Of a DNA stretch of 64,000 nucleotides, positions 1 to 64,000 are shown one piece after another; within the stretch, counting starts at the first letter, position 1, and the number at the start of each line of letters is the position of its first letter. The DNA comes from Haloarcula halobia (GTDB lineage Archaea; Halobacteriota; Halobacteria; Halobacteriales; Haloarculaceae), in assembly GCF_029338255.1 (NCBI RefSeq), contig NZ_CP119787.1, positions 2,867,631 to 2,931,630 on the forward strand, read 5' to 3'. Under the pieces are notes generated by a model, which saw only the letters and a list, made by a program, of their open reading frames with translations, searched no databases and had not been told where the DNA came from. Made by a program: the position numbers and the translations under genes.

Positions 1-242
1 ATGGACCTGTTCGAACACCCCGTCTCGCATCAGGGTGCGCTCGCAGTTGACTGCAATAACGGTCCCGATCGGCGAATATGGTATGGCGAAAACACTCGGA
101 GTTCTAGCCCGCTGTTTCGTCTCTATGACGAGAGAAGCAGTATTCGAATCCTGGCGAGCGAGCACGGGCCGAGAGTCCACAGGGGCGGGTATTCGAGACC
201 CGAACCAGATACCCCAAATGGTCGAGGTCGTAAATCCCGATT
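1..242. other. No supported gene at window start
   Basis: Several frames are open here on both strands, but none shows a recognisable motif, a good start or typical acidic haloarchaeal composition. The stretch probably holds the promoter of the SCO gene at 243 and may include the end of a gene that lies outside the window. On the minus strand one frame is open to the window edge, but I cannot assign it. Confidence 0.4.
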
Positions 243-920
243 ATGCACAGACGAGCGTTTCTCAGGTCGACCGGAGCAGTCGCAGCAATCGGTGGACTTG
301 CCGGGTGTCTCGGGAGCGCTGGCCTCGGCGGTTCGAACCCCGACGTCGCTCTCGGGGAACCCGACCGTGAATTCGAGAGTAGCGACGTTCCGTATCCGGC
401 GTGGGGCGAACGAATCCCGGATGTGACTGTCCCCGCGCCGGTCGATTCCCGAGAGGTTCGTCTTCGTGACGTCGAGACACCGTCACTCCTCACGTTCTTT
501 TACAGTCATTGCCGAACCGTCTGTCCCGTCCTCATCTCGACACAGCGAAATATCCAGGCCCACGCGGAAAACAACGGGTACAGCGACGCAGTCTCGTTCT
601 TCCCGACGACGTTCGACCCCGCCCGCGACACTGCCGAGCGCCTTCGGACGTACGCCGACGACATGAACGTCGACGCCGAGCGTGAGAACTGGCACTTCCT
701 CCGGCCTGCCTCGAAGGAGCGGGCCAAGGCAGTCGTACAGGACCAGTTCGGCGTGGCCTTCCAGCGCACCGAACCCGAGGACATGGACATGTACATGTTC
801 ACACACTCGGCCCTGACGCTGCTCGTCAACGCCGACGGGTTCGTCGAGCGCGCCTATCGCACGAAGTCGCCGGACGAGGAGACCATCATCGCCGACCTAA
901 GAACGGTGAGAAACGCGTGA
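243..920 (+). CDS. SCO1/SenC family copper chaperone, Tat lipoprotein
   Basis: SCO proteins deliver copper to, or reduce, the CuA site of haem-copper oxidases on the outer face of the membrane. The N-terminus has a twin-arginine region (RRAFLR) and a lipobox ending at Cys22, so this is probably an exported, lipid-anchored protein. The metal/redox motif CRTVC (Cys90, Cys94) follows a thioredoxin-like strand, and the distal His of the family is near residue 188 (MFTHSAL). At 225 residues the length is normal. It overlaps the next gene by 4 nt, giving a three-gene cassette with TlpA-like and CcdA proteins. The family call is firm; the exact substrate is inferred. Confidence 0.9.
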   Translation: MHRRAFLRSTGAVAAIGGLAGCLGSAGLGGSNPDVALGEPDREFESSDVPYPAWGERIPDVTVPAPVDSREVRLRDVETPSLLTFFYSHCRTVCPVLISTQRNIQAHAENNGYSDAVSFFPTTFDPARDTAERLRTYADDMNVDAERENWHFLRPASKERAKAVVQDQFGVAFQRTEPEDMDMYMFTHSALTLLVNADGFVERAYRTKSPDEETIIADLRTVRNA

Positions 921-1444
921 AGCGCCGGCAGGCCGTCGCCGCGATCGCAGGGCTCGTACTCACCGGCGGAAGTCTGTGGGTCACCCAGAGCGGTTTGCCA
1001 GACGGACAATCGCGAGGTGAGGACCAGCTGCCGATCCGCGTCGAGACCCTGGACGCACGCGGATCGACTGCCGGGCAGGCGCTCGTCCCGACACCGGATA
1101 CTGTCACCGTCGTCGATCTGTTCGCCACCTGGTGTGCCCCCTGCGACGACCAGCTCGCGATTCTGAACGCGATTCAGCCCGAATACGACGAGGTGTCGTT
1201 CGTCTCCGTGACGAACGAACGCCCGAGCGAGACGCTGACCAAAACTGACATCGCCGAGTGGTGGAACCGCAACGACGGTGCCTGGACCGTCGGCTCGGAT
1301 CCCGGAAGCGAGCTGCTGGCGGCGTTCGGCGCGGGCGGACTCCCCTACATCGCCATCGCCGACGAGAACGGAACCATCCAGTTCGGTCACAGCGGGCTCG
1401 CCAGGGAGGAGACACTCCGAGACCAACTCGATTCACTGGTGTAA
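917..1444 (+). CDS. TlpA/ResA-like thioredoxin-fold protein
   Basis: This is an extracytoplasmic thiol-disulfide oxidoreductase of 175 residues. A short basic N-terminus (KRRQAV) and one hydrophobic segment (about residues 8-22) act as signal or anchor. The active site is WCAPC, with Cys73 and Cys76, and the cis-Pro region reads GGLPYIAI. It starts with GTG overlapping the SCO stop codon (GTGA), and CcdA follows one base after its stop. Such proteins take electrons from CcdA to keep haem-binding or CuA cysteines reduced. That role is inferred from the neighbours. Confidence 0.88.
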   Translation: MKRRQAVAAIAGLVLTGGSLWVTQSGLPDGQSRGEDQLPIRVETLDARGSTAGQALVPTPDTVTVVDLFATWCAPCDDQLAILNAIQPEYDEVSFVSVTNERPSETLTKTDIAEWWNRNDGAWTVGSDPGSELLAAFGAGGLPYIAIADENGTIQFGHSGLAREETLRDQLDSLV

Positions 1445-1445
1445 G

Positions 1446-2105
1446 ATGGTCGAAACTGCAGTCGTTGGGGCGCTTGCCTTCGCCGCAAGCGCTGGCGTCG
1501 CGACGTTCTTCGCCCCCTGTGCGTTCCCGCTGCTTCCGGGCTACGTCGGATACTACCTGAGCGAGAACGATGGAGATACGAGTATGCTCGCACCTGCTGG
1601 TGCCGCTGCCGGCGGCGCACTCGGCGCTCTCGCCGCCGTCGCGCTGCTCGTCCTGGTGGTGGGTCAGTCAGTGAAGACCGCACTGCCGATCCTCGAACCG
1701 GTTATCGGGGCCGGGCTGATCGCCTTCGGCCTCGTGACGCTCCTGGACCGAGGGCCGGAACTTCGCGTCCCGCTTCCCGAACGACCGGCCTCGGTAACCG
1801 GATTCGGTGTGTTCGGCGCCGTCTACGCAGTTGCCGCAGCAGGCTGTGTGGTGCCCCTCCTCTTTGGCGTGGTCACCCAGGCGGTCGCATTGCCGGTCCA
1901 CTCGAGTGCTCTCGTGCTGGCCGTGTATGCACTCGGGGTGACGGTCCCACTTGTTGGCGTGACGCTGCTCGCGGGCGCCGGAATCGACTCCTGGCGCTCC
2001 TTGGGAACGTACTCGAGACGGGTCCAACAGGGTGCGGCCGTGGTGATGATACTGGCCGGTGGTGGGCAGATCTACCTCGCAGTGTTCGAGCTCGGCGTAC
2101 TGTAA
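1446..2105 (+). CDS. ccdA: CcdA-type cytochrome c biogenesis protein
   Basis: This integral membrane thiol reductase carries electrons across the membrane to the thioredoxin-like protein encoded just upstream. About six hydrophobic segments are visible in 219 residues. The two family cysteines lie in FAPCAFPLLPGY (Cys25) and AAGCVVPL (about Cys134). The frame is open upstream, but the ATG one base after the previous stop gives the normal CcdA N-terminus. It completes a SCO-TlpA-CcdA unit for assembly of a respiratory oxidase or cytochrome. Confidence 0.92.
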   Translation: MVETAVVGALAFAASAGVATFFAPCAFPLLPGYVGYYLSENDGDTSMLAPAGAAAGGALGALAAVALLVLVVGQSVKTALPILEPVIGAGLIAFGLVTLLDRGPELRVPLPERPASVTGFGVFGAVYAVAAAGCVVPLLFGVVTQAVALPVHSSALVLAVYALGVTVPLVGVTLLAGAGIDSWRSLGTYSRRVQQGAAVVMILAGGGQIYLAVFELGVL

Positions 2106-2169
2106 CGAGGCGGTAGCCAGCGGGAGTCCCGGTCGCGACAGATCCCTGGCTGTGGGCGATCTTCACTCG

Positions 2170-2307
2170 CTAAGTCGCCACCGCGAGGGCCGACGCCACA
2201 ATCGTCAGCGCGAGGCCACCCGCGGCTACGAGTTCGTGTGCCGGGGAGACACCCCGGGCGGTGCCGTTCACGATCGCTTCGCTCGGCTTCCAGGGTTCAA
2301 ATCGCCC
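2170..2307 (-). pseudogene. Possible remnant of a membrane-protein C-terminus
   Basis: On the minus strand between CcdA and tRNA-Val, a 45-codon open stretch ends in a hydrophobic tail (ELVAAGGLALTIVASALAVA) and TAG. It has natural haloarchaeal codon use but no good ATG; a GTG at 2271 would give only 33 residues. A stop (2308-2310) lies directly upstream. It may be the decayed 3' end of a membrane gene or a very small membrane protein. No function can be given. Confidence 0.3.
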
Positions 2308-2352
2308 TCACGGACGAGTTCGTCGCTCACGAATCGTTCGCGACAGAAAGAG

Positions 2353-2427
2353 TGGGTTCGGGCGGATTTGAACCGCCGGCCTCCTCCATGTCAAGGAGGT
2401 GTCATAACCGACCTAGACCACGAACCC
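2353..2427 (-). tRNA. tRNA-Val (anticodon GAC)
   Basis: The reverse complement folds into a full cloverleaf of 75 nt. The acceptor GGGTTCG pairs with CGAACCC, followed by discriminator A. There is a D arm, a five-pair anticodon stem CCTCC/GGAGG, and loop TTGACAT with GAC at positions 34-36. The T arm is GGCGG/CCGCC with loop TTCAAAT. No intron is present and CCA is not encoded. It reads GUC/GUU valine codons. Confidence 0.97.
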
Positions 2428-2546
2428 TCGCTGCCGAGTGCAACTCATCCTTGCCGGGGGGTATAATTGAAGGTTTCGAATTCCGGACCCACACGGCGTC
2501 TGTTGATTCGGCCCACACGGGCCCCCCAACGACGTCGAGCCCGACA

Positions 2547-2574
2547 AGGTTAAGTGAGTGTACGGATTTGTACA
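2547..2574 (+). promoter_or_regulatory. trpD promoter region with TGTACA inverted repeat
   Basis: A perfect inverted repeat, TGTAC (2559-2563) and GTACA (2570-2574), lies 33 nt before the trpD ATG and contains one complete TGTACA hexamer (2569-2574). A weak AT-rich TATA candidate (GGTTAAGT) is at about 2548-2555. The repeat therefore falls between TATA box and start, where a repressor would block initiation. TGTACA is the known TRP-box core bound by the TrpY regulator of Methanothermobacter trp genes. Its use here is an inference. Confidence 0.5.
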
Positions 2575-2606
2575 TCGTAACACGAAAGAGTTCATTGGTG
2601 GATACA

Positions 2607-3602
2607 ATGCAGGAGTACATCGAACGCGTCACCGACGGCGAGGACCTGACACAGGACGAGGCACGCGCGGTCGCGACGCTCGTCTTCGAAGAAGCGACGG
2701 AAGCACAGATCGGCGCGCTGCTGGCCGCACTCCGGGCGAAAGGCGAGACGGAAGCCGAGATCGCCGGGTTCGCACAGGGGATGCGCGACGCCGCACGGAC
2801 CATCACGCCCCAGCGCGAGACGCTGGTCGATACCTGCGGCACGGGTGGGGACGACTACGACACGATCAACGTCTCGACGACGAGCGCCATCGTCGCCGCA
2901 GGCGCCGACGTCCCCATCGCCAAGCACGGGAACTACTCGGTCTCCTCCTCGTCGGGGAGCGCCGACGTACTCGAGGTGGCCGGCGTGAACGTCGACGCCG
3001 AACCGCCGTCCGTCGAGGCGGCCATCGAACGCGACGGCATCGGCTTCATGCTCGCGCCGGTGTTCCACCCGGCGATGAAGGCCGTCATCGGCCCGCGCAA
3101 GGAACTCGGGATGCGGACCGTCTTCAACATCCTCGGGCCGCTAACGAACCCGGCAGGCGCGAACGCACAGGTGCTCGGCGTCTACGACCCCGAACTGGTC
3201 CCGATGGTCGCCGAGGCGCTGGCCCGCCTGGACGTCGACCACGCGCTCGTCGTCCACGGCGACGGGCTGGACGAGATCGGTATCCACGGCGAGACGACCG
3301 TCGCCGAGGTCCGTGGCACCCACATCGAGGAGTACACGCTGGTTCCCGAGGACATCGGCCTCGAGACGGCCAGCATCGACGCCGTCGCGGGCGGGAGCCC
3401 CGAGGAGAACGCCGCGGACCTCCGCGGTATCGTCACGGGCGAGGTCACGGGCGCGAAACGGGACATCGTCCTCGCGAACGCGGGCGCGGCCATCTACGTC
3501 GCCGGCGTCGCCGACTCCCATACGGAGGGGGTCGACATGGCGCGGGAGGCCATCGGCTCCGGCGCAGCCGCCTCGAAACTCGACGACCTGGTGGGTGAAT
3601 GA
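2607..3602 (+). CDS. trpD: Anthranilate phosphoribosyltransferase
   Basis: TrpD joins anthranilate to phosphoribosyl pyrophosphate, the second step of tryptophan synthesis. The 331-residue protein has the PRPP-binding CGTGGDD motif near residue 75, then NVSTTSA, KHGN and SSGSADVLE, all typical of TrpD. ATG at 2607 gives the usual N-terminus (MQEYIERV); an in-frame GTG at 2598 is a less likely alternative. It is the first gene of trpDFEG, with stop and next start sharing ATGA. The order matches the trpDFEG cluster known from Haloferax. An inverted repeat upstream may be its operator. Confidence 0.97.
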   Translation: MQEYIERVTDGEDLTQDEARAVATLVFEEATEAQIGALLAALRAKGETEAEIAGFAQGMRDAARTITPQRETLVDTCGTGGDDYDTINVSTTSAIVAAGADVPIAKHGNYSVSSSSGSADVLEVAGVNVDAEPPSVEAAIERDGIGFMLAPVFHPAMKAVIGPRKELGMRTVFNILGPLTNPAGANAQVLGVYDPELVPMVAEALARLDVDHALVVHGDGLDEIGIHGETTVAEVRGTHIEEYTLVPEDIGLETASIDAVAGGSPEENAADLRGIVTGEVTGAKRDIVLANAGAAIYVAGVADSHTEGVDMAREAIGSGAAASKLDDLVGE

Positions 3603-4246
3603 CGCGCGTGAAAGTCTGCGGGGTGACGAACGCGGCCGACCGCGACGCCGTCGTCGCGAGCGGAACCGATGCCGTCGGCGTCATCCACGGCGTCCCGGTG
3701 GACACCCCCCGCGAGGTCGACCTCGGGACGGCCACCGACCTCCTGGCGGGCGTCCCCCCGCTCGTGACCAGCGTCCTCGTGACGATGCCACGGACGGTCC
3801 AGGATGCCGTCAAGCGCGTCGATACGGTCGAACCGGACGCCGTGCAGGTCCACGACGGCCTCAGTCCGGCGGAACTGGGTGCGCTCGACCGCCGGGTGAC
3901 GCAGTCCATCATCGCCGTCGTCGACGCCACGGCCGACGATATCGAGGCCTACGCCAGCCACGCCGACGCCCTGCTCGTCGACTCCGTGGACGCCGAGGGC
4001 GCCGGCGGGACGGGCGAGACCCACGACTGGGACCGTACCCGCGAGGTCGTCGATTCGCTCTCGGTGCCGGTGATACTCGCCGGCGGCCTCACGCCCGAGA
4101 ACGTCGGCGAGGCCGTCGAGACGGTCCGGCCCTTCGCCGTCGACGTGGCTTCGGGCGTCGAGGAGTCCGGCGGGTGGAAGGACCATGACGCGGTCGAGCA
4201 GTTCGTCGAGGCCGTCGGCGCGGCCGACCGGGAGGTGTCGGCGTGA
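3599..4246 (+). CDS. trpF: Phosphoribosylanthranilate isomerase
   Basis: TrpF is a TIM-barrel enzyme that isomerises phosphoribosylanthranilate to CdRP. The N-terminal VKVCGVTN carries the catalytic Cys, a QVHD segment sits mid-protein, and the phosphate-binding end reads ILAGGLTPENV followed by DVASGVEESGG. At 215 residues the length is normal. It overlaps trpD (ATGA) and trpE (GTGA), so translation is probably coupled through the operon. Confidence 0.97.
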   Translation: MTRVKVCGVTNAADRDAVVASGTDAVGVIHGVPVDTPREVDLGTATDLLAGVPPLVTSVLVTMPRTVQDAVKRVDTVEPDAVQVHDGLSPAELGALDRRVTQSIIAVVDATADDIEAYASHADALLVDSVDAEGAGGTGETHDWDRTREVVDSLSVPVILAGGLTPENVGEAVETVRPFAVDVASGVEESGGWKDHDAVEQFVEAVGAADREVSA

Positions 4247-5862
4247 GCCTCGACGTCACCCGCGAGGAGTTCGTCGAGTACGCCGCGGCCGACCGGCCGG
4301 TGGTCGTCCGCGCCGCCGCGCAGCTGGACGTCGATGTCGAACCGCTGACGGCCTACGCCGCGCTGACCGGACGGACCGGCCACGTCGACGCCAACGACTA
4401 CACCTTCCTCCTGGAGAGCGCCGAGAAGGTCGCCTCCAGCGACCCCGACGGCGCGTTCGCCCCGGAGACCGACGACCGTCACGCGCGGTTCTCCTTCGTC
4501 GGCTACGACCCGCGGGCCGTCGTCACTGTCCGGGGCGAGGAGAGCGACGTGGAAGTGTTCGACGAGCGATACGCGGACCTCGTGGGGACAAACGGGGGCG
4601 ACGTGGTCGACGACCTGCGGTCGGCAATGCCCGACGCAGAGTTGCGCGGGTTCCCGGAGATGAACCGCCAGCACCTCGAGGGCGGCCTCGTGGGCTTTCT
4701 CTCCTACGACGCCGTCTACGACCTCTGGCTCGACGAGGTGGGTCTGGACCGCCCGGACTCACGGTTCCCCGACGCCCAGTTCGTCCTGACGACGGCGACA
4801 CTCCGCTTCGACCACGTCGAAGATTCGGTCGAGCTGGTGTTCACGCCCGTCCTCAGAGTCGGCGAGGACGCCAGCGAGCGCTACGACGAACTGGCCGCCG
4901 AGGTCGACCACGTCGAGGCTGTCCTGCGCGACCTGGAACCGCTCTCGACCGGCGAGTTCACGCGGACCGACGAGGTCGCGGGCCCACAAGACGAGTACGA
5001 AGACGCCGTCGAGCGCGCCAAGGAGTACGTCCTCTCGGGAGACATCTACCAGGGGGTCATCTCGCGGACCCGCGAACTCTACGGCGATGTCGACCCGCTG
5101 GGGTTCTACGAGGCGCTCCGGGAGGTGAACCCCTCGCCGTACATGTACCTGCTGGGCTACGACGACCTGACGATCATCGGGGCCAGCCCCGAGACGCTGG
5201 TGTCGGTGGCCGGCGACCACGTCGTCTCGAACCCCATCGCGGGCACCTGCCCGCGCGGAAACTCCCCGGTCGAGGACCGACGGCTGGCCGGCGAGATGCT
5301 CGCCGACGGGAAGGAGCGAGCCGAGCACACGATGCTCGTCGACCTGGCGCGAAACGACGTTCGACGGGTCTCCGAAGCCGGGTCGGTGCGCGTCGAGGAG
5401 TTCATGAACGTCCTGAAGTACAGCCACGTCCAGCACATCGAGTCGACGGTGACGGGCAAGCTCGCGGCCGAGTGTGACGCCTTCGACGCGGCGCGGGCCG
5501 CGTTCCCCGCCGGAACGCTCTCGGGCGCGCCGAAGATCCGGGCGATGGAGATCATCGACGAACTCGAACGCTCGCCGCGTGGCCCCTACGGCGGCGGCGT
5601 GGGCTACTTCGACTGGGCCGGTGACACCGACCTGGCCATCGTCATCCGGTCGGCGACAATCGAGGCCGGCGACGTTGCCGACGACGGCCCGGCCGGCGAC
5701 CGAATCACGGTACAGGCCGGTGCCGGTATCGTCGCCGACTCGGACCCCGAAAGCGAGTACGTCGAGACCGAACAGAAGATGGACGGCGTGCTCACGGCGC
5801 TCGAGCGCATCGAGGCGCCGCCGGCACAGCAGCAGTCCGCGAGCGTGGAGGGGGACCGATGA
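4243..5862 (+). CDS. trpE: Anthranilate synthase component I
   Basis: TrpE converts chorismate to anthranilate using ammonia from TrpG. It has 539 residues. The N-terminal domain has the LLES motif (about residues 56-60), part of the tryptophan feedback site in the family, so allosteric inhibition is likely retained. The chorismate-binding half shows GDIYQGVISR, DLARNDVRRV, FPAGTLSGAPKIRA and GGGVGYFDW. It starts at GTG overlapping the trpF stop, and trpG overlaps its end by 4 nt, which fits equal synthesis of the two subunits. Confidence 0.97.
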   Translation: MSLDVTREEFVEYAAADRPVVVRAAAQLDVDVEPLTAYAALTGRTGHVDANDYTFLLESAEKVASSDPDGAFAPETDDRHARFSFVGYDPRAVVTVRGEESDVEVFDERYADLVGTNGGDVVDDLRSAMPDAELRGFPEMNRQHLEGGLVGFLSYDAVYDLWLDEVGLDRPDSRFPDAQFVLTTATLRFDHVEDSVELVFTPVLRVGEDASERYDELAAEVDHVEAVLRDLEPLSTGEFTRTDEVAGPQDEYEDAVERAKEYVLSGDIYQGVISRTRELYGDVDPLGFYEALREVNPSPYMYLLGYDDLTIIGASPETLVSVAGDHVVSNPIAGTCPRGNSPVEDRRLAGEMLADGKERAEHTMLVDLARNDVRRVSEAGSVRVEEFMNVLKYSHVQHIESTVTGKLAAECDAFDAARAAFPAGTLSGAPKIRAMEIIDELERSPRGPYGGGVGYFDWAGDTDLAIVIRSATIEAGDVADDGPAGDRITVQAGAGIVADSDPESEYVETEQKMDGVLTALERIEAPPAQQQSASVEGDR

Positions 5863-6509
5863 GTTCCGCCTCGGCCGCGACCGCCATGGAGGCCGTCGAC
5901 GAGGACCTCCGGGTGCTGTTCGTGGACAACTTCGACTCCTTTACCTACAACCTCGTGGAGTACGTCTCGGAGTACGCCGAGACGGAGGTGGTCCGCAACA
6001 CGGCGTCCATCGAGGACGTCGACGCCTACGACCCCGACGCCATCGTCCTCTCGCCGGGGCCGGGCCACCCGAAGAACGGGCGCGACGTCGGCGTCACGAT
6101 GGACGTGCTCACCGAACGCAGTCCCCAGGTGCCGACGCTGGGAGTCTGCCTGGGTCTCGAGGCGGCCGTCTACGCCTACGGCGGCACCATCGGGCGCGCA
6201 CCGGAACCCGTCCACGGGAAGGCCTTTCCCATCACCCACGACGGGAAGGGTGTCTTCCGCGGCCTCGAACAGGGGTTCCAGGGCGGGCGATACCACTCGC
6301 TGGTCGCCGTCGACGTGCCGGACGTCTTCGAGGTGAGTGCGACGACGCCGGCCGACGCCGCGGCCGGCAACGACCACGCCGACGGGGCGGACCTGGTGAT
6401 GGGCGTGCGCCACCGCGAGTACCCAATCGAGGCGGTCCAGTTCCACCCCGAGTCGGTGCTCACGTCGGTGGGCCACGACGTAATCCGGAACTTCCTCGCG
6501 GACGTCTAG
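5859..6509 (+). CDS. trpG: Anthranilate synthase component II (glutamine amidotransferase)
   Basis: TrpG is a class I glutamine amidotransferase that feeds ammonia to TrpE. The 216 residues show VDNFDSFTYNLV, the SPGPGHP loop, the nucleophile in GVCLGLEA, HGK, and the His-Glu pair in QFHPES. The usual GHQ after the nucleophile is Leu-Glu here, although Cys, His and Glu of the triad are present. Start codons at 5859 and 5886 are both possible; the first overlaps trpE as ATGA and is preferred. It is the last gene of the operon. Confidence 0.95.
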   Translation: MSSASAATAMEAVDEDLRVLFVDNFDSFTYNLVEYVSEYAETEVVRNTASIEDVDAYDPDAIVLSPGPGHPKNGRDVGVTMDVLTERSPQVPTLGVCLGLEAAVYAYGGTIGRAPEPVHGKAFPITHDGKGVFRGLEQGFQGGRYHSLVAVDVPDVFEVSATTPADAAAGNDHADGADLVMGVRHREYPIEAVQFHPESVLTSVGHDVIRNFLADV

Positions 6510-6694
6510 AGTATCTGGAAGCCCAGGATACCGAGCACCCACAGCGCCGCGACGGCGATGATGGCCAGGACGACCAGACGCCAGGCCACCTTCATCACGA
6601 CGCGGCCGACGAGCAAGACGACGGCGAGAGCGACCAGGCCGACAAGCAGCGCCGGCGGCGAGGTGAACTGCCCGAGTTGCAACAGGGGAAGCAT
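6506..6694 (-). CDS. Small two-helix membrane protein
   Basis: This is a 62-residue hydrophobic protein with two predicted transmembrane segments (about residues 14-31 and 40-58) separated by a short basic loop. It is convergent with trpG and overlaps its stop by 4 nt. The ATG at 6694 was chosen because upstream codons in the frame are basic and unlike haloarchaeal protein. The family was not recognised and no function is claimed. Confidence 0.6.
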   Translation of the reverse strand: MLPLLQLGQFTSPPALLVGLVALAVVLLVGRVVMKVAWRLVVLAIIAVAALWVLGILGFQIL

Positions 6695-7219
6695 ACGTAG
6701 TATGATGCATCCGTGACACAAGTACTTCGTGGCCAGCGAGCCCCTGCCAGCAGGCGGGCGGCCGGCGTGGTCGGGGCGCGCGCCCTGTGGCCACCGAGTT
6801 ACCGACAAACCGCAGGACGGCAGGCCGTCGTACGCCGACGGGGAGCGACAGGCGCTGTGGCGCCGGCGCGCGATCTCCACCCGAAAACCCCCTCTGATTT
6901 CTACTGGATATTCCGACTTCGTCTGTCGGTTCTGTCGGGTCCGGTTTCACTTTCACTGCGGTCTGCTCACCATTAATAAGATGCCGCCGTTTTCTACTGG
7001 TCGTACGCGAGTCCGTTCGCGCGATCCAGGCGACGCACCGACAGACAACCACCGTAGTCACCACTCCGAGTGACCGACGGCACGCGAGAAATCTGCAGTT
7101 CAACAGGGTTATACGCCATCCATGAATACGTATCTGCCGCCAGAAATGACAGGGATTCGGCCAGCACTCACACGAGGTATCGACCGGCAGCGGGGCGCTG
7201 CGGGTGGGAGGACGGACAG
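6695..7219. other. Intergenic region upstream of nrdJ
   Basis: About 525 bp contain no gene I can support. The frames that are open are Arg/Pro/Ser-rich and lack haloarchaeal character. A TATA-like GTTATACG lies near 7108 and an AT-rich TTAATAAG near 6974. Either could belong to the ribonucleotide reductase promoter. No riboswitch-like structure was recognised. Confidence 0.4.
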
Positions 7220-10200
7220 ATGAGCGACGCGGACCTCTCCGCCGACGAGCTCACGCTCCCGATCAAACGAACCGACGGAGACACGCTCGAAGAGCGTCTG
7301 ACCGGGAACGCCTACAACAACATCCTCCCGGCGCGGTACCTCCGCAAGGACGCGAACGGCGACATCGTCGAGGCCCCCGAGGACCTCTTCGAACGCGTCG
7401 CGAAGAACATCGCGCTCGCCGAGGCCGTCTTCGAGGCCGAGAAACAGGACGTCGAGATCACGGTCACGCCGGCCCAGCTCAAGCCCGACCACCCCCGGCG
7501 CGACGAGCTCGCCGCCGAGGTGTTCGGCAAGGGGACCACCACGGAGGACGACGCCGAGACGACGCTCTCGGTGTACAACGTCAACAAGTTCGCCTACGAC
7601 ACCGTCGTCCCCGAGCTCCCCGAGGACGTGCGGAGTCACGTCGAGGAGACCGCAGACGCCTTCCAGGAGCAGATGGAACAGCTCTCCTTCATGCCGAACT
7701 CGCCGACGCTGATGAACGCCGGCGACGAGCTCCAGCAACTGTCTGCGTGTTTCGTCGACTCGCCCGACGACGACATCGACGACATCCACCAGACCGCCAA
7801 GGAGGCCGCCCAGGTCTTCCAGTCCGGCGGTGGCATGGGCTATGCGTTCTGGCGGCTCCGCCCCTACGGCGACCCCGTCGGGTCGACCGGCGGCATCGCC
7901 AGCGGCCCCATCACGTTCATGCGGACCTACGACCAGATGTGCGAGACCATCGCCCAGGGTGGGGCGCGACGGGGGGCCCAGATGGGCGTCATGCGCGTCT
8001 CCCACCCGGACGTCATCCAGTTCATCCACGCCAAGAACAAGGACGTCTCGCTGGCCGAGACCCTGCGGCTGAACGATCCCGACGACTTCACGCACAACTC
8101 ATTCGCCGAGGCCCTAGAGGAGGCCCGCGAGCTCATCGACGACGATGGGAAGGTCCCAAAGCACCTCCGCAACGCCGTCGAGGGCCACCTCTCGAACTTC
8201 AACATCTCGGTGGGGATCACCGACGGCTTCATGGAGGCCCTGCGGAACGGCGAGGACTTTACCTTCACCAACCCCCGCACCGAGGAACCGCACGTCGCCA
8301 CCGCCGAGACCGTCGAGCTGTACGAGATGTTCGACCTCGGCGAGTACGTCGAGGCCGGCGAGGTGCTCTCGATCCCCGCCGAGAGGCTCTGGGAGCGCAT
8401 CGTCCAGGGCGCCCACGAGAACGGCGAACCGGGCGTCATCTACCTCGAACGCGTCAACAAGCAACACTCGTTCGACGTCGAGAAACACCCCGACCACCGC
8501 ATCCTCGCGACCAATCCGTGTGTCACCGGAGATACACTCATCAGCACCGAGAACGGTCTCCTTCCGGCCGAAGAACTCTACGAGCAGGGCGCCGCTCGCG
8601 ACGTCGTCGTCGACGGTCGCCTCAGCGAGGAGACAGTCAAAGAGGCCAGCAGCGTCTACAAAACCGGTGAGAAAGACGTCTACAAGCTGACTACCGAGGA
8701 AGGCTACGAACTCCGCCTCACCGCCGACCATCGCGTCATGACCGACGACGGCTGGGTCGAAGCGCGGGATCTCGATACCGGCGATACCGTTCACATCCAG
8801 AACCGCAAGGGCGCGTTCGGCCAGCACGGCACCGCTGCGGAAGGGCGCGTCCTCGGTTGGACCGTCGGTGACGGCCATCTCAAGCACGGCGAGGAGCGCG
8901 CCGTCCTGAACTTCTACGACGAGGACGCCGAGATATCCGAGCAGTTCGCCGAAGACGTAAACGAGGTCGTCCGCGACCCGGTCGGCAATGCGGACTACGA
9001 TGTCGGCGTCAGCGAAATAAGTCGGGACGACGACTATCGCGGTGCGCAGGCCGTCGAGCAGCGTATCCGCTCGGCGCGGCTGTACGAGTACGCCGAGGAC
9101 GCCGGACTCGTCGAAAAGAAACTCCAGGTCCCCGACGCCGTCATGCGCGGCAGCGAGGAGATGGCGCGTGGCTTCCTGCAGGCGCTTTTCAGTGCCGACG
9201 GGAGTGTGCAGGGGAGCAGTCGAAACGGGCGGAGTATCCGTCTTTCGAGTTCCGACCGCGAGCTCCTCAAACAGACACAGCGACTCCTTCTCAACTTCGG
9301 GATTGCAAGTCGTATCTACGAGGAACGCCGCCCCGCGCAAACGAAAGAACTTCCGGATGGGAACGGTGGTACGAAGGAATACGAGACGAAAGCACAGCAC
9401 GACTTGGCAATCACGAAGGAAAACCAGATCCGGTTCGCCGAAGAGATCGGCTTCCTCCACGGAGACAAGGCCGATGAATTAGCGGAGAATCTGGAGTCGT
9501 ACACCTACACGCCGGAAAGCGAGTCCTTCACCGCTACAGTCTCGAGTGTCACTCTTGACGGCCACGAGGAAGTGTATGATCTGACTGAGCCAGAAACCCA
9601 TTCATTCGTCGCTAACGGCCTTGTGACGCATAATTGCGGGGAGCAGCCACTCGAGGAGTACGAGGCCTGCAACCTCGGACACATCAACCTCTCGACGCTC
9701 GCCGCCCAGGACGCCCCCGACTACCGCGTCTGGGCCGAGGAACACGCCGACGAGTACGACGCCACCGAGGACGCCATCGACGCGTTCCTCGCGGAGTCGA
9801 TGGACTGGGAAGAGTTCGACCGCCGCATCGAACTCGGGACTCGCTTCCTCGAGAACGTCGTCACGATGTCGGACTTCCCGGTCGAGAAGATCGAACAGAA
9901 GGTCCGCGAGATGCGCAAGATCGGCCTGGGCATCATGGGCCTCGCGCAACTCTACATCCAGCTTGGCGTCGAGTACGGCTCCGAGGAGGCAAACGAGGTC
10001 GCCCGCCAGCTGATGCGCCACATCAACCACGGCTCGAAGGCCGCCAGCCACGACCTCGCCCAGGAACGGGGCGTCTTCGAGGAGTGGGACAACTCGAAGT
10101 ACGCCGACCCGACGGCGTACCGCGAGTGGTTCGAGAACCAGACCGGCGAGGACGCCGACGACTGGGAAGACGGCTACCCTATCCGGAACCACAACACGAC

Positions 10201-11509
10201 GACCATCGCCCCGACCGGGACGACGTCGATGATCGGCAACACCACCGGCGGGTGTGAGCCCATCTACAACGTCGCCTACTACAAGAACGTCTCCGACGAC
10301 GTCCAGGGCGACGAGATGCTCGTCGAGTTCGACGACTACTTCCTGCGGGCCCTAGAGGAGAACGGCATCGACGTCGAGGCCGTCAAGCAGGAGGCCCAGG
10401 AGCAGATGGCCGAGAACCGCTTCGACGGCGTCGCCGGTCTCTCGACGGTGCCGGACGCCATCGGCGAACTGTTCGTCACCACCGGCGACCTCTCGGCGCG
10501 CGACCACGCGGGCGTCCAGGTCGCCTGCCAGGAGGGGGTCGACTCGGCCATCTCGAAGACGGTCAACGCCCCCAACGACTCGACCATCGAGGACGCCGCC
10601 GAGGTCTTCGAGTACATCTACGACCACGGCGGGAAGGGCGTCACCTACTACCGCGACGGCACCCGCTCGAAGCAGGTGCTGACGACGCGTGCCCAGAACG
10701 CCGAGTTCGCCGACATGGACGCCGACGAGATCGTCGCCCAGATCGAGGAGCTGTTCGGCGGCATCGAGGGCTTCCTCGAGGACGAGGCCGTCCAGGCCGC
10801 CCTGGAGGAGTCCGTCGACGACATCCTGAGCGTCGCCGACGGCGAGCAAAGCGAGTACGCCAAGAAGCAGTCCCGACCGGACGTGCTCCACGGCGTCACG
10901 CAACGCATCGACACGGGCTACGGGAAACTGTACGTCAACATCAACGAGGACCCCACGGCCGACCGGCCGTTCGAACTCTTTGCCAACATCGGCAACTCCG
11001 GCGGCTTCACCGCCTCCTTCACCGAGGCGCTGGCCAAGACCATCTCGACGGCGCTGCGCTCGGGCGTCGACCCCGAAGAGATCGCCGACGAACTGCAGGG
11101 CATCCGGTCGCCGAAGGTCGCCTGGGACAAGGGCGAGCAGATCCAGTCCATCCCGGACGCTATCGGCACCGCCCTGCGCCGGTACCTCGACGGCGACGTC
11201 GACAAGGCCTACCCGCAGCAGGTGACCCTCGAGGAGACCGCCGAGGACGAGGACGTCGCCGAAGCCGAGGCCGACCCCTCGACGCACACCGACGGCGGTC
11301 CGTCGTCAATCGACGACGGAGCACGTCAGACACAGTCTGACGGCGGGCCACAGGCCACACAGGGAAGTGCCAGTACGGACGCCACCGGTGACCAGCAGGA
11401 ACTCATCGACGCGGGCGAGAGCCCGGAGTGTCCGGACTGTGGGTCGCTGTCGCTGTACTACTCGGAGGGCTGTAAGACCTGCGAGTCCTGTGGCTGGTCC
11501 GAGTGCTGA
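7220..11509 (+). CDS. nrdJ: Adenosylcobalamin-dependent (class II) ribonucleotide reductase, intein-containing
   Basis: The enzyme reduces ribonucleotides to deoxyribonucleotides with a B12 cofactor and no oxygen requirement. The precursor is 1429 residues: N-extein 1-433, intein 434-805, C-extein 806-1429, so the mature enzyme is about 1057 residues. Extein landmarks are LSACFVDSPDD, FQSGGGMGYAF, the catalytic NPCGEQPL rebuilt by splicing, and PTGTTSMIGNTTGG. The C-terminus is a cysteine-rich zinc-ribbon-like tail (CPDCG, CKTCESCGW), usual for class II enzymes. ATG at 7220 gives a plausible acidic N-terminus; the frame is open 50 codons further up. It stands alone with no NrdB partner, as expected for class II. 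Confidence 0.95.
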   Translation: MSDADLSADELTLPIKRTDGDTLEERLTGNAYNNILPARYLRKDANGDIVEAPEDLFERVAKNIALAEAVFEAEKQDVEITVTPAQLKPDHPRRDELAAEVFGKGTTTEDDAETTLSVYNVNKFAYDTVVPELPEDVRSHVEETADAFQEQMEQLSFMPNSPTLMNAGDELQQLSACFVDSPDDDIDDIHQTAKEAAQVFQSGGGMGYAFWRLRPYGDPVGSTGGIASGPITFMRTYDQMCETIAQGGARRGAQMGVMRVSHPDVIQFIHAKNKDVSLAETLRLNDPDDFTHNSFAEALEEARELIDDDGKVPKHLRNAVEGHLSNFNISVGITDGFMEALRNGEDFTFTNPRTEEPHVATAETVELYEMFDLGEYVEAGEVLSIPAERLWERIVQGAHENGEPGVIYLERVNKQHSFDVEKHPDHRILATNPCVTGDTLISTENGLLPAEELYEQGAARDVVVDGRLSEETVKEASSVYKTGEKDVYKLTTEEGYELRLTADHRVMTDDGWVEARDLDTGDTVHIQNRKGAFGQHGTAAEGRVLGWTVGDGHLKHGEERAVLNFYDEDAEISEQFAEDVNEVVRDPVGNADYDVGVSEISRDDDYRGAQAVEQRIRSARLYEYAEDAGLVEKKLQVPDAVMRGSEEMARGFLQALFSADGSVQGSSRNGRSIRLSSSDRELLKQTQRLLLNFGIASRIYEERRPAQTKELPDGNGGTKEYETKAQHDLAITKENQIRFAEEIGFLHGDKADELAENLESYTYTPESESFTATVSSVTLDGHEEVYDLTEPETHSFVANGLVTHNCGEQPLEEYEACNLGHINLSTLAAQDAPDYRVWAEEHADEYDATEDAIDAFLAESMDWEEFDRRIELGTRFLENVVTMSDFPVEKIEQKVREMRKIGLGIMGLAQLYIQLGVEYGSEEANEVARQLMRHINHGSKAASHDLAQERGVFEEWDNSKYADPTAYREWFENQTGEDADDWEDGYPIRNHNTTTIAPTGTTSMIGNTTGGCEPIYNVAYYKNVSDDVQGDEMLVEFDDYFLRALEENGIDVEAVKQEAQEQMAENRFDGVAGLSTVPDAIGELFVTTGDLSARDHAGVQVACQEGVDSAISKTVNAPNDSTIEDAAEVFEYIYDHGGKGVTYYRDGTRSKQVLTTRAQNAEFADMDADEIVAQIEELFGGIEGFLEDEAVQAALEESVDDILSVADGEQSEYAKKQSRPDVLHGVTQRIDTGYGKLYVNINEDPTADRPFELFANIGNSGGFTASFTEALAKTISTALRSGVDPEEIADELQGIRSPKVAWDKGEQIQSIPDAIGTALRRYLDGDVDKAYPQQVTLEETAEDEDVAEAEADPSTHTDGGPSSIDDGARQTQSDGGPQATQGSASTDATGDQQELIDAGESPECPDCGSLSLYYSEGCKTCESCGWSEC
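8519..9634 (+). mobile_element. Intein with LAGLIDADG homing endonuclease in NrdJ
   Basis: The 372-residue intein begins with Cys434 (CVTGDTLIS) and ends THSFVANGLVTHN before Cys806. Block B has the TxxH pattern (LTADHRV). Two dodecapeptide-like blocks, LGWTVGDGHL (about residue 544) and FLQALFSADGS (about 652), mark a LAGLIDADG endonuclease with its acidic residues present, so homing may still work. The insertion lies inside the NP/CGEQPL catalytic loop, so activity depends on splicing. Its DNA is somewhat richer in A/T codons than the exteins, in keeping with separate origin. Confidence 0.95.
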
Positions 11510-11562
11510 CGCGGTCAGTGTGACACGCGGAGTCTGAATTTCGTCTTCGCCGTCGGCGGTTT

Positions 11563-11703
11563 CTATCGCGGGACGTCCACCCAGCCGCTGATCCAGGACT
11601 CTCCCTCGCCGGGGACGTACGCGACCCGGATACCGCCGAACTCGGTTACCTCGACGTCGTCCGGCACGGGGTCCTGCCGGCCGGGTGCCTCCTGGTTGCT
11701 CAT
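11563..11703 (-). CDS. 46-residue acidic haloarchaeal protein
   Basis: A short minus-strand frame from ATG at 11703 to TAG encodes 46 residues, including DVEVTEFGGIRVAY and ending ESWISGWVDVPR. Composition (Asp/Glu/Val-rich with a Trp-containing tail) and codon use look like a real small haloarchaeal protein, not a chance frame. It lies between nrdJ (convergent) and the sulfite-oxidase-like gene on the same strand. The family is unrecognised. Confidence 0.6.
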   Translation of the reverse strand: MSNQEAPGRQDPVPDDVEVTEFGGIRVAYVPGEGESWISGWVDVPR

Positions 11704-11856
11704 CGGGGCCCCGTCTGTCGGCCGTCGGCGAGGCGGTTCGGGTGCGGGCGGGCACGATACATGCCAGTTCGACCGGCACTCTGTCGGCGAGCCACCTCGT
11801 TATGCACCGGTAAATCGCCGTAATCGACCGTGTACGCGGCCGGTAGTCGGGCGTTT

Positions 11857-13359
11857 CTACTCCGGGAACTGCTTCGAGACCCACCCGGACGGGCCGCTGG
11901 GGAAGTTGCCCGCGATCTCGTCGGTCTGGACCGTCCCGCTGTCGTCGACCATCCGGACGACGACCGTGTGGGTGTCCCCGGGACGGTCGTAGGTGTACTG
12001 CCACTGGCGCCAGACGTCCTCGCCCGGCAGCGGGTCCGACAGCGTCGCCCGGTCCCAGGTCGCGCCGTCGTCGGTCGAGACCTCGACGCGGGAGACCCCG
12101 CGAAGGCCGGCGTAGGCGTGGCCGCCGACGCGGCGACGGCCGTTCCCCAGCGTCTCGTCGTAGTGTAACTTCGCGACGGGTTTGACCGGGCCGGTGCCGT
12201 GCCAGCCGCGTTTCTCCCAGTAGCCGTCGGCCTCGCGTTCCAGCAGTTCGATTTCGGTGAGCCACTTGACGTTGACCTCGCCCCAGTGGCCGGGCACCAG
12301 CGCGCGGACGGGGTAGCCGTGCCCTCGGGGGAGGACGGCGCCGTTCATCCCGTAGGCGAGCAGGCCGCCACGCAGGGCGTCGAGCGGGAACTCCTCGAAG
12401 TAGCCGTCGGCGGCCCGGAGCATCACGCACTCGCAGTCGCTCTGGACGCCCGCTTGCTCGAGGAACTGGTCGACCGGGACGCCGGTCCACAGCGCGTTGT
12501 CCATCTTCTTGCCGTTGAGCATCTCGCCGACACAGCGCAGCGTCACGAAGCGGTTCTCGGCGTCCATCTCGCGGAGGTCGTCGTACTCGAGGGTGACCTC
12601 CTGCTCGACGGCGCCGGTGATGGTCAGCGACCACTCGTCGGCGTCGAGGGCGGGGTCGATGGAGTTGATGTCGACCTCGTAGAACCGGTCGCTGACGAGT
12701 GGGTCGAGTCCCTCGACGTCGAAGGAGCTGGCCTCGGCCACTGCGAGTTGCTGCTCGACGTCGGCGAGGTCCGCGCCGGGGGCCTCGAGCGTGGGCGCGT
12801 CGGCCCCGAAGGCAGTCGCGGGTCGGCGGTTCCCCAGCGTGTAACCCAGCGCGCTCACCCCCAGCGCCGCACCGATGGTCGTCAGCGCGCGGCGGCGCTT
12901 TGCCGACACCGGTGAGAGCCGGTCGCTGGCCTCGTCGAGCACCTGGGCGAGGACGACGACGGCCGCCGCCGCCAGGGCCGGCCCGGCCGCGAGGACGAAC
13001 GCGCCGGTCAGTGCGGCCGCCACCGCCCACGTGACGGCGGCGGTACCGACGCCCGGGACGAGGCGGTTGTTCGTTGCCGCGCCCGTCAGCAGCGCCGCCC
13101 GTGCGGCGAGCGCGACGAAGACGACGGCCACGAGCAGCGCCACCGCGAGGTTGAGTCGCTGGCCGAGGTTGCCAAGGTACGTGATGGCGTACGAGACGAC
13201 GACGCCCGGCATCGACCGGGCGAGCGCCCGTTCGATGGGGGAGGCGACGAACGCCGGCGCGTATCCCGTGACCGCGTACGACCCGGCGAGTCCGGCAATC
13301 CCGGCAGCGAGGCTGACCAGCAGACGGCCGCCCCGGGTCTCGAGGACGTCGTTCGACAT
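11857..13359 (-). CDS. Membrane-anchored molybdopterin oxidoreductase, sulfite oxidase family
   Basis: The protein has 500 residues. The first ~170 form about five hydrophobic segments. The rest is a sulfite-oxidase-type molybdopterin domain: VTLRCVGEMLNGKKM carries the Mo-ligand Cys, and LPRGHGYPVRALVPGHWG is the pterin-binding stretch. It ends with a dimerisation domain (GVSRVEVSTDDGATW). This resembles YedY/SorA-like enzymes fused to a membrane module. The substrate is not readable from sequence. ATG at 13359 starts just before the first membrane helix. The gene is divergent from a small zinc-finger gene. Confidence 0.9.
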   Translation of the reverse strand: MSNDVLETRGGRLLVSLAAGIAGLAGSYAVTGYAPAFVASPIERALARSMPGVVVSYAITYLGNLGQRLNLAVALLVAVVFVALAARAALLTGAATNNRLVPGVGTAAVTWAVAAALTGAFVLAAGPALAAAAVVVLAQVLDEASDRLSPVSAKRRRALTTIGAALGVSALGYTLGNRRPATAFGADAPTLEAPGADLADVEQQLAVAEASSFDVEGLDPLVSDRFYEVDINSIDPALDADEWSLTITGAVEQEVTLEYDDLREMDAENRFVTLRCVGEMLNGKKMDNALWTGVPVDQFLEQAGVQSDCECVMLRAADGYFEEFPLDALRGGLLAYGMNGAVLPRGHGYPVRALVPGHWGEVNVKWLTEIELLEREADGYWEKRGWHGTGPVKPVAKLHYDETLGNGRRRVGGHAYAGLRGVSRVEVSTDDGATWDRATLSDPLPGEDVWRQWQYTYDRPGDTHTVVVRMVDDSGTVQTDEIAGNFPSGPSGWVSKQFPE

Positions 13360-13467
13360 ACGGTATCGAAGGGCGTGGTCGGCAAAAGGGTTTGTTCCAA
13401 TTTCGACCCGACTCGGCGGCCGGGGCCGTCCGCAAGAGCGAAGCCACCCGGGAACGAGGCGTCGACA

Positions 13468-13590
13468 ATGAGCGATGACGCGGGGGGCCGGCCCTGTCCG
13501 ATGTGCGACCGGCCGATGTACCACCGCCACTGCAAGTACGTCTGTCCGGAACACGGCGTGGTCTACGACTGCGCGGACACCTTCTACTGA
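13468..13590 (+). CDS. 40-residue zinc-finger protein (HVO_2523-like)
   Basis: This tiny protein has the pattern CPMCDRPMYHRHCKYVCPEH and ends DCADTFY. Two CPxC-type knuckles plus a further Cys and His residues suggest one zinc site. It resembles the small zinc-finger proteins widespread in haloarchaea, whose roles are mostly unknown. ATG at 13468 follows a gap after the divergent oxidoreductase gene. Confidence 0.8.
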   Translation: MSDDAGGRPCPMCDRPMYHRHCKYVCPEHGVVYDCADTFY

Positions 13591-13634
13591 GCCGTGTGTC
13601 GGATTTATACGGGCGGCCCTCGCAAGAGCGGGCA

Positions 13635-15422
13635 ATGAGTAGCGACCCGGACGGCATCGACGTCCTGCACGTCGACGACGACCCGGACTTCGCGGCGCTG
13701 ACCGCGGTGCAGGTCCACCGCGTCGCGGACGACATCGCCGTCACCACCGAGTCGGACCCGTCCGCCGCCCTCGACCGGGTCGAGACGGGACCGTTCGACT
13801 GCGTCGTCAGCGACTACGACATGCCGGTGATGAACGGCCTCGAGCTGTTCGAGGCCGTCCGGTCGGCGGCCCCCGACCTGCCGTTCGTGCTCTTTACGAG
13901 GACCGGCGACGTCGCGGGCGAGGCCATCGAGGCCGGCGTCACCGAGTTCCAGCGAAAGCGGACCGGGAGCGACCAGTTCGCGGTGCTCGCCAACCGGGTC
14001 CGGCGGGCGGTCGAGCACCGGCGGGCGACCGACGGGCTCGCGGCGACCCGACGACAAGTCGACCAGTACGAGACGCTGGTCGAGAACGTCGGGGACGCGA
14101 TGTACGTCCTCGACCGGTCGGGGGAGGTCCGGGTCGCGAACGACGCGATGGCGTCGCACCTGGGCACCCCGAAAGCCGACATCGTCGGCGCCAGACCGGC
14201 GGCGTTCATGCCCGAGGCCGACGTCCAGCGGGCGACGGACGAGCTCCAGCGACTCGCGGACGACGACGAGCGGACGTGGGCCCGCTTCGAGATGCGCACC
14301 ATCGACGCCGACGGGACGGCGACGGTAAACGAGAACAAGGTCGCCCCGCTGCTGGACGACGAGGGGCGGGTCGTCGGCTCTGTCGGCGTCATCCGGGACA
14401 TCAGCGAGCGGAAGGCACGCGAAGAAGAGCTCGAGCGGTACGAGACCATCGTCGAGGCGGTCGGTGACCCGGTGTATACACTCGACGCCGACGGCCGGTT
14501 CACCTCCGTCAACGAGGCGCTCTGTCAGATGACTGGCTACGACCACGACGAACTGATCGGCGAGCACATCGGCCGTATCATGACCGAGGCTGACGTCGAG
14601 GCCGGCGAGTCGGTCATCCGCGACCTGCTCGATGGCGACAGCGACCACGCGACCCTGGAGATGGACGTGGTGACCCAGGCCGGGGACCACGTCCCCAGCG
14701 AGAACCACATCGCCCTGCTTCCGCAGGCGGACGGCGAGTTCACCGGGTCGGCCGGCGTGGTGCGGGACATCGCCGAGCGCAAAGAACGGGAGCGACGGCT
14801 CGCCGAGTTCGCGTCGGTGGTCAGCCACGACCTGCGGAGTCCGCTCAACGTCGTCCAGGGGCGAATCGAACTCGCACAGTCCTCGGGTGACCTGCAACAC
14901 CTCGAGACGGCCGCCGAGGGCGCCGCGCGGATGGAGGAGCTCATCGAGGACCTGCTGCTGCTCGCCCGGAAGGGTGAACTGGTCAGCGAGACGGGCCCGG
15001 TCGACGTCGAACAGGCCGCCCGGGCGGCCTGGCAGCACGTCGACGCGTCGGCGGCGACGCTCCGGGTCGAATCGACGGCCGTCATCGAGGCCGACGCGGC
15101 ACGGCTCGGGGAGGTCTTCGAGAACCTGTTCCGCAACTGCCTCGAACACTGTGGCGACGAGGTGACGGTCCGGGTCGGTTCCGTCGAGGGAACCGACGGC
15201 ACCGTGACCGGCTTCTACGTCGCCGACGACGGCCCCGGCGTCCCCGAGGCGGAACGCGACCAGGTCTTCGAGCGCGGCTACACGACCAACAGTAACGGGA
15301 CGGGCTTTGGCCTCGCCATCGTCCGGGACGTCGTCGACGCACACGACTGGACGGTCGACCTCCGGGCGAGTGCGGCGGGCGGGGCGCGCTTCGACGTCAC
15401 GACGACTCCGGCCGACCGGTGA
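13635..15422 (+). CDS. Hybrid sensor histidine kinase (REC-PAS-PAS-HisKA-HATPase)
   Basis: The 595-residue cytoplasmic kinase has domains in order: receiver (about 8-125, acceptor Asp60 in VVSDYDMP), two PAS domains (about 150-270 and 275-395, each ending in a RDISERK-type sequence), HisKA with His398 in VVSHDLRSP, and an HATPase with N box NLFRNCLEH and ADDGPGVP. No membrane segment is seen, so it probably senses an internal signal or receives phosphate from another kinase. No response regulator is adjacent. Its 3' end overlaps the convergent VTT gene by 26 bp. Confidence 0.93.
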   Translation: MSSDPDGIDVLHVDDDPDFAALTAVQVHRVADDIAVTTESDPSAALDRVETGPFDCVVSDYDMPVMNGLELFEAVRSAAPDLPFVLFTRTGDVAGEAIEAGVTEFQRKRTGSDQFAVLANRVRRAVEHRRATDGLAATRRQVDQYETLVENVGDAMYVLDRSGEVRVANDAMASHLGTPKADIVGARPAAFMPEADVQRATDELQRLADDDERTWARFEMRTIDADGTATVNENKVAPLLDDEGRVVGSVGVIRDISERKAREEELERYETIVEAVGDPVYTLDADGRFTSVNEALCQMTGYDHDELIGEHIGRIMTEADVEAGESVIRDLLDGDSDHATLEMDVVTQAGDHVPSENHIALLPQADGEFTGSAGVVRDIAERKERERRLAEFASVVSHDLRSPLNVVQGRIELAQSSGDLQHLETAAEGAARMEELIEDLLLLARKGELVSETGPVDVEQAARAAWQHVDASAATLRVESTAVIEADAARLGEVFENLFRNCLEHCGDEVTVRVGSVEGTDGTVTGFYVADDGPGVPEAERDQVFERGYTTNSNGTGFGLAIVRDVVDAHDWTVDLRASAAGGARFDVTTTPADR

Positions 15423-16059
15423 CGTGGCGGTAGGCCGGGCCGGCGAGCACCAGCAGTCCCATCGCGCCAAAGAGCAGGACCAGCTGCGGGAGCGCCTCGA
15501 TGGAGAGGCCAGACAGCGACAGCGAGCGCATCGAGGCCCCGGCGAGCACCTCGACGGCGACCCACGGAATCTCGCCCACGAAGGTACCGACCACGAACGA
15601 ACGCGTCGAGACGCCGGCGAACCCGGCGCCGTAGGAGACTGGGTCGGCCGGTACGGGCGAGAGGCGCGCGGCGAGCACCCCACGGGTCTCGCCGGTCACC
15701 TCGATGATCTGGCGGCCCGAGTCGCCGAGCCACCCGAACATCCCGCCCTGCTCGCCGGCCCGGCGGGCGAACCGGTAGGGGATGAGACAGGTGACCAGCG
15801 CGCCCATCAGCGCCACCGGGAACCCGTACTCGAACCCGAGGACGAACCCGACGAACGCCGAGAGCGGCATCGTCGGCCAGGCAAAGAGCGGCCGGACCAG
15901 GTACAGGCCGACGATGACCCCTGCCAGGTACACCGGGTGGTCCGCGAGGTGCGTGACCTCTGTGACGACCCGTGCCGGGGAGAGGATCGCCGTCGCGACA
16001 GCGACGACGGCAACCAGGGCCGCGGACCCGACCACCTGCCGTTTCGCGAGACGGTCCAT
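15397..16059 (-). CDS. TVP38/TMEM64 (VTT domain) membrane protein
   Basis: This 220-residue integral membrane protein has about six hydrophobic segments. The VTT/SNARE-associated signature is the stretch FAWPTMPLSAFVGFVLGFEY with a later RLSPVPADPVSYGAGFAG. Family members are thought to act as lipid scramblases or small-solute transporters; the role here is not known. It is convergent with, and overlaps, the kinase gene. Confidence 0.87.
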   Translation of the reverse strand: MDRLAKRQVVGSAALVAVVAVATAILSPARVVTEVTHLADHPVYLAGVIVGLYLVRPLFAWPTMPLSAFVGFVLGFEYGFPVALMGALVTCLIPYRFARRAGEQGGMFGWLGDSGRQIIEVTGETRGVLAARLSPVPADPVSYGAGFAGVSTRSFVVGTFVGEIPWVAVEVLAGASMRSLSLSGLSIEALPQLVLLFGAMGLLVLAGPAYRHVTGRPESS

Positions 16060-16134
16060 CTACCTCCGAGAGTGGGACACAGCGACAAACCTCTTGTGGT
16101 AAGGGTTAATCCGTCGGCCCGAGTACGCAGTCGC

Positions 16135-16509
16135 GTGCCCGACGCCGACCGCGACCCCGTCGAACTCGGGGTCGAACTGCTCGCCCACCTCGAGCACGCC
16201 GAGCTGTCGGTGGCCGACGCCATCGACCGCATCGAGACGGTGACGACGAACCCGCAGGTCCAGCGCGAGATTCTCGACACCGCCGCGATGCGCGGGGTCA
16301 TCGACCGCGAGGACGGCCTCGTCAGGCCCCGCTCGCGGGGCACCTACGTGAACTTCGACGCCGACGTCGTGGTCCGCGAGGGGTCGTTCACCTGCAAGCG
16401 CTGCGGGGCCGACATCGGGACCGGCCACTTCGTGCAACTGGACGGCGGCGAACTCGGGGCCTTCGGCTCGACGTGTATCAGGAAAGTGCTCGGCCGGGAC
16501 GACGAGTGA
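16135..16509 (+). CDS. Haloarchaeal zinc-ribbon protein (DUF5830-like)
   Basis: The 124-residue protein starts at GTG 16135. The N-terminal half is helical and acidic (ELGVELLAHLEHAELSVADA), resembling a winged-helix-like fold. The C-terminal half has FTCKRCGADIG and a later FGSTCIRKV, which could bind zinc. It looks like a conserved haloarchaeal family, probably DUF5830. The function is unknown and a nucleic-acid role would be a guess. Confidence 0.7.
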   Translation: MPDADRDPVELGVELLAHLEHAELSVADAIDRIETVTTNPQVQREILDTAAMRGVIDREDGLVRPRSRGTYVNFDADVVVREGSFTCKRCGADIGTGHFVQLDGGELGAFGSTCIRKVLGRDDE

Positions 16510-16515
16510 GCGGCC

Positions 16516-17508
16516 TCAGCGGCCCTGGCGGAGCTCTTTGATGAGCTGCTGTATCGTCTCTTCCTGGCGCTGAATCCGCTCGTTCTGTCGCTCGACGGCG
16601 TCGGTCAGCTCGGCGATCTGGGATTCGAGCGCCGTGATGTCCGGGTCGGACCCGTCGGTCGACCGCGTCGGCGTCGCCTCGGCGGTGGCCGATGCCGTCG
16701 CCGGGGACTGTGACTCCGCCGTGGCGCCGGTCGAGGACTGGGGCTGGACGGCCACCTCGTCGGCGTCGGCCGCCCCTTCGCCCTCGTCCTCGTCTGGCTC
16801 GTCGCTGACGAGCGGGTCGATGCCGCTCTCGAGGCCCAGGCCGTCGGCCGCGTCACCGTCCTCGTCCTCGTCGGGACCGACCTTCGCTGCGAGCTCGTCC
16901 AGCGAGGCGACGTCGTGGTACGCGAAGACGGCGTCCTCGAGCGCCCGCCGGACCGCGTGGGCCTGCTCGTTTGGCGCCTTGATGCGCTCCGGCCGCTCCC
17001 CGAAGGCGATGACGATGGCCGTCGCGACGCTCCCCTCCTCGAACTGGAGGTCGGTGAGGTCCGCGAAGGAGAACTGCTCGAAGTCGGCGTCCCAGGTCGC
17101 GCTCCCGACGTGTTTGAGCAGCTGCGCCTCGGTGACCACGAGGGTGAGTTCGCTGAAGCGAAAGACCCCGGTGACGCTCTCGTCGGCGTCGACGACGCCG
17201 CCGGCCCGGAGTTTCCCCTCCAGCAGCCGTTCGAGCACCGGGTCGCCGCGCTTGAGTGGGACGGTCAGTTCGCGTTTCTCGTCGACGTACAGCAGCGTGA
17301 ACTTGGTCTTGCGTCGGCCCTCCGAGATGGCGAGGCGTTCGAACTCCAGCGGATAGGCTGTGACTTTCTCGTCGCTGAGCAACCCCTCGCCACGGTAGAC
17401 GAGCGCCCGGGTCGGTGTGAAACAGACGACGTCGTCGTCTCCGAGTTTCACGCCGGCCCGGACAGCCTCGTCCCCGAGCTCCTGTCGGACGAGGTCCGGA
17501 ATGTCCAT
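16516..17508 (-). CDS. Haloarchaeal PH-like/coiled-coil protein (DUF7115-like)
   Basis: The protein has 330 residues. The first ~200 contain two related strand-rich modules (VVCFTPTRALVYRGEGLL, FRFSELTLVVTEAQLLKHVG) resembling PH-like folds. Then comes an acidic, Ser/Thr/Ala-rich linker (about 210-285). The C-terminal 45 residues form a heptad-like coiled coil (LESQIAELTDAVERQNERIQ). It starts at ATG 17508 and is convergent with the preceding small gene. The function is unknown. Confidence 0.75.
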   Translation of the reverse strand: MDIPDLVRQELGDEAVRAGVKLGDDDVVCFTPTRALVYRGEGLLSDEKVTAYPLEFERLAISEGRRKTKFTLLYVDEKRELTVPLKRGDPVLERLLEGKLRAGGVVDADESVTGVFRFSELTLVVTEAQLLKHVGSATWDADFEQFSFADLTDLQFEEGSVATAIVIAFGERPERIKAPNEQAHAVRRALEDAVFAYHDVASLDELAAKVGPDEDEDGDAADGLGLESGIDPLVSDEPDEDEGEGAADADEVAVQPQSSTGATAESQSPATASATAEATPTRSTDGSDPDITALESQIAELTDAVERQNERIQRQEETIQQLIKELRQGR

Positions 17509-17649
17509 GGGAGGGAATTCCTGCCCTGTGGCTTAAATCCGGGGGTCAGGTGTGGTCTGGCTGACGGTGTGCCCGTGTGAGAGCCCCACAGCCTGCGCGC
17601 AGATGAGAACCTTCAAGACGGCAAGCGGCCAACGACAGACTGCACCCGC

Positions 17650-17794
17650 GCCCGGGTGGCTTAGCTGGACATAGCGCCGCACTCATAGGGTCTTCCGACT
17701 CATGCGGTACCTACCCGACATGACCCGTGGGGTGCTCGTCACACCCCGGACCTGGGCCATGCGGAGATCGAGGGTTCGGAGCCCTCCCCGGGCA
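17650..17794 (+). tRNA. Elongator tRNA-Met (CAT) with intron
   Basis: Acceptor GCCCGGG pairs with CCCGGGC, discriminator A at 17794. The anticodon stem is CCGCA (17677-17681) with TGCGG (17760-17764), anticodon CAT at 17684-17686, T arm GAGGG/CCCTC with TTCGGAG. A 71-nt intron (17688-17758) sits after position 37, leaving a 74-nt tRNA. A canonical bulge-helix-bulge is visible: CTCA pairs TGGG, GGTC pairs GACC, with cleavage TA/G and CC/A. Haloarchaeal elongator tRNA-Met genes are known to carry an intron at this place. Confidence 0.97.
17688..17758 (+). other. tRNA-Met intron (71 nt)
   Basis: The intron is removed at a bulge-helix-bulge by the archaeal splicing endonuclease. It is GC-rich and contains a second CTCATGCGG-like stretch (about 17699-17707) that repeats the anticodon and 3' stem sequence and could compete for pairing with CCGCA. 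No box C/D guide motifs were recognised in it. Confidence 0.9.
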
Positions 17795-17875
17795 TTTTCC
17801 GACGAACCGCGAACGCCAGCCAGCGGTGACGCCGTGAGATGGCCCGCCGGCGACGAACTCGACCGGCGAAGGAAA

Positions 17876-18769
17876 CTACGATTCCGTTTCGTCGAGGTAG
17901 TCCTCGATGGCCGCCGTGACTGTCGCCGCTTGCTCCCCGTCGAGCGGTTGCTGCGGGGCCCGCGGGGCGGGGTTGTCGATCACACCGAGGACCTCCAGCC
18001 CCTTCTTGATCGTGATCTGTGGATTCTTGACGAGCACAGCGTCCTCGAGGCGGACCATCGCGTGGTGCAGGTCCCGGACGGCGGCCCCGTTGCCGTCCCT
18101 CCCGGCCTCGAGGAGTCGAACGGCGTCCCCGGGGAAGAGGTTGGCACAGACCCCGACGAGCCCGACGGCCCCCGCCGCCGTCGCCGGGAGGGCGAGCGAG
18201 TCCCAGCCAGACATGACGTCGAAGTCCATGTCGGCCGTCCGGGCACAGAGGTCGTTTAGCTGGCCCATGTCGCCACTGGAGTCCTTGATGCCGACGATGT
18301 TCTCGTGGGCAGCCAGCGTCTCGACGACGTCCGGGGTGATGTTGAACCCCATGCCCGCGGGGAAGTTGTAGATGACCAGCGGCAGGTCGACGGCGTTCGC
18401 GACGGCCCGGTAGTGTGCCACGGTGTCGTCCTCGCTGGGCCGGGAGTAGTAGGGACCGAGGACGAGCGCGCCGTCGGCACCGACTTCCTCGGCGTGGCGG
18501 GTCAGTTCGATGGTCTCCCAGGTCGAGGGCGACCCGGTGCCGGCGATGACGTTCGTCGAGGCTTCCTCGACGGCGAACTCGATGACGTCCCGGTGCTCGT
18601 CGGGCGCGAGGGTCGACCGCTCGCCGGTCGTCCCAACGGGGGCGAAGCCGCTCACGCCGCCCGATTCGACGTGGTCGATCACGTCCGCGAGCGCGTCGTA
18701 GTCCACGTCGTCGGTATCGTCGAACGGTGTCGGGATCGGAGGAATGACGCCATTGGCAAGTGATGACAT
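17876..18769 (-). CDS. Dihydrodipicolinate synthase/aldolase (DapA/NanA superfamily)
   Basis: This 297-residue TIM-barrel lyase acts through a Schiff base. It shows PTPFDDTDDVDYDAL, GTTGERSTLAPDEH, VIYNFPAGMG and VGIKDSSGD; the last holds the Schiff-base Lys. The motif set fits DapA, but 2-keto-3-deoxygluconate and related aldolases of haloarchaea share it, and no lysine-pathway gene is nearby. I call the superfamily with confidence, not the substrate. Confidence 0.88.
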   Translation of the reverse strand: MSSLANGVIPPIPTPFDDTDDVDYDALADVIDHVESGGVSGFAPVGTTGERSTLAPDEHRDVIEFAVEEASTNVIAGTGSPSTWETIELTRHAEEVGADGALVLGPYYSRPSEDDTVAHYRAVANAVDLPLVIYNFPAGMGFNITPDVVETLAAHENIVGIKDSSGDMGQLNDLCARTADMDFDVMSGWDSLALPATAAGAVGLVGVCANLFPGDAVRLLEAGRDGNGAAVRDLHHAMVRLEDAVLVKNPQITIKKGLEVLGVIDNPAPRAPQQPLDGEQAATVTAAIEDYLDETES

Positions 18770-19100
18770 ACAGGGGGTGGATCGGCGGGCGAGTAATAGG
18801 TTCCGATTTGATATGTCGTCGCGGCGTCACACGACCAGCGGTCCGCGATGCTCGCGAACGCGAGTGACCACTCGGAGTGGACGCCACGTGTGGACGCGCT
18901 GGACACGCTCTCGGTGATGATTGCTGTCACAGAGTGGCGTACGGCGTCGACGACCACACCCGGACTGTCACTCCCACGGCGGCCCGAGCCACGACCCCGG
19001 GTATCCGGTGTGGATATCGTGACGACGGGCCAGTCAGTGTGAAATGTCACGCCGGGGTAACACAGGGGTTAACGTGTCGGCAGACCGTAGTGGACCCATA
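18770..19100. other. Divergent intergenic region with three small inverted repeats
   Basis: About 330 bp separate two divergent genes. At 18861-18874 CGAGTG and CACTCG arms flank 2 nt. Overlapping it, CCACT/AGTGG and CCAC/GTGG arms follow within about 30 bp. These may be operator sites for one or both genes. A GTTAAC-containing AT-rich patch near 19070 could be promoter for the PPOX-type gene. No coding frame is convincing. Confidence 0.35.
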
Positions 19101-19538
19101 ATGGTCACCGTCACCGGGGCGTGGACGTCGGACGAGGCCGAGCGGTTCCTCCAGTCGACCGTCGTCCCCCTCCGACTCGGCTGTCGGCGGCCGAGCGGCG
19201 ACCTGTGGATGCTCTCGCTGTGGTACCGGTACGACGACGGCCGGTTCGAGTGTGCGACCTCGGCCGACGCCGACGTGGTCCGCTTCCTCGACGCCGACGC
19301 GCACGTCTCCTTCGAGGTCTCGACGAACGAGCCGCCGTACCGCGGCGTCAGGGGCAACGGCACTGCGAGCGTCACGCCGGACGACGAGAAGGCGGTGTTG
19401 GGCGCGCTCATCGAGCGATACCTGGACGACACCGACTCGCCCCTGGCCCGGCGCCTGCGCTCGCCAGAGCGTCGCGAGGTCACCATCACGGTGACGCCGG
19501 ACCGCCTCCACACCTGGGACTACACCGCCAGGATGTAG
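19101..19538 (+). CDS. Pyridoxamine 5'-phosphate oxidase-like flavin protein
   Basis: The 145-residue protein is predicted to form a split beta-barrel. Its DADVVRFLDADAHVSFEV and PPYRGVRGNGTASV segments match the cofactor-binding core seen in PPOX-like FMN or F420 proteins. The frame is open 19 codons upstream, but ATG at 19101 gives the normal N-terminus (MVTVTGAW). The electron partner and substrate cannot be told. Confidence 0.75.
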   Translation: MVTVTGAWTSDEAERFLQSTVVPLRLGCRRPSGDLWMLSLWYRYDDGRFECATSADADVVRFLDADAHVSFEVSTNEPPYRGVRGNGTASVTPDDEKAVLGALIERYLDDTDSPLARRLRSPERREVTITVTPDRLHTWDYTARM

Positions 19539-19583
19539 AGCAAAGCGCGTGGTTTTGATACCCGGAGACCCTAGTCCCTCGCG

Positions 19584-20033
19584 ATGACCGGCCCCGAAAC
19601 GATTCGCTCGCTCGCGATACACGCCCAGGACCTTGTGGCGGCCGCCGAGGCCAACGCCCGCGAGACGAAACGGGTCGTCCTCCGGGTGACGCCGCCGTAC
19701 AGCGGTCGGATGCGCGCACGCCTGCACGTGGTAGACGGCGACGGCGGCGAGGACGGAAGCAGCGACGAGGACGGCGACGGCGGCGAGGACGGGACGGTCC
19801 ACGTCGAACCGGAGACGCTACTCGGCGACGCTGTCCCGCCGTTCCCGACCCCGGACGTGACCGAGGACGAGCTGCGCGAGGCGTCCGACGACGCCTACAG
19901 CGTCGAGCGACACCGGACGTACCACGAAGAGCGCGTGCGGGAGTGGCGCGAGGCCGTCCCGACCCACGTGGTCGACGCCGTCGTGGTCCCCGCGGTGGGT
20001 CACGAAGTTAGCATCTCGATACTCGGATCCTGA
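19584..20033 (+). CDS. Conserved haloarchaeal protein with acidic spacer
   Basis: The protein has 149 residues. The N-terminal part (IRSLAIHAQDLVAAAEANAR, then RVVLRVTPPYSGRMRARLHV) and the C-terminal part (VPTHVVDAVVVPAVGHEVSI) look conserved. They are separated by a low-complexity Asp/Gly/Glu spacer of about 20 residues (about 50-70) and an acidic helix. It may belong to a haloarchaeal DUF family such as DUF8009; I am not certain. The function is unknown. Confidence 0.65.
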   Translation: MTGPETIRSLAIHAQDLVAAAEANARETKRVVLRVTPPYSGRMRARLHVVDGDGGEDGSSDEDGDGGEDGTVHVEPETLLGDAVPPFPTPDVTEDELREASDDAYSVERHRTYHEERVREWREAVPTHVVDAVVVPAVGHEVSISILGS

Positions 20034-20186
20034 ACGACGGGCACCGTCTGTCACCGCCCCGTGGCGCCGTTACCGGACGAGCGGAGCCAATAAAACGTCT
20101 CGGAGTTGCTCTCCCGGTGATGAAATGTCCTAGTCGCCGTGTTCGACCCCGTGAAACGAGCCGAAACGTGCCGAACTCTCGCACCG

Positions 20187-20194
20187 TTATAAGA
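20187..20194 (+). promoter_or_regulatory. TATA box for small membrane gene at 20228
   Basis: TTATAAGA is a good archaeal TATA element about 34-41 nt upstream of the ATG. Confidence 0.55.
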
Positions 20195-20227
20195 TATTCC
20201 CGTCTGTACCTGTGGGTGAGTCCCCCC

Positions 20228-20470
20228 ATGTCGAGTTCACCAGCAAACGAGTTGTTCGCCCTGCTCGACAGGTCGGTCCCGACCTCGAGCGAATCCCTCC
20301 TGGTACCGATCCGCGGCATCGCGTTCTGGATGGCCATCGCCCTCCCCTTCCTGTACGTCCCGCTCCTCCTCTCGGGACTGGGGTCTGCGTCCACGCGGAC
20401 GGCCTTCGTCGCCCTGGTCGCCTGTAACGCCGTCGCGCTGCTGGTCGGACACTCCCACCGCGGTCGCTGA
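20228..20470 (+). CDS. 80-residue two-helix membrane protein
   Basis: A polar N-terminus (SSSPANELFALLDRSVPTSS) precedes two hydrophobic segments at about 32-48 and 58-74. ATG at 20228 was chosen because it follows a clear TATA box (TTATAAGA) and upstream codons look non-coding. The composition resembles small membrane proteins common in haloarchaea. The function is unknown. Confidence 0.65.
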   Translation: MSSSPANELFALLDRSVPTSSESLLVPIRGIAFWMAIALPFLYVPLLLSGLGSASTRTAFVALVACNAVALLVGHSHRGR

Positions 20471-20480
20471 CTTTCCCGGG

Positions 20481-20490
20481 GAATATTTAT
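20481..20490 (+). promoter_or_regulatory. TATA box for RNase H gene
   Basis: The AT-rich GAATATTTAT lies about 27 nt before the ATG at 20515, the spacing expected for a leaderless transcript. Confidence 0.55.
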
Positions 20491-20514
20491 GATGCAGGTC
20501 GAATAAGTAGACGT

Positions 20515-21162
20515 ATGGCCGCATACGGCCGGCCGTCACTTCGGGACCTGTTCGACGAATCACCCACCCCTCACATTGCGCACCCGCCGCGCAGTCACCA
20601 CCGAGACTTCTACATCGCGACCGACGGCTCCTTCCGTCCCCACGGGACTGGCGCGGGGACAGACGGCGCCTGTGGGGGCCTCGGGATCGTCGTCGAAACG
20701 CTAGACGGAGAGCGCGTCGTCCGCCTGTCCGTGCCCGACTCGGCCCCGGACAACAACGTCGCGGAGTACCGTGCGCTCCACCTCGGCCTGGACGTCCTGG
20801 CGGCGCGGGCGCCACCGGACGCCAGGGTCGGCCTGCTCATCGACCACGACCAGCTCGCCGAGAACGTCAACGCCGAGGTCCTGGCGACACACGGCTCTAC
20901 CTACGACCCGCCCCACGCGGTGTCGGTGCCGCGGGGGACCGGGCTCCACTGGCGGGGCATCCAGGCCCGCATCAACGGCTTCCAGGAGGTCCGTGCCGCC
21001 CGTATCTCCGGCGACCGGAACCCCGCCCATCCGCTCGCGAACGCGCCCGACCAGTACGCCCACGTCAACAGCGAGGCCGACCGCTGCGTCCGCCCGGGGA
21101 TGCGAGCGACCGACGAGCAGGTCCCACCGCCCTCCAGGGCCGAGCGCGGCGTCTCGGACTGA
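20515..21162 (+). CDS. rnhA: Ribonuclease HI-like protein
   Basis: RNase HI cuts RNA in RNA-DNA hybrids. In 215 residues the acidic active-site pattern is visible: Asp in ATDGSFRP (about 42), Glu in NNVAEYRAL (about 84), Asp in LIDHDQL (about 106), and a C-terminal NSEADR. The N-terminal ~35 residues (RPSLRDLFDESPTPH) form an extra extension seen in haloarchaeal members. A TATA-like box at 20481-20490 suggests leaderless transcription. Confidence 0.85.
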   Translation: MAAYGRPSLRDLFDESPTPHIAHPPRSHHRDFYIATDGSFRPHGTGAGTDGACGGLGIVVETLDGERVVRLSVPDSAPDNNVAEYRALHLGLDVLAARAPPDARVGLLIDHDQLAENVNAEVLATHGSTYDPPHAVSVPRGTGLHWRGIQARINGFQEVRAARISGDRNPAHPLANAPDQYAHVNSEADRCVRPGMRATDEQVPPPSRAERGVSD

Positions 21163-21441
21163 CCGACACCGGCCACCGGCGTCCCTCTGTCCGGGGGAGC
21201 CTCGCCCAGCGCTGCCGATCAGTTCGAGGAGTGATCGTCGAACGAACGCAGCGGCGCCCGTAGCGACGGGTAGCACGTCCGTGAGGCGTTCTGTCCCTGT
21301 CGAAGCCTCTCGTTTTACTTACGGATAAGTTATGTGGATAGTCAGAAGCCATTTGAGGGAGAGTCGAACGACGTTCGCTCGTGGTCACGGGGGAAAATTT
21401 TACTACCGATCGATACATAGCTAACGACGGGAGGTGGAACG

Positions 21442-21693
21442 ATGAGTACCGGTGACCGACGATACGACCGCAGCAGCGCGTATCGCAGCGAAACGACGCC
21501 CCTCGAGTCGTTGACCAGGTACGACCTGGTCCTGCTGGGTATCCCGGTCGCGTTCGTCCTGACGGTAGCCGTCTCGGGACTGTTCGACGTCCCGTTGCGA
21601 ACGGCCCTCCTCGGCGGGGCGTTCGTCGGTATGCTCGGCGTCCTTGACACCCTCTTTCTCAACCCGCCGACCGGTGGCCGTCGGACGGTCTGA
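21442..21693 (+). CDS. 83-residue two-helix membrane protein
   Basis: A polar, Arg/Ser-rich N-terminus (about 1-28) is followed by two hydrophobic segments (about 29-47 and 53-73) and a basic tail. The 279-bp gap upstream contains A/T-rich TTTTACT near 21398, a possible promoter. The family was not recognised. Confidence 0.6.
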   Translation: MSTGDRRYDRSSAYRSETTPLESLTRYDLVLLGIPVAFVLTVAVSGLFDVPLRTALLGGAFVGMLGVLDTLFLNPPTGGRRTV

Positions 21694-21741
21694 CTCTCGC
21701 GACCGACGGCACAGACGGAGCGACGGCCCCGAATACCGCAG

Positions 21742-23994
21742 TCACTCCTGCTGGGCGTCCACGACGGCCACGCCGGCGAGGTTGACGATGTCCTTGACCT
21801 CGTCGCCGCGCTGGAGGACGTGGACCGGTTTGTCCATCCCGACGAGCATCGGACCGATGGCCTCGGCGCCGCCGAGTCGCTGCAGCAGCTTGTAGCCGAT
21901 GTTCCCGGCCTCGAGGTTCGGGAACACGAGGACGTTCGCCGGGTCCTCGAGCTCGGAGAACTCGTAGGTGCCGTTCAGGATGTCTTCGACGACGGCCGTG
22001 TCGGCCTGCATCTCGCCGTCGACGGGGAAGTCGACCCGCGAGTCGTCGCGGAGGCGCTCGACGGCGCGCCGTGGCTTCCGGGTGCCGGGGGTGTCGACGC
22101 TCCCGAAGTTCGAGTACGAGAGCATCGCCGCCCGCGGGGAGACGTTGAACCGGCGGGCCAGGTCCGCGGTGTGTCGGGTCACCTCGGCCAGGATCTCCGC
22201 CGTCGGGTCCTGGTTGACCGTCGTGTCCGCACAGAAGACGACCCGGTTCTTGAACGTCAGCATGTAGACGCCCGCCGCGTAGTTCGCGTCCTCGGCCGTC
22301 CCGATGACCTGGAGCGGCGGCCGCAGGGCCGACGGGTAGTGGTGGGTCAGGCCGGTCAACATCGCGTCGGCGTCGCCCATCTCGACCATGACGCTGCCGA
22401 GGTAGTTGCCGTTCCGGACCAGCTCGTCGGCCTCGCGGCGGGTGACGCCCTTGCGCTGGCGGAGCTCGTACAGGCGGTCGGCGTAGGCCTCGACGTCGGC
22501 CGTCTCGGGGTCGACGACGACGGGGTCGAACTCCAGCCCGAAGCGCCGGCGCGTCGCCTCGATGCGGTCGGCGTCGCCCAGCAGGACGGGTTCGGCGATG
22601 CCCTGGTCGACGAGCTGGTAGGCGGCCCGGATCATCTTCTCGTCGTGGCCCTCCGCCAGCACCACCCGCTTGGGGTCGCTCTTTGCCTTGTTGAGGACGA
22701 CCCGCATCATCTCGCGGGACTTGCCCAGGCGGGCCTCCAGGCGCTCGGCGTAGGAGTCGAGGTCGATCTCCTCGCGGGCCGCGCCGGACTCGACGGCCGC
22801 CCTGGCGACGGCGGGCGTCACCTCGAAGAGGACGCGCTGGTCGAGCGGTTTCGGGATGATGTAGTCCGGCCCGTACTGCATCGGCGTGTCGCCGTAGGCC
22901 TTGACCACGGCGTCGGGGACGTCCTGGCGGGCGAGCGTCGCCAGCGCCTCCGCGGCGGCGACTTTCATCTCCTCGTTGATCTCCGTCGCACGCACGTCGA
23001 GTGCGCCACGGAAGAGGAAGGGGAACCCGAGCACGTTGTTGACCTGGTTCGGGTAGTCCGAGCGGCCCGTCGCCATGATGACCGTGTCGTCGCGGGCGCG
23101 CTTGGCGTCCTCGTAGGCTATCTCGGGGTCGGGGTTGGCCATCGCGAAGACGATCGGGTCGCTGGCCATCGACCGGATCATCGACTGGTCGACGATGCCA
23201 CCGACCGACAGACCCACGAACACGTCGGCGCCGGCCATCGCGTCGGCGAGGTCGCCCTCGGGGACGTCCCGGGCGAACTCCTCCTTGAAGCGGTTGAGGT
23301 CCTCCGAACGGGCGCGGGCCTCGGTGATGACGCCCGAGGAGTCACACATCGTGATGTTCTCCTTCCGGGCGCCAAGCGAGACGTAGAAGCGGGCGGTCGC
23401 GATGGCCGACGCGCCGGCACCGGAGAAGACGATATCGAGGTCCGCCAGGTCCTTGCCCGCGAGGTCGGCGGCGTTTATCAGGGCGGCCCCGGAGATGATG
23501 GCCGTCCCGTGCTGATCGTCGTGGAAGACGGGGATGTCCATCGCGTCGCTGAGGCGCTGTTCGACCTCGAAACACGCGGGCGCGGCGATGTCCTCTAGGT
23601 TGATGCCCCCGAAGGTCGGTTCCATGGTCTTTATCGTCTCGACCATGGTGTCGGCGTCGTCGGCGTCGAGTTCGATGTCGAAGACGTCGATGTCGGCGAA
23701 GCGCTTGAACAGGACGCCCTTCCCCTCCATGACCGGCTTCGAAGCCTCGGGGCCGATGTCGCCGAGACCGAGGACCGCGCTGCCGTCGGAGACGACGGCG
23801 ACGAGGTTCCCCTTGGCGGTGTACCTGAACGCGTCTTCGGGGTTCGCCGCGATCTCCTCACAGGGGGCGGCCACGCCCGGCGAGTACGCCAGCGAGAGGT
23901 CGCGCTGCGTGTTCGTCGGTTTCGTCGTCGCGATCTCTATCTTCCCGGGCGGGTCCCGGCTGTGGTAATCGAGTGCGTCCTCGTCTAATCCCAT
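21742..23994 (-). CDS. maeB: Malic enzyme fused to phosphotransacetylase-like domain
   Basis: The enzyme decarboxylates malate to pyruvate with NAD(P). The 750-residue protein has a malic enzyme N-terminal domain ([11 protein letters not shown]), an NAD-binding domain ([23 protein letters not shown]), and a C-terminal PTA/PTB-like domain (about 430-750, PKRVVLAEG to the end) that is regulatory or inactive in MaeB-type enzymes. ATG at 23994 ([11 protein letters not shown]) is preferred over GTG/ATG codons just upstream. It links the TCA cycle to pyruvate. Confidence 0.94.
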
Positions 23995-24051
23995 AGCAGG
24001 AGGTGACACGGACCCAATAAAAATCCCGCTATTGCGTCAAATGACGGGTCT

Positions 24052-24543
24052 TTATTCGACGTTCGACGAATCCCCGCGGGGGCGTCGACGACCTCCTGGA
24101 TGCCGTCGGTCACCGCCTCGACCCCATCTTTGGCCGCCGAGAGCACGCGGCCGACGACGCGACCTCGCTGGACGTGGCGGTGACCGCCTCCAGACCGGCG
24201 CTGACCTCGTGGACCGCGTCGGCAGCCGTCTCCAGGGCCTCGGTCTGTTCGGCGACGCGGGACCCGGCGGTCCTCGCGGCGGCGGTCTGGTCGATGGCGT
24301 CGGCCAGTTCGGCCGTCTGGATGCCGACCTGCCGGGTCATCCTCGCCAGCTGGTCGGCCATCCGGTCGAGCGAGTCGACGACGTCGTGCACAAACCACCG
24401 GAATTCGGAGAGGTCTGCCGACGACACGAGCACCGCAGCGAGTGTCGCGGACGAGGCGCACAGCGACCCGCTGGCCCGCGAACCAACGCGGAGAACGCGA
24501 GGGCCTGCAGGCTGTCTGTGGCTATCGTCGCTTGACTGGACAC
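24052..24543 (-). pseudogene. Frameshifted relic of a helical/coiled-coil protein
   Basis: Good protein-like sequence is spread over several minus-strand frames. A start-like GTG at 24543 leads into ATIATDSLQALAFSALVRG. The next frame holds SSATLAAVLVSSADLSEFRW, then VVDSLDRMADQLARMTRQ and EALETAADAVHEVSAGLEAV. A third gives LSAAKDGVEAVTDGIQEVVD, and another frame closes with DSSNVE and TAA. Together they would make about 160 residues with one hydrophobic segment and a long heptad-like helix. At least two frameshifts are needed, so it is decayed or carries sequence errors. The family is unknown. Confidence 0.5.
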
Positions 24544-24563
24544 CCTCGAGAGCGAAAGGGCCG

Positions 24564-24573
24564 AAAATATATA
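24564..24573 (+). promoter_or_regulatory. TATA box for CtaA-like gene
   Basis: AAAATATATA lies about 27 nt upstream of the ATG at 24596, the spacing for leaderless transcription. Confidence 0.6.
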
Positions 24574-24595
24574 CCTACAGTCCCGAGGTCCAGCC

Positions 24596-25084
24596 ATGAC
24601 CGTCCGCTTTCGGCGACTGCTGGCGGCGACGACGGGGCTGACGTTCGCGCTCATCCTGCTCGGCGTGTACACGGGTGCCGTCGGGGCCGGACTGACCTGT
24701 GCGGGACGGTGGCCGTTCTGTGACGGGTGGCTCGGCCTCTTTCCCGCCAACTGGATGAGCTTCGTCGAGTGGTTCCACCGGTTCGTGGCGATGATAACCG
24801 GCTTCATGATTCTCGGGTCGGCCGTCGCGGCCTGGCGGGGCGAGTACGCGACCCGGATCAGGTACGCCACGGGCGTCGCGCTGGCCGTCCTGCCGGTCCA
24901 GGTGCTCCTCGGGGCCAACACCATCTTCAACTTCGGCGCGGTCGCACAGGTGCTCCACCACGCCGCCGCGCTGACGATCCTGACCGCTCTCGTCGCCGGG
25001 ACGGCCTGGGCCTACACCGACGTCGGCGCCGACTCCGGCCGGGTGGCGGCCGACGCCGGGACCACCGCCAGCGCCGACGACTGA
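24596..25084 (+). CDS. ctaA: Half-size COX15/CtaA haem A synthase-like protein
   Basis: CtaA converts haem O to haem A for cytochrome oxidases. The protein has 162 residues with four membrane helices, about half the bacterial length. It retains a paired-Cys loop (GLTCAGRWPFCDG), WFHRFVAMITGF with a haem-ligand-type His, and VLHHAAAL with another. Single-module CtaA proteins are known in archaea and may work as dimers. A TATA box at 24564-24573 indicates leaderless transcription. It complements the SCO/CcdA cassette at the start of the window. Confidence 0.85.
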   Translation: MTVRFRRLLAATTGLTFALILLGVYTGAVGAGLTCAGRWPFCDGWLGLFPANWMSFVEWFHRFVAMITGFMILGSAVAAWRGEYATRIRYATGVALAVLPVQVLLGANTIFNFGAVAQVLHHAAALTILTALVAGTAWAYTDVGADSGRVAADAGTTASADD

Positions 25085-25147
25085 GCCGGTTTCGCCAGTT
25101 CGACCTCGTTCGTAACACCTATTCGGACCCTCTCCGACAGTGGGGGT

Positions 25148-25927
25148 ATGTCAGAGTCAACCCTTTCACGCAGGAAGTACCTCACGACCGTCGGCGGGGC
25201 GGCAGTGACCCTCTCTGTCGCCGGCTGTTCCGGCGGCGGGGGCAGTTCACAGACCATCACGGCCGGCACCGCACCCGGCTTCCCGCCGTTCGAGATGAAG
25301 GAGGGCGGCGACCTGGTCGGGTTCGACATCGACCTGCTCGAGGCCGTCGTCGCCGAGACGGACTACGAGTTCGAGGGCTGGGAGGAGTTCGAGTTCGACT
25401 CCCTGATCCCCGCGCTCACCAACGAGAACATCGACGTCATCGCCGCCGGGATGACCATCAACGACGAGCGCGACCAGACCATCGACTTCAGCGACCCGTA
25501 CTACTCCTCGGACCAGGCCATCGTCGTCCGGACGGACGGGAGCTTCTCGCCGGGTACCCTCGGCGACCTGAGCGACCGCCCCATCGGCGCCCAGAAGGGG
25601 ACCACCGGCGAGGGCGTCGTCCAGGACGAACTGGTCGGCGACGGGATAACCGAGAACCAGTACAACGCCTACGACAACTACGTGCTGGCCATCCAGGACC
25701 TGGAAAACGGGAACGTCGACGCCGTCGTCATCGACGTCCCCGTCGCGGACACGTTCGCGGCGAACCGCCCCGTCGAGGTGGCCTTTACCTACGAGACCGG
25801 AGAGCGCTTTGGCTTCGGCATCCGGGACGGAGACACGGACCGCCAGACCGCCCTCAACGAGGGGCTGGCGACGGTCCGCGAGGACGGCACGTACCAGGAA
25901 CTGGCCGGCAAGTGGTTCGGGCAGTAG
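25148..25927 (+). CDS. Amino-acid ABC transporter substrate-binding lipoprotein
   Basis: This extracellular binding protein (SBP family 3) captures polar amino acids. A twin-arginine signal (SRRKYLTTVGG) ends in lipobox Cys (AGCSG, about residue 27). The ligand domain shows GFPPFEMKEGGDLVGFDIDL, AAGMTINDERDQTIDFSDPY and GAQKGTTGE. The specific amino acid is not readable. It is first of a four-gene importer (binding protein, permease, ATPase, permease) with 4-nt gaps or overlaps throughout. Confidence 0.93.
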   Translation: MSESTLSRRKYLTTVGGAAVTLSVAGCSGGGGSSQTITAGTAPGFPPFEMKEGGDLVGFDIDLLEAVVAETDYEFEGWEEFEFDSLIPALTNENIDVIAAGMTINDERDQTIDFSDPYYSSDQAIVVRTDGSFSPGTLGDLSDRPIGAQKGTTGEGVVQDELVGDGITENQYNAYDNYVLAIQDLENGNVDAVVIDVPVADTFAANRPVEVAFTYETGERFGFGIRDGDTDRQTALNEGLATVREDGTYQELAGKWFGQ

Positions 25928-25931
25928 CGCC

Positions 25932-26606
25932 ATGCTCCAGGCTGGCGACTGGGCGTTCGTCTTCGCGAACGTAGACTACCTGCTGGCCGGCGCCGGCATC
26001 ACCGTCGGCCTGACCCTGACCAGTCTGTTGCTCGGCTTCCTCACCGGGTTCCCCGCGGGGGCCATCGAGGTATACGGCGACGGCATCCTGGCGCGCGTGG
26101 TGAGCACGGGCGGCGTCGTCCTCCGCGGGACGCCCATCGTCGTCATCATGCTCGTGCTCTTTTTCGTCGTCTCCATCTCGAAGTCGGCGTTTATCACGGC
26201 GACGGTCGGACTGGGCCTGCGGAGCGCGGCCTACCAGTCACAGATCTTCCGTGGGGCGCTCCAGAGCGTCGACGAGGGCCAGATGGAGGCGGCCCGCTCG
26301 GTCGGCCTGAGCCGGTTCGAGGCAATCCGGTACGTCGTCGTGCCACAGGCGCTGCGCCGGAGCATGCCGGGCTTTCAAAACGAGTTCACCATCGTCCTGA
26401 AAGACACGAGCATCGCCTTCGCCATCGGCCTGGCCGAACTGCTGACCAGGGGGAACGACCTGTTCACCCAGAGCGGTCGGTCGACGGCCGTCCTGGAGGT
26501 CTTTCTCGCCATCAGCGCCATCTACTTCGTGCTGACGTTCGCGACGAACCGCGGCCTGGACCGGCTGTCCGACTACTACGCGATCCCCTCGGGTGAGAAC
26601 AGATGA
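25932..26606 (+). CDS. Amino-acid ABC transporter permease
   Basis: The protein has 224 residues with about five membrane segments and belongs to the HisM/GlnP family. The ATPase-contacting EAA loop reads EAARSVGLSRFEAIRYVVVP. ATG at 25932 follows the binding-protein stop by 4 nt, and its end overlaps the ATPase start (ATGA). A second permease at 27343 suggests a heterodimeric channel. Confidence 0.93.
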   Translation: MLQAGDWAFVFANVDYLLAGAGITVGLTLTSLLLGFLTGFPAGAIEVYGDGILARVVSTGGVVLRGTPIVVIMLVLFFVVSISKSAFITATVGLGLRSAAYQSQIFRGALQSVDEGQMEAARSVGLSRFEAIRYVVVPQALRRSMPGFQNEFTIVLKDTSIAFAIGLAELLTRGNDLFTQSGRSTAVLEVFLAISAIYFVLTFATNRGLDRLSDYYAIPSGENR

Positions 26607-27346
26607 CACTGCTACGCGTGGAGGACGTACACAAGTCCTACGGCGACGAGGAGGTACTGAAAGGCGTCAGCTTCGAGATGGACCGGGGGGACGTCGACGT
26701 CCTCATGGGTCCCAGCGGCAGCGGCAAGTCGACGATGCTGCGCTGTATCAACCGACTGACCGAGATCGACAGCGGTGACGTCTGGCTCGACGGGACGCCG
26801 GTCTACGGCCCCGAGACCGACGTCAACGAGTTGCGCCAGGACGTCGGGATGGTGTTCCAGGACTTCAACCTCTTTGCACACCTCACCGCCGTCGAGAACA
26901 TCACGCTGGGGCTGAAGCGGGTGCTCGGCGTCCCGGAGGCCGAGGCCCGGGAGCGAGCGATGGAACACCTAGACCAGGTCGGACTGGCCCCACAGGCGGA
27001 CTCGTATCCGGCCGAGCTCTCCGGGGGCCAACAGCAGCGCGTCGGGATCGCCCGCGCGCTCGCGATGGAACCCAAACTGATGCTGTTCGACGAACCGACC
27101 AGCGCGCTGGACCCGGAACTCGTCGGCGAGGTCGTCGAGGTGATGCGTGACCTGGTGGCGGGCGGGATGACGATGCTGGTCGTCAGCCACGAGATGGGAT
27201 TCGCCCGCTCGGCGGCCGACGACATCCACTTCCTCGACAGCGGCACCGTCGTCGAGTCCGGCCCGCCAGAGCAGCTGTTCGAACGCCCCGAACACGACCG
27301 GACGAGGACCTTCCTCACCGGCCTGCAGGCAGAGAACAACCAATGA
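26603..27346 (+). CDS. Amino-acid ABC transporter ATP-binding protein (GlnQ/HisP type)
   Basis: This cytoplasmic ATPase powers the importer and has 247 residues. Walker A is GPSGSGKST, the Q loop is in MVFQDFNLF, the signature LSGGQQQRV, Walker B LMLFDEPTSALDPE, and the switch His in VVSHEMGFA. All catalytic residues are present. It overlaps both permease genes by ATGA junctions. Confidence 0.96.
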   Translation: MTLLRVEDVHKSYGDEEVLKGVSFEMDRGDVDVLMGPSGSGKSTMLRCINRLTEIDSGDVWLDGTPVYGPETDVNELRQDVGMVFQDFNLFAHLTAVENITLGLKRVLGVPEAEARERAMEHLDQVGLAPQADSYPAELSGGQQQRVGIARALAMEPKLMLFDEPTSALDPELVGEVVEVMRDLVAGGMTMLVVSHEMGFARSAADDIHFLDSGTVVESGPPEQLFERPEHDRTRTFLTGLQAENNQ

Positions 27347-28326
27347 GCACCGACGAGCCGTCCGTCGCCGACGAGGTCCGGACCACCGTCACCGTCGACA
27401 CCGACCAGCCCTGGGCGCTCCTCGGCCTCGCGGCGTTCTGGGGGTGGCTACTCGCCCGCTGGACCAACGACTTCCTGCTTCCCGCCGGGCTGGCGGTGCC
27501 CAGAGAGCAGTCGTTCTTCCCGGTCGGACCGTTCGAGGCCGCACGGGAGACGCTGCTCTCGGTCGCGGCCTCGCTGGGCCTGCTGGGCGCCCCGTTCGAG
27601 TTCTTTGCCGGGCTGTTGTCCTTCGTCGTCGGGGCGATTCCCTCACTGCCGGCGCTCGGTCGCGGCGCGTGGCTCACCATCGTCCTCACCGTCGGCGGCA
27701 TCGCGCTCGGGTTCGTCCTCGCGGTGCCACTGTCGGTCGCGCGGGTCTACGGCGGGCGCGGGCTGCGGTGGGTCTCGCTGTCGTACACCGAGCTCATCCG
27801 CGGGACGCCGCTGCTGGCCCAGCTGTTCGTGCTGTACTTCGGCCTGCCGCTGACGCAGATCATCCGGGAGGTGCCCGGCGTCGGCGTCGGATACGTCCCC
27901 GGGACCGCAGCCTGGGTGGCCATCATCGGCTTCACGCTCAACAGCGCGGCCTACCAGGCCGAGTACATCCGGTCGGCCCTGGAGTCGGTCGACGTCGGCC
28001 AGCTGACCGCCGCTCGCTCGATCGGTCTCTCGAAGGTGCAGGGCATCCGCTACGTCGTCCTCCCGCAGGGCCTGCGCTACGCCATCCCCAGCTGGTCGAA
28101 CGAGCTGGTCTATCTCATCAAGTACTCCTCGCTCGCGGCGTTCATCACGGTCCGCGAGCTGTTCTTCCAGGCCGAGTCCATCGCCAACGAGACGTTCCGC
28201 TACACCGAGTTGTACGTGCTCGCGGCGCTGTTTTACCTGGTGCTTGTCATCTCCGCGTCCGTCCTGATGAACGGCGTCGAGACCCGGACCGCACTCCCCG
28301 GCCTCGGCGGGAAGCGACAGACCTGA
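27343..28326 (+). CDS. Amino-acid ABC transporter permease, second subunit
   Basis: The protein has 327 residues, longer than the partner because of an N-terminal extension with one or two extra hydrophobic segments (about 26-45, 70-95). The EAA-type loop reads TAARSIGLSKVQGIRYVVLP. The family matches the first permease. It ends the importer operon and is convergent with rfcL, 7 nt apart. Confidence 0.92.
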   Translation: MSTDEPSVADEVRTTVTVDTDQPWALLGLAAFWGWLLARWTNDFLLPAGLAVPREQSFFPVGPFEAARETLLSVAASLGLLGAPFEFFAGLLSFVVGAIPSLPALGRGAWLTIVLTVGGIALGFVLAVPLSVARVYGGRGLRWVSLSYTELIRGTPLLAQLFVLYFGLPLTQIIREVPGVGVGYVPGTAAWVAIIGFTLNSAAYQAEYIRSALESVDVGQLTAARSIGLSKVQGIRYVVLPQGLRYAIPSWSNELVYLIKYSSLAAFITVRELFFQAESIANETFRYTELYVLAALFYLVLVISASVLMNGVETRTALPGLGGKRQT

Positions 28327-28333
28327 CGACCGG

Positions 28334-29833
28334 TCACATGAAATCCGAGAGGCCGGACTGCTGGTCGTCGTCGGCGTCCGCGTCGTCCGCGGCCTCGTCC
28401 GCGGCCGGCTCGTCGCCGTCGTCGTCGCTGTCGCCGAGGAGCGTCGCCTGCTGGTCGCCGGCGGCGTCCTCCGCGGCTCCGGCCGCCTCGTCGCCGGCCT
28501 CGTCGTCGGCCGGTCCCGCCGCGGTCGCGCCCTCGAAGGCGCCCCCGGAGTGCTCGACGGCCGCGTCCTCCTTTCGCGCCTCGGCGTCCTCGACGATGGA
28601 CTGGACCTTGTTGGTGTCCTTGCCCGATCCGGTGACGTAGGCGACGTGTTCGGCCTCCAGATCGTAGGCGGCGGCCATCGCCACCGTCAGCTCCCGGTTG
28701 CGGCAGTGGTGGGTCATCGTCGAGAGGAAGGGGAGAATCTCCCGGCGGGCGGTCCGCATCGAGACGCCGTCGACGACGGCGATCTGCTGGGCGACGTAGT
28801 CGCGGGTGTTGCGCGTCCCCTTCGACCGGCCGAGCTTCGACCAGTAGCTCGGCGGACCGTACCGGGTCCACCCGCCCTTGGTCCCGTCGCGGGCGGCGGC
28901 GACCCCCGCGGTCATCGCGTCGCCCGCGTAGCGCCAGAACGAGTAGTTCTGGGTCTCCCGGACCCGCCCGAGCCACTGGTCGGCATTCGAGAGGGCGGCG
29001 TAGGCACGGGCGAGTTCGGCGCCCTCGTAGTCCTTTGGCATGTTGTCCTCGATCCAGTTGATGAGGTCGTCGGGCGTCTCGTCGACGTCGTAGCTCGCCT
29101 TCAGGGCCGTCTCGGCGTCGGCCTCCTTCAGGACGACGTCCAAGTACTCGAAGATGCCCTCGGTGGTGTCGCGCTCGCCGGTCACCACGTCGTCGGCGGT
29201 GAGACGCTCGGCCGTCTCGGCGATGGCCTGGAGGTCCTTGATTGCCCCGCGCAGGTCGCCGGCGTTCTGCTCGGCGAGTTGCTCGAGCGCGTCGGACTCG
29301 TACTCGACGTCTTCCTTCCGGCAGATGTCCCGGAGGACGGGGACGATAGAGCGCGGCGAGACGTCGCGGAACTCGATGTCCCGGCAGGCGTTCCGGAGGC
29401 CGTTGGACATGTCGTAGAACTCGTTGGCGATGAGGACCATCGGCTGGCTGGCCTCCTTGACCAGCGCCGTCACGGCACGGGACCCGCCGCGGTCGGCGTT
29501 CCCGTGGATGTTGTCGGCCTCGTCCATGATGACCAGGCGGCGCCCGCCCCCGCCCGCGGTGAGCGTCCCCGACTTCGCGGCCTCGCCGGCGACCCGCTCG
29601 ATGACGTCTTTCGTCCGGGAGTCGCTGGCGTTGAGCTCGATGGTGGGCCAGCCCATGTCGTTGGCGAGCGCGTGGGCGGCCGACGTCTTGCCCACGCCCG
29701 GCGCCCCGTGGAGGACGACGGCCTTGCGGTGGTCGTCCCACGTCCGGGCCCAGTCCTCGAAGGCGTCCCGGGCCTTGTCGTTGCCGCGGACCTCCGACAG
29801 CGTCGTCGGGCGGTACTTCTCCGTCCAGTCCAT
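28334..29833 (-). CDS. rfcL: Replication factor C large subunit
   Basis: RfcL with RfcS loads the PCNA sliding clamp. The 499-residue protein starts MDWTEKYRPTTLSEVRGND, with Walker A GAPGVGKTS near residue 44, Walker B IMDEAD and a sensor region. A long acidic Ala/Asp/Glu-rich linker (about 420-490) leads to the C-terminal PIP-type peptide QSGLSDFM that contacts PCNA. No intein is present. ATG at 29833 gives the standard N-terminus. Confidence 0.96.
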   Translation of the reverse strand: MDWTEKYRPTTLSEVRGNDKARDAFEDWARTWDDHRKAVVLHGAPGVGKTSAAHALANDMGWPTIELNASDSRTKDVIERVAGEAAKSGTLTAGGGGRRLVIMDEADNIHGNADRGGSRAVTALVKEASQPMVLIANEFYDMSNGLRNACRDIEFRDVSPRSIVPVLRDICRKEDVEYESDALEQLAEQNAGDLRGAIKDLQAIAETAERLTADDVVTGERDTTEGIFEYLDVVLKEADAETALKASYDVDETPDDLINWIEDNMPKDYEGAELARAYAALSNADQWLGRVRETQNYSFWRYAGDAMTAGVAAARDGTKGGWTRYGPPSYWSKLGRSKGTRNTRDYVAQQIAVVDGVSMRTARREILPFLSTMTHHCRNRELTVAMAAAYDLEAEHVAYVTGSGKDTNKVQSIVEDAEARKEDAAVEHSGGAFEGATAAGPADDEAGDEAAGAAEDAAGDQQATLLGDSDDDGDEPAADEAADDADADDDQQSGLSDFM

Positions 29834-29953
29834 TACCGGGACGCAGGTGCGTGGCGGGGTTAGTTGTTGCGGAGTCTGCGGTTCGTGCCGTCGCCACCGC
29901 GTTCCACGCCGGCCAGAAGACATTTTCTCCCGGCACGACTCGACCGACGTGTT

Positions 29954-30517
29954 ATGAACGAACCCCGCCGTAGCCTCGCGGCCGGCGCCGTCGCCGGGCT
30001 CGTGGCGTTCGTCCTCGCGTACGTGTTCGTCTACGCCCTCACCATCTCGACGGTCCGGGACTCACTGCTGACCGGTCTGGCCGAAGCCTTCGGGGACGAG
30101 AACGCGTCGTGGAAGATCGTCGGCTGGATACTCTTCAACGCGCAGTTCGTCACGACGACCATCACCGTCGACGTCCCGTTGCTGGGTGGCACCGACGCGG
30201 TGAACTTCATCGCCGAGTCCGAGGCGCTGTCGGCGCTGCTGTACGTGATACCCCCGGCGCTGCTGACCGCCGCGGGACTGGCCACCGCCCGACTCGGCGG
30301 CGCGACAGACGCCGCCGATGCCCTGCGGTACGGCCCCACCGTCACGCTGGGCTACCTCCCGGCCACGCTCGTCGGCGCCGTCCTGTTCACCGTCAGCGTC
30401 GGGGAGGGCAGCGGCGGGTCGCCGACGCTGCTTGCGGCCGTGGTGTTCGCCGGCATCGTGTACCCGGTGGTGTTCGGGAGCCTCGGTGCCGTCGGCGGCG
30501 CCGCGCTGGCCGAGTGA
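29954..30517 (+). CDS. Haloarchaeal multi-helix membrane protein
   Basis: The protein has 187 residues with about five hydrophobic segments (near 8-30, 50-70, 90-110, 122-142, 150-185). The N-terminus NEPRRSLAAGAVAGLVAF is common in haloarchaeal membrane proteins of unknown role, possibly the DUF7978 family. It is divergent from rfcL. No catalytic motif is seen. Confidence 0.7.
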   Translation: MNEPRRSLAAGAVAGLVAFVLAYVFVYALTISTVRDSLLTGLAEAFGDENASWKIVGWILFNAQFVTTTITVDVPLLGGTDAVNFIAESEALSALLYVIPPALLTAAGLATARLGGATDAADALRYGPTVTLGYLPATLVGAVLFTVSVGEGSGGSPTLLAAVVFAGIVYPVVFGSLGAVGGAALAE

Positions 30518-30530
30518 CCGGCGGGCGACC

Positions 30531-30540
30531 GTTTTTATAC
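30531..30540 (+). promoter_or_regulatory. TATA box for pilin-like gene
   Basis: GTTTTTATAC is centred about 26 nt before the GTG start at 30563, so the transcript is probably leaderless. This position also supports the start chosen. Confidence 0.65.
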
Positions 30541-30562
30541 GAGGACGGAACCAGGGCGTCGT

Positions 30563-31120
30563 GTGTCCGGCACACAGCATTCAGGACCGGACGACCGCGC
30601 GACCACGGCCGTCGTCGGCGTCGTCCTGCTGGTCGGTCTCACGGTCGCTCTCGTCGCCGTCGTCGGTGGGGCCGTCGGCGGCCTCGACGTCGGAGCGCTG
30701 GCCCCTGGGCCGTCGGTCAGCCACTCGACAGCCACCTTCCAGACCGGACCGTCGGCCGGCTGTGGCGAGAACGCCGTCCGGGTCGTCCACGAGGGGGGCG
30801 ACCCCATAGCGCCCGCGGCCATCTCACTCGTCGTCAGCCTGCCGGCCCGGGGCGCGAGCGCACGCATCCGCGGCGTGCCCGTGGCCGGGACACAGCTCCA
30901 GGACCGCCACGTCGTCGACGATGACCACAACATCGTCTACGACAACTGCGTCGGCGGCGTCATCGCCGACGGCGGCCGGCGCTGGGTCGCCGGCACGGCC
31001 ATCGCCGTCCAGCTGAACGGCGGGGGCGGGACGATAGCACCGGGCGACCCAATCGAGGTGGCCGTCGTCCACGAACCGACCGGAAACGTCGTCGTCGAGG
31101 CGACGCTCTCGGCGACCTGA
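30563..31120 (+). CDS. Type IV pilin-like protein
   Basis: The protein has 185 residues. The N-terminus (DDRATTAVVGVVLLVGLTVA) is the conserved archaeal pilin segment: a short polar leader and then a hydrophobic helix that is processed by prepilin peptidase and packs in the filament core. The remainder is a strand-rich domain with a pair of cysteines (AGCGENAV, YDNCVGG) that could form a disulfide. GTG start at 30563 is fixed by the TATA box at 30531-30540. No pilus assembly genes are nearby. Confidence 0.8.
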   Translation: MSGTQHSGPDDRATTAVVGVVLLVGLTVALVAVVGGAVGGLDVGALAPGPSVSHSTATFQTGPSAGCGENAVRVVHEGGDPIAPAAISLVVSLPARGASARIRGVPVAGTQLQDRHVVDDDHNIVYDNCVGGVIADGGRRWVAGTAIAVQLNGGGGTIAPGDPIEVAVVHEPTGNVVVEATLSAT

Positions 31121-31180
31121 GCCCCCGAGCGGCCGCCGTTCCGATACGCTTTAGTTCCAGACTCCCAACCCTTCGACCCA

Positions 31181-31888
31181 ATGGCCCGGGGAACGCGAGC
31201 CCAGCTCGCCGAGAAGATGGCCGGTGAGGTCGCACTGAGCGACGACCCCGGCGCGACACTCAGGAAGTGGCGCACGGACTTCGAGGTGCCACAGACCGAG
31301 CTGGCCGACCACATCGGCGTCTCGCCGTCGGTCATCTCCGACTACGAGAGCGGGCGGCGCGACAACCCCGGTATCGGCATCGTCCGCCGACTGGTCGGGG
31401 GGCTGCTCGACATCGACGAACGACGCGGCGGCGAGCACATCCGCCAGCACGCTCGCGTCCTCTCGGCCGGGTTCGACAGCGACGTCGTCCACGACCTCCG
31501 GGAGTACCCTGCCAACGTCGGCGTCGACCGGGTGTACGACGCCATCGGCGCCGAGGAACTCTCCCGTGGCGGCCAGGACACCGTGGCGGGCCACACCGTC
31601 ATCAACTCCATCGCGGCCATCACCACGCTCTCCTCCGACGAGTTCTACCAGCTCTACGGCCAGTCGACCAACCGGGCGCTCGTGTTCACGAACGTCACCC
31701 GCGGCGAATCGCCGCTGGTCGCGCTTCGCGTGGTCTCGCCGACCCCCAACGCCGTGATCCTGCACGGCCTCGACGGCGACGCGGTCTGGGACCACGCCGA
31801 GGACCTCGCCCGCATCGACGACTTCTCGCTCGCGGTCACGGACGTCGACCTCGAGGACCTGCTGTCGGGACTCCGCTCGCTGCCCTGA
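31181..31888 (+). CDS. XRE-type helix-turn-helix transcriptional regulator (COG1709-like)
   Basis: The protein has 235 residues. Residues about 25-85 form an HTH_3 domain (WRTDFEVPQTELADHIGVSP then VISDYESGRR). The C-terminal ~130 residues form a mixed domain (VNSIAAITTLSSDEFYQLYG-like) of the kind seen in archaeal COG1709 regulators. It is convergent with the HMG-CoA synthase gene. A link to mevalonate control is possible but rests only on position. Confidence 0.82.
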   Translation: MARGTRAQLAEKMAGEVALSDDPGATLRKWRTDFEVPQTELADHIGVSPSVISDYESGRRDNPGIGIVRRLVGGLLDIDERRGGEHIRQHARVLSAGFDSDVVHDLREYPANVGVDRVYDAIGAEELSRGGQDTVAGHTVINSIAAITTLSSDEFYQLYGQSTNRALVFTNVTRGESPLVALRVVSPTPNAVILHGLDGDAVWDHAEDLARIDDFSLAVTDVDLEDLLSGLRSLP

Positions 31889-32026
31889 AACAGGCGCGTT
31901 CGCGATTCGAGTGGGGCAGCGGTCGGTCGACGACCGCTGGGTACGCGCGCCTCGTGAGGCAGCCGTGACCGAGAACCGTGATTCGGGCGTCGTGGGCCAG
32001 GCCGAACCTGGGACGCCCGGACCGCG

Positions 32027-33364
32027 TCACTCGACGAAGCGGTACTTGCGCTCGCCCATGCGGCCCCAGCCGTCGAAGACGAACTCCTGTTCGGGGGCGG
32101 TGAACTCCTCGGCGTCGGATTCCTGCTCGTGGTTGTGGACGTCGTGGACCTCCTCGTACTCCGCGAAGGTGAGGTCGTGCCGGTTGCGGATCTGCTCGTC
32201 GACGTTCAGCTAGGCGATCTCCTGCTCCCAGCCGGGGACCACGCGCTCGGCGTGGACCTCGGCCTGGGCACCCGAGCCGTAGGAGGCCACGAGCAGTTGC
32301 TGGTCGTCCAGGTCGCGACCGTGCTCGCGGGCGTGCTTGAGCCCGGAGGCACGTGCGAGGTGGACCGAACCGGTGTACCAGTTGCCGACGTGGCGCGCGA
32401 TGTCGAGCGTCGGTTCGATGGTGTCGGCGTACCAGTCACGGTAGCGCTCGGTCTCGGTCAGCGCGTCCGTGTACTCCCTGATGGCGGCGTGCCACTCGTC
32501 GTCGGTCTCGAAGTCCGCGGGCATCGGCTGATGGCCGATCTCCTCGGCGAGCAGGTCCTCGACGTCGGTCCCGCGGACGATGTGGCGATACCCCAGCGCC
32601 GCGGCCTTCCGGACCATCCCCGGGAAGGGGGTGTGAAACGGGATGAGCGGGTAGTCCTCGGGGTGGATGTCGCCGGCCACCGAGGCGTAGTCGTCGAGCG
32701 CTTCGCGCATGCGAGCCAGGTAGACGTTCACCGAGCGCTTGCCGTCGACGGAGGGGAACTGCTGGTTTGGCTTGAGGAAGTCCGTCTCGTCGGCGCTGCC
32801 AAAGCCCTGCTCGGCCGAGAGTTCGACCAGACCCGGGTCCTCGGCGACGAGCATCGCCACGGCACCGGCCCCCTGCGTCGCTTCGCCGGGGTCGTCGCGG
32901 GCGTAGAGCGCGGTGTCGGTGGCGATGACGATGGCCGCCCGGCCGCGGTTGCGTCCGGCGCGAATCCAGTTGTACGCGTCGTCGAGGCTCTGTGTCCCCG
33001 AGATGCACGCGAACTTGCGCTCGCCCTTGTTGGCGTGGTGGAAGTCGCCGTCGTAGACCTGCTCGAGACAGCCCGCGACGTACGTGGAGACGGGCTTCGA
33101 GTTGTCGAAGGAGCTCTCCGTGGCCACGTCGATGCGGCCGATGTCCTCGGGCGAGAGCCCCTTGCGCTCCATCAGTCGATAGGCGGCGTTGGCCCCCATC
33201 GTGACGATGTCCTCGTAGACGTCCGGGAACGAGGAGGCGTGCAGTCCCAGGCCCTTGGTGTACTTCTCGGGGTCGTCGCCTTGCGCGGGCGCGAACGTCT
33301 CGGCGAGGTCGAGTTTGAGTTTGCCGGTCCAGATCTCTATCGCGTCGATGCCGACGGCAGTCAT
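32027..33364 (-). pseudogene. hmgB: HMG-CoA synthase interrupted by in-frame amber codon
   Basis: The enzyme makes HMG-CoA for mevalonate and thus archaeal lipids. From ATG 33364 the frame runs 384 codons with all catalytic regions: Glu in VATESSFD, Cys in FACISGTQS, His in IPFHTPFPGM. It then meets TAG at 32210-32212 (GWEQEIA, stop, LNVDEQ). The same frame continues for 60 more good codons (YEEVHDVHNHEQ, FDGWGRMGERKYRF) to TGA at 32027. With the amber read through, length would be 445 residues, normal for haloarchaeal HMG-CoA synthase. This is a recent nonsense change, a sequence error or recoding. Confidence 0.85.
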
Positions 33365-33436
33365 ACCTGGAGGGTCACTGCGGCCGCTTAAGGGTTTGTC
33401 GACTGTTAGTTCGACGGTCGTCGAAATAGTTTTTCA

Positions 33437-33447
33437 TAGGCCTTGAG
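33437..33447 (+). repeat. Left copy of 11-bp direct repeat
   Basis: TAGGCCTTGAG occurs here and again, identically, at 34173-34183. The copies lie directly outside a pair of inverted repeats and look like a target-site duplication. Confidence 0.75.
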
Positions 33448-34172
33448 AGCCTGTCATAGAAACGTTCACAGGGATTTGATTTCGACCCAGATAGAACGAA
33501 ATAGACGCTCAATGTGTCTGCGTATCGATCATCTGCCTTGCTTGTCCCAGCTGATCTGCGCCAATACTTAACACACTTCTTGACCTATTCTCAGATGCGG
33601 TTAGAACAATGGTAAGAAACGTTATCATCGTCGGAGCTGGTCGCGTTGGCCGCCGCGTTGCAGAACAACTCAGTGAGGTGCAGAACACGGTCACTATCGT
33701 TGAATTGGACCCCGAGAAGTGCGAGCAGGTGTCGCCAAAGGTCAGCCAGGTAATCGAAGGTGATGGAACGGACCCCGACATCCTCGAGCAAACTGATCTG
33801 GCCACCGCCGATGTCTTTGCTGCCCTCACAAATGACACCCGTGTGAACATCTCTGCCGCTGAGATGGTCCACGAGATGGCCCCTAATGTCCGAACGATCC
33901 TTCGGATTTCCCGGGATGGTGAGGAGGATTACGGGCATCGTCGGTTCGTTGACAGCATTGTATATCCTGCGGCCGCGGGTGCAACTGTCGCAGTTGATCA
34001 AATCACCAGAGATTGAAGCCGACAAACGGGGCGATAGAGAGGAGCGAGTGGATTACATTTGCCATGAATCCGTTTCGCCCGACCGAGAGAAAGAGCGCGC
34101 AAGAGACACCTACTGTACTGAGCGTTCCTTGCTGGACGCGACAGGGTTTGCGAACCGTTCTATGACACGCTG
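33448..34172 (+). mobile_element. Candidate non-autonomous mobile element carrying a TrkA-N gene
   Basis: The 725-bp segment has terminal inverted repeats: positions 33448-33470 match the reverse complement of 34149-34171 at 19 of 23 bases, with core TGTCATAGAA shared exactly. Perfect 11-bp direct repeats (TAGGCCTTGAG) sit outside the ends; the right end has one unpaired base. The interior has lower GC than the neighbours and holds a single gene (33609-34016) with no transposase. Direct repeats of 10-12 bp are made by some IS4/ISH8-type elements. Movement by a transposase acting in trans is an inference. Confidence 0.6.
33609..34016 (+). CDS. Stand-alone TrkA-N (RCK/KTN) domain protein
   Basis: This 135-residue nucleotide-binding protein is mostly one Rossmann fold. 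It has VIIVGAGRVGRRVAEQL, an acidic end of strand 2 (IVELDPEKC), and GDGTDPDILEQ, as in TrkA subunits that gate K+ transporters by NAD(H) or other ligands. The C-terminal TrkA-C domain is absent and there is no transporter nearby. Codon use is more A/T-rich than in the flanking genes. It lies inside a segment bounded by inverted and direct repeats, so it is probably acquired. Confidence 0.85.
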   Translation: MVRNVIIVGAGRVGRRVAEQLSEVQNTVTIVELDPEKCEQVSPKVSQVIEGDGTDPDILEQTDLATADVFAALTNDTRVNISAAEMVHEMAPNVRTILRISRDGEEDYGHRRFVDSIVYPAAAGATVAVDQITRD

Positions 34173-34183
34173 TAGGCCTTGAG
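34173..34183 (+). repeat. Right copy of 11-bp direct repeat
   Basis: This TAGGCCTTGAG is identical to 33437-33447 and one base beyond the right inverted repeat. Confidence 0.75.
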
Positions 34184-34356
34184 GTAAGCCAACCATCGAG
34201 CCTAAGCAATGAATCCTATTTCGAGGCGGGAGCATTGATTTTCACTGGAAATTTTACTCACATCACACTCTACCGCTGTCAGGTCAAGTGTTGACGGCGA
34301 CAGCACACAAGAACAGTCAAATAGGATGGAACGAGCGGGGACGACGAGCCCCAGAA
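34184..34356. other. AT-rich intergenic stretch
   Basis: No coding frame is convincing. The stretch is richer in A/T than the window average and separates the putative element from the frameshifted pilin gene. Confidence 0.4.
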
Positions 34357-34667
34357 TCAGTTCACATTGAACGTATCCGTTGTGGAACTACCATCAGCGC
34401 CGGTGAATGTGACTGTGTACTCACCACCCGCGTTGTTGCCCGGAGTTGCGTCAACGTTGACAGTTGCCGTGTCCCCACTCGACTCACCACCCTCAGGTGA
34501 GTATGTGATGGTCTTCGCACTGAGCGAAACGGTACCCGAAGCCGTCTCGTCGTAGGTCGAGGCGTCCTCCGTTCCGTTTCGATAGACGTGGATGCGGCAC
34601 CGAGAACGACGACTGCAGTCAACAGTAGCATCCCGATCAACTCCGATTGCGCACGTCCACGCCACAT
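34357..34667 (-). pseudogene. Type IV pilin-like gene with a frameshift
   Basis: From ATG 34667 the frame encodes RGRAQSELIGMLLLTAVVVL, a typical archaeal pilin leader and hydrophobic helix, but then turns into basic nonsense. The -1 frame from about 34600 continues as HVYRNGTEDASTYDETASG, an acidic, Thr/Ser-rich strand domain ending TDTFNVN at 34357. Together they would make a small pilin of about 100 residues. No slippery sequence is visible at the junction, so I read it as a frameshift mutation or sequence error. Confidence 0.7.
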
Positions 34668-34808
34668 GCTGACTCTACCACTGTGGACTGTCGGGAAGAT
34701 AGATGCGTGCGATTACAGCGTCCGAGAACGGAGCGCTATCGCGCTACAATATTCAGCGGCGCAACAATTCGTATCAGTAAATACTGTGATGAGGTGAGAT
34801 ACTCTGTA

Positions 34809-36680
34809 TTAGTTCTGATTCTCGATGTCTGTGTCGACTTGACTGTCTTCGTTGCCGGCCGCGTCCCGTGCGATCACTCGGACCTGTGCAGGTGAGTTGG
34901 ACCCAGTATCTTTGACGCTTACTGTCCCTGAGACACTGCCCGTCTGTGGATCACTCGGAGACAGGACTTCGACCACGTCGATGTCAGTTCCGCTACTGTC
35001 CTCGAGAATTACAGACACCTCCGAGAGATCGCCGTCGGAATCAGTCGCGCTGTAGTCGACCTGGTACTTGTTACCGTCGCCCGGATAACCGTCTGCGTCG
35101 GTCACCGATGGTGAGGCCGAACCACCGCCACCGCTCCCGACGGTCACCGTCTGACTCGCCGTCCCTGTCGCCCCATCGTTGTCGGTCACTCTGAGCGAGA
35201 TGGGCTTGTCGCCGGAGGAACTGTAACTAGTCGAGACGGACTCGCCCGAAAGGTCGTCGTACGCCCCGTCGTCGTCGGTGTCCCACTCGTAGCTGACAAT
35301 CGAACCGTCCGGATCACTCGAATCGCCCGCGTCGAGCGTAATCGACTGGTCGACATTGGCCGGGTCCGGTTCCGCGGTGAAACTGGCGGTCGGTGCCTGA
35401 TTGCCACCACTACAACGACTGGAACCACTCGATCCCGCATCGTCGATGGCTGCGAAGTAGGTCCGGTCCTTATCAGCGCCGAAGAACGCGTTCCAGACAA
35501 AAAAGTCGCCGTCTCGGACGTCGTACTCACCGGTACCGTCGGCATTGCAGTAGAACTCGACGGTTATCGTACGGGTTTCGCCCGGCTGGAATTTGATGTC
35601 GACCGGCTCTAGCCCACCAACCCGCTCGGCGACTGTACCGCCGAACTTCATGCTCTCGGGCAATGTCACACCGGAACCGCTTTGGGCAGAGGCCGAATAG
35701 AATGGGAATCTGACCGACGTGATGTTCTGATAGTCGTTCTCGTTCGTATTCCGAAGCTGGAGTTCGACTACGTTGGGGTCGCCGGGGCTGCTGACGTCCT
35801 CGAGGACAACATCGTTTCCAAAATTGGGGTTGAGACTGTCCGAGTCTCCGCCGGTAGTCGGTTCGTTGCCAGGCGCTTCCCCTGCACCGGCAGGCGAACA
35901 GCGTATCTCGTAGGTCGTGCCGGCGGGGAACGTGATCTCGACGGCCTGCCGGTCGCCACCCACGGGTGCCACGTCGAGACCTTCGTCATCGAGAAGGTCT
36001 TCCCACTGACCTGCCGACAGTCGGGTCGGGAGAATAAGATCGAACTCGCCACTAACAGAGCTGTTGACGCCGGTCACGCCTCCCTTCAGTGTGACCGTTG
36101 CAGTACCACGCCCGCCTTCGTCGAACTCTCCAACTAGGGGGTACAGATGTATCGTATCGCCGTCCACCAGCTGCTGTTCAGCCTGGAACGACTGACCGCT
36201 GAACGCTCCGCTGGTGTAAACGACCGTGTTCTCGTACGAGATATTGCCGACGGAGTCGAGATAGGAGTACCCTGGACGGTACGTTGCTGTCCGCGTCGTC
36301 GGCGAATCTATACCACAGATATCAGTGATATCCGCGTCGGTACGTCGTAGTTCGATTTCGTTCGTCGAATCTCCGATAGTCGCTGTTCGTAACGTGCCGT
36401 CTGAACCCGCTGGCTGCGCGGCTATGAGTCGTGCTGGATACTCAGTACCGAGGCGGACATCGACGGGAACAGTTCGGCCCGTCTGTCCGGCCTCGATGAC
36501 CCCATTCCGGAGGTCTTCCATCTCGGCTTGCGTCTGGGTGAAATGGTTGAACTCAACCTGCCGGTTTTGATTCGGCACGACGAACGCCTGATAGCCGGAA
36601 AAAGAGACGATGAGGACGGCAAAGAGCAAGACCGCCCCTATCTGGACGGACTGTCCGCGCTCGTCACCCACCAAACCCAT
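34809..36680 (-). CDS. Large pilin-like surface protein with PKD domain
   Basis: The protein has 623 residues. The N-terminus (GDERGQSVQIGAVLLFAVLI) is a class III signal-like leader and hydrophobic helix, then FVVPNQNRQVEFNHF, typical of a haloarchaeal surface family. The middle is strand-rich with Cys pairs. A PKD domain (about 430-515) is marked by PTASFTAEPDPANV and SSDPDGSIVSYEWDTDDDG. A further Ig-like domain ends the protein. ATG 36680 is preferred; GTG six bases upstream is possible. A TTTTTA box about 30 nt upstream fits leaderless transcription. Composition is less GC-rich than the core genes. Confidence 0.8.
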   Translation of the reverse strand: MGLVGDERGQSVQIGAVLLFAVLIVSFSGYQAFVVPNQNRQVEFNHFTQTQAEMEDLRNGVIEAGQTGRTVPVDVRLGTEYPARLIAAQPAGSDGTLRTATIGDSTNEIELRRTDADITDICGIDSPTTRTATYRPGYSYLDSVGNISYENTVVYTSGAFSGQSFQAEQQLVDGDTIHLYPLVGEFDEGGRGTATVTLKGGVTGVNSSVSGEFDLILPTRLSAGQWEDLLDDEGLDVAPVGGDRQAVEITFPAGTTYEIRCSPAGAGEAPGNEPTTGGDSDSLNPNFGNDVVLEDVSSPGDPNVVELQLRNTNENDYQNITSVRFPFYSASAQSGSGVTLPESMKFGGTVAERVGGLEPVDIKFQPGETRTITVEFYCNADGTGEYDVRDGDFFVWNAFFGADKDRTYFAAIDDAGSSGSSRCSGGNQAPTASFTAEPDPANVDQSITLDAGDSSDPDGSIVSYEWDTDDDGAYDDLSGESVSTSYSSSGDKPISLRVTDNDGATGTASQTVTVGSGGGGSASPSVTDADGYPGDGNKYQVDYSATDSDGDLSEVSVILEDSSGTDIDVVEVLSPSDPQTGSVSGTVSVKDTGSNSPAQVRVIARDAAGNEDSQVDTDIENQN

Positions 36681-36746
36681 GCACACGGCTTACGGAGTCC
36701 GCGGTAAAAAGGTATCCACCCCAGTATCAGAAATGTCGTCGCCGGG

Positions 36747-37331
36747 TCAGTCCTCGTCGTCCGCCTCGACGACTTCCGGGTCCGAGAGCGCCGTCTGGAG
36801 GCTGTCGAGGCCGTTGACCCACTCGGAGACGAGGCCGTAGTCGATGTTCTCGGCGACGTCCATCGCCAGGTCGTCGCCGTCGATGATGCGGGTGCCGGCC
36901 TGGACGCAGTAGCCCAGTGCGGCGTCGAGGTCGTCTTCGGCCTCGGCGTCGGCCGCGGCCTGGACGTACTCGGCGATAGTCGCATCGTCGGTCACGCCCT
37001 CGGCGACGTACTCCTCGGCGGCGTAGAAGACACAGACCAGCGAGGTCTGGACGCCGTCGATGAGCATCAGTTTCTCCTCGTCGTCGATATCGATCTCCGA
37101 GAGAACGATCTCGCGGACGTCGGCGAGTTCGCCGAGGGTCGTCTCTTCGTCTATCGTCCCGTCCTCGTAGTCGGTGAGTATCTTCGCGACGGCGATGGCA
37201 GCGTCGTCCTGGAGGTTCAACAGGAGGCGCGCGGAGTCCTCGTCCTCGGGGTCGACGTCCTCCTCGTCGATGCGTTCGATCCAGTTCTGCCAGCGTTCGT
37301 CGGTGTAATACTCCCCCGGCGGTGTGCTCAT
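36747..37331 (-). CDS. DUF2150 family protein
   Basis: This 194-residue, very acidic, soluble helical protein starts MSTPPGEYYTDERWQNWIER. The length and pattern (LLLNLQDDAAIAVAKILTDY, VREIVLSEIDIDDEEKLMLI) fit the archaeal DUF2150 family of unknown function. ATG 37331 was chosen over upstream basic sequence. Confidence 0.8.
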   Translation of the reverse strand: MSTPPGEYYTDERWQNWIERIDEEDVDPEDEDSARLLLNLQDDAAIAVAKILTDYEDGTIDEETTLGELADVREIVLSEIDIDDEEKLMLIDGVQTSLVCVFYAAEEYVAEGVTDDATIAEYVQAAADAEAEDDLDAALGYCVQAGTRIIDGDDLAMDVAENIDYGLVSEWVNGLDSLQTALSDPEVVEADDED

Positions 37332-37534
37332 ACCCACCCGTACGTCCGACCGGGGATAGTAGTTTCGACAGTGGCCTGCAGGTGGGTGACAGCCCCCGTG
37401 TGCGGCGGTTGTGCGGCCACGGACATCGTAGACCCGTGCGCCGGGGACGACCGTTGGTCCGGGCCGGTGTCGACCGAGCACACAGACGCGAGCATGTCGG
37501 GGATTTATCATTCCAGGGCGTGTGTCGTTATGAC

Positions 37535-37843
37535 ATGTCACAGCGGCAGCCCACGCGCGGTCGGCGACCCCCCATCAGTCCCGCACGAGTGGGCGCCGTG
37601 GCCCAGCAGGCGGGGCTCGTCGCCGTCGTCGTCACGCTGCCACTCGTCGTCGGCACGCTCGCCGGTCTCCTCGCGTCGGCGAGCTCGCCGCTGGCTGGTC
37701 TCGAAGCGGCCACTCGGGCGTTGTACGCCACGCCGGTGGTCGGCACCGGGCACGCGGCACTCTTCCAGCTCGGGACCTACGCGCTGCTCGTCGGGTGCTG
37801 GTCGGCCGGCCTGGGCCTCCTCCTGGACGGCCTGTTCGACTAG
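37535..37843 (+). CDS. Small two-helix membrane protein
   Basis: The 102-residue protein starts at ATG 37535 with a basic N-terminus (SQRQPTRGRRPP), then hydrophobic segments at about 24-47 and 76-98. It is convergent with the MscS gene, overlapping by 4 nt. The family was not recognised. Confidence 0.65.
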   Translation: MSQRQPTRGRRPPISPARVGAVAQQAGLVAVVVTLPLVVGTLAGLLASASSPLAGLEAATRALYATPVVGTGHAALFQLGTYALLVGCWSAGLGLLLDGLFD

Positions 37844-39042
37844 TCGCCGTCGCCGTCGGCGACGACACGCTCCTCCCCGGTCGCGATTCGCGCGTCGAGG
37901 CCGTCGTCGCGCCCCGACAGGGTGCGCTGTGGGAACGGAATCGTGATGCCCTCGCCGTCGAAGCACGTCTTGATCTCCCTGACGACCGACGAGACGGCCC
38001 GCCACTTCCGCGGTGGCGTCGGGTGGTCGATCCAGAAGCGCAGTTCCATGACGATCGCCGAGTCACCGAACTGCTTGGGGACGACCTGGGGCGGGGGCGA
38101 GTCGACGACGTGGTCCACATCGACCATCGCCTCGTGGGCGACCTCCTCGGCCCACTCGATGTCGGTGTCGTAGTCGACGCCGACGTCGAGCGTCAACCGC
38201 AGAAGTCCCTTCTGACTGCGGTTGGTGATGGCCTGGTCGGCCACCCGGTCGTTCGGAATGACGACGAACTCGCCATCGAAGTTCTCGACGCGCGTGTTGA
38301 AGATGGTGATGTCCGTGACGATGCCCTCGCTCTCGCCGATCTGGACCCAGTCGCCGATGGTGAACGGCCGGGAGAACATCAGCACGAACCCGGCGATGCC
38401 TGCCCCGAGGGTCTGGCGAGCGGCCATCCCGACGACGATGCCGAGGAAGCCGGCCCCGACCAGGAGGCCACTGAGGTTGACGCCCCACAGCGTCAGCGCG
38501 CTCGCCACCACCGTCACGACGATAGCGACCTGGCCGACCCGGAGGATGATCTCCTCCTGGTGTTGCGTGATTCGGTTGGAACCGTCGCCGAGGCGGTCGA
38601 CGGTCGTCTTGAGCTGTTCGGAGACCGCGAACCCCAGGACGACGAGGAACAGCGTGAGACCGCCCTTGAGAAGGTCCGGGACCGCAGAGACGAAGAAGTC
38701 ACCGAGCGTCACGGCCCACTCGAAGAGTCCCCAGACGACCAGCAACCCGAGGCTGGCGACGACCAGCACACTCAGTTGCGTGATCCGGAGGAGAAGGCTC
38801 GAAAACGAGGTCGGTACGTACTTGCCGACCGCGTCCGCCGTGTCGGCGACGTGGCCGGTCATATACCGCGAGGCGATGATCCGATTGATCTGCCTGACGA
38901 CGAACGGCAGCACGAGGAGTGCGAGGAGGGCAGTCAACAGGAGAAGGCCGACGCTGACGGCAAAGCGGCCCTCGGTAGTGGTCAGCCGTTCCACCAGGTC
39001 GAGAGCCTGCTGTGTGACTCTGGCGACCGCTGACTGCTGCAT
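37840..39042 (-). CDS. mscS: MscS-family mechanosensitive channel
   Basis: This membrane channel opens under tension and releases solutes on osmotic downshock. It has 400 residues with N-terminal helices near 28-50, 85-105, 120-145 and 165-190. The pore helix (VGAGFLGIVVGMAARQTLGA) and beta domain (FSRPFTIGDWVQIGESEGIV) are typical, then FVVIPNDRVADQAITN. A soluble C-terminal domain follows. All family landmarks are intact. Confidence 0.93.
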   Translation of the reverse strand: MQQSAVARVTQQALDLVERLTTTEGRFAVSVGLLLLTALLALLVLPFVVRQINRIIASRYMTGHVADTADAVGKYVPTSFSSLLLRITQLSVLVVASLGLLVVWGLFEWAVTLGDFFVSAVPDLLKGGLTLFLVVLGFAVSEQLKTTVDRLGDGSNRITQHQEEIILRVGQVAIVVTVVASALTLWGVNLSGLLVGAGFLGIVVGMAARQTLGAGIAGFVLMFSRPFTIGDWVQIGESEGIVTDITIFNTRVENFDGEFVVIPNDRVADQAITNRSQKGLLRLTLDVGVDYDTDIEWAEEVAHEAMVDVDHVVDSPPPQVVPKQFGDSAIVMELRFWIDHPTPPRKWRAVSSVVREIKTCFDGEGITIPFPQRTLSGRDDGLDARIATGEERVVADGDGD

Positions 39043-39104
39043 ACGCTGTCGCTAGGGGGCGGTTGTCTTGTGTGTTGTCTTCTCAGTAGACGAGAGAAGC
39101 GGTC

Positions 39105-39566
39105 TCACTCGAACGTCCGGTTCGCAAAGCGGTCGCGAATCTCCGGCTCGGGCACCGGACAGGCGTCTTTCTTGCCGAACACGCGATAGCGGTTCTCCGC
39201 GACGAGGTCGTACACCCGGTCGCTGACCCTGGTCGGGACCACAGAGAAGGCCGACAGCAGGGGCCAGGGGCCATCGAGGCGGCGGCTGACCCGGAGGACG
39301 GCTTCGGACTTCTTGTACACCTGGCCGTCTTCGACGAGGACCACGGTGTCGAAGTCCTCGGTCTCGAGACCGTGGCGCCGGGACAGCTCCTGGCCCACGT
39401 CCGACTGCAGCGGGGCAAACAGGAACTCACCGGCGTCGTCGAACTGCACGACGAAGCGGACGAACCCGTTACAGAGGTTGCAGACGCCGTCGAACAGCAG
39501 TAGTGGCTGGTCGAGTTCGTCCACGATGGTCGCCGCGTCACGGTCGGTCTCGGCGGGAGGGTCCAT
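39105..39566 (-). CDS. DCC-family thiol oxidoreductase-like protein (DUF393)
   Basis: The protein has 153 residues. LLLFDGVCNLCNGFVRFVV holds the DxxCxxC signature that names the family (thioredoxin-like fold). FLFAPLQSDVGQEL, VVLVEDGQVYKKSEAVLRV and a C-terminal FGKKDACPVPEP are the other conserved stretches. It lies six bases after pdxS on the same strand, so co-transcription is likely. The substrate is unknown. Confidence 0.88.
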   Translation of the reverse strand: MDPPAETDRDAATIVDELDQPLLLFDGVCNLCNGFVRFVVQFDDAGEFLFAPLQSDVGQELSRRHGLETEDFDTVVLVEDGQVYKKSEAVLRVSRRLDGPWPLLSAFSVVPTRVSDRVYDLVAENRYRVFGKKDACPVPEPEIRDRFANRTFE

Positions 39567-39572
39567 ACGGGC

Positions 39573-40481
39573 CTATACGCCCCGGCCCTGCATCTTCTCT
39601 TCGTCCGGCAGGTCGACGTTGGCGTCGCCTTTCATCCCCTTGCCGACGTTCGTGCTGATCTCGGCGAGCGTCTCGGGGTCGTCCCAGTTGTTGACGGCCT
39701 CGACGACGGCACGGCCCATCGCCTCGGGGTCCTCGGCGCCGAAGATACCGGAGCCGACGAAGATGCCGTCACAGCCGTGATGCATCATCAGGGCGGCGTC
39801 GGCGGGCGTGGCGATACCCCCCGCGGCGAAGTTGACGACCGGCAGGCGGCCCATCTCGGCGGTCTCGTGGACGAGGTCGGCGGGAGCCTCGTGCTCGCGG
39901 GCCCACTTCTCGCGTTCCTCGTGGTTCATGCCCTCGAGTTTGCGGATCGCGCCCTTGATGTTGCGCTGGTGGTGGACGGCCTGGTTGACGTCGCCGGTGC
40001 CGGCCTCGCCCTTCGTGCGAATCATCGCCGCGCCCTCGTCGATGCGCCGCAGGGCCTCCTGGAGGTTGCGGGCCCCACAGACGAACGGCGCGGTGAACTC
40101 GCGCTTGTCGATGTGGTAGCGGTCGTCGGCCGGCGTCAGGACCTCGCTCTCGTCTAACATATCGGCCCCGGCGGCCTCCAGAATCTCGGCCTCTTTCACG
40201 TGGCCGATGCGAGCCTTGCCCATCACCGGGATGGAGACCTCGTCGATGACCGCCTGCAGGGAGGCGGGGTCGGCCATCCGGGCGACGCCACCGCGCTTGC
40301 GGATGTCGGCCGGGACCGCTTCGAGGTTCATGACCGCCACTGCACCGACGTCCTCGGCGATACGGGCCTGCTCTGGCGTGACGACGTCCATGATGACGCC
40401 GCCCTTCTGCATCTTCGCGAAGCCGCGCTTGACGAGTTCGGTGCCGCGGCGGAGGTCCTCCAGGTCGGTAGCTTCGGTCAT
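39573..40481 (-). CDS. pdxS: Pyridoxal 5'-phosphate synthase, PdxS subunit
   Basis: PdxS makes PLP from ribose 5-phosphate, glyceraldehyde 3-phosphate and ammonia supplied by PdxT. It has 302 residues and begins [40 protein letters not shown]-like [12 protein letters not shown] (catalytic Lys), [11 protein letters not shown] (second Lys loop) and [20 protein letters not shown] are all present. No pdxT is next to it. ATG 40481 gives the usual start. Confidence 0.96.
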
Positions 40482-40620
40482 TGAGTGCAGGTTGGGACTG
40501 GATTTACTTAACCCGTGTCCTTGGCGGTTCACACACGCCGCCGAGGCTGTGGCGCTGTCGGCCTATTCGTGCGCCCGACCGGTTGCATCGGGCGTTCAGT
40601 CGTGAGAGGCGATGGGATGA

Positions 40621-40630
40621 TTTTTTATGA
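40621..40630 (+). promoter_or_regulatory. TATA box for histidine kinase at 40653
   Basis: TTTTTTATGA lies about 26 nt from the ATG at 40653, supporting that start and a leaderless transcript. Confidence 0.6.
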
Positions 40631-40652
40631 ACGAACCGCGCTACTTCGAGTA

Positions 40653-42125
40653 ATGGCGCTTTCGCGGGACCAGTTCGAACCGCCACCGACCGCGCAGGTC
40701 GTCCTCGTCGACGACGACCGCGAGTTCCTGGACCTCTCGGCGGAGCTGCTGGCCCGCCACGCCGACGACGTGACGATCACGACCCTCGCGGACCCGCTCG
40801 AGGTCCTCGACCGACTGGAGACGGCGACGGTCGACTGCGTCGTCTCTGACTACAACATGCGGCCGCTGAACGGCATCGACCTCCTGCGGCGGGTCCGGGA
40901 GGTCGACCCCGACGTCCCCTTCATCCTCTTTACCGGGCGGGGCAGCGAGGCCGTCGCGAGCGAGGCCATCTCGGCCGGCGTCACCGACTACGTCCAGAAG
41001 AGCGGGGACAGCGAGACCTTCGAGATGCTGTCGAACCGCATCCAGAACGCCGTCGACCACGCGCGCAGCGAGCGCGAACTGGCCCGCAAGAGCAGCCTGC
41101 TGGACAGCATCTTCGCACAGATCCCCCACCACGTCTACGTCAAGGACCGCGAGGGCCGTCACGTCCGGGTGAGCGACGCGTACGTCCGGGACACCGACGA
41201 GATGATCGGCAAGACCGACGCGGAGCTGTACCACGGCACACACGGCGAGGAGACGTTTCGCGACGACGTGCGCGTCATCGAAGCCGGCGAGGCCATCGTC
41301 CACAAGGAAGAACAGAAGGTCGAGGGCGTGGACGACAACTACAGTTCCGAGTACCTCAACGACAACTACGACCAGAGCGTCGTCGACGACCGGCGGCGCT
41401 ACGACGAGTGGGTCCTCACCTCGAAGGTGCCCTGGCGCGACGAGGACGGCGAGGTGCTGGGACTCATCGGCGTGACCGTCGACATCAGCGACCGGAAGCA
41501 CTACCAGCAGTCCCTCGAGCGCCACACCGAGCGGTTAGAGCAGTTCCTCGCCGAAGTCGCCCACGACATCCGGTCGCCGCTGCAGGTCGCCAGTTCGAAC
41601 GCGGCCTTGCTCGAGGACGTCGACGAGGAGCGCATGACGGCAATCGAGCGGAGTCACGAGCGCATCGCGGCCCTCGCCGACGAGCTCAGCCGGTTCGCCC
41701 GCCACGGGGACGCGGACCCGACGCCGGAACCGGTCGACCTGGCCGACGTGGTCGAGCAGGCGTGGGCCAGCCACTCCACCGGGGAGGCGACGCTGTCGGT
41801 CGGCGACCTCCCCACAGTCGAGGCCGACTCGACGGAACTGGGGCGGCTGGTCGACAACCTGATCGACAACGCCATCGACCACGCTGGGCCGGACCCGAGC
41901 GTCACCGTCGGCCCGCTCGAGGACGGCGGGTTCTTCGTCGCCGACGACGGCCCAGGCATCCCGCCCGACGAGCGCGAGGCGGTCTTCGAGACGGGCTACA
42001 CGACGGCCCTCGAGGGGACCGGACTCGGACTGGCAATCGTCTCGACGGTTGTCGAGCGCCACGGGTGGACGCTGTCGATAACCGAGAGCGAGGCCGGCGG
42101 TGCCCGCTTCGAGATACGGACCTGA
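40653..42125 (+). CDS. Hybrid sensor histidine kinase (REC-PAS-HisKA-HATPase)
   Basis: The 490-residue cytoplasmic kinase has a receiver domain (about 15-130, Asp66 in VVSDYNM, TGRGSE switch, Lys in YVQKSG), one PAS domain (about 145-285) and HisKA with His304 in EVAHDIRSP. An HATPase follows, with NLIDNAIDH and ADDGPGIP. The PAS domain has an unusual acidic insertion (NYSSEYLNDNYDQSVVDDRR). It has the same architecture type as the kinase at 13635 but one PAS fewer. No partner regulator is adjacent. Confidence 0.93.
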   Translation: MALSRDQFEPPPTAQVVLVDDDREFLDLSAELLARHADDVTITTLADPLEVLDRLETATVDCVVSDYNMRPLNGIDLLRRVREVDPDVPFILFTGRGSEAVASEAISAGVTDYVQKSGDSETFEMLSNRIQNAVDHARSERELARKSSLLDSIFAQIPHHVYVKDREGRHVRVSDAYVRDTDEMIGKTDAELYHGTHGEETFRDDVRVIEAGEAIVHKEEQKVEGVDDNYSSEYLNDNYDQSVVDDRRRYDEWVLTSKVPWRDEDGEVLGLIGVTVDISDRKHYQQSLERHTERLEQFLAEVAHDIRSPLQVASSNAALLEDVDEERMTAIERSHERIAALADELSRFARHGDADPTPEPVDLADVVEQAWASHSTGEATLSVGDLPTVEADSTELGRLVDNLIDNAIDHAGPDPSVTVGPLEDGGFFVADDGPGIPPDEREAVFETGYTTALEGTGLGLAIVSTVVERHGWTLSITESEAGGARFEIRT

Positions 42126-42198
42126 GCAGGGAGCGGCGCCGGTGCGGTCGGTTCGCGCGACCGCTACCGTTTTCATCTCGCCTCCCCACGCCACGGAT

Positions 42199-42978
42199 AT
42201 GGCTACCGAGGAGAGCGTCGGCGGTCGCATCGAGGGCGCCGTCGCCCGGGTCTTCGACGCGCCGCTCCCGCCCCCCGAAGGGTTGCCCCGCTACGTCGCG
42301 CCGCTCCCGGAGTGGGTCGAGAACGTCGGCCTGCGGCTGGCCTGGCCCATCGCGCTCGTCAACCTGCTGGGGACGCTCTTTGGCTTCTGGTACTACGCCG
42401 GCCGGCCCCTGGAACTCTCGGCGCCGCTGGTCGAGGGGCAACTCGGCGCCGCGCCGGCCCTGGCCTACCCCCTGATCCCGGACTCGCCGGTGGCGACGCT
42501 GTTCATCGGACTCTCCTTTGCCGCCTGGAAGCTCGGTCGGGACGCCGAGTGGCTCCACGCGCTGGCCTTCTTTGGCTGTATCAAGCTCGGCCTCTGGACG
42601 CCGTTCGTGCAACTGGTCATCAACGGCCCGGAGGGCATCGCGGCGTGGCTCTACTGGTTCCTCGTCCTCTCGCACATGGCGATGGCCGTCGAGGCCTTTG
42701 TCATCCACCGCTACGCGTCGTTCAGCGTGCCGGCGGTCGCCGTCGCCCTCTTCTGGTACGGGGTCAACGACGTGGTCGACTACTTCGTTCCGGTGTTCGG
42801 CGGTCCACATCACACCTGGCTGCGGGGCGAGCCGCTCGTGGCGGCCGGCCAGTTCGACCACACCGTGCTGGCCCACGACCTGGCGGCCGGCTGGGCCGTC
42901 GTGCTGACGCTGCTGGCGACCTTTTTCGCGCTCGCGACCCGCATCGAGAAGCTGAAACGGCGGTCAGACGGGGCCTGA
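42199..42978 (+). CDS. DUF1405 membrane protein
   Basis: This 259-residue integral membrane protein has about seven hydrophobic segments. The stretch LFIGLSFAAWKLGRDAEWLH and FWYGVNDVVDYFVPVFGGPH match the DUF1405 family found in haloarchaea and Firmicutes, whose function is unknown. ATG 42199 (MATEESVGGRIEG) starts before the first helix. Confidence 0.8.
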   Translation: MATEESVGGRIEGAVARVFDAPLPPPEGLPRYVAPLPEWVENVGLRLAWPIALVNLLGTLFGFWYYAGRPLELSAPLVEGQLGAAPALAYPLIPDSPVATLFIGLSFAAWKLGRDAEWLHALAFFGCIKLGLWTPFVQLVINGPEGIAAWLYWFLVLSHMAMAVEAFVIHRYASFSVPAVAVALFWYGVNDVVDYFVPVFGGPHHTWLRGEPLVAAGQFDHTVLAHDLAAGWAVVLTLLATFFALATRIEKLKRRSDGA

Positions 42979-43007
42979 TCGGACGGGGCCGGCTGCGGGC
43001 CGAGCAC

Positions 43008-44258
43008 TCACCATCCGTCGACGGAGATCGTCAGCCCGGCCGCCCGGAGGCGCTCGACCAGCGGGAGGCCGATGCCCGACGCGGGGGTCAACACGCCTCC
43101 AGCGAGCGGCGAGTCGACCGCCCCGTTCGCCAGACACCGGGCGGCTTCACCGATCAGTACGCCGCTGGTGCCGTAGGCGTCCCGGTTGGCGGCGATGCGC
43201 CCCTCGACGGTGAACACGTCGCCCCCATCGGCCGCCGCGCCGGTCCCCCGGAGCCGGACCTCGAAGCCGCCGCGCTCGATGGCCTGCCGACTCGGACCCT
43301 CGCCCGGGTCCGGGAGCACGTAGCGCTCGAGCTGCCGGCGGAGCGGCCCGACGGACATGATCCCGTCCAGCAGTACCAGCCCGCCGGTGACCGCTCCGGC
43401 GAGGGCGGCCCCCGCGGGGCCGTCGCCGGTGACCATGCTCTCGTGGTAGGCGAAACTCCGACCCCACGGATAGCCACGGAGGGCGTTCGAGCGGTGGACC
43501 ACCTTCTCGTTGACCTTGGCCATGAAAAAGGGCGCCGTCCACGTGCCGGCCTCGCGGTCGTACTGGGGGAGGGCTCCACGGACCGCCGACCGGGGGTCCG
43601 GGTGCCCCTCCGGGACGAGTGCGTGGGGGTCGGCGAGCGCCCCGGCCAGCGACGGGTCGTCCTCCAGGACCTCGTAGAGGTCGACCATGGAGGCCGCCGT
43701 GCCGCCGCTGAAGCCGCCCCCGTCCAGCGCGACGTTGGCACGGACCGTCGAACAGGGGGCACCGGACGTCTCCATCGCGTGGGTCTGGACCAGCAGCGTG
43801 CCGAGGTCGCTGGGCACGGAGTCGAACCCACAGGCGTGGACGATGCGGGTCCCGTCCTCGACGGCGCGCTCGTGGTACCGCTCGACGGTCTCGCGCATCC
43901 ACTGGAGTTCGCCGGTGAGGTCGCAGTAGTCGGTCCCCGCGTCCAGACAGGCCTCGACCATCGGCGTTCCGTACTCGGCGTAGGGCCCGACGGCCGCACA
44001 GACGACGTCGGTCTCCTCGGCGATGGCGGCCAGGCTCTCGCGGTCGGTCGCGTCGCCGACCAGGTACTCGCGGTCCGCGAGCCCCGGGTCGATGTCGGCG
44101 AGGTCCTCGCGGAGCGACTCGAGTTTCGACGGCGACCGCCCGGCGACGGTCCACGAGAGGTCGTCGCCGCCCGCGCGCGCCAGGTGTTCGGCCGCGAGTC
44201 GGCCGGTGAATCCGGTGGCGCCCCAGACCACCACGTCGGAGGAAGTGTGTCTAGACAT
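43008..44258 (-). CDS. Saccharopine dehydrogenase-like / trans-acting enoyl reductase family oxidoreductase
   Basis: The 416-residue protein has an N-terminal Rossmann fold (VVVWGATGFTGRLAAEHLAR), AGRSPSKLESL, VVCAAVGPYAEYGTPMVEAC and GTDYCDLTGE, all characteristic of this family. Later HACGFDSVPSDLG and KVNEKVVHRSNAL follow. Mycobacterial relatives act as trans enoyl reductases in lipid synthesis. In haloarchaea the substrate is unknown, though double-bond reduction of isoprenoids is a fair guess. Confidence 0.85.
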   Translation of the reverse strand: MSRHTSSDVVVWGATGFTGRLAAEHLARAGGDDLSWTVAGRSPSKLESLREDLADIDPGLADREYLVGDATDRESLAAIAEETDVVCAAVGPYAEYGTPMVEACLDAGTDYCDLTGELQWMRETVERYHERAVEDGTRIVHACGFDSVPSDLGTLLVQTHAMETSGAPCSTVRANVALDGGGFSGGTAASMVDLYEVLEDDPSLAGALADPHALVPEGHPDPRSAVRGALPQYDREAGTWTAPFFMAKVNEKVVHRSNALRGYPWGRSFAYHESMVTGDGPAGAALAGAVTGGLVLLDGIMSVGPLRRQLERYVLPDPGEGPSRQAIERGGFEVRLRGTGAAADGGDVFTVEGRIAANRDAYGTSGVLIGEAARCLANGAVDSPLAGGVLTPASGIGLPLVERLRAAGLTISVDGW

Positions 44259-44386
44259 CGAGGGTCGTGTGCCGTGTCGGCCCGGAGCGGGGTAAGCGTT
44301 GGTCCGGAGTGCGTCGCGGCGCTGGAGGGCATCCCGAACCCGTCGCCGGAATCGAGGTCCCGGAACGCCCAGCGCGGCCGACCGGC

Positions 44387-47215
44387 TTACCGGACCACGA
44401 CGACGGCGCGCTCGGTCTCGGTCATCTCGCCCTCGCCGGAGTACGTGCGCGATTCCTCGACGGCGAACATCTCGTCGTCGAGTTCGAACTCCCCGCCGGC
44501 GACGACGAGCGTGTCGCCGGCTATCTCGTAGTCGCCCGCCTCGATGGCGGCGTCGATGTCGCCCACGTCACTGCCGAACTCGGGGCCGACGATGGAGTAG
44601 TCGAGGTCGATGTCGCTGATCTCGGTGGTGATGTCCGGGGCGTCCTCGAAGACGTCCAGCGTCGCGACGTGCATCGCCTCGGCGATGGCTTGCTCGAAGC
44701 CCGCGACGTGGCCGTAGACCTCGACGTGCTCTACGTCCGCGTTCAGCGGGAGGCCGTGCTCGGTCTTGTACCGGCGCAGTGCGGAGACGACCTCCATCGC
44801 GGTCTCGCCGGCCTCCAGGTCGGCCTCGTAGCCACCCGGCGTCGGCCAGTCGGTGGTGTGGACCGAGCCCTCCTCGTGGTAGATCTGCACCCACAGTTCC
44901 TCGGTGACGTGCGGGAGGAACGGGGCGAACAGTTTGAGGAAGGTCCGGTGGGCGTGGACCAGCGTGTACTCGGTCGAGGCGTCGCTATCTCGCGGTCCCC
45001 GACCGCTCGATTGCTCCGAGGCGCTCCGCGCCTCGCTCCCGCCGGCCAGGCGCTGCTTGGCGATCTCGAGGTAGTCGTCGCAGTAGGTGTTCCAGAAGAA
45101 CGACCGCAGTTCGTTGCGGGCCTTCGAGAAGGCGTAGTCCTCGAACTTCGCCGTCACGGAGTCGACCGTCTCGTCGAGTTCCGCCAGCAGCCAGCGGTCG
45201 ACCGCCGAGAGGTCGTCGGGTTCGGCCGGCACCTCGGCGGGGGTCAGCTGGTCGACCAGCCGCGAGGCGTTCCAGAGCTTCTGGAGCAGGCGCTCGCCGG
45301 CCTCCAGGTCGCCCTCCTTGTACGGGAAGTCGTCGCCGATGGAGGTCCCGGCGGCCCAGTAGCGGGCGGCGTCGACCGGGAACTCCTCGAGCACCTCGCT
45401 GGGCGGGATGACGTTGCCCTTCGACTTGGACATCGCCTCGCGGTTCTCGTCGAGGACCATCCCGTTTATCATCACGTTCTCGAACGGGACCTCGCCGGTG
45501 TGCTCGTAGCACTTGACGACGGTGTGGAACAGCCAGAAGGAGATGATGTCGTGGCCCTGCGGGCGCAGGTCGAACGGGTAGAGTTCGGGCATCGACATCT
45601 CGAACTCGCCGGCCTCGACGCCCACCAGATCGGCTGTCTCGGCCGACCCGTCGGCGTCCACCGAGTCGGCTGTCTCGGCCGACCCGTCGGCGTCCACCGG
45701 GTCGGCTGTCTCGGCCGACCCGTCGGCGTGCCAATCCCAGCCAGCGTTGACCAGCGGCGTCAGCGACGAGGTGGCCCACGTGTCGAAGACGTCCTCCTCG
45801 GGCGTGAACTCGGCGTGGCCGCACTCGGGACAGGCGTCGACCGGCGGGTCGTCAGAGAGCGGGTCGGCGGGCAGCTGCTCGGGTTCGGCGAGGACGGGGT
45901 CGCCGCAGTCCTCGCAGTACCAGACCGGGATAGGGATGCCCGAGTCGCGCTGGCGAGAGATACACCAGTCCCACTCCAGGCCCTCGATCCAGTGCTGGTA
46001 GCGCGAGTACATCTTCTCGGGGAACCAGTCCATCTCGCGGCCGGCCTCGAGGTATTCCGCCTTCTTGTCGAGCAGTTTGATGTACCACTGCTCGGTGACG
46101 AGGTACTCGACCTCGACGCCGCAGCGCTCGTGAACCTGCACCGTGTGCTCGTGGTCGCGTGACTCGAGCAGGTACCCCCCGTCGTCTAAGTCCTCGATGA
46201 TGGCCGCGCGGGCCTCGGTGGTGTGCATCCCCTCGTAGTCGCCGGCCAGGTCGGTCATCGTCGCCGACTCGTCGATAGCCAGGCGCAGGTCCAGGTCGTG
46301 GGCCTGGTACCACTCGATGTCGTTCTGGTCGCCGAAGGTACAGCACATGACGATGCCGCTGCCGGTCTCCATGTCGACGCGCTCGTCGGCGATGATAGGG
46401 ACCTCCTGGCCGAACAGGGGGACCCTCGCGGTGCCCCCGACGAGGTGCTGGTTCTCGTCGTCGTCGGGGTGGACGAACACCGAGACGCAGGCCGGCAGGA
46501 GTTCCGGGCGCGTCGTCGAGATGGTAAAGGTCTCGTCCTCGACCGGCCCATCGCCGTCCTCGACGAGGTCGAAGGCGATGTCGTTGAACTTGGTGTGCTT
46601 GTCCTCGTCTTCCTGTTCGACCTGCGAGATGGCCGTCTCGCAGTCGGGACACCAGATGGTCGGCGCGCGCTGGCGGTACTCCCGGCCCTGCTCGTAGAGG
46701 TCGAGGAAGGAGAGCTGGGAGATGCGCTGGACGCGCGGCTCGATGGTCTTGTAGGTGTTGTCCCAGTCGACCGAGATGGCCAGCGACTGGACGTCCTCGG
46801 TGAACTCCTCCTCGTACTCGGCACAGACCTCGCGGCACTTCTCCTGGAACTCCCGGCGCGGGTAGTCCTGGTGGCGGATGTCGAGTTCGCGCTCGGTCAG
46901 GCGCTCTGAGGCGATGCCGTTGTCGTCGTAGCCGAAGGGGAAGTAGACCGTGTCGTCGGCCATCCGGTGGTAACGGGCCACGAAGTCCTGCAGCGTGAAC
47001 TGGTAGAGGTGGCCCATGTGGAGGTTCCCCGACACGGTGGGCGGCGGCGTGTCGATGGTAAAGCGGGTGTCGGCGTCCCCGTCGTAGGCGTACGTGTCTG
47101 CGTTGACCCAGTGGTCCTGCCACTTGGGTTCGACCTCGCTGGGGTCGTACTCCCCGTCGAGGGCGTGCTGGTCGGCGGTCGATTCCTCCGTCGGTGGGTC
47201 CTGTGTGTCACTCAT
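44387..47215 (-). CDS. valS: Valyl-tRNA synthetase
   Basis: ValS charges tRNA-Val. It has 942 residues and is class I, with the HIGH-type motif as HMGH (GNLHMGHLYQF) and KMSKS-type AMSKSKGN. Zinc-type Cys pairs are present (WCPDCETAI, WYCEDCGDP, DACPECGHA). Two odd inserts are present: a 12-residue unit (DADGSAETAD plus 2) repeated nearly three times at nt 45630-45729, and a Ser/Arg/Glu insert over a small palindrome at 45018-45034. The C-terminal anticodon domain is complete. ATG 47215 (MSDTQDPP) begins a short acidic tail before the core. Confidence 0.96.
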   Translation of the reverse strand: MSDTQDPPTEESTADQHALDGEYDPSEVEPKWQDHWVNADTYAYDGDADTRFTIDTPPPTVSGNLHMGHLYQFTLQDFVARYHRMADDTVYFPFGYDDNGIASERLTERELDIRHQDYPRREFQEKCREVCAEYEEEFTEDVQSLAISVDWDNTYKTIEPRVQRISQLSFLDLYEQGREYRQRAPTIWCPDCETAISQVEQEDEDKHTKFNDIAFDLVEDGDGPVEDETFTISTTRPELLPACVSVFVHPDDDENQHLVGGTARVPLFGQEVPIIADERVDMETGSGIVMCCTFGDQNDIEWYQAHDLDLRLAIDESATMTDLAGDYEGMHTTEARAAIIEDLDDGGYLLESRDHEHTVQVHERCGVEVEYLVTEQWYIKLLDKKAEYLEAGREMDWFPEKMYSRYQHWIEGLEWDWCISRQRDSGIPIPVWYCEDCGDPVLAEPEQLPADPLSDDPPVDACPECGHAEFTPEEDVFDTWATSSLTPLVNAGWDWHADGSAETADPVDADGSAETADSVDADGSAETADLVGVEAGEFEMSMPELYPFDLRPQGHDIISFWLFHTVVKCYEHTGEVPFENVMINGMVLDENREAMSKSKGNVIPPSEVLEEFPVDAARYWAAGTSIGDDFPYKEGDLEAGERLLQKLWNASRLVDQLTPAEVPAEPDDLSAVDRWLLAELDETVDSVTAKFEDYAFSKARNELRSFFWNTYCDDYLEIAKQRLAGGSEARSASEQSSGRGPRDSDASTEYTLVHAHRTFLKLFAPFLPHVTEELWVQIYHEEGSVHTTDWPTPGGYEADLEAGETAMEVVSALRRYKTEHGLPLNADVEHVEVYGHVAGFEQAIAEAMHVATLDVFEDAPDITTEISDIDLDYSIVGPEFGSDVGDIDAAIEAGDYEIAGDTLVVAGGEFELDDEMFAVEESRTYSGEGEMTETERAVVVVR
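45018..45034. repeat. Intragenic palindrome inside valS
   Basis: GAGGCGC and GCGCCTC form 7-bp arms around 3 nt. The surrounding sequence encodes a low-complexity Ser/Glu/Arg insert (SEARSASEQSSGRG) unlike the acidic valS context, so it may be an inserted small repeat. Confidence 0.5.
45630..45729 (-). repeat. 36-bp tandem repeat in valS (2.8 copies)
   Basis: Copies begin at 45630, 45666 and 45702, nearly identical, and each encodes 12 residues (DADGSAETAD plus two). They lie in a loop before the FDLRPQGHDII segment of the catalytic core. They keep frame, and near-identity of the DNA suggests recent expansion. Confidence 0.85.
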
Positions 47216-47446
47216 ATCTGAAGGCTGCGTGGGTGGTCGAAAACGGTGCGGGCGTCGAGCGGGTGGTGTTAGTGGGGCGAGGGGGCCCCTACTACTGGTA
47301 CGAGAACGGGCGGCGCGGGTACTCGACGCGGCATCTACCCCTAGATGGGCCAACCGGGGGCTAAACGACTTCGGTTTCTGAACGAGCACGGCGGACCCGG
47401 GGCTACGGGGTAGGGTGAAGTGCGTCGATAAAAAAGTGAGCGCGGT
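47216..47446. other. Intergenic region upstream of valS
   Basis: The stretch is GC-rich with no convincing gene. It presumably contains the valS promoter and leader. Confidence 0.35.
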
Positions 47447-48910
47447 TCAGTACTGTCGCCGTCGGCCGACGATGGCCAGCCCGACTGCCAGCATACTCAG
47501 CCCGAGGTTCAGCAGCGGCGAGAACTCGCCGAGAGATGCCAAGGGTCCGGACGGCTGTGGGATACTGAGCGTCAGCGTCCCGGTCTCACCACCGGCGAAG
47601 GTCCCGTTCGCGACGGCGTACAGCTCCTGCTCGTCGACTTCGTCGTAGTCGAACGGACCCGGGAGGATGAACACCGCGAGGTGGAGGTCTCGCTCCGGGG
47701 CCCCCTCCGCGACAGTGAACTCGACGCTGACCTGCGTCGGGGCGTCGGCGTCGTCGAACGTGAACGACCGCCCCTCGATGGTGACGTTCTTCAGCTGGCC
47801 CGACCGCTCCTGGCGCAACACCGACGGGTTCTGGGTCACGCCGTCGTCGGAGTTGCCCAGCGCCGCCATCAGGTCCAGCCCGTTCGTCGCGTAATACGGC
47901 GGATCCGGCGGCCGGTCGCCCGGACCGAAGTCGACCTGCCAGTAGACCGTCTCCGAGTCGGGTGACTCGGTCGTAGTCGTGGTCTGCGTCTCAGTTTCCG
48001 TCTCCGTTTCCGTCTCGGTCTCGGTTTCTGTCTCAGTTTCAGTCTCGGTCTCGGTCTCGGTTTCTGTCTCAGTTTCAGTCTCGGTTTCAGTCTCGGTCTC
48101 CGTCTCCGTCTCAGTCTCGGTCTCGGTTTCTGTCTCAGTTTCAGTCTCGGTCTCGGTCTCGGTTTCTGTCTCAGTTTCAGTCTCGGTTTCAGTCTCGGTC
48201 TCCGTCTCCGTCTCAGTCTCGGTCTCGGTCTCGGTTTCCGTTTCTGTCTCGGTTTCAGTCTCGGTCTCCGTCTCCGTCTCAGTCTCGGTCTCGGTCTCGG
48301 TTTCCGTCTCGGTCTCGGTTTCCGTCTCGGTCTCCGTCTCCGTCTCCGTTTCTGTCTCGGTTTCAGTCTCCGTTTCTGTCTCGGTTTCAGTCTCGGTCTC
48401 GGTCTCAGTCGGTTTCGTACAGAACGCGAGGAAGCTGATACCCCTCTCCGTGGTGACTGTCCCGGACGTCGTTGCGGGGTCGTTCTCGATGACCTGCTCG
48501 GCCTGGTTACCCCCGCCAGCCTGGACCACGACGACGTCGACAGGTACCGTGGATTCCCACTCCACTTTGGTCGGGCCCTCTGCGGGTTCGTTGTCGGAGT
48601 ACGTCTGGACGTCGAAAGTCACCACGTCGTCGCCCCGGTCGAGGACGAAGTCGTAGCTGCCGTCGACCGCTGTCCACTCGTACTTCGCGAGGAGTTCTTC
48701 CTCCGGGAGACACGGCGAGCTGGGGCTCCGGTCTTCGGAACCGACCTGATTCGACGGTTCGGCGAGGTCGGAGTCGACCTGATTCGACGGTTCGGAGAGT
48801 CCACTCACTCCGAGACCACCGCCGATAGTGGCCGAACCGACGACGAGAAGTATAGCCGCGAAGCCGATCGCGACCGTCGCGAGGTCGACGGCGCCCGAAT
48901 CGCGGCTCAT
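47447..48910 (-). CDS. Surface protein with 70 Thr-Glu dipeptide repeats
   Basis: The protein has 487 residues. A hydrophobic segment (about 12-35) follows DSGAVDLATVAIGFAAILLV. A folded domain with paired Cys spans about 55-165. Residues 168-307 are an unbroken run of 70 Thr-Glu pairs, then a Thr-rich TQTTTTTESP. A second beta-rich domain (about 320-460) precedes a C-terminal membrane segment (LNLGLSMLAVGLAIV) with basic tail RRRQY. This looks like an anchored surface protein whose Thr-rich stalk may be O-glycosylated; that last point is inference. The family was not recognised. Confidence 0.8.
   Translation of the reverse strand: MSRDSGAVDLATVAIGFAAILLVVGSATIGGGLGVSGLSEPSNQVDSDLAEPSNQVGSEDRSPSSPCLPEEELLAKYEWTAVDGSYDFVLDRGDDVVTFDVQTYSDNEPAEGPTKVEWESTVPVDVVVVQAGGGNQAEQVIENDPATTSGTVTTERGISFLAFCTKPTETETETETETETETETETETETETETETETETETETETETETETETETETETETETETETETETETETETETETETETETETETETETETETETETETETETETETETETETETETETETETETETETETETETETETETQTTTTTESPDSETVYWQVDFGPGDRPPDPPYYATNGLDLMAALGNSDDGVTQNPSVLRQERSGQLKNVTIEGRSFTFDDADAPTQVSVEFTVAEGAPERDLHLAVFILPGPFDYDEVDEQELYAVANGTFAGGETGTLTLSIPQPSGPLASLGEFSPLLNLGLSMLAVGLAIVGRRRQY
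47990..48409 (-). repeat. Hexanucleotide repeat encoding (Thr-Glu)70
   Basis: 420 bp are built of 6-bp units that all encode Thr-Glu but vary at the third positions of both codons. A 102-bp block (17 units) starting at 48019 recurs almost exactly from 48121, showing segmental duplication on top of unit repeats. Confidence 0.95.
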
Positions 48911-49165
48911 CTGTTCCCCCCTCCCGGACGGCGTGCGTCCGGACCTGCATGTGGAACTAGCACAGGGTGTGAACTGTCACCAGAGTGGTTTTGTAAATAT
49001 CAAATTTCGACGATAGTGTCCCTGTACCGTACTGGGCGAGACAGCGCCTGTGTACCCCGGACGAGGAGGGGACCTGCACGTGGCTGCCGAACGGATAGGT
49101 TACGCCGGTAACAACGTGTTACGATACCGTTCCCCGTGGGACTCGCGGCCGAGAACGCCCGTCCG
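48911..49165. other. Intergenic region
   Basis: No gene is supported. The A/T-rich AAATATCAAATTT near 48996 could be a promoter for the surface-protein gene on the minus strand. Confidence 0.35.
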
Positions 49166-50080
49166 CTACAGCAGGTCGTGGTCGCGCTCGTCGGCCGAGT
49201 GCGCGCGGACCCACAGCTCGCCGATCCGCGAGAGGCGCGTCCGGTACGATTTCCCGTGTTCCTCCTGCTCGATGTAGCCCTTGCCGCCGGGCCCCAGGCG
49301 GTCGACGTTGTAGATGACCTTCGAGCGGAAGGAATCGGTGTACTCCTCGCCGAGGTCCCGGGCGAGTTGCTGGGCGAGTTCGGAGACGGACTCGAACTCG
49401 TCGTGCTCGCCGAGGGTGAAGAGGATGACCTCCTCGAAGGGCTTGACGTTCGAGAAGGAGGCGACGGGGAGTTCGACGATGTGCGAGTCGTCTATCTCCT
49501 TGGCGCCGATGGTGGTACCGCGCTCGTCGAACTCCGCCAGCAGGTCCCGGGCAGTCTCGAGGCGGTCGGTGGCGCGGTCCGCGACGTCGCTGTCACCGGA
49601 CTCCCGGAGGTCCTCCAGCAGGTCGATCTGCTTGTGGAGTTCCTCGGCGAGTTCCGTCTCAAGGTACTTCTCGGGGACCGTGTAGTAGGTGTGGATGCGG
49701 TCGCGGTCCCCCTCGCGCTCGACCATGATGGAGTGGGCGGCCGTCGCGAAGGCAAAGGAGACCGTGCGGGGCATCGCCGAGACGTTGACCCAGACCTCGC
49801 TGCCGGCGTCGAGTTCGGCGTTGATGAGTTCGAACGCCTGCTCGAAGGCGTCGTCGTAGTCGTACACGTCCGAGATGACGAACCGCTCGGTCTCGGCGCC
49901 AAGCAGGTTCCGGAAGTCCTGCTCCAGTTTCTCGGCGAGGTTGCGCGAGTACTCGACGTTGGCCTCGGACCCGACCGCCCCCTCGAGTAAGATGACGCGG
50001 TCGACGCCGAGGCGCTCGCGGACCAGCGGCGCGATGAGCCGGTCGTAGTCGAAGCCGACCGGGACGATGTGGGTCTGCAT
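49166..50080 (-). CDS. HFX_2341/DUF6293-type transcriptional regulator
   Basis: The protein has 304 residues. The N-terminal ~150 residues (MQTHIVPVGFDYDRLIAPLV, then VWVNVSAMPRTVSFAFATAA) resemble a Rossmann-like CARF-type sensor domain. The C-terminal ~90 (FEEVILFTLGEHDEFESVSE, then LGPGGKGYIEQEEHGKSYRT) form a winged helix. This matches the haloarchaeal HFX_2341 regulator family (DUF6293). No CRISPR or effector gene is nearby. Ligand and targets are unknown. Confidence 0.8.
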   Translation of the reverse strand: MQTHIVPVGFDYDRLIAPLVRERLGVDRVILLEGAVGSEANVEYSRNLAEKLEQDFRNLLGAETERFVISDVYDYDDAFEQAFELINAELDAGSEVWVNVSAMPRTVSFAFATAAHSIMVEREGDRDRIHTYYTVPEKYLETELAEELHKQIDLLEDLRESGDSDVADRATDRLETARDLLAEFDERGTTIGAKEIDDSHIVELPVASFSNVKPFEEVILFTLGEHDEFESVSELAQQLARDLGEEYTDSFRSKVIYNVDRLGPGGKGYIEQEEHGKSYRTRLSRIGELWVRAHSADERDHDLL

Positions 50081-50139
50081 ACTACCACAGCGGCTCGCCG
50101 GCTATAAAAACCGTCAGACTCCGGTCCGCCACCAGCAGC

Positions 50140-50586
50140 TCACTCACACGAGTCGTGGACGATGTCGCCCTGGGCGTTGGGGCTGCGACGCTGGCCCGGG
50201 ACGATGGGCTCGCCACAGAACGCACAGGTCAGCTGACCCCGCTGGGTCGCCGTCTCGCCGTCGCCACCGACGGCGACTGTCACCGTCTCCGTGTCGTCGG
50301 TCGCGGTCTCGTCGATGCTCGCAGTGTCGCTGTCTGCCACTAGGTCGCTCCTGTCCTCGATGTCGATGTCGGCGATGCCCTCGGCCGTGTCGATACCGAG
50401 CCGTGCGTTGGCCGGACAGTGCTTCGTGACGGCGGTGAAGCCCGCGACGAGCGCGCCGCCGGCGACGAGGAGGGCGCGCTTTCGCTTCCCGCTCCGGAAC
50501 GCTCGAACCGCAGCGACGGTGAGGAGGGCCGCGAGCGCGGCGCGGGCCCGGCGGTCGTTTCCACCGACGTTCTCTGGAAGTTCCAT
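50140..50586 (-). CDS. YgaP-like membrane protein (DUF2892) with C-terminal zinc finger
   Basis: The 148-residue protein starts MELPENVGGNDRRARAALAA, a DUF2892-like region with two hydrophobic stretches (about 14-28, 38-52) around a basic loop (RSGKRKR). An acidic Thr/Asp-rich linker (about 72-112) leads to CAFCGEPIVPGQRRSP ending in IVHDSCE, a likely zinc-binding finger. The combination of membrane anchor and finger is notable. The function is unknown. Confidence 0.72.
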   Translation of the reverse strand: MELPENVGGNDRRARAALAALLTVAAVRAFRSGKRKRALLVAGGALVAGFTAVTKHCPANARLGIDTAEGIADIDIEDRSDLVADSDTASIDETATDDTETVTVAVGGDGETATQRGQLTCAFCGEPIVPGQRRSPNAQGDIVHDSCE

Positions 50587-50671
50587 ACACCCCGGTAGGG
50601 CCCGGACGGTCTTGTATATTCACCTCCCGGCGAGGTCAGATACCGGCGCCCGGACGCGGTCGACGGCGCGG

Positions 50672-52201
50672 TCAGTCGGCCTCGACGCCGTCGACGCGGT
50701 AGACGCTGCGGTTCTCGTCGGGGGCCGCGGTGGTGACGAGCGAGACGCCGACGGTCAGCAGGAGGCCCAGCAGGATACCGACGACGCCGGGCGTCCAGCC
50801 CATGTAGGTGCCCGGAAGCGCCACCGAGAGACCGGCCAGTCCGGCGAGCGTCTCGACGACGGGGAAGACGTGCAGGACGTAGAACGCCTGCGTGCCCACG
50901 ACACCGGCGTACATGCCGTAGCGGGTCGTCCCATCCCAGTACAGCGCCAGCGCGACGGGGACGGTGAGCTGCGCGAACCCGCTGAATGCGGTGTCGCCGA
51001 TCTGGACGAGCGTCCCGGGCGAGTAGAGGCTGGCGACGAACGAGAGCGTCGCGAAGACGACGACGCCCACGCGGGCGATCAGCGCCTCGCGGGCGTCGTC
51101 GGCGTCGCTGGAGCCGGATCCGAGGGCGCGCTTCAGCGGCCGGTAGACGTCCCGGGTGAGGTACGACGACCCGGACAGCAGCATGGAGTCACTGGAGGAC
51201 ATCATCGCGGCCATCGCGCCGGCGATGACCAGCGCGGCGAACCAGGTCGGCGCGAACTCGCCCAGCAGGACCGGGACGACGTTGCTCCCCTGTGGGACCT
51301 CGACGCCGAGGCCGACGGCCCACGCACCAAGCATGAACGCGGGGACAAAGAGGAGGAGCACGAGCACCGGCCACAGGGCGAAGGTCCGCTTGAGGACCGT
51401 CTTGGAGCCGGCGGCGAAGAACCGCTGGTTTATCTGTGGGAACATCGTCACGCCGAAGGCGATGCTCACGGCGCTGGAGATGATGAACTGCGGCGTGTAG
51501 AGCCCGCCGCCCAGCGCGAGGAACTCGCCGTTGGCCGCACCCATCTGTTCGGTGGCGACGCCGGCGCCACCGATGTCGGTCAGCAGCCACGCGACGGCGA
51601 GCCACACGAGCGAGAGCATGAACAGGCCCTGAATAGTGTCGGTCCAGGCCACGCCGCGCATCCCGGAGACGGCGACGTAGGCGATCATGAAGAGCGTGAT
51701 GCCGCCAGCGCCGACCCAGAACGGCACCGCGCCCTCGGTCAGACCGACGATGGCCTGGCCCGCGCCCTTCTGCTGGAGCATCACGTAGGGAAACAGCCAC
51801 ACGAGGCTGACACCGGCCACGAGCACGCGCAGCGGCGTCGAGCCGAAGCGGTCGCCGAGCATCTCGCCCAGCGTGACGTAACCGTGGCGTTTGCCGACGA
51901 GCCACTGCTTGTAGCCGATGACGTACCACAGGACGGCGAAGATGATGCCGTCCATCAGACCCATCACCAGGATCCACTCGGGGCCGGCGGCAAAGGCGAG
52001 GTTCGGGCCGCCGAAGAACGTGAACGCCGACAGGAGCGTTGCGAACGTGGTAAACAGGAGGACGACCGTGCCAAGCGTCCGGCTCGCGAGGTAGTAGTCC
52101 TCGGCGCTGCGGTCGGTCAGCCGGTAGGCGACGACGCCGACGGCGAGCGCGACCAGCATGTACGCGCCGACGATGCCAAGCTGGAGGGCGGTCTCGGCCA
52201 T
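50672..52201 (-). CDS. Sodium:solute symporter
   Basis: The 509-residue transporter has about 13 membrane segments. SSF landmarks are YYLASRTLG, FATLLSAFTFFGGPNLAF, YKQWLVGKRHGYVTLGEMLG and MAAMMSSSDSMLLSGSSYLT. The solute is unknown (members carry carboxylates, sugars or amino acids). ATG 52201 is one base after the end of the DUF3311 gene upstream on the same strand, so the two are an operon. Confidence 0.92.
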   Translation of the reverse strand: MAETALQLGIVGAYMLVALAVGVVAYRLTDRSAEDYYLASRTLGTVVLLFTTFATLLSAFTFFGGPNLAFAAGPEWILVMGLMDGIIFAVLWYVIGYKQWLVGKRHGYVTLGEMLGDRFGSTPLRVLVAGVSLVWLFPYVMLQQKGAGQAIVGLTEGAVPFWVGAGGITLFMIAYVAVSGMRGVAWTDTIQGLFMLSLVWLAVAWLLTDIGGAGVATEQMGAANGEFLALGGGLYTPQFIISSAVSIAFGVTMFPQINQRFFAAGSKTVLKRTFALWPVLVLLLFVPAFMLGAWAVGLGVEVPQGSNVVPVLLGEFAPTWFAALVIAGAMAAMMSSSDSMLLSGSSYLTRDVYRPLKRALGSGSSDADDAREALIARVGVVVFATLSFVASLYSPGTLVQIGDTAFSGFAQLTVPVALALYWDGTTRYGMYAGVVGTQAFYVLHVFPVVETLAGLAGLSVALPGTYMGWTPGVVGILLGLLLTVGVSLVTTAAPDENRSVYRVDGVEAD

Positions 52202-52202
52202 C

Positions 52203-52421
52203 TCAGGCCACCTCCTCGACGCCCAGGCCCCAGTCAGTCCGCGCGAAGACGGCGAAGACGACGCTCGCGAGCACCATCCAGCCGACGTGCCACCACAGCC
52301 ACACGGGGAGTCCGAAGACGACAGTCGCGTCGCGCCAGAGGAACCACGGCACCGCGAGGGCAACCAGCAGCAGTGCGACGACGGTCCACCCGGCAGTCCG
52401 CACTAATCTCATATCGATCAT
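52203..52421 (-). CDS. DUF3311 small membrane protein
   Basis: The protein has 72 residues and two membrane segments (about 10-30 and 43-60, the second with WLWWHVGWMVLASVVF). DUF3311 proteins are regularly encoded just before sodium:solute symporters, as here, and are thought to be small partner subunits. ATG 52421 or 52412 may be the start. Confidence 0.85.
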   Translation of the reverse strand: MIDMRLVRTAGWTVVALLLVALAVPWFLWRDATVVFGLPVWLWWHVGWMVLASVVFAVFARTDWGLGVEEVA

Positions 52422-52487
52422 GTCTAAACAGTCCGGGTATATATCAATAACGAATCTTCACCCTGTTCCGGTGAAGAATATTTTTCT

Positions 52488-52832
52488 TCAGTACACCCGT
52501 GTGCCAGGTTCGACGTCTCGTTCGGTCGTGAGGTGGACCACGCCGTCGGGGCCGTCGACGCCAGTGACCAGACACTCGCTCTCGAACCCCGCGACGGAGA
52601 CGGGTCCGAGGTTGACGACGGCGACGACCTGCGCGCCCAGCAGGTCGGCCTCGTCGTAGCAGTCGGTCAGGCCCGCGGCGGACTGCAACACCTCGTCGCC
52701 GACGTCCACGCGCAGTCTGTAGAGGTCCTTGCGGGCCTCCGGGAACAGTTCGACGTCGACGACCTCGCCGACGCGCATCTCCACGTCCTCGAGGAACCGC
52801 TCCGGGTCGATGTCGGGTTCGGTGAGTCCCAT
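52488..52832 (-). CDS. tRNA-binding domain protein (CsaA/MetG C-terminal type)
   Basis: This 114-residue OB-fold protein shows VEMRVGEVVDVELFPEARKD, YRLRVDVGDEVLQSAAGL, LLGAQVVAVVNLGPVSVAGF and SECLVTGV, matching the tRNA_bind domain. Free-standing versions may bind tRNA or act as chaperones. It stands alone, divergent from dnaG. Confidence 0.88.
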   Translation of the reverse strand: MGLTEPDIDPERFLEDVEMRVGEVVDVELFPEARKDLYRLRVDVGDEVLQSAAGLTDCYDEADLLGAQVVAVVNLGPVSVAGFESECLVTGVDGPDGVVHLTTERDVEPGTRVY

Positions 52833-53028
52833 ACCCCCGCCACGGGCCCGGGGAACGTGAACCTCCGGGCCTCAGGGGGGCTACGGCCGCGCCCGACGGC
52901 GAGATGACAGCGAGCGAGGACGCTCCCGGCCGGTGCGCAAGGTTATTTTGTTGTCACCAACTACGTCTGGGCAGTGACAGCGGTTCGTCGGGTCGTGCCG
53001 GCCGACGGACCAGGTTCGGAGTCCGAGG

Positions 53029-54327
53029 ATGAACGATACAACCAAATACCTGATACACGCGAACATCACCGCCGCGGGCGTCGTCGAGCGAAACGACGTA
53101 GTCGGCGCCGTGTTCGGGCAGACGGAGGGACTGCTGGGCGAAGAGATGGACCTGCGGACGCTGCAGGACGCGAAGAAAGTCGGCCGCATCGACGTCGATA
53201 TCCAGTCGGAGGCCGGCCAGACGTTCGGAGAGATAACCATCGCGAGCGGCCTCGATCGCGTCGAGACGGCGACGCTCGCGGCGGCCCTAGAGACCATCGA
53301 ACAGGTCGGCCCCTGCCGAGCCGAGATCGAGGTGTCGAACATCGAGGACGTGCGCAGCGCCAAGCGCCGCGAGGTCGTCGAACGGGCGACGGAGATCCTG
53401 TCCGAGTTCGAGGCCGAGTCGATGGGTGTCGAGGACATCGTCGAGACGGTCCGGCAGAAGGCCCGCGTCGCCGACATCGCCGAGTACGAGGGGCTGCCGG
53501 CGGGGCCGCGCGTCGCCGACTCCGACGCCATCGTGGTCGTCGAGGGACGGGCCGACGTGCTCCAGTTGCTGAAGTACGGCGTGAAAAACGCCATCGCCGT
53601 CGAGGGCACGAACGTCCCGGAGAGCGTCGCGGACCTGACCGCCGAACGGACCGTCACGGCCTTCCTGGACGGAGACCGCGGCGGCGACCTCATCCTCAAG
53701 GAGCTCAGCCAGGTCGGCGACGTGGACTTCGTCGCCGTCGCGCCCCGGGACCGCTCCGTCGAGGACCTCTCTCGGGGCGAGGTGATGGCGGCGCTGCGCG
53801 ACAAGATACCCTACGAGACGGTCGCCGACGCCGAGTCACCCGCCCACGCCCTCGCGGACCGCGACCGCGAGGCCGCACGCACCGACGGGGCGGCGGCCGT
53901 CGAACACGCGCTCGACGCCACGGACGAGGAGGCGGCGGCCGTCGCCGCCGGCGAGGGTGCCACCGAGGCGACCGTCCCCGAAGCCGACGCGGAATCGACG
54001 GCCGAGACCGAGACGGAGACGGCCGCGTCCGCCGACTCGGAACCGACGACGCTCTCTGAGCACGTCGCGGCGGTCATCGAGCGCGGGAGCGACACGGTGC
54101 GCCTGCTCGACGCCGACGGCAAGATTCTCGACGAGGGGCCCGCTTCGGACGCCGTCTCGCTCGTCGAGGCCTGCGAGGAGCGCCCGAGCACCGTCGTACT
54201 CGACGGCGAGTGCACGCAGAAGGTCGTCGACGTGGCCGCACAGCGCGGGGTGGACGTCGTCGTTGCGGCCCGCGACGGCGAGTACGTGAAACAGCCCACC
54301 TCGGTGCAGGTCCGGACGGCGGGCTGA
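53029..54327 (+). CDS. dnaG: Archaeal DnaG primase-like protein
   Basis: The protein has 432 residues. The archaeal N-terminal domain begins NDTTKYLIHANITAAGVVER. The Toprim domain (about 165-250) has the catalytic Glu in AIVVVEGRADVLQLL and the acidic pair in FLDGDRGGD. An acidic Ala/Glu/Thr-rich linker (about 310-345) precedes a C-terminal domain. Archaeal DnaG is found with the exosome and may also prime replication. Confidence 0.95.
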   Translation: MNDTTKYLIHANITAAGVVERNDVVGAVFGQTEGLLGEEMDLRTLQDAKKVGRIDVDIQSEAGQTFGEITIASGLDRVETATLAAALETIEQVGPCRAEIEVSNIEDVRSAKRREVVERATEILSEFEAESMGVEDIVETVRQKARVADIAEYEGLPAGPRVADSDAIVVVEGRADVLQLLKYGVKNAIAVEGTNVPESVADLTAERTVTAFLDGDRGGDLILKELSQVGDVDFVAVAPRDRSVEDLSRGEVMAALRDKIPYETVADAESPAHALADRDREAARTDGAAAVEHALDATDEEAAAVAAGEGATEATVPEADAESTAETETETAASADSEPTTLSEHVAAVIERGSDTVRLLDADGKILDEGPASDAVSLVEACEERPSTVVLDGECTQKVVDVAAQRGVDVVVAARDGEYVKQPTSVQVRTAG

Positions 54328-54348
54328 GTCGCAGTTCTCCGGACCCAG

Positions 54349-54765
54349 TCAGAGGTCCAGGACCAGCAACACGCCGTCGCCGTCGTCGTAGTGGTCCGGC
54401 AGTTCGGCGCGCTTCTCGAACCCGAAGCCGTCGTAGAACGACCGGACCCGCTCGTCGTCGGCCCGGGCGGTGAGACGAAGCGTCTCGAAGCCCGCCTCGC
54501 GGAGGCGTCCGAGGAGCGCGTCCAGAAGGCGACTCCCGTAGCCCTGGCCCTGGAGGCGGGGGTCGACGGCGAGCTCCGCGAGGTAGGCGACCGGGTGGTC
54601 GGGGACGACCAGCGCGTAGCCGACGACGACGCCGTCGGTTATCACGAGCAGTGTCGGCGGGCCGTCGACGGCCACGTCCAGCAGGCCCGGCCAGGGTGCG
54701 TCGAGCGCGGCGGCCTGAATCCGGCGGAGGCGGTCGTGGTCCTCCGTGGCGGCCTCGCGGATCAT
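54349..54765 (-). CDS. GNAT-family N-acetyltransferase
   Basis: The 138-residue protein shows LAELAVDPRLQGQGYGSRLL, the acetyl-CoA-binding loop, followed by SFYDGFGFEKRAEL. It begins MIREAATEDHDRLRRIQAA and overlaps the DUF92 stop (ATGA), so the two are co-transcribed. It is RimI-like in shape, but its target is unknown. Confidence 0.9.
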   Translation of the reverse strand: MIREAATEDHDRLRRIQAAALDAPWPGLLDVAVDGPPTLLVITDGVVVGYALVVPDHPVAYLAELAVDPRLQGQGYGSRLLDALLGRLREAGFETLRLTARADDERVRSFYDGFGFEKRAELPDHYDDGDGVLLVLDL

Positions 54766-56105
54766 ACCAGTCCGACGGCGACGACGATGCCGACGCCGGT
54801 GAGCGCGGCCACGAGCGTCGCCAGCATGTTGACGGCCTGGTTCCCGACGACACCGCCCTCGACGGTGGCGCCGAGGATGCTGTCGACGAACATCCCGACC
54901 AGTCCGCAGGTCAGGACCACCGTCGCGCCGAGCGACCCCATCTCCTCGAGCAAGAGCGCGCCGATGCCGGCGATGATGGCCGCGCCGGCCAGGCCCGCGA
55001 GGATGCCCTGCCAGGTTACGCCGCCGTCCGTGCCCGGTTCGACCGGCTGGAGGGTCGTGATGAGCCGCGGGTTGTCGTAGAGGCCGCCGAACTCGCTGGA
55101 GAAGGTATCGGTCATCGCCGCCGACACCGCCCCGGCGAAGGCATAGAGGAACAGCGTCGGGTCGACGGCGAGGTGGCTGGGGCTGGCGGCGGCCGCGAGG
55201 ACCGCAAAGAGCGCGACGATGGAGTTCGCCAGCACGTTCCCGCTGCCGCGGGCTCCCTCGTTTTCCTCGGCGATGCCCCGGTCTTGCTTCTCGTCGTAGC
55301 GGTACTTCGTCGAGAGGCCGCCCAGCCCGAAGAAGGCGATGAGCATGGCGAACCAACCGAAGCCGCCGAGCACGATGGTCAGCAGAGAGAGGAGGACGCC
55401 GGTGAGCATCCCCGGGAGGGAGGCCGTATCGAGCGCGTACGAGAGGTACCCGAGCGCGGCGGTCACGGCCAGCGCGACGGTGATACGGACCGGGGCGACC
55501 GTCGGGTCCAGCTCGAAGAAGAGCCAGGAGAGCAGGCCGACCGAGAGCAACACGAGTGGGTAGTCCCGTTCGAACAGGACCGCCCGGAGCAACGCGGCCA
55601 CGAGCGCACCCGTGACCGCGAGGAAGACGACCTGCGGGAGCCGTGCAGGCCCGACCTGGAACAGCGCCGCGACGACGAACCCGGTGGTCCCGGCCGCCGC
55701 CCCGAAGACGACGAACCCGGCGGTGGCGACGACCCCGTCGCTGCCGTAGGCATACGACAGGCGCTGGCCCAGGTTCCCGTAGGCGACGATGAGCACCGTC
55801 GCGACGAACACGGGGACCGGCAGGCCAAACTGGACGGCCAGCAGTGCGAGGCCGGCGACGGCCAGGGCGAACGCCGCGAGGCCGTAGAGTTTCCCGTCCT
55901 GGTAGTCGCCCGGGAGCGCGAACAGCTCGAAGACCGCCGAGTCCTGGTCGACGGCGACGAGCGAGAGTACCGCGACGAGCACGAACGGGCCCGTCGCGAC
56001 GACAGTCGCGAGGGCGGGCGACCGCAGTCCGGTCGCGGCCGGCACGGCGAACGCCAGCGTCGCGACGATTGCGAAGGCCCCCGCTCGTCGGACTGCCGTT
56101 GTCAC
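54762..56105 (-). CDS. DUF92 membrane protein (TMEM19/phytyl-phosphate-kinase-like)
   Basis: This 447-residue protein has about 12 hydrophobic segments. The DUF92 half (about 230-447) has FFGLGGLSTKYRYDEK, NEGARGSGNVLANSIVALFA, AAMTDTFSSEFGGL and VDSILGATVEGG. Plant VTE6, a phytyl-phosphate kinase, belongs to this family. With two cis-prenyltransferase genes close by, a role in polyprenyl/dolichyl phosphate metabolism is plausible but inferred. The N-terminal half is a separate set of helices. Confidence 0.88.
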   Translation of the reverse strand: MTTAVRRAGAFAIVATLAFAVPAATGLRSPALATVVATGPFVLVAVLSLVAVDQDSAVFELFALPGDYQDGKLYGLAAFALAVAGLALLAVQFGLPVPVFVATVLIVAYGNLGQRLSYAYGSDGVVATAGFVVFGAAAGTTGFVVAALFQVGPARLPQVVFLAVTGALVAALLRAVLFERDYPLVLLSVGLLSWLFFELDPTVAPVRITVALAVTAALGYLSYALDTASLPGMLTGVLLSLLTIVLGGFGWFAMLIAFFGLGGLSTKYRYDEKQDRGIAEENEGARGSGNVLANSIVALFAVLAAAASPSHLAVDPTLFLYAFAGAVSAAMTDTFSSEFGGLYDNPRLITTLQPVEPGTDGGVTWQGILAGLAGAAIIAGIGALLLEEMGSLGATVVLTCGLVGMFVDSILGATVEGGVVGNQAVNMLATLVAALTGVGIVVAVGLV

Positions 56106-56229
56106 GTCCCGCCGCTATCCCCGAGAGGCACTTACCCTTTCCGAACTACGCGGCACCGGGGGTAGCAGGCGGCGCGGGCGACCTGGCCGCGTCCGTGCGT
56201 TTATTTGCGCTCGTCTCACAGTGGTCGTC

Positions 56230-56838
56230 GTGGGCCTGTACGAACGGTACCTCGCGGTCCGACTCCGCCGGAGCGACGCCGCGCTCCCCGGGACCGTCGC
56301 CCTGGTCATCACGGAGCGTGACCTCCTAGCCGAGGGCGCGTACGCGACCCTGGAACAGTTCTTCGAGTGGGCGGTCCAGTACGGCGCCGAGACGCTCGTC
56401 GTCTACGTGAGCGTCTTAGACGAGGAGGTGGTCGGGACGCTCCGGCGCGAACTCGACGGCCTCCGGGCGCCCAGATCCATCGCAGTCAGAGGCCCTGGCG
56501 ACGAGACGGCCGCGGACGCCCCCATCCAGATATCCATCGGCCTCGGCGGGCAGGCCGAGTTCGCGACGGCGGTCGAGAAACTCGCCGAGGGCGTCGAGCG
56601 GGGCGACATCGCGCCCGCGGACATCGACGAGGCGGCCGTCGAGGAGCACCTGGTCTTCCCGACGGCGCCGGACCTCGTGGTCAAGACCGGTGCGGAGCGC
56701 CTCTCGGATTTCATGATCTGGCAGTCGGTGTACTCCGAGCTGTACTTCACCGACGTGAACTGGCAGAACTTCCGCAAGCGCGACTATCTGCGGGCGCTCC
56801 GGGACTACCAGGAGCGCCAGCGCCGGTTCGGACGGTGA
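56230..56838 (+). CDS. cis-prenyltransferase-like subunit lacking the DGNRR motif
   Basis: The protein has 202 residues from GTG 56230 (MGLYERYLAVRL); GTG 56221 would add three. The C-terminal half matches undecaprenyl diphosphate synthases (DLVVKTGAERLSDFMIWQSV, YSELYFTDVNWQNFRKRDYL, ending QRRFGR). The N-terminal catalytic HxAxIxDGNRR is replaced by TVALVITERDLLAEG. So it cannot be a normal single-chain enzyme. It retains the C-terminal RxG-like motif that the neighbouring uppS product lacks, as expected for the helper subunit of a two-component cis-prenyltransferase. Confidence 0.8.
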   Translation: MGLYERYLAVRLRRSDAALPGTVALVITERDLLAEGAYATLEQFFEWAVQYGAETLVVYVSVLDEEVVGTLRRELDGLRAPRSIAVRGPGDETAADAPIQISIGLGGQAEFATAVEKLAEGVERGDIAPADIDEAAVEEHLVFPTAPDLVVKTGAERLSDFMIWQSVYSELYFTDVNWQNFRKRDYLRALRDYQERQRRFGR

Positions 56839-57031
56839 CGCGGCCACAGAAAGCCTATTCCGCCGGCGCCGGGACCGTCGACCATGTCCCCCTGCACGAC
56901 CCGACGTGCCCTCCACCGGGCGGGTGGCCTGGCGCTCTGTGGCGTCGGCGGCGGCTGTCCCGGCCGTGACCGCCCGGGTGGCGGGCTCTGGGTCCACCGG
57001 CCGCCGTTCGGGAGCGTTCGGGAGCGCCGAC

Positions 57032-57952
57032 TCAGTCGGCCGTCCCGTAGTCGTCCTCGACCTCGGCGGCTTCGCGCTCGCTGCTCGGCAGCGCGTCCCG
57101 GAACCGCGAGAGAACCCGCCGCGCGTCGGGCAACTCGCTGTGTTCGAGCGCGCGGACGAGCGCGAGCGCGCGCCGGGCACGCGTGGTCCGCCAGGACTGC
57201 TCGCGGTTCTCGTAGGTCCGGATGGCCCGCAGGAAGTCGATCTTCCGGAACTCGGGCCAGTAGGGCGTACAGAAGAACGTCGCCGCCTCGTTGCCGTTGG
57301 CGTGCCACGGGAGGAAGTTCGAGGTGCGCTCGTCGCCGCCCGTCCGCACGATGAGGTCCACGTCGCTGGTCGGTCCCTCGTAGAGGAACTCCTCGACGAC
57401 GTCCGCGTCGACGTCTTCGGGTTCGAGGTCTCCGGCCTCGACGGCCCGGGCCACGTCGCGGGCGGCCCCGAGCAGTTCCGCGCGGCCGCCGTAGGCCAGC
57501 GCGACGTTGAGGTGCAGGCGGTCGTACTCCGCCGTACGGCTCTCGGCGTAGTCGATGGCGTCCCGGACCCGCTCTGGCAGCAGGTCCGTCTCGCCGATGG
57601 CGCGGATGCGGACGCCGGCGTCGTGGATGCGCTCGGAGTCGGCGAACTCCCGCAGTCGCGACTCCACGAGGTCGAAGATGTGCTCGCGCTCGTCCTCGGG
57701 TCGGTTGAAGTTCTCCGTCGAGAACGCGTACAGCGTCACCTCCTCGACGCCCAGTTCGTCACACCAGTTCAACAGCGCCTCCGTCGTCTCGGCACCCTGT
57801 CGATGGCCCTCGGTCGTATCCTCGCCACGCTCGCGGGCGTAGCGTCGGTTCCCGTCCTGGATGACGGCGACGTGGCTGGGCGTCCCGGACAGTTCCCATC
57901 GAAGCAACCGCTCGTAAGCGGCGTACCCCACCTCGCGGACCCGCTGTCGCAT
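57032..57952 (-). CDS. uppS: cis-prenyltransferase (undecaprenyl/dolichyl diphosphate synthase type), catalytic subunit
   Basis: The enzyme extends isoprenyl diphosphate in cis to make the glycan carrier lipid. The 306-residue protein has HVAVIQDGNRRYARERGE with catalytic Asp33, TLYAFSTENFNRPEDE and IVRTGGDERTSNFLPW. After this the usual YSELYFTDVxWP and the C-terminal RxG are replaced by an Asn/Thr-rich stretch and a longer Arg/Ala tail. It faces the related gene at 56230 that has exactly the missing part. Together they suggest a heteromeric enzyme. Confidence 0.92.
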   Translation of the reverse strand: MRQRVREVGYAAYERLLRWELSGTPSHVAVIQDGNRRYARERGEDTTEGHRQGAETTEALLNWCDELGVEEVTLYAFSTENFNRPEDEREHIFDLVESRLREFADSERIHDAGVRIRAIGETDLLPERVRDAIDYAESRTAEYDRLHLNVALAYGGRAELLGAARDVARAVEAGDLEPEDVDADVVEEFLYEGPTSDVDLIVRTGGDERTSNFLPWHANGNEAATFFCTPYWPEFRKIDFLRAIRTYENREQSWRTTRARRALALVRALEHSELPDARRVLSRFRDALPSSEREAAEVEDDYGTAD

Positions 57953-58040
57953 CGTCTGAAGTATATCAACGAGTCGATAAGGATTTTGTGGCTCGCAGCC
58001 GCGACCTGATTTCGACCGTCCTGTCGAAACATAGCCACAT

Positions 58041-58050
58041 AATTTTAATA
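58041..58050 (+). promoter_or_regulatory. TATA box for cold-shock gene
   Basis: AATTTTAATA is centred about 30 nt before the ATG at 58076. Confidence 0.6.
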
Positions 58051-58075
58051 CGCCGGTGTTCTACGGCGAGGTGCA

Positions 58076-58270
58076 ATGGCGACCGGTACGGTAGACTTCT
58101 TCAACGACACTGGCGGCTACGGCTTCATCGACACCGAAGACGCGGACGAGGACGTGTTCTTCCACATGGAAGACGTCGGCGGTCCGGACCTCGAGGAAGG
58201 CCAAGAGGTGGAGTTCGACATCGAACAGGCCGAGAAGGGGCCCCGCGCAAAGAATCTCAAACGACTGTAA
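58076..58270 (+). CDS. cspA: Cold-shock domain protein
   Basis: This 64-residue protein is a single nucleic-acid-binding OB fold. RNP1-type GGYGFIDT and RNP2-type DVFFHME are present. Spacing and length are those of CspA. Haloarchaea usually have such small, acidic versions acting as RNA chaperones. An AT-rich TATA box at 58041-58050 gives an essentially leaderless transcript. Confidence 0.95.
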   Translation: MATGTVDFFNDTGGYGFIDTEDADEDVFFHMEDVGGPDLEEGQEVEFDIEQAEKGPRAKNLKRL

Positions 58271-58404
58271 GCGAGCGGCTCGCTTCTGACAGCGTGTCTC
58301 TGTCGGGACGAGAGTTCGGTCCGTGGCACGCTCGATACCCCACGCCCCCAGCCACAGGCACGGATTTCGAAGTACATTAAGGCGCGCGCGGCCGACCGAC
58401 AGGC

Positions 58405-58815
58405 ATGACCGACGCCGACGCGTTAGACGAGGACCTGTACCGCCGGACCAAGCAGTTGCTGGAACCCGGCGAGATACAGCTCAACGGGGCCATCGTCCAT
58501 ACCGAGTACGACGGCAGCGACGAGATCGAGATGATGGAGGCGACCATCGAAGTCGGCGAGCTAATCGCCGCGGCCGCCGGCCACGACCCGCAGGACACCT
58601 TCGTCTACTCCGGCAGCGACGACCCCGAGTTCGCGTCGAACCAGCACCAGGGGCTGACCCTCGACGGCGAGGAGTTCGTCTGGGAGTGCCAGCAGCTGCT
58701 CCGCGAGGGGTCGTTCGACCTGGTCTTCTACTACGAGGCCAGCGCGGACCACGAGGGGATTCTCGCGGACGTCGAGGCGGCGGGCTACGCTGTCACCGGC
58801 GTCGAGGGCGAGTAA
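58405..58815 (+). CDS. Haloarchaeal DUF5778-like protein
   Basis: The 136-residue acidic soluble protein includes DEDLYRRTKQLLEPGEIQLN, VHTEYDGSDEIEMMEATIEV and LVFYYEASADHEGILADV. The pattern fits a conserved haloarchaeal family, probably DUF5778. The function is unknown. It is convergent with the zinc-ribbon gene, two bases apart. Confidence 0.7.
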   Translation: MTDADALDEDLYRRTKQLLEPGEIQLNGAIVHTEYDGSDEIEMMEATIEVGELIAAAAGHDPQDTFVYSGSDDPEFASNQHQGLTLDGEEFVWECQQLLREGSFDLVFYYEASADHEGILADVEAAGYAVTGVEGE

Positions 58816-58817
58816 GG

Positions 58818-59102
58818 CTACGTCCGGAGCCGTTCCTGGCAGTTGTGGCAGTAGGTGTAGGTCTCGCCGTTGGCGACGCCACAGATGTGGCAGGTGACGG
58901 AGTCCGTGTCGGCCCGCTGGAAGTAGGCGTTCAGCTGGCCGGTGTCCATCCCGACGCGCTTCCCGCGGAACTCCTCGACGAGGGGCTCGTGGGCGGCGTA
59001 GTCGATGAGCCGGAACATGAGGATAAAGGACAGCGGCGCACCCACCAGTACGAACAGGAAGACCAGCAGCCGAACGGCGAGTTCGGCGGTGGGTATCGAC
59101 AT
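58818..59102 (-). CDS. Membrane-anchored zinc-ribbon protein
   Basis: The protein has 94 residues. A hydrophobic segment (about 9-30, RLLVFLFVLVGAPLSFILMF) is followed by a basic/acidic linker and a zinc ribbon, CHICGVANGETYTYCHNCQE (four Cys plus His). Haloarchaea have many such proteins of unknown role. ATG 59102 was chosen. Confidence 0.75.
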   Translation of the reverse strand: MSIPTAELAVRLLVFLFVLVGAPLSFILMFRLIDYAAHEPLVEEFRGKRVGMDTGQLNAYFQRADTDSVTCHICGVANGETYTYCHNCQERLRT

Positions 59103-59205
59103 CGGTGAAACTACGGCCGCAAAGGGGTAAAATCCTCCGCCACCGGGTGCCCGCCCGTCACCGCGTCCCGCGTCCCTTATACTCACCGAGGCCCGAGCAC
59201 GCGGT

Positions 59206-60261
59206 ATGAGTGAGGACCTCGGGACGGTGGACCGCGCCGTCCTGAACGCGTTCCAGGGCGGGTTTCCGGTGGTCGAACGGCCCTTCGAACCGGCGGCGGC
59301 CGCGCTCCGCGAGGCCGGGGTCGACGTCGACGCCGACGCGTTGCTCGAGCGCGTCCAGCAACTGGACGAGGCGGGGGTGTTGAGCCGGTTCGGGGCGCTC
59401 ATCGACGCCGAGGAGATCGGTGGGACCGCGACGCTGGTGGCGACCCACGCGCCCGAGGACCGGTACGACGAGCACGTCGACCTGATCAACGCCCACCCGG
59501 AGGTGGCCCACAACTACGAGCGCGAGCACCCCCACCTCAACATGTGGTTCGTGCTCTCGGTGGCCGACGAGGCCCGCGTCGAGGCGGTGCTGTCCGAAAT
59601 CGAGGCCGAGACGGGCGAACAGACGTACAACCTCCCGAAACAACAGGAGTTCCACGTCGGCGCGAAGTTCCCCGTCGAGGGGCCACAGACCCAGGCCGTC
59701 GACTGCTCGGCCGCCGGGCCGGACGTGACCCCGACCGACCGGCGGTCGCTGACGCCCGAGGAGCTCGACCTCGTGCTTGAGATTCAGGGTGGGCTCCCGG
59801 TGACCGAGACGCCCTACGCCGACGTGGCCGACGCCATCGGCGCCGACGTCGAGTGGGTCCTCGAGACCGTCAAGCGGTTCAACGAGGAGGGGAAGGTCCG
59901 TCGCGTCGGCCTCATCCCGAACCACTACGCGCTCGGGTACAGCGAGAACGGGATGACCGTCTGGGACGTGCCCGACGACGTCGTCGACGAGGTGGGCCCC
60001 GCTATCGCCGAGTTCGACTTCGTCACCCACTGTTACGAGCGCCCGCGCCACGAGGGGGTCTGGCCGTACAACTTCTTCGCGATGACCCACGGGCGCAGCG
60101 AAGCCGAGAGCGACGAGCGCATCCAGCAGGTCCACGACCGCATGAACGAGTACTGGGACGTCGGCGAGGCCGACTGGGACACGCTGTTCTCGACGCGCAT
60201 CCTCAAGAAGACGGGCATCCGCGTAGACGAGCGAGCGAAGGCCAACGTCGAGACACGGTGA
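59206..60261 (+). CDS. ahbB: Siroheme decarboxylase, fused AhbA-AhbB type
   Basis: The enzyme removes acetate side-chain carboxyls from siroheme on the alternative haem route. The 351-residue protein contains two AsnC/Lrp-like modules, each a winged helix followed by an alpha-beta domain: residues about 5-165 (AVLNAFQGGFPVVERPF, NAHPEVAHNYEREHPHLNMW) and 185-345 (LVLEIQGGLPVTETPYADVA, THCYERPRHEGVWPYNFFAM). This is the two-subunit AhbA/AhbB arrangement in one chain. It precedes precorrin-2 dehydrogenase and glutamyl-tRNA reductase, which supports the call. Confidence 0.9.
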   Translation: MSEDLGTVDRAVLNAFQGGFPVVERPFEPAAAALREAGVDVDADALLERVQQLDEAGVLSRFGALIDAEEIGGTATLVATHAPEDRYDEHVDLINAHPEVAHNYEREHPHLNMWFVLSVADEARVEAVLSEIEAETGEQTYNLPKQQEFHVGAKFPVEGPQTQAVDCSAAGPDVTPTDRRSLTPEELDLVLEIQGGLPVTETPYADVADAIGADVEWVLETVKRFNEEGKVRRVGLIPNHYALGYSENGMTVWDVPDDVVDEVGPAIAEFDFVTHCYERPRHEGVWPYNFFAMTHGRSEAESDERIQQVHDRMNEYWDVGEADWDTLFSTRILKKTGIRVDERAKANVETR

Positions 60262-60269
60262 GGCGAGCG

Positions 60270-60276
60270 TTTATAT
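60270..60276 (+). promoter_or_regulatory. TATA box internal to the haem cluster
   Basis: TTTATAT starts nine bases after the ahbB stop and is centred about 28 nt before the ATG of the 10-codon leader ORF at 60301. It would start a separate transcript for that leader and the two genes after it. Confidence 0.6.
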
Positions 60277-60300
60277 CCGATGCCCAACCACACCCTGACG

Positions 60301-60333
60301 ATGGAACGGACGGCGGGGGAGGTGCCCGGATGA
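60301..60333 (+). CDS. 10-codon leader ORF before precorrin-2 dehydrogenase
   Basis: ATG at 60301 lies where transcription from the TATA box should begin, so it would be read leaderless as MERTAGEVPG and stop. Its TGA overlaps the next start as ATGA. A GGAGGTG Shine-Dalgarno-like sequence at 60317-60323 lies inside it, 6 nt before the next ATG. This layout suggests translational coupling or control of the haem-branch genes. It could also be chance. Confidence 0.45.
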   Translation: MERTAGEVPG

Positions 60334-60977
60334 TACCGCTGTTGCACGACTTCGAGGGCGAGACCGTACTCGTCCTCGGTGGGGGACCGGTGGGAGCGCG
60401 GAAGGCCCGCCGGTTCGCGGCCGAGGCGGACGTCGTGGTCGTCAGTCCCGCCTTCGGCGACCGCGAGTTCGGGGACGCACAGCTGGTCCGGGCCGCCCCG
60501 GACGCCGACGCCGTCGCCGGCTACGTCGAGCGACTCGACCCCGCGCTCGTCGTCGCCGCGACGGACGACGCGACGGTGAACGACGCCGCGGCCGACGCGG
60601 CACGGGCCCACGGCGCGCTGGTCAACCGGGCCGACGACCACGGTGGGCAGGACGTCGGGACCGTCACCGTCCCGGCGACGGTCCGGGACGGCCCCGTGAC
60701 CATGTCGATCGCGACGGGCGGTACCGCACCGGCCCTCTCGAAGTACCTCCGCGAGCGGTTCGAGGCGGACTTTGCCGGCGCCGGAGAGATGGCGCGACTC
60801 GCCGGCGACCTGCGCGAGGAGCTGCGGGCCCGGGACGTCCCGCCGGCGGAGCGACGCGATGCTGTCAGACGCGTTGTCAGGTCACGAGACGTTTGGAAGG
60901 CTTTAGATAGGGGCAGGTCCAAGGCACGACAAGTAGCGGACGACGAGATTGCGGACGTCCCCGGTGATCTGTCGTGA
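60330..60977 (+). CDS. Precorrin-2 dehydrogenase / sirohydrochlorin ferrochelatase-like protein
   Basis: The 215-residue enzyme oxidises precorrin-2 with NAD and may insert iron, feeding siroheme for the AhbB step. The Rossmann start is MIPLLHDFEGETVLVLGGGP, with VGARKARRF, VVAATDDATVNDAAA and SIATGGTAPALSKYLRERFE as in Met8p/CysG-N/SirC. It overlaps a 10-codon leader ORF (ATGA) and hemA (GTGA). Confidence 0.92.
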   Translation: MIPLLHDFEGETVLVLGGGPVGARKARRFAAEADVVVVSPAFGDREFGDAQLVRAAPDADAVAGYVERLDPALVVAATDDATVNDAAADAARAHGALVNRADDHGGQDVGTVTVPATVRDGPVTMSIATGGTAPALSKYLRERFEADFAGAGEMARLAGDLREELRARDVPPAERRDAVRRVVRSRDVWKALDRGRSKARQVADDEIADVPGDLS

Positions 60978-62317
60978 AACACGAGACTGGTGTCATCGTC
61001 GGCGCAAGCGTCTCCCACGGGAACGCGAGCGTCGATCAACTGGAGACCGCCGCGGCCGATAGCCAGCGCCACACCGTCGAGTCACTGCTCTCGGAACCGG
61101 GCGTCGAGGAGGCCATCGCGCTCCAGACGTGCAACCGGACCGAGGCCTACGTCGTCGCACCGAGTCACGAGCTCGGCCAGCGGGCGCTCGCGACGGTCAC
61201 GGCCACCGTCGACGACGACGCCGTCGTCGAGCTGGACCACGAGGCGAGTCTCAGACACCTCCTCCGGGTGGCCGCGGGACTGGAGTCGATCGTCCTCGGC
61301 GAGGACCAGATTCTCGGCCAGTTGCGCGACGCCTACGAGGACGCCCGTGCCGTCGGCGGCATCGGGTCGACGCTCGAGGACGGCGTCACGAAGGCCATCC
61401 ACGTCGGCGAGCGCGCCCGCACGGAGACGGCGATAAACGAGGGCGTCGTCTCGCTGGCCTCGGCGGCCGTCAGACTCGTCGAGGCCGAACAGTCCCTGGC
61501 GGGCGAGACGGCGCTGGTCGTCGGCGCGGGCGAGATGGGACGGCTCGCGGCGAAGGCGCTTTCCGACCGCGTCGATCGCGTCATCGTCGCCAACCGGACC
61601 GTCCCCCACGCCGAACACATCGCGGCGACCGTCGACGCGGCCGGGAGCGCCGTCGCGCTCGACGCCGCCGAGGCCGCCCTCGCGGAGGCGAGCGTCGTAG
61701 TCACCGCCACCGGGAGCCCGGACCACGTCTTCGACACCGGGTCGTTCGCCGACGCGGGCGAGACGTACGTCGTCGACCTCGCCCAGCCGCGGGACGTGTC
61801 CGCCGACGCCGGCGAGGTGCCAGACGTGACGGTCTGGGACCTCGACGCGCTGGAGTCGGTGACCGAGGAGACGCGAAAGCAGCGCCGGGAGGCCGCCGAG
61901 GCCGTCGAGGCGCTGGTCGACGAGGAGTTCGACCACCTGCTGACCCAGTACAAGCGCAAGCGCGCCGACCGGGTCATCTCGACGATGTACGAGAGCGCAG
62001 AGCAGGTCAAGGCCGCCGAGCTCAACACGGCGCTGTCGGCCGCGGACTTCGACGAGGACCAGCAGGAGGTCATAGAGTCGATGGCCGACGCCATCGTCTC
62101 GCAGCTGCTCGCCGCGCCGACCCGGAGTCTCCGGGACGCCGCAGAGGACGACGACTGGTCGACCATCCACACCGCCCTGGAGCTGTTCGACCCCGAGTTC
62201 GGCCCCGAGGACGCCCCGTCGCCGGCCGCACTCGAGGGGGCCAGCCCCGAGGACGTCCCGGCCGAGATGCGCGACCGGATGCCCAAGGCGGCACTCGAAC
62301 AGCTCACCGACGACTGA
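60974..62317 (+). CDS. hemA: Glutamyl-tRNA reductase
   Basis: HemA reduces glutamyl-tRNA to glutamate semialdehyde, the first committed step of tetrapyrrole synthesis. It has 447 residues and starts at GTG overlapping the previous stop. Catalytic Cys lies in ALQTCNRTEAYVVA (about residue 53), followed by GLESIVLGEDQILGQLRDAY, NADPH-binding LVVGAGEMGRLAAKALSDR and a helical dimerisation domain. The last ~60 residues form an acidic tail. The cluster joins the first and the late steps of haem synthesis. Confidence 0.96.
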   Translation: MKHETGVIVGASVSHGNASVDQLETAAADSQRHTVESLLSEPGVEEAIALQTCNRTEAYVVAPSHELGQRALATVTATVDDDAVVELDHEASLRHLLRVAAGLESIVLGEDQILGQLRDAYEDARAVGGIGSTLEDGVTKAIHVGERARTETAINEGVVSLASAAVRLVEAEQSLAGETALVVGAGEMGRLAAKALSDRVDRVIVANRTVPHAEHIAATVDAAGSAVALDAAEAALAEASVVVTATGSPDHVFDTGSFADAGETYVVDLAQPRDVSADAGEVPDVTVWDLDALESVTEETRKQRREAAEAVEALVDEEFDHLLTQYKRKRADRVISTMYESAEQVKAAELNTALSAADFDEDQQEVIESMADAIVSQLLAAPTRSLRDAAEDDDWSTIHTALELFDPEFGPEDAPSPAALEGASPEDVPAEMRDRMPKAALEQLTDD

Positions 62318-62318
62318 G

Positions 62319-62609
62319 ATGGTCGAGCCCGTTCCGGTCGTCGTGGGCGTCGGTATCGTCGTCCTCGCCGCGAGCGGACTCCTGGAGGTGACCGGCTACA
62401 CCGAACAGCAGCGCCTCGACCACCGCCGCCTGATGCAGGCGTTCACCTACGGGAGCCTTGTCGTGGTGGCCTTCGGCCTCGCCGCGGTGTGGTACGGCCT
62501 CCGGAACGCGTCGCTGCCGACCTGGCTCTTCGTCGCCATCAACGTCACCGTCGTCACCGTCGTCATCGCCCAGTGGCGCCTCCGGAGGGCCCTCTCGAAC
62601 GACGAGTGA
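62319..62609 (+). CDS. Small three-helix membrane protein
   Basis: The protein has 96 residues with hydrophobic segments at about 5-22, 43-60 and 67-85. It follows hemA by one base and so is probably co-transcribed. The family was not recognised and no function is claimed. Confidence 0.7.
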   Translation: MVEPVPVVVGVGIVVLAASGLLEVTGYTEQQRLDHRRLMQAFTYGSLVVVAFGLAAVWYGLRNASLPTWLFVAINVTVVTVVIAQWRLRRALSNDE

Positions 62610-62666
62610 GCGGCGGCCGCCACGGGCGACGCAACTGTTTTGCACCTGGCAGCCGACTGATGGGAC

Positions 62667-62945
62667 ATGGCAGACGTACTCCCCGACGCCGAGATAGCGG
62701 ACCGGATGCCGGACGGCTGGGCACGCGAGGACGACGAGATCGTCCGGGCCTTCGACTTCGACGGCTATCTGGACGCGTCGGGCTTCCTGAGCGCCGCGGC
62801 GGGACTAGCCGAGGACGCCTGGCACCACCCGGAGATGACCATCACCTGGGGCGAGGTGGCGGTCCGGCTCACGACCCACGACGCCGGCGGCATCACCGAG
62901 AAGGACATCGACCTGGCCGAGCGGCTCAACGGCATCTACGGCTGA
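62667..62945 (+). CDS. 4a-hydroxytetrahydrobiopterin dehydratase (PCD/DCoH)
   Basis: This 92-residue enzyme dehydrates carbinolamine pterins. It has the HHPE (in DAWHHPEMTITW) and THDAGGITEKDIDLAERLN motifs of the family. The catalytic His residues are present. It is one base from the next gene. The pterin substrate in haloarchaea is not established. Confidence 0.93.
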   Translation: MADVLPDAEIADRMPDGWAREDDEIVRAFDFDGYLDASGFLSAAAGLAEDAWHHPEMTITWGEVAVRLTTHDAGGITEKDIDLAERLNGIYG

Positions 62946-62946
62946 G

Positions 62947-63363
62947 ATGACCCCGAGCGAGGGAGCGCCGACGCCTCCCCGCGACGCCCCGGCCCGCTAC
63001 GTGTTCAGAGTCGAGTTCCGACTCGACCCGGCGACACCGGATCTGTCCGCCGACCCCGACACCTTCGAGACGACGCTGTACCGCCGGGCAGACCCCCCGG
63101 ACGAGGAGGGGTGGCGATTCTTCCGGGACAACTGCTGGCGCGGGAACCTCGCCGACGAGGCGCACTTTTGCCGACTGGCCACGGAGGCGCTCGGCGTCCG
63201 GGTCGTCTCGGCGTCGTTCCGCGAGCTGCAGGCGACCGACGACTACCTCGAGGACCTCGAGGGCGCCATCGCGGCGGACCTCGAGGCGTTCAACGCCGAC
63301 GACGTCACGGAGGTGCTCTCGAAGTACCTCGGGAGCTCGATTCGCAGTGAGGCGAGCGACTGA
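62947..63363 (+). CDS. LWR-salt family protein
   Basis: The protein has 138 residues. Features are YVFRVEFRLDPATPDLSADP, TFETTLYRRADPPDEEGWRF and NCWRGNLADEAHFCRL, where other members usually have NLWRG. VLSKYLGSSI is near the C-terminus. This is a haloarchaea-specific family of unknown function. It starts one base after the pterin dehydratase stop. Confidence 0.75.
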   Translation: MTPSEGAPTPPRDAPARYVFRVEFRLDPATPDLSADPDTFETTLYRRADPPDEEGWRFFRDNCWRGNLADEAHFCRLATEALGVRVVSASFRELQATDDYLEDLEGAIAADLEAFNADDVTEVLSKYLGSSIRSEASD

Positions 63364-63462
63364 GGCCGCCGGTCGTCGACCGGGGGTCTGTAAGCCATTC
63401 GCTACCCGGGAGTCGGGGCAGAAAGACTTTATCGGTCTCGCCCCTAGTCTCACAGTCCCCTG

Positions 63463-64000
63463 ATGACCGACCAGTACGACTTCTGGTTGTTCGATCTCGA
63501 CGGCACGCTCGTCGACATCGAGCCCTGGTATCCCCGGCGCGTGATGGACCGGGTCGGCGACCGACTCGGCGTCGGGTTCACCGACCGGGAGGTGCGGTTG
63601 CTCTGGTACGGCTTCGGCGGCGCGCGCGACAGGTTCCTCGCGGATGAGGGCATCGACCCGGGGCGGTTCTGGGCGGTCTTCCACGAGGAGGAGGACCCAC
63701 GGAAGCGCGCCGAGGCCACCTATATCTACGACGATGCCGAGCGGTTCCTCGCGGAGCGTCCGGAACCGGTGGGGCTGGTGACACACTGCCAGGAGTACCT
63801 CACCGCCCCCGTGCTCGAGCACCTCGACATCGGCGACTGGTTCGAGACGGTCGTCTGCTGTGACGAGGACATCGGCTGGAAACCCGATCCCACTCCCGTC
63901 CAGCTCGCGATGCGCGACATGGGCGTCGCCCACAACGGCCACGTCGGCGCCCTGGCGGGCGACAACCCCGCCGACATCGGCGCGGCGTGGAACGCCGGCC
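63463..64000 (+). CDS. HAD-superfamily hydrolase (cut by window end)
   Basis: The visible 179 codons run past the window edge. The nucleophile motif is WLFDLDGTLVDIEPWYP (first Asp), the second motif is GLVTHCQEY, the Lys region DEDIGWKPDPTPVQLAM, and the fourth motif ALAGDNPADIGAAWNAG. This matches phosphoglycolate-phosphatase-like HAD enzymes. A TATA-like CTTTATCGG at 63427-63435 gives a near-leaderless start. The substrate is not readable. Confidence 0.9.
   Translation, partial: MTDQYDFWLFDLDGTLVDIEPWYPRRVMDRVGDRLGVGFTDREVRLLWYGFGGARDRFLADEGIDPGRFWAVFHEEEDPRKRAEATYIYDDAERFLAERPEPVGLVTHCQEYLTAPVLEHLDIGDWFETVVCCDEDIGWKPDPTPVQLAMRDMGVAHNGHVGALAGDNPADIGAAWNAG

Follow-up and report, generated by a model that had tools for sequence, protein, structure and literature searches.

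How does a stand-alone TrkA-N gene come to lie between inverted repeats and a short direct repeat upstream of hmgB, with no transposase of its own? We addressed this question in a 64-kb stretch of DNA, hereafter the window, and by comparison with the remainder of the genome and with other haloarchaea. Our preferred answer, to which we assign a probability of roughly 0.93, is that positions 33447-34172 are a mobile insertion cassette (MIC) with ISH11-type (IS5 family) ends, in which a TrkA-N gene takes the place of the transposase and which would be moved in trans. An earlier, sequence-only reading had likewise proposed a non-autonomous element that carries a cargo gene, lacks a transposase and is moved in trans, and the comparisons below suggest that it was right in this respect. 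The features of the locus are as follows.

32210-33364, minus strand: hmgB (HMG-CoA synthase), the adjoining gene outside the element, whose start is 83 bp from the left end.
33437-33446, no strand: left target-site duplication TAGGCCTTGA, an exact repeat; an 11th base, G, also matches.
33447-33523, plus strand: left type-A end, with the ISH11-type terminal repeat GAGCCTGTCATAGAA and conserved subterminal sequence.
33609-34016, plus strand: cargo gene for a stand-alone 135-aa TrkA-N (RCK_N) NAD-binding protein, from the open reading frame and Pfam PF02254.
34111-34172, minus strand: right type-A end, CAGCGTGTCATAGAANNNTTCGCAAACCC read inward; 60 bp are 97% identical to the sibling cassette.
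34173-34182, no strand: right target-site duplication TAGGCCTTGA, an exact repeat.

The element (33447-34172, 726 bp) encloses one intact gene between imperfect terminal inverted repeats. The repeats proposed from the letters alone were recovered at their positions: 33448-33470 matches the reverse complement of 34149-34171 at 19 of 23 bases, and the perfect 11-bp direct repeat TAGGCCTTGAG lies at 33437-33447 and 34173-34183. No further exact copy of this 11-mer occurs within the 64-kb window, where relaxed matches are at about the chance level. The element is also lower in G+C than its flanks (53.3% versus 62.1%). We ranked perfect 9-bp repeats located 200-3000 bp apart throughout the window, scoring their inner edges for inverted complementarity. 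The top pair was formed by the element’s ends (19/23), a score that none of 60 dinucleotide shuffles reached (the best, 18/23, was seen once). Shuffling by itself is only moderately decisive evidence against chance repeats; these are ruled out mainly by homology, as a sibling cassette at another position of the genome has both ends around a different gene. Since all aligned right ends of this type (type A) terminate in ...CACGCTG, with an invariant terminal base, the element probably spans 33447-34172 with a 10-bp duplication TAGGCCTTGA, and the matching 11th base (G) of the direct repeat is best read as a coincidence.

The sibling, C1:230962-231599, emerged from a whole-genome search with the segment, the search for further copies with the same ends that the sequence-only reading had called for. 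Its left 75 bp are 100% identical to the first 75 bp of the left type-A end (33447-33523) and its right 60 bp are 97% identical to the right end, while its interior holds a different cargo, an unrelated 151-aa lipoprotein-like gene. In a global alignment of the two cassettes the ends are 97% and 95% identical and the flanks are unrelated. The plasmid homologues of the lipoprotein that we examined have no convincing cassette ends. In the sister species G013, the joined flanks of the lipoprotein cassette align unbroken, revealing a contiguous empty site, and the same holds for an element that combines ISH11 with a passenger gene.

Among 29 same-genus relatives whose hmgB upstream DNA was read, none has the cassette. 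No precise empty site for the window copy was found in same-genus genomes, because the intergenic DNA beyond approximately 33425 is not conserved among relatives; in G013, nucleotide synteny resumes only about 2.4 kb past the element. An effect of the insertion on the hmgB promoter had been suggested and appears doubtful, as the conserved upstream block stops near 33425, with about 20 bp between it and the insertion.

Two end types, A (that of the window element) and B, recur across the order. Taken together, their conserved ends measure about 75-100 bp on the left and 60-85 bp on the right; for type B, conservation extends over approximately 100 bp (left) and 85 bp (right). Type-A ends enclose, for example, a response-regulator/PAS/histidine kinase cargo on Haloarcula sinaiiensis pHsi540, a 68-aa membrane protein on Haloarcula sinaiiensis pHsi139, and a CNNM transporter and a HicA pair in other same-genus genomes. 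The type-A right end with adjoining sequence is common to G028:C9 and Haloarcula japonica NZ_AOLY01000009.1 (L078). Type-B ends surround approximately 25 different cargoes, including a proteasome-like protein in Halorussus marinus and an Mrr nuclease in a same-genus genome, and other cargoes among the paired elements are an AspBHI-like nuclease and a pilin. The type-B left end was detected in 37 of 293 genomes of the order (20 of 81 genera) and nowhere in a phage collection; the type-A right end was detected in 61 of the 293 genomes at a laxer threshold, at which weak matches are less certain. Automatic pairing yielded 33 elements, with some end calls approximate. Only two pairs of the 33 interiors are related, and none of the 33 contains an ISH11 transposase. 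Exact duplications of at least 6 bp border 3 of 8 type-A elements versus 0 of 56 swapped-flank controls, and 6 of 25 type-B elements versus 3 of 600 controls.

Defense-like cargo was also seen, at L158 3052-4533, L243 345-1971, L154 2041-2879 and L237 316-1847; it comprises Mrr and AspBHI-like restriction nucleases, HicA with a DUF7387 partner, and an HNH endonuclease.

At five sites, each represented by two genomes or plasmids (L177/L178, L237/L184, L242/L246, L260/L261 and L241/L243), flanks and both ends are shared and the interiors are unrelated. The L177/L178 pair consists of two plasmids of one H. sinaiiensis strain, with the same site, the same ends and different cargo, and this site is empty in Haloarcula hispanica pHH126. 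The remaining four pairs are of type B; the L237/L184 pair agrees at 98-99% in the flanks and at 93-97% in the ends, with nothing detectable in common between the interiors. For four of the five pairs, the site-mate has the closest match to each end among all compared elements (in L242/L246, to the left end only). The age of the ends therefore mostly matches that of the site, and the change would have been confined to the interior. These alignments indicate that cargo has been replaced in place at the five sites, for which homologous recombination via the long ends would be the simplest mechanism. On our best reading, the window element belongs to a widespread family whose conserved ends also act as seams for cargo exchange.

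The five sites lend some plausibility to a similar history upstream of hmgB, in which the TrkA-N gene would have replaced an earlier cargo in a cassette already present there. This history is compatible with the cassette reading. We consider it possible and rather unlikely: the hmgB site is known in one filled state only, and the exact duplication points to a fairly recent insertion and leaves the arrival of the cargo undated. Far less probable is that the TrkA-N gene is host DNA caught between independent end-like sequences or decayed IS remnants and never moved as a unit. Single orphan ends do exist in the genome (C1:274947, 3247747 and others), and the cassette reading has to accommodate imperfect terminal repeats and a TrkA-N cargo known in one copy only. 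Against such chance capture stand the perfect 10-bp duplication and the match of both ends, at 100% and 97%, to a single sibling. Moreover, the sequence-only reading had held that the repeats would be coincidental if relatives kept TrkA-N at this locus with unrelated flanks and no second copies existed, and no relative has a TrkA-N gene there.

Which transposase would have moved the cassette? A search of the genome with a terminal-sequence pattern recovered six complete IS copies, each 1061 or 1067 bp long and one of them frameshifted. The other five, with a full-length 330-aa transposase, are ISH11-like and lie on the same chromosome as the cassette; an autonomous IS with a shared end was among the things that the sequence-only reading had proposed to look for. 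The transposase of the 1067-bp IS is a DDE_Tnp_1 protein, 91.8% identical to an annotated ISH11 family transposase of Halobacterium salinarum. No ISH11 transposase is encoded in the 64-kb window or inside the element. The outer ~20 bp of the IS copies match the cassette ends; only the outer 20-25 bp are shared, so the cassette does not seem to have arisen from these copies by simple deletion.

The sequence-only reading had pointed to IS4/ISH8-type transposition, for which it gave duplications of 10-12 bp; a 10-bp duplication is known for ISH8 and ISH2 (PMC10264941). This length is not diagnostic, as duplications of ISH11-type elements in our analysis span 6-12 bp, and the published values are 6, 8 and 9 bp (ISH11) and 6 and 8 bp (MITEHsal2; PMC10264941). 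We rejected an IS4/ISH8 origin, and regard mobilization by such a transposase as highly improbable, given that the ends match the genome’s ISH11-like copies and that sibling duplications vary in length; the separation from ISH8 is based on these two observations. Equally improbable is that a site-specific recombinase inserted the element as an integron-like cassette: conserved ends around single genes that vary, and their replacement at fixed sites, would suit this view, but the target duplications are of variable sequence and the inverted-repeat ends are shared with a DDE-transposase IS.

The cassette reading can be restated as a sequence of steps. An ISH11-like transposase supplied from elsewhere in the same cell would recognize the cassette ends and move the cassette; the insertion would have duplicated 10 bp of target upstream of hmgB; and new cargo may enter by recombination within the long conserved ends (~75-100 bp left, 60-85 bp right). 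The sequence basis consists of the ends, the duplication, the sibling, the autonomous copies, the empty sites of two siblings, the relatives and the five same-site cargo differences, from which we infer that an ISH11-like enzyme catalyzes the move.

In terms of class, the element combines two IS-type inverted repeats and a target duplication, a passenger gene (TrkA-N only) without a transposase, and related autonomous ISH11-like copies, five in number, in the same genome, as a MIC does. It has ISH11-type ends only, without the DDE transposase of an autonomous ISH11/IS5 element, and at 726 bp with an intact conserved gene it is not a short, non-coding MITE. A separate 403-bp ISH11-type element, at C1:553557-553959 (L045 2058-2460) and present in numerous haloarchaeal genera, could be mistaken for a MITE without coding capacity. 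In 14 of 14 copies, however, the gene for a 66-aa ribbon-helix-helix protein is intact (median pN/pS 0.157). Further copies are found at L056-L058, L060, L063, L064, L068, L071, L072, L077, L080, L087 and L089. The 403-bp element may be the published MITEHsal2 (411-413 bp).

The cargo is a predicted TrkA-N potassium-channel/transporter regulator of host type. As had been noted, the stand-alone TrkA-N protein is the sole plausible gene product of the element, and it covers the entire PF02254 domain (Pfam, E 3.7e-29). Its closest relative, in the same genus (G009), is 62% identical and is encoded by a resident 135-aa gene without ISH11 ends; plasmid homologues reach 44% identity at most, and no second TrkA-N cassette was found. 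Relative to the G009 gene, dN is ~0.29 (pS 0.74, dS ~3.1). With synonymous sites near saturation, this value is consistent with a functional protein. The gene is presumably expressed and may have a K+-related regulatory role.

Cassettes of changing cargo have counterparts elsewhere. In plants, Pack-MULE and Pack-TIR elements are non-autonomous terminal repeats that acquire many unrelated host genes, as the cassettes do here; they differ in being eukaryotic, in carrying mostly gene fragments instead of whole genes, and in their transposase superfamily. The closest bacterial parallel is MIC231 of Bacillus cereus (IS231, IS4 family), which has IS ends, a target duplication and a passenger in place of the transposase, and is modular and mobilized in trans, as we propose here (PMC3913671, PMC2266710). 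Unlike MIC231, our cassettes are archaeal, have IS5/ISH11 ends with a long, conserved subterminal part that bears no relation to the parent IS, include many more cargo types, and exchange cargo at fixed sites. ISH11 of Halobacterium salinarum (IS5 family) shares the terminal repeat and the variable duplications (6-9 bp in ISH11; PMC10264941), but it is autonomous and only the outer ~20-25 bp are common to both. The sequence-only reading knew of no such layout among described haloarchaeal elements, which is too strong, as ISH2 is transposase-free with a protein-coding ORF (PMC3119063; PMC10264941). ISH2 and the ISH8-related HqIRS32 are, like the cassette, haloarchaeal and non-autonomous with a non-transposase ORF (PMC3119063, PMC10264941); they differ in having ISH8-type ends and one fixed short ORF instead of changing cargo.

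Transposase-less passenger cassettes were described from the Bacillus IS231 group, with a 2008 review stating that such modularity was unseen in other IS families (PMC2266710), and qnr plasmids were later proposed to have similar cassettes (PMC3913671). In the open literature searched, we found no description of haloarchaeal MICs, ISH11-based cassettes or same-site cargo replacement. The element is thus best read as a known kind, a MIC, of which an ISH11-based, promiscuous archaeal variant is new. A comparable cassette system would then exist on another IS family and in many haloarchaeal genera, with cargo spanning restriction enzymes, toxin-antitoxin, signaling and ion-regulation genes. To our knowledge, integron-like capture is little documented in archaea, and the cassettes offer a concrete route for single-gene transfer there. 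The same-site swaps open the exchange step to direct tests in species that can be cultured. More tentatively, and at somewhat less than even odds, the end pairs of 60-100 bp may serve as sockets for clade-wide, integron-independent gene exchange among haloarchaea, spread by ISH11-type transposase and with cargo precisely replaced. If so, the incoming cargo would be regulators, restriction enzymes, toxin-antitoxin pairs and transporters.

Several further elements of this genome were recorded. An ISH11-type IS with a passenger gene, at C1:2865588-2867261 (L048 2089-3762), ends 370 bp before the window. It consists of a frameshifted transposase and a HalOD1-domain ORF between 30-bp inverted repeats; the 6 bp GCGGTA are duplicated at its borders, and G013 has a clean empty site for it. 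Close to both termini of contig C1 lie IS copies or ends that are nearly identical and have matching flanks (C1:1179-2239 and C1:3286232-3287292; C1:7258 and C1:3292313), which suggests a duplication or an assembly overlap. A type-B cassette, L008 3176-6016 (C1:2656175-2659015), was later hit by an IS6-family element.
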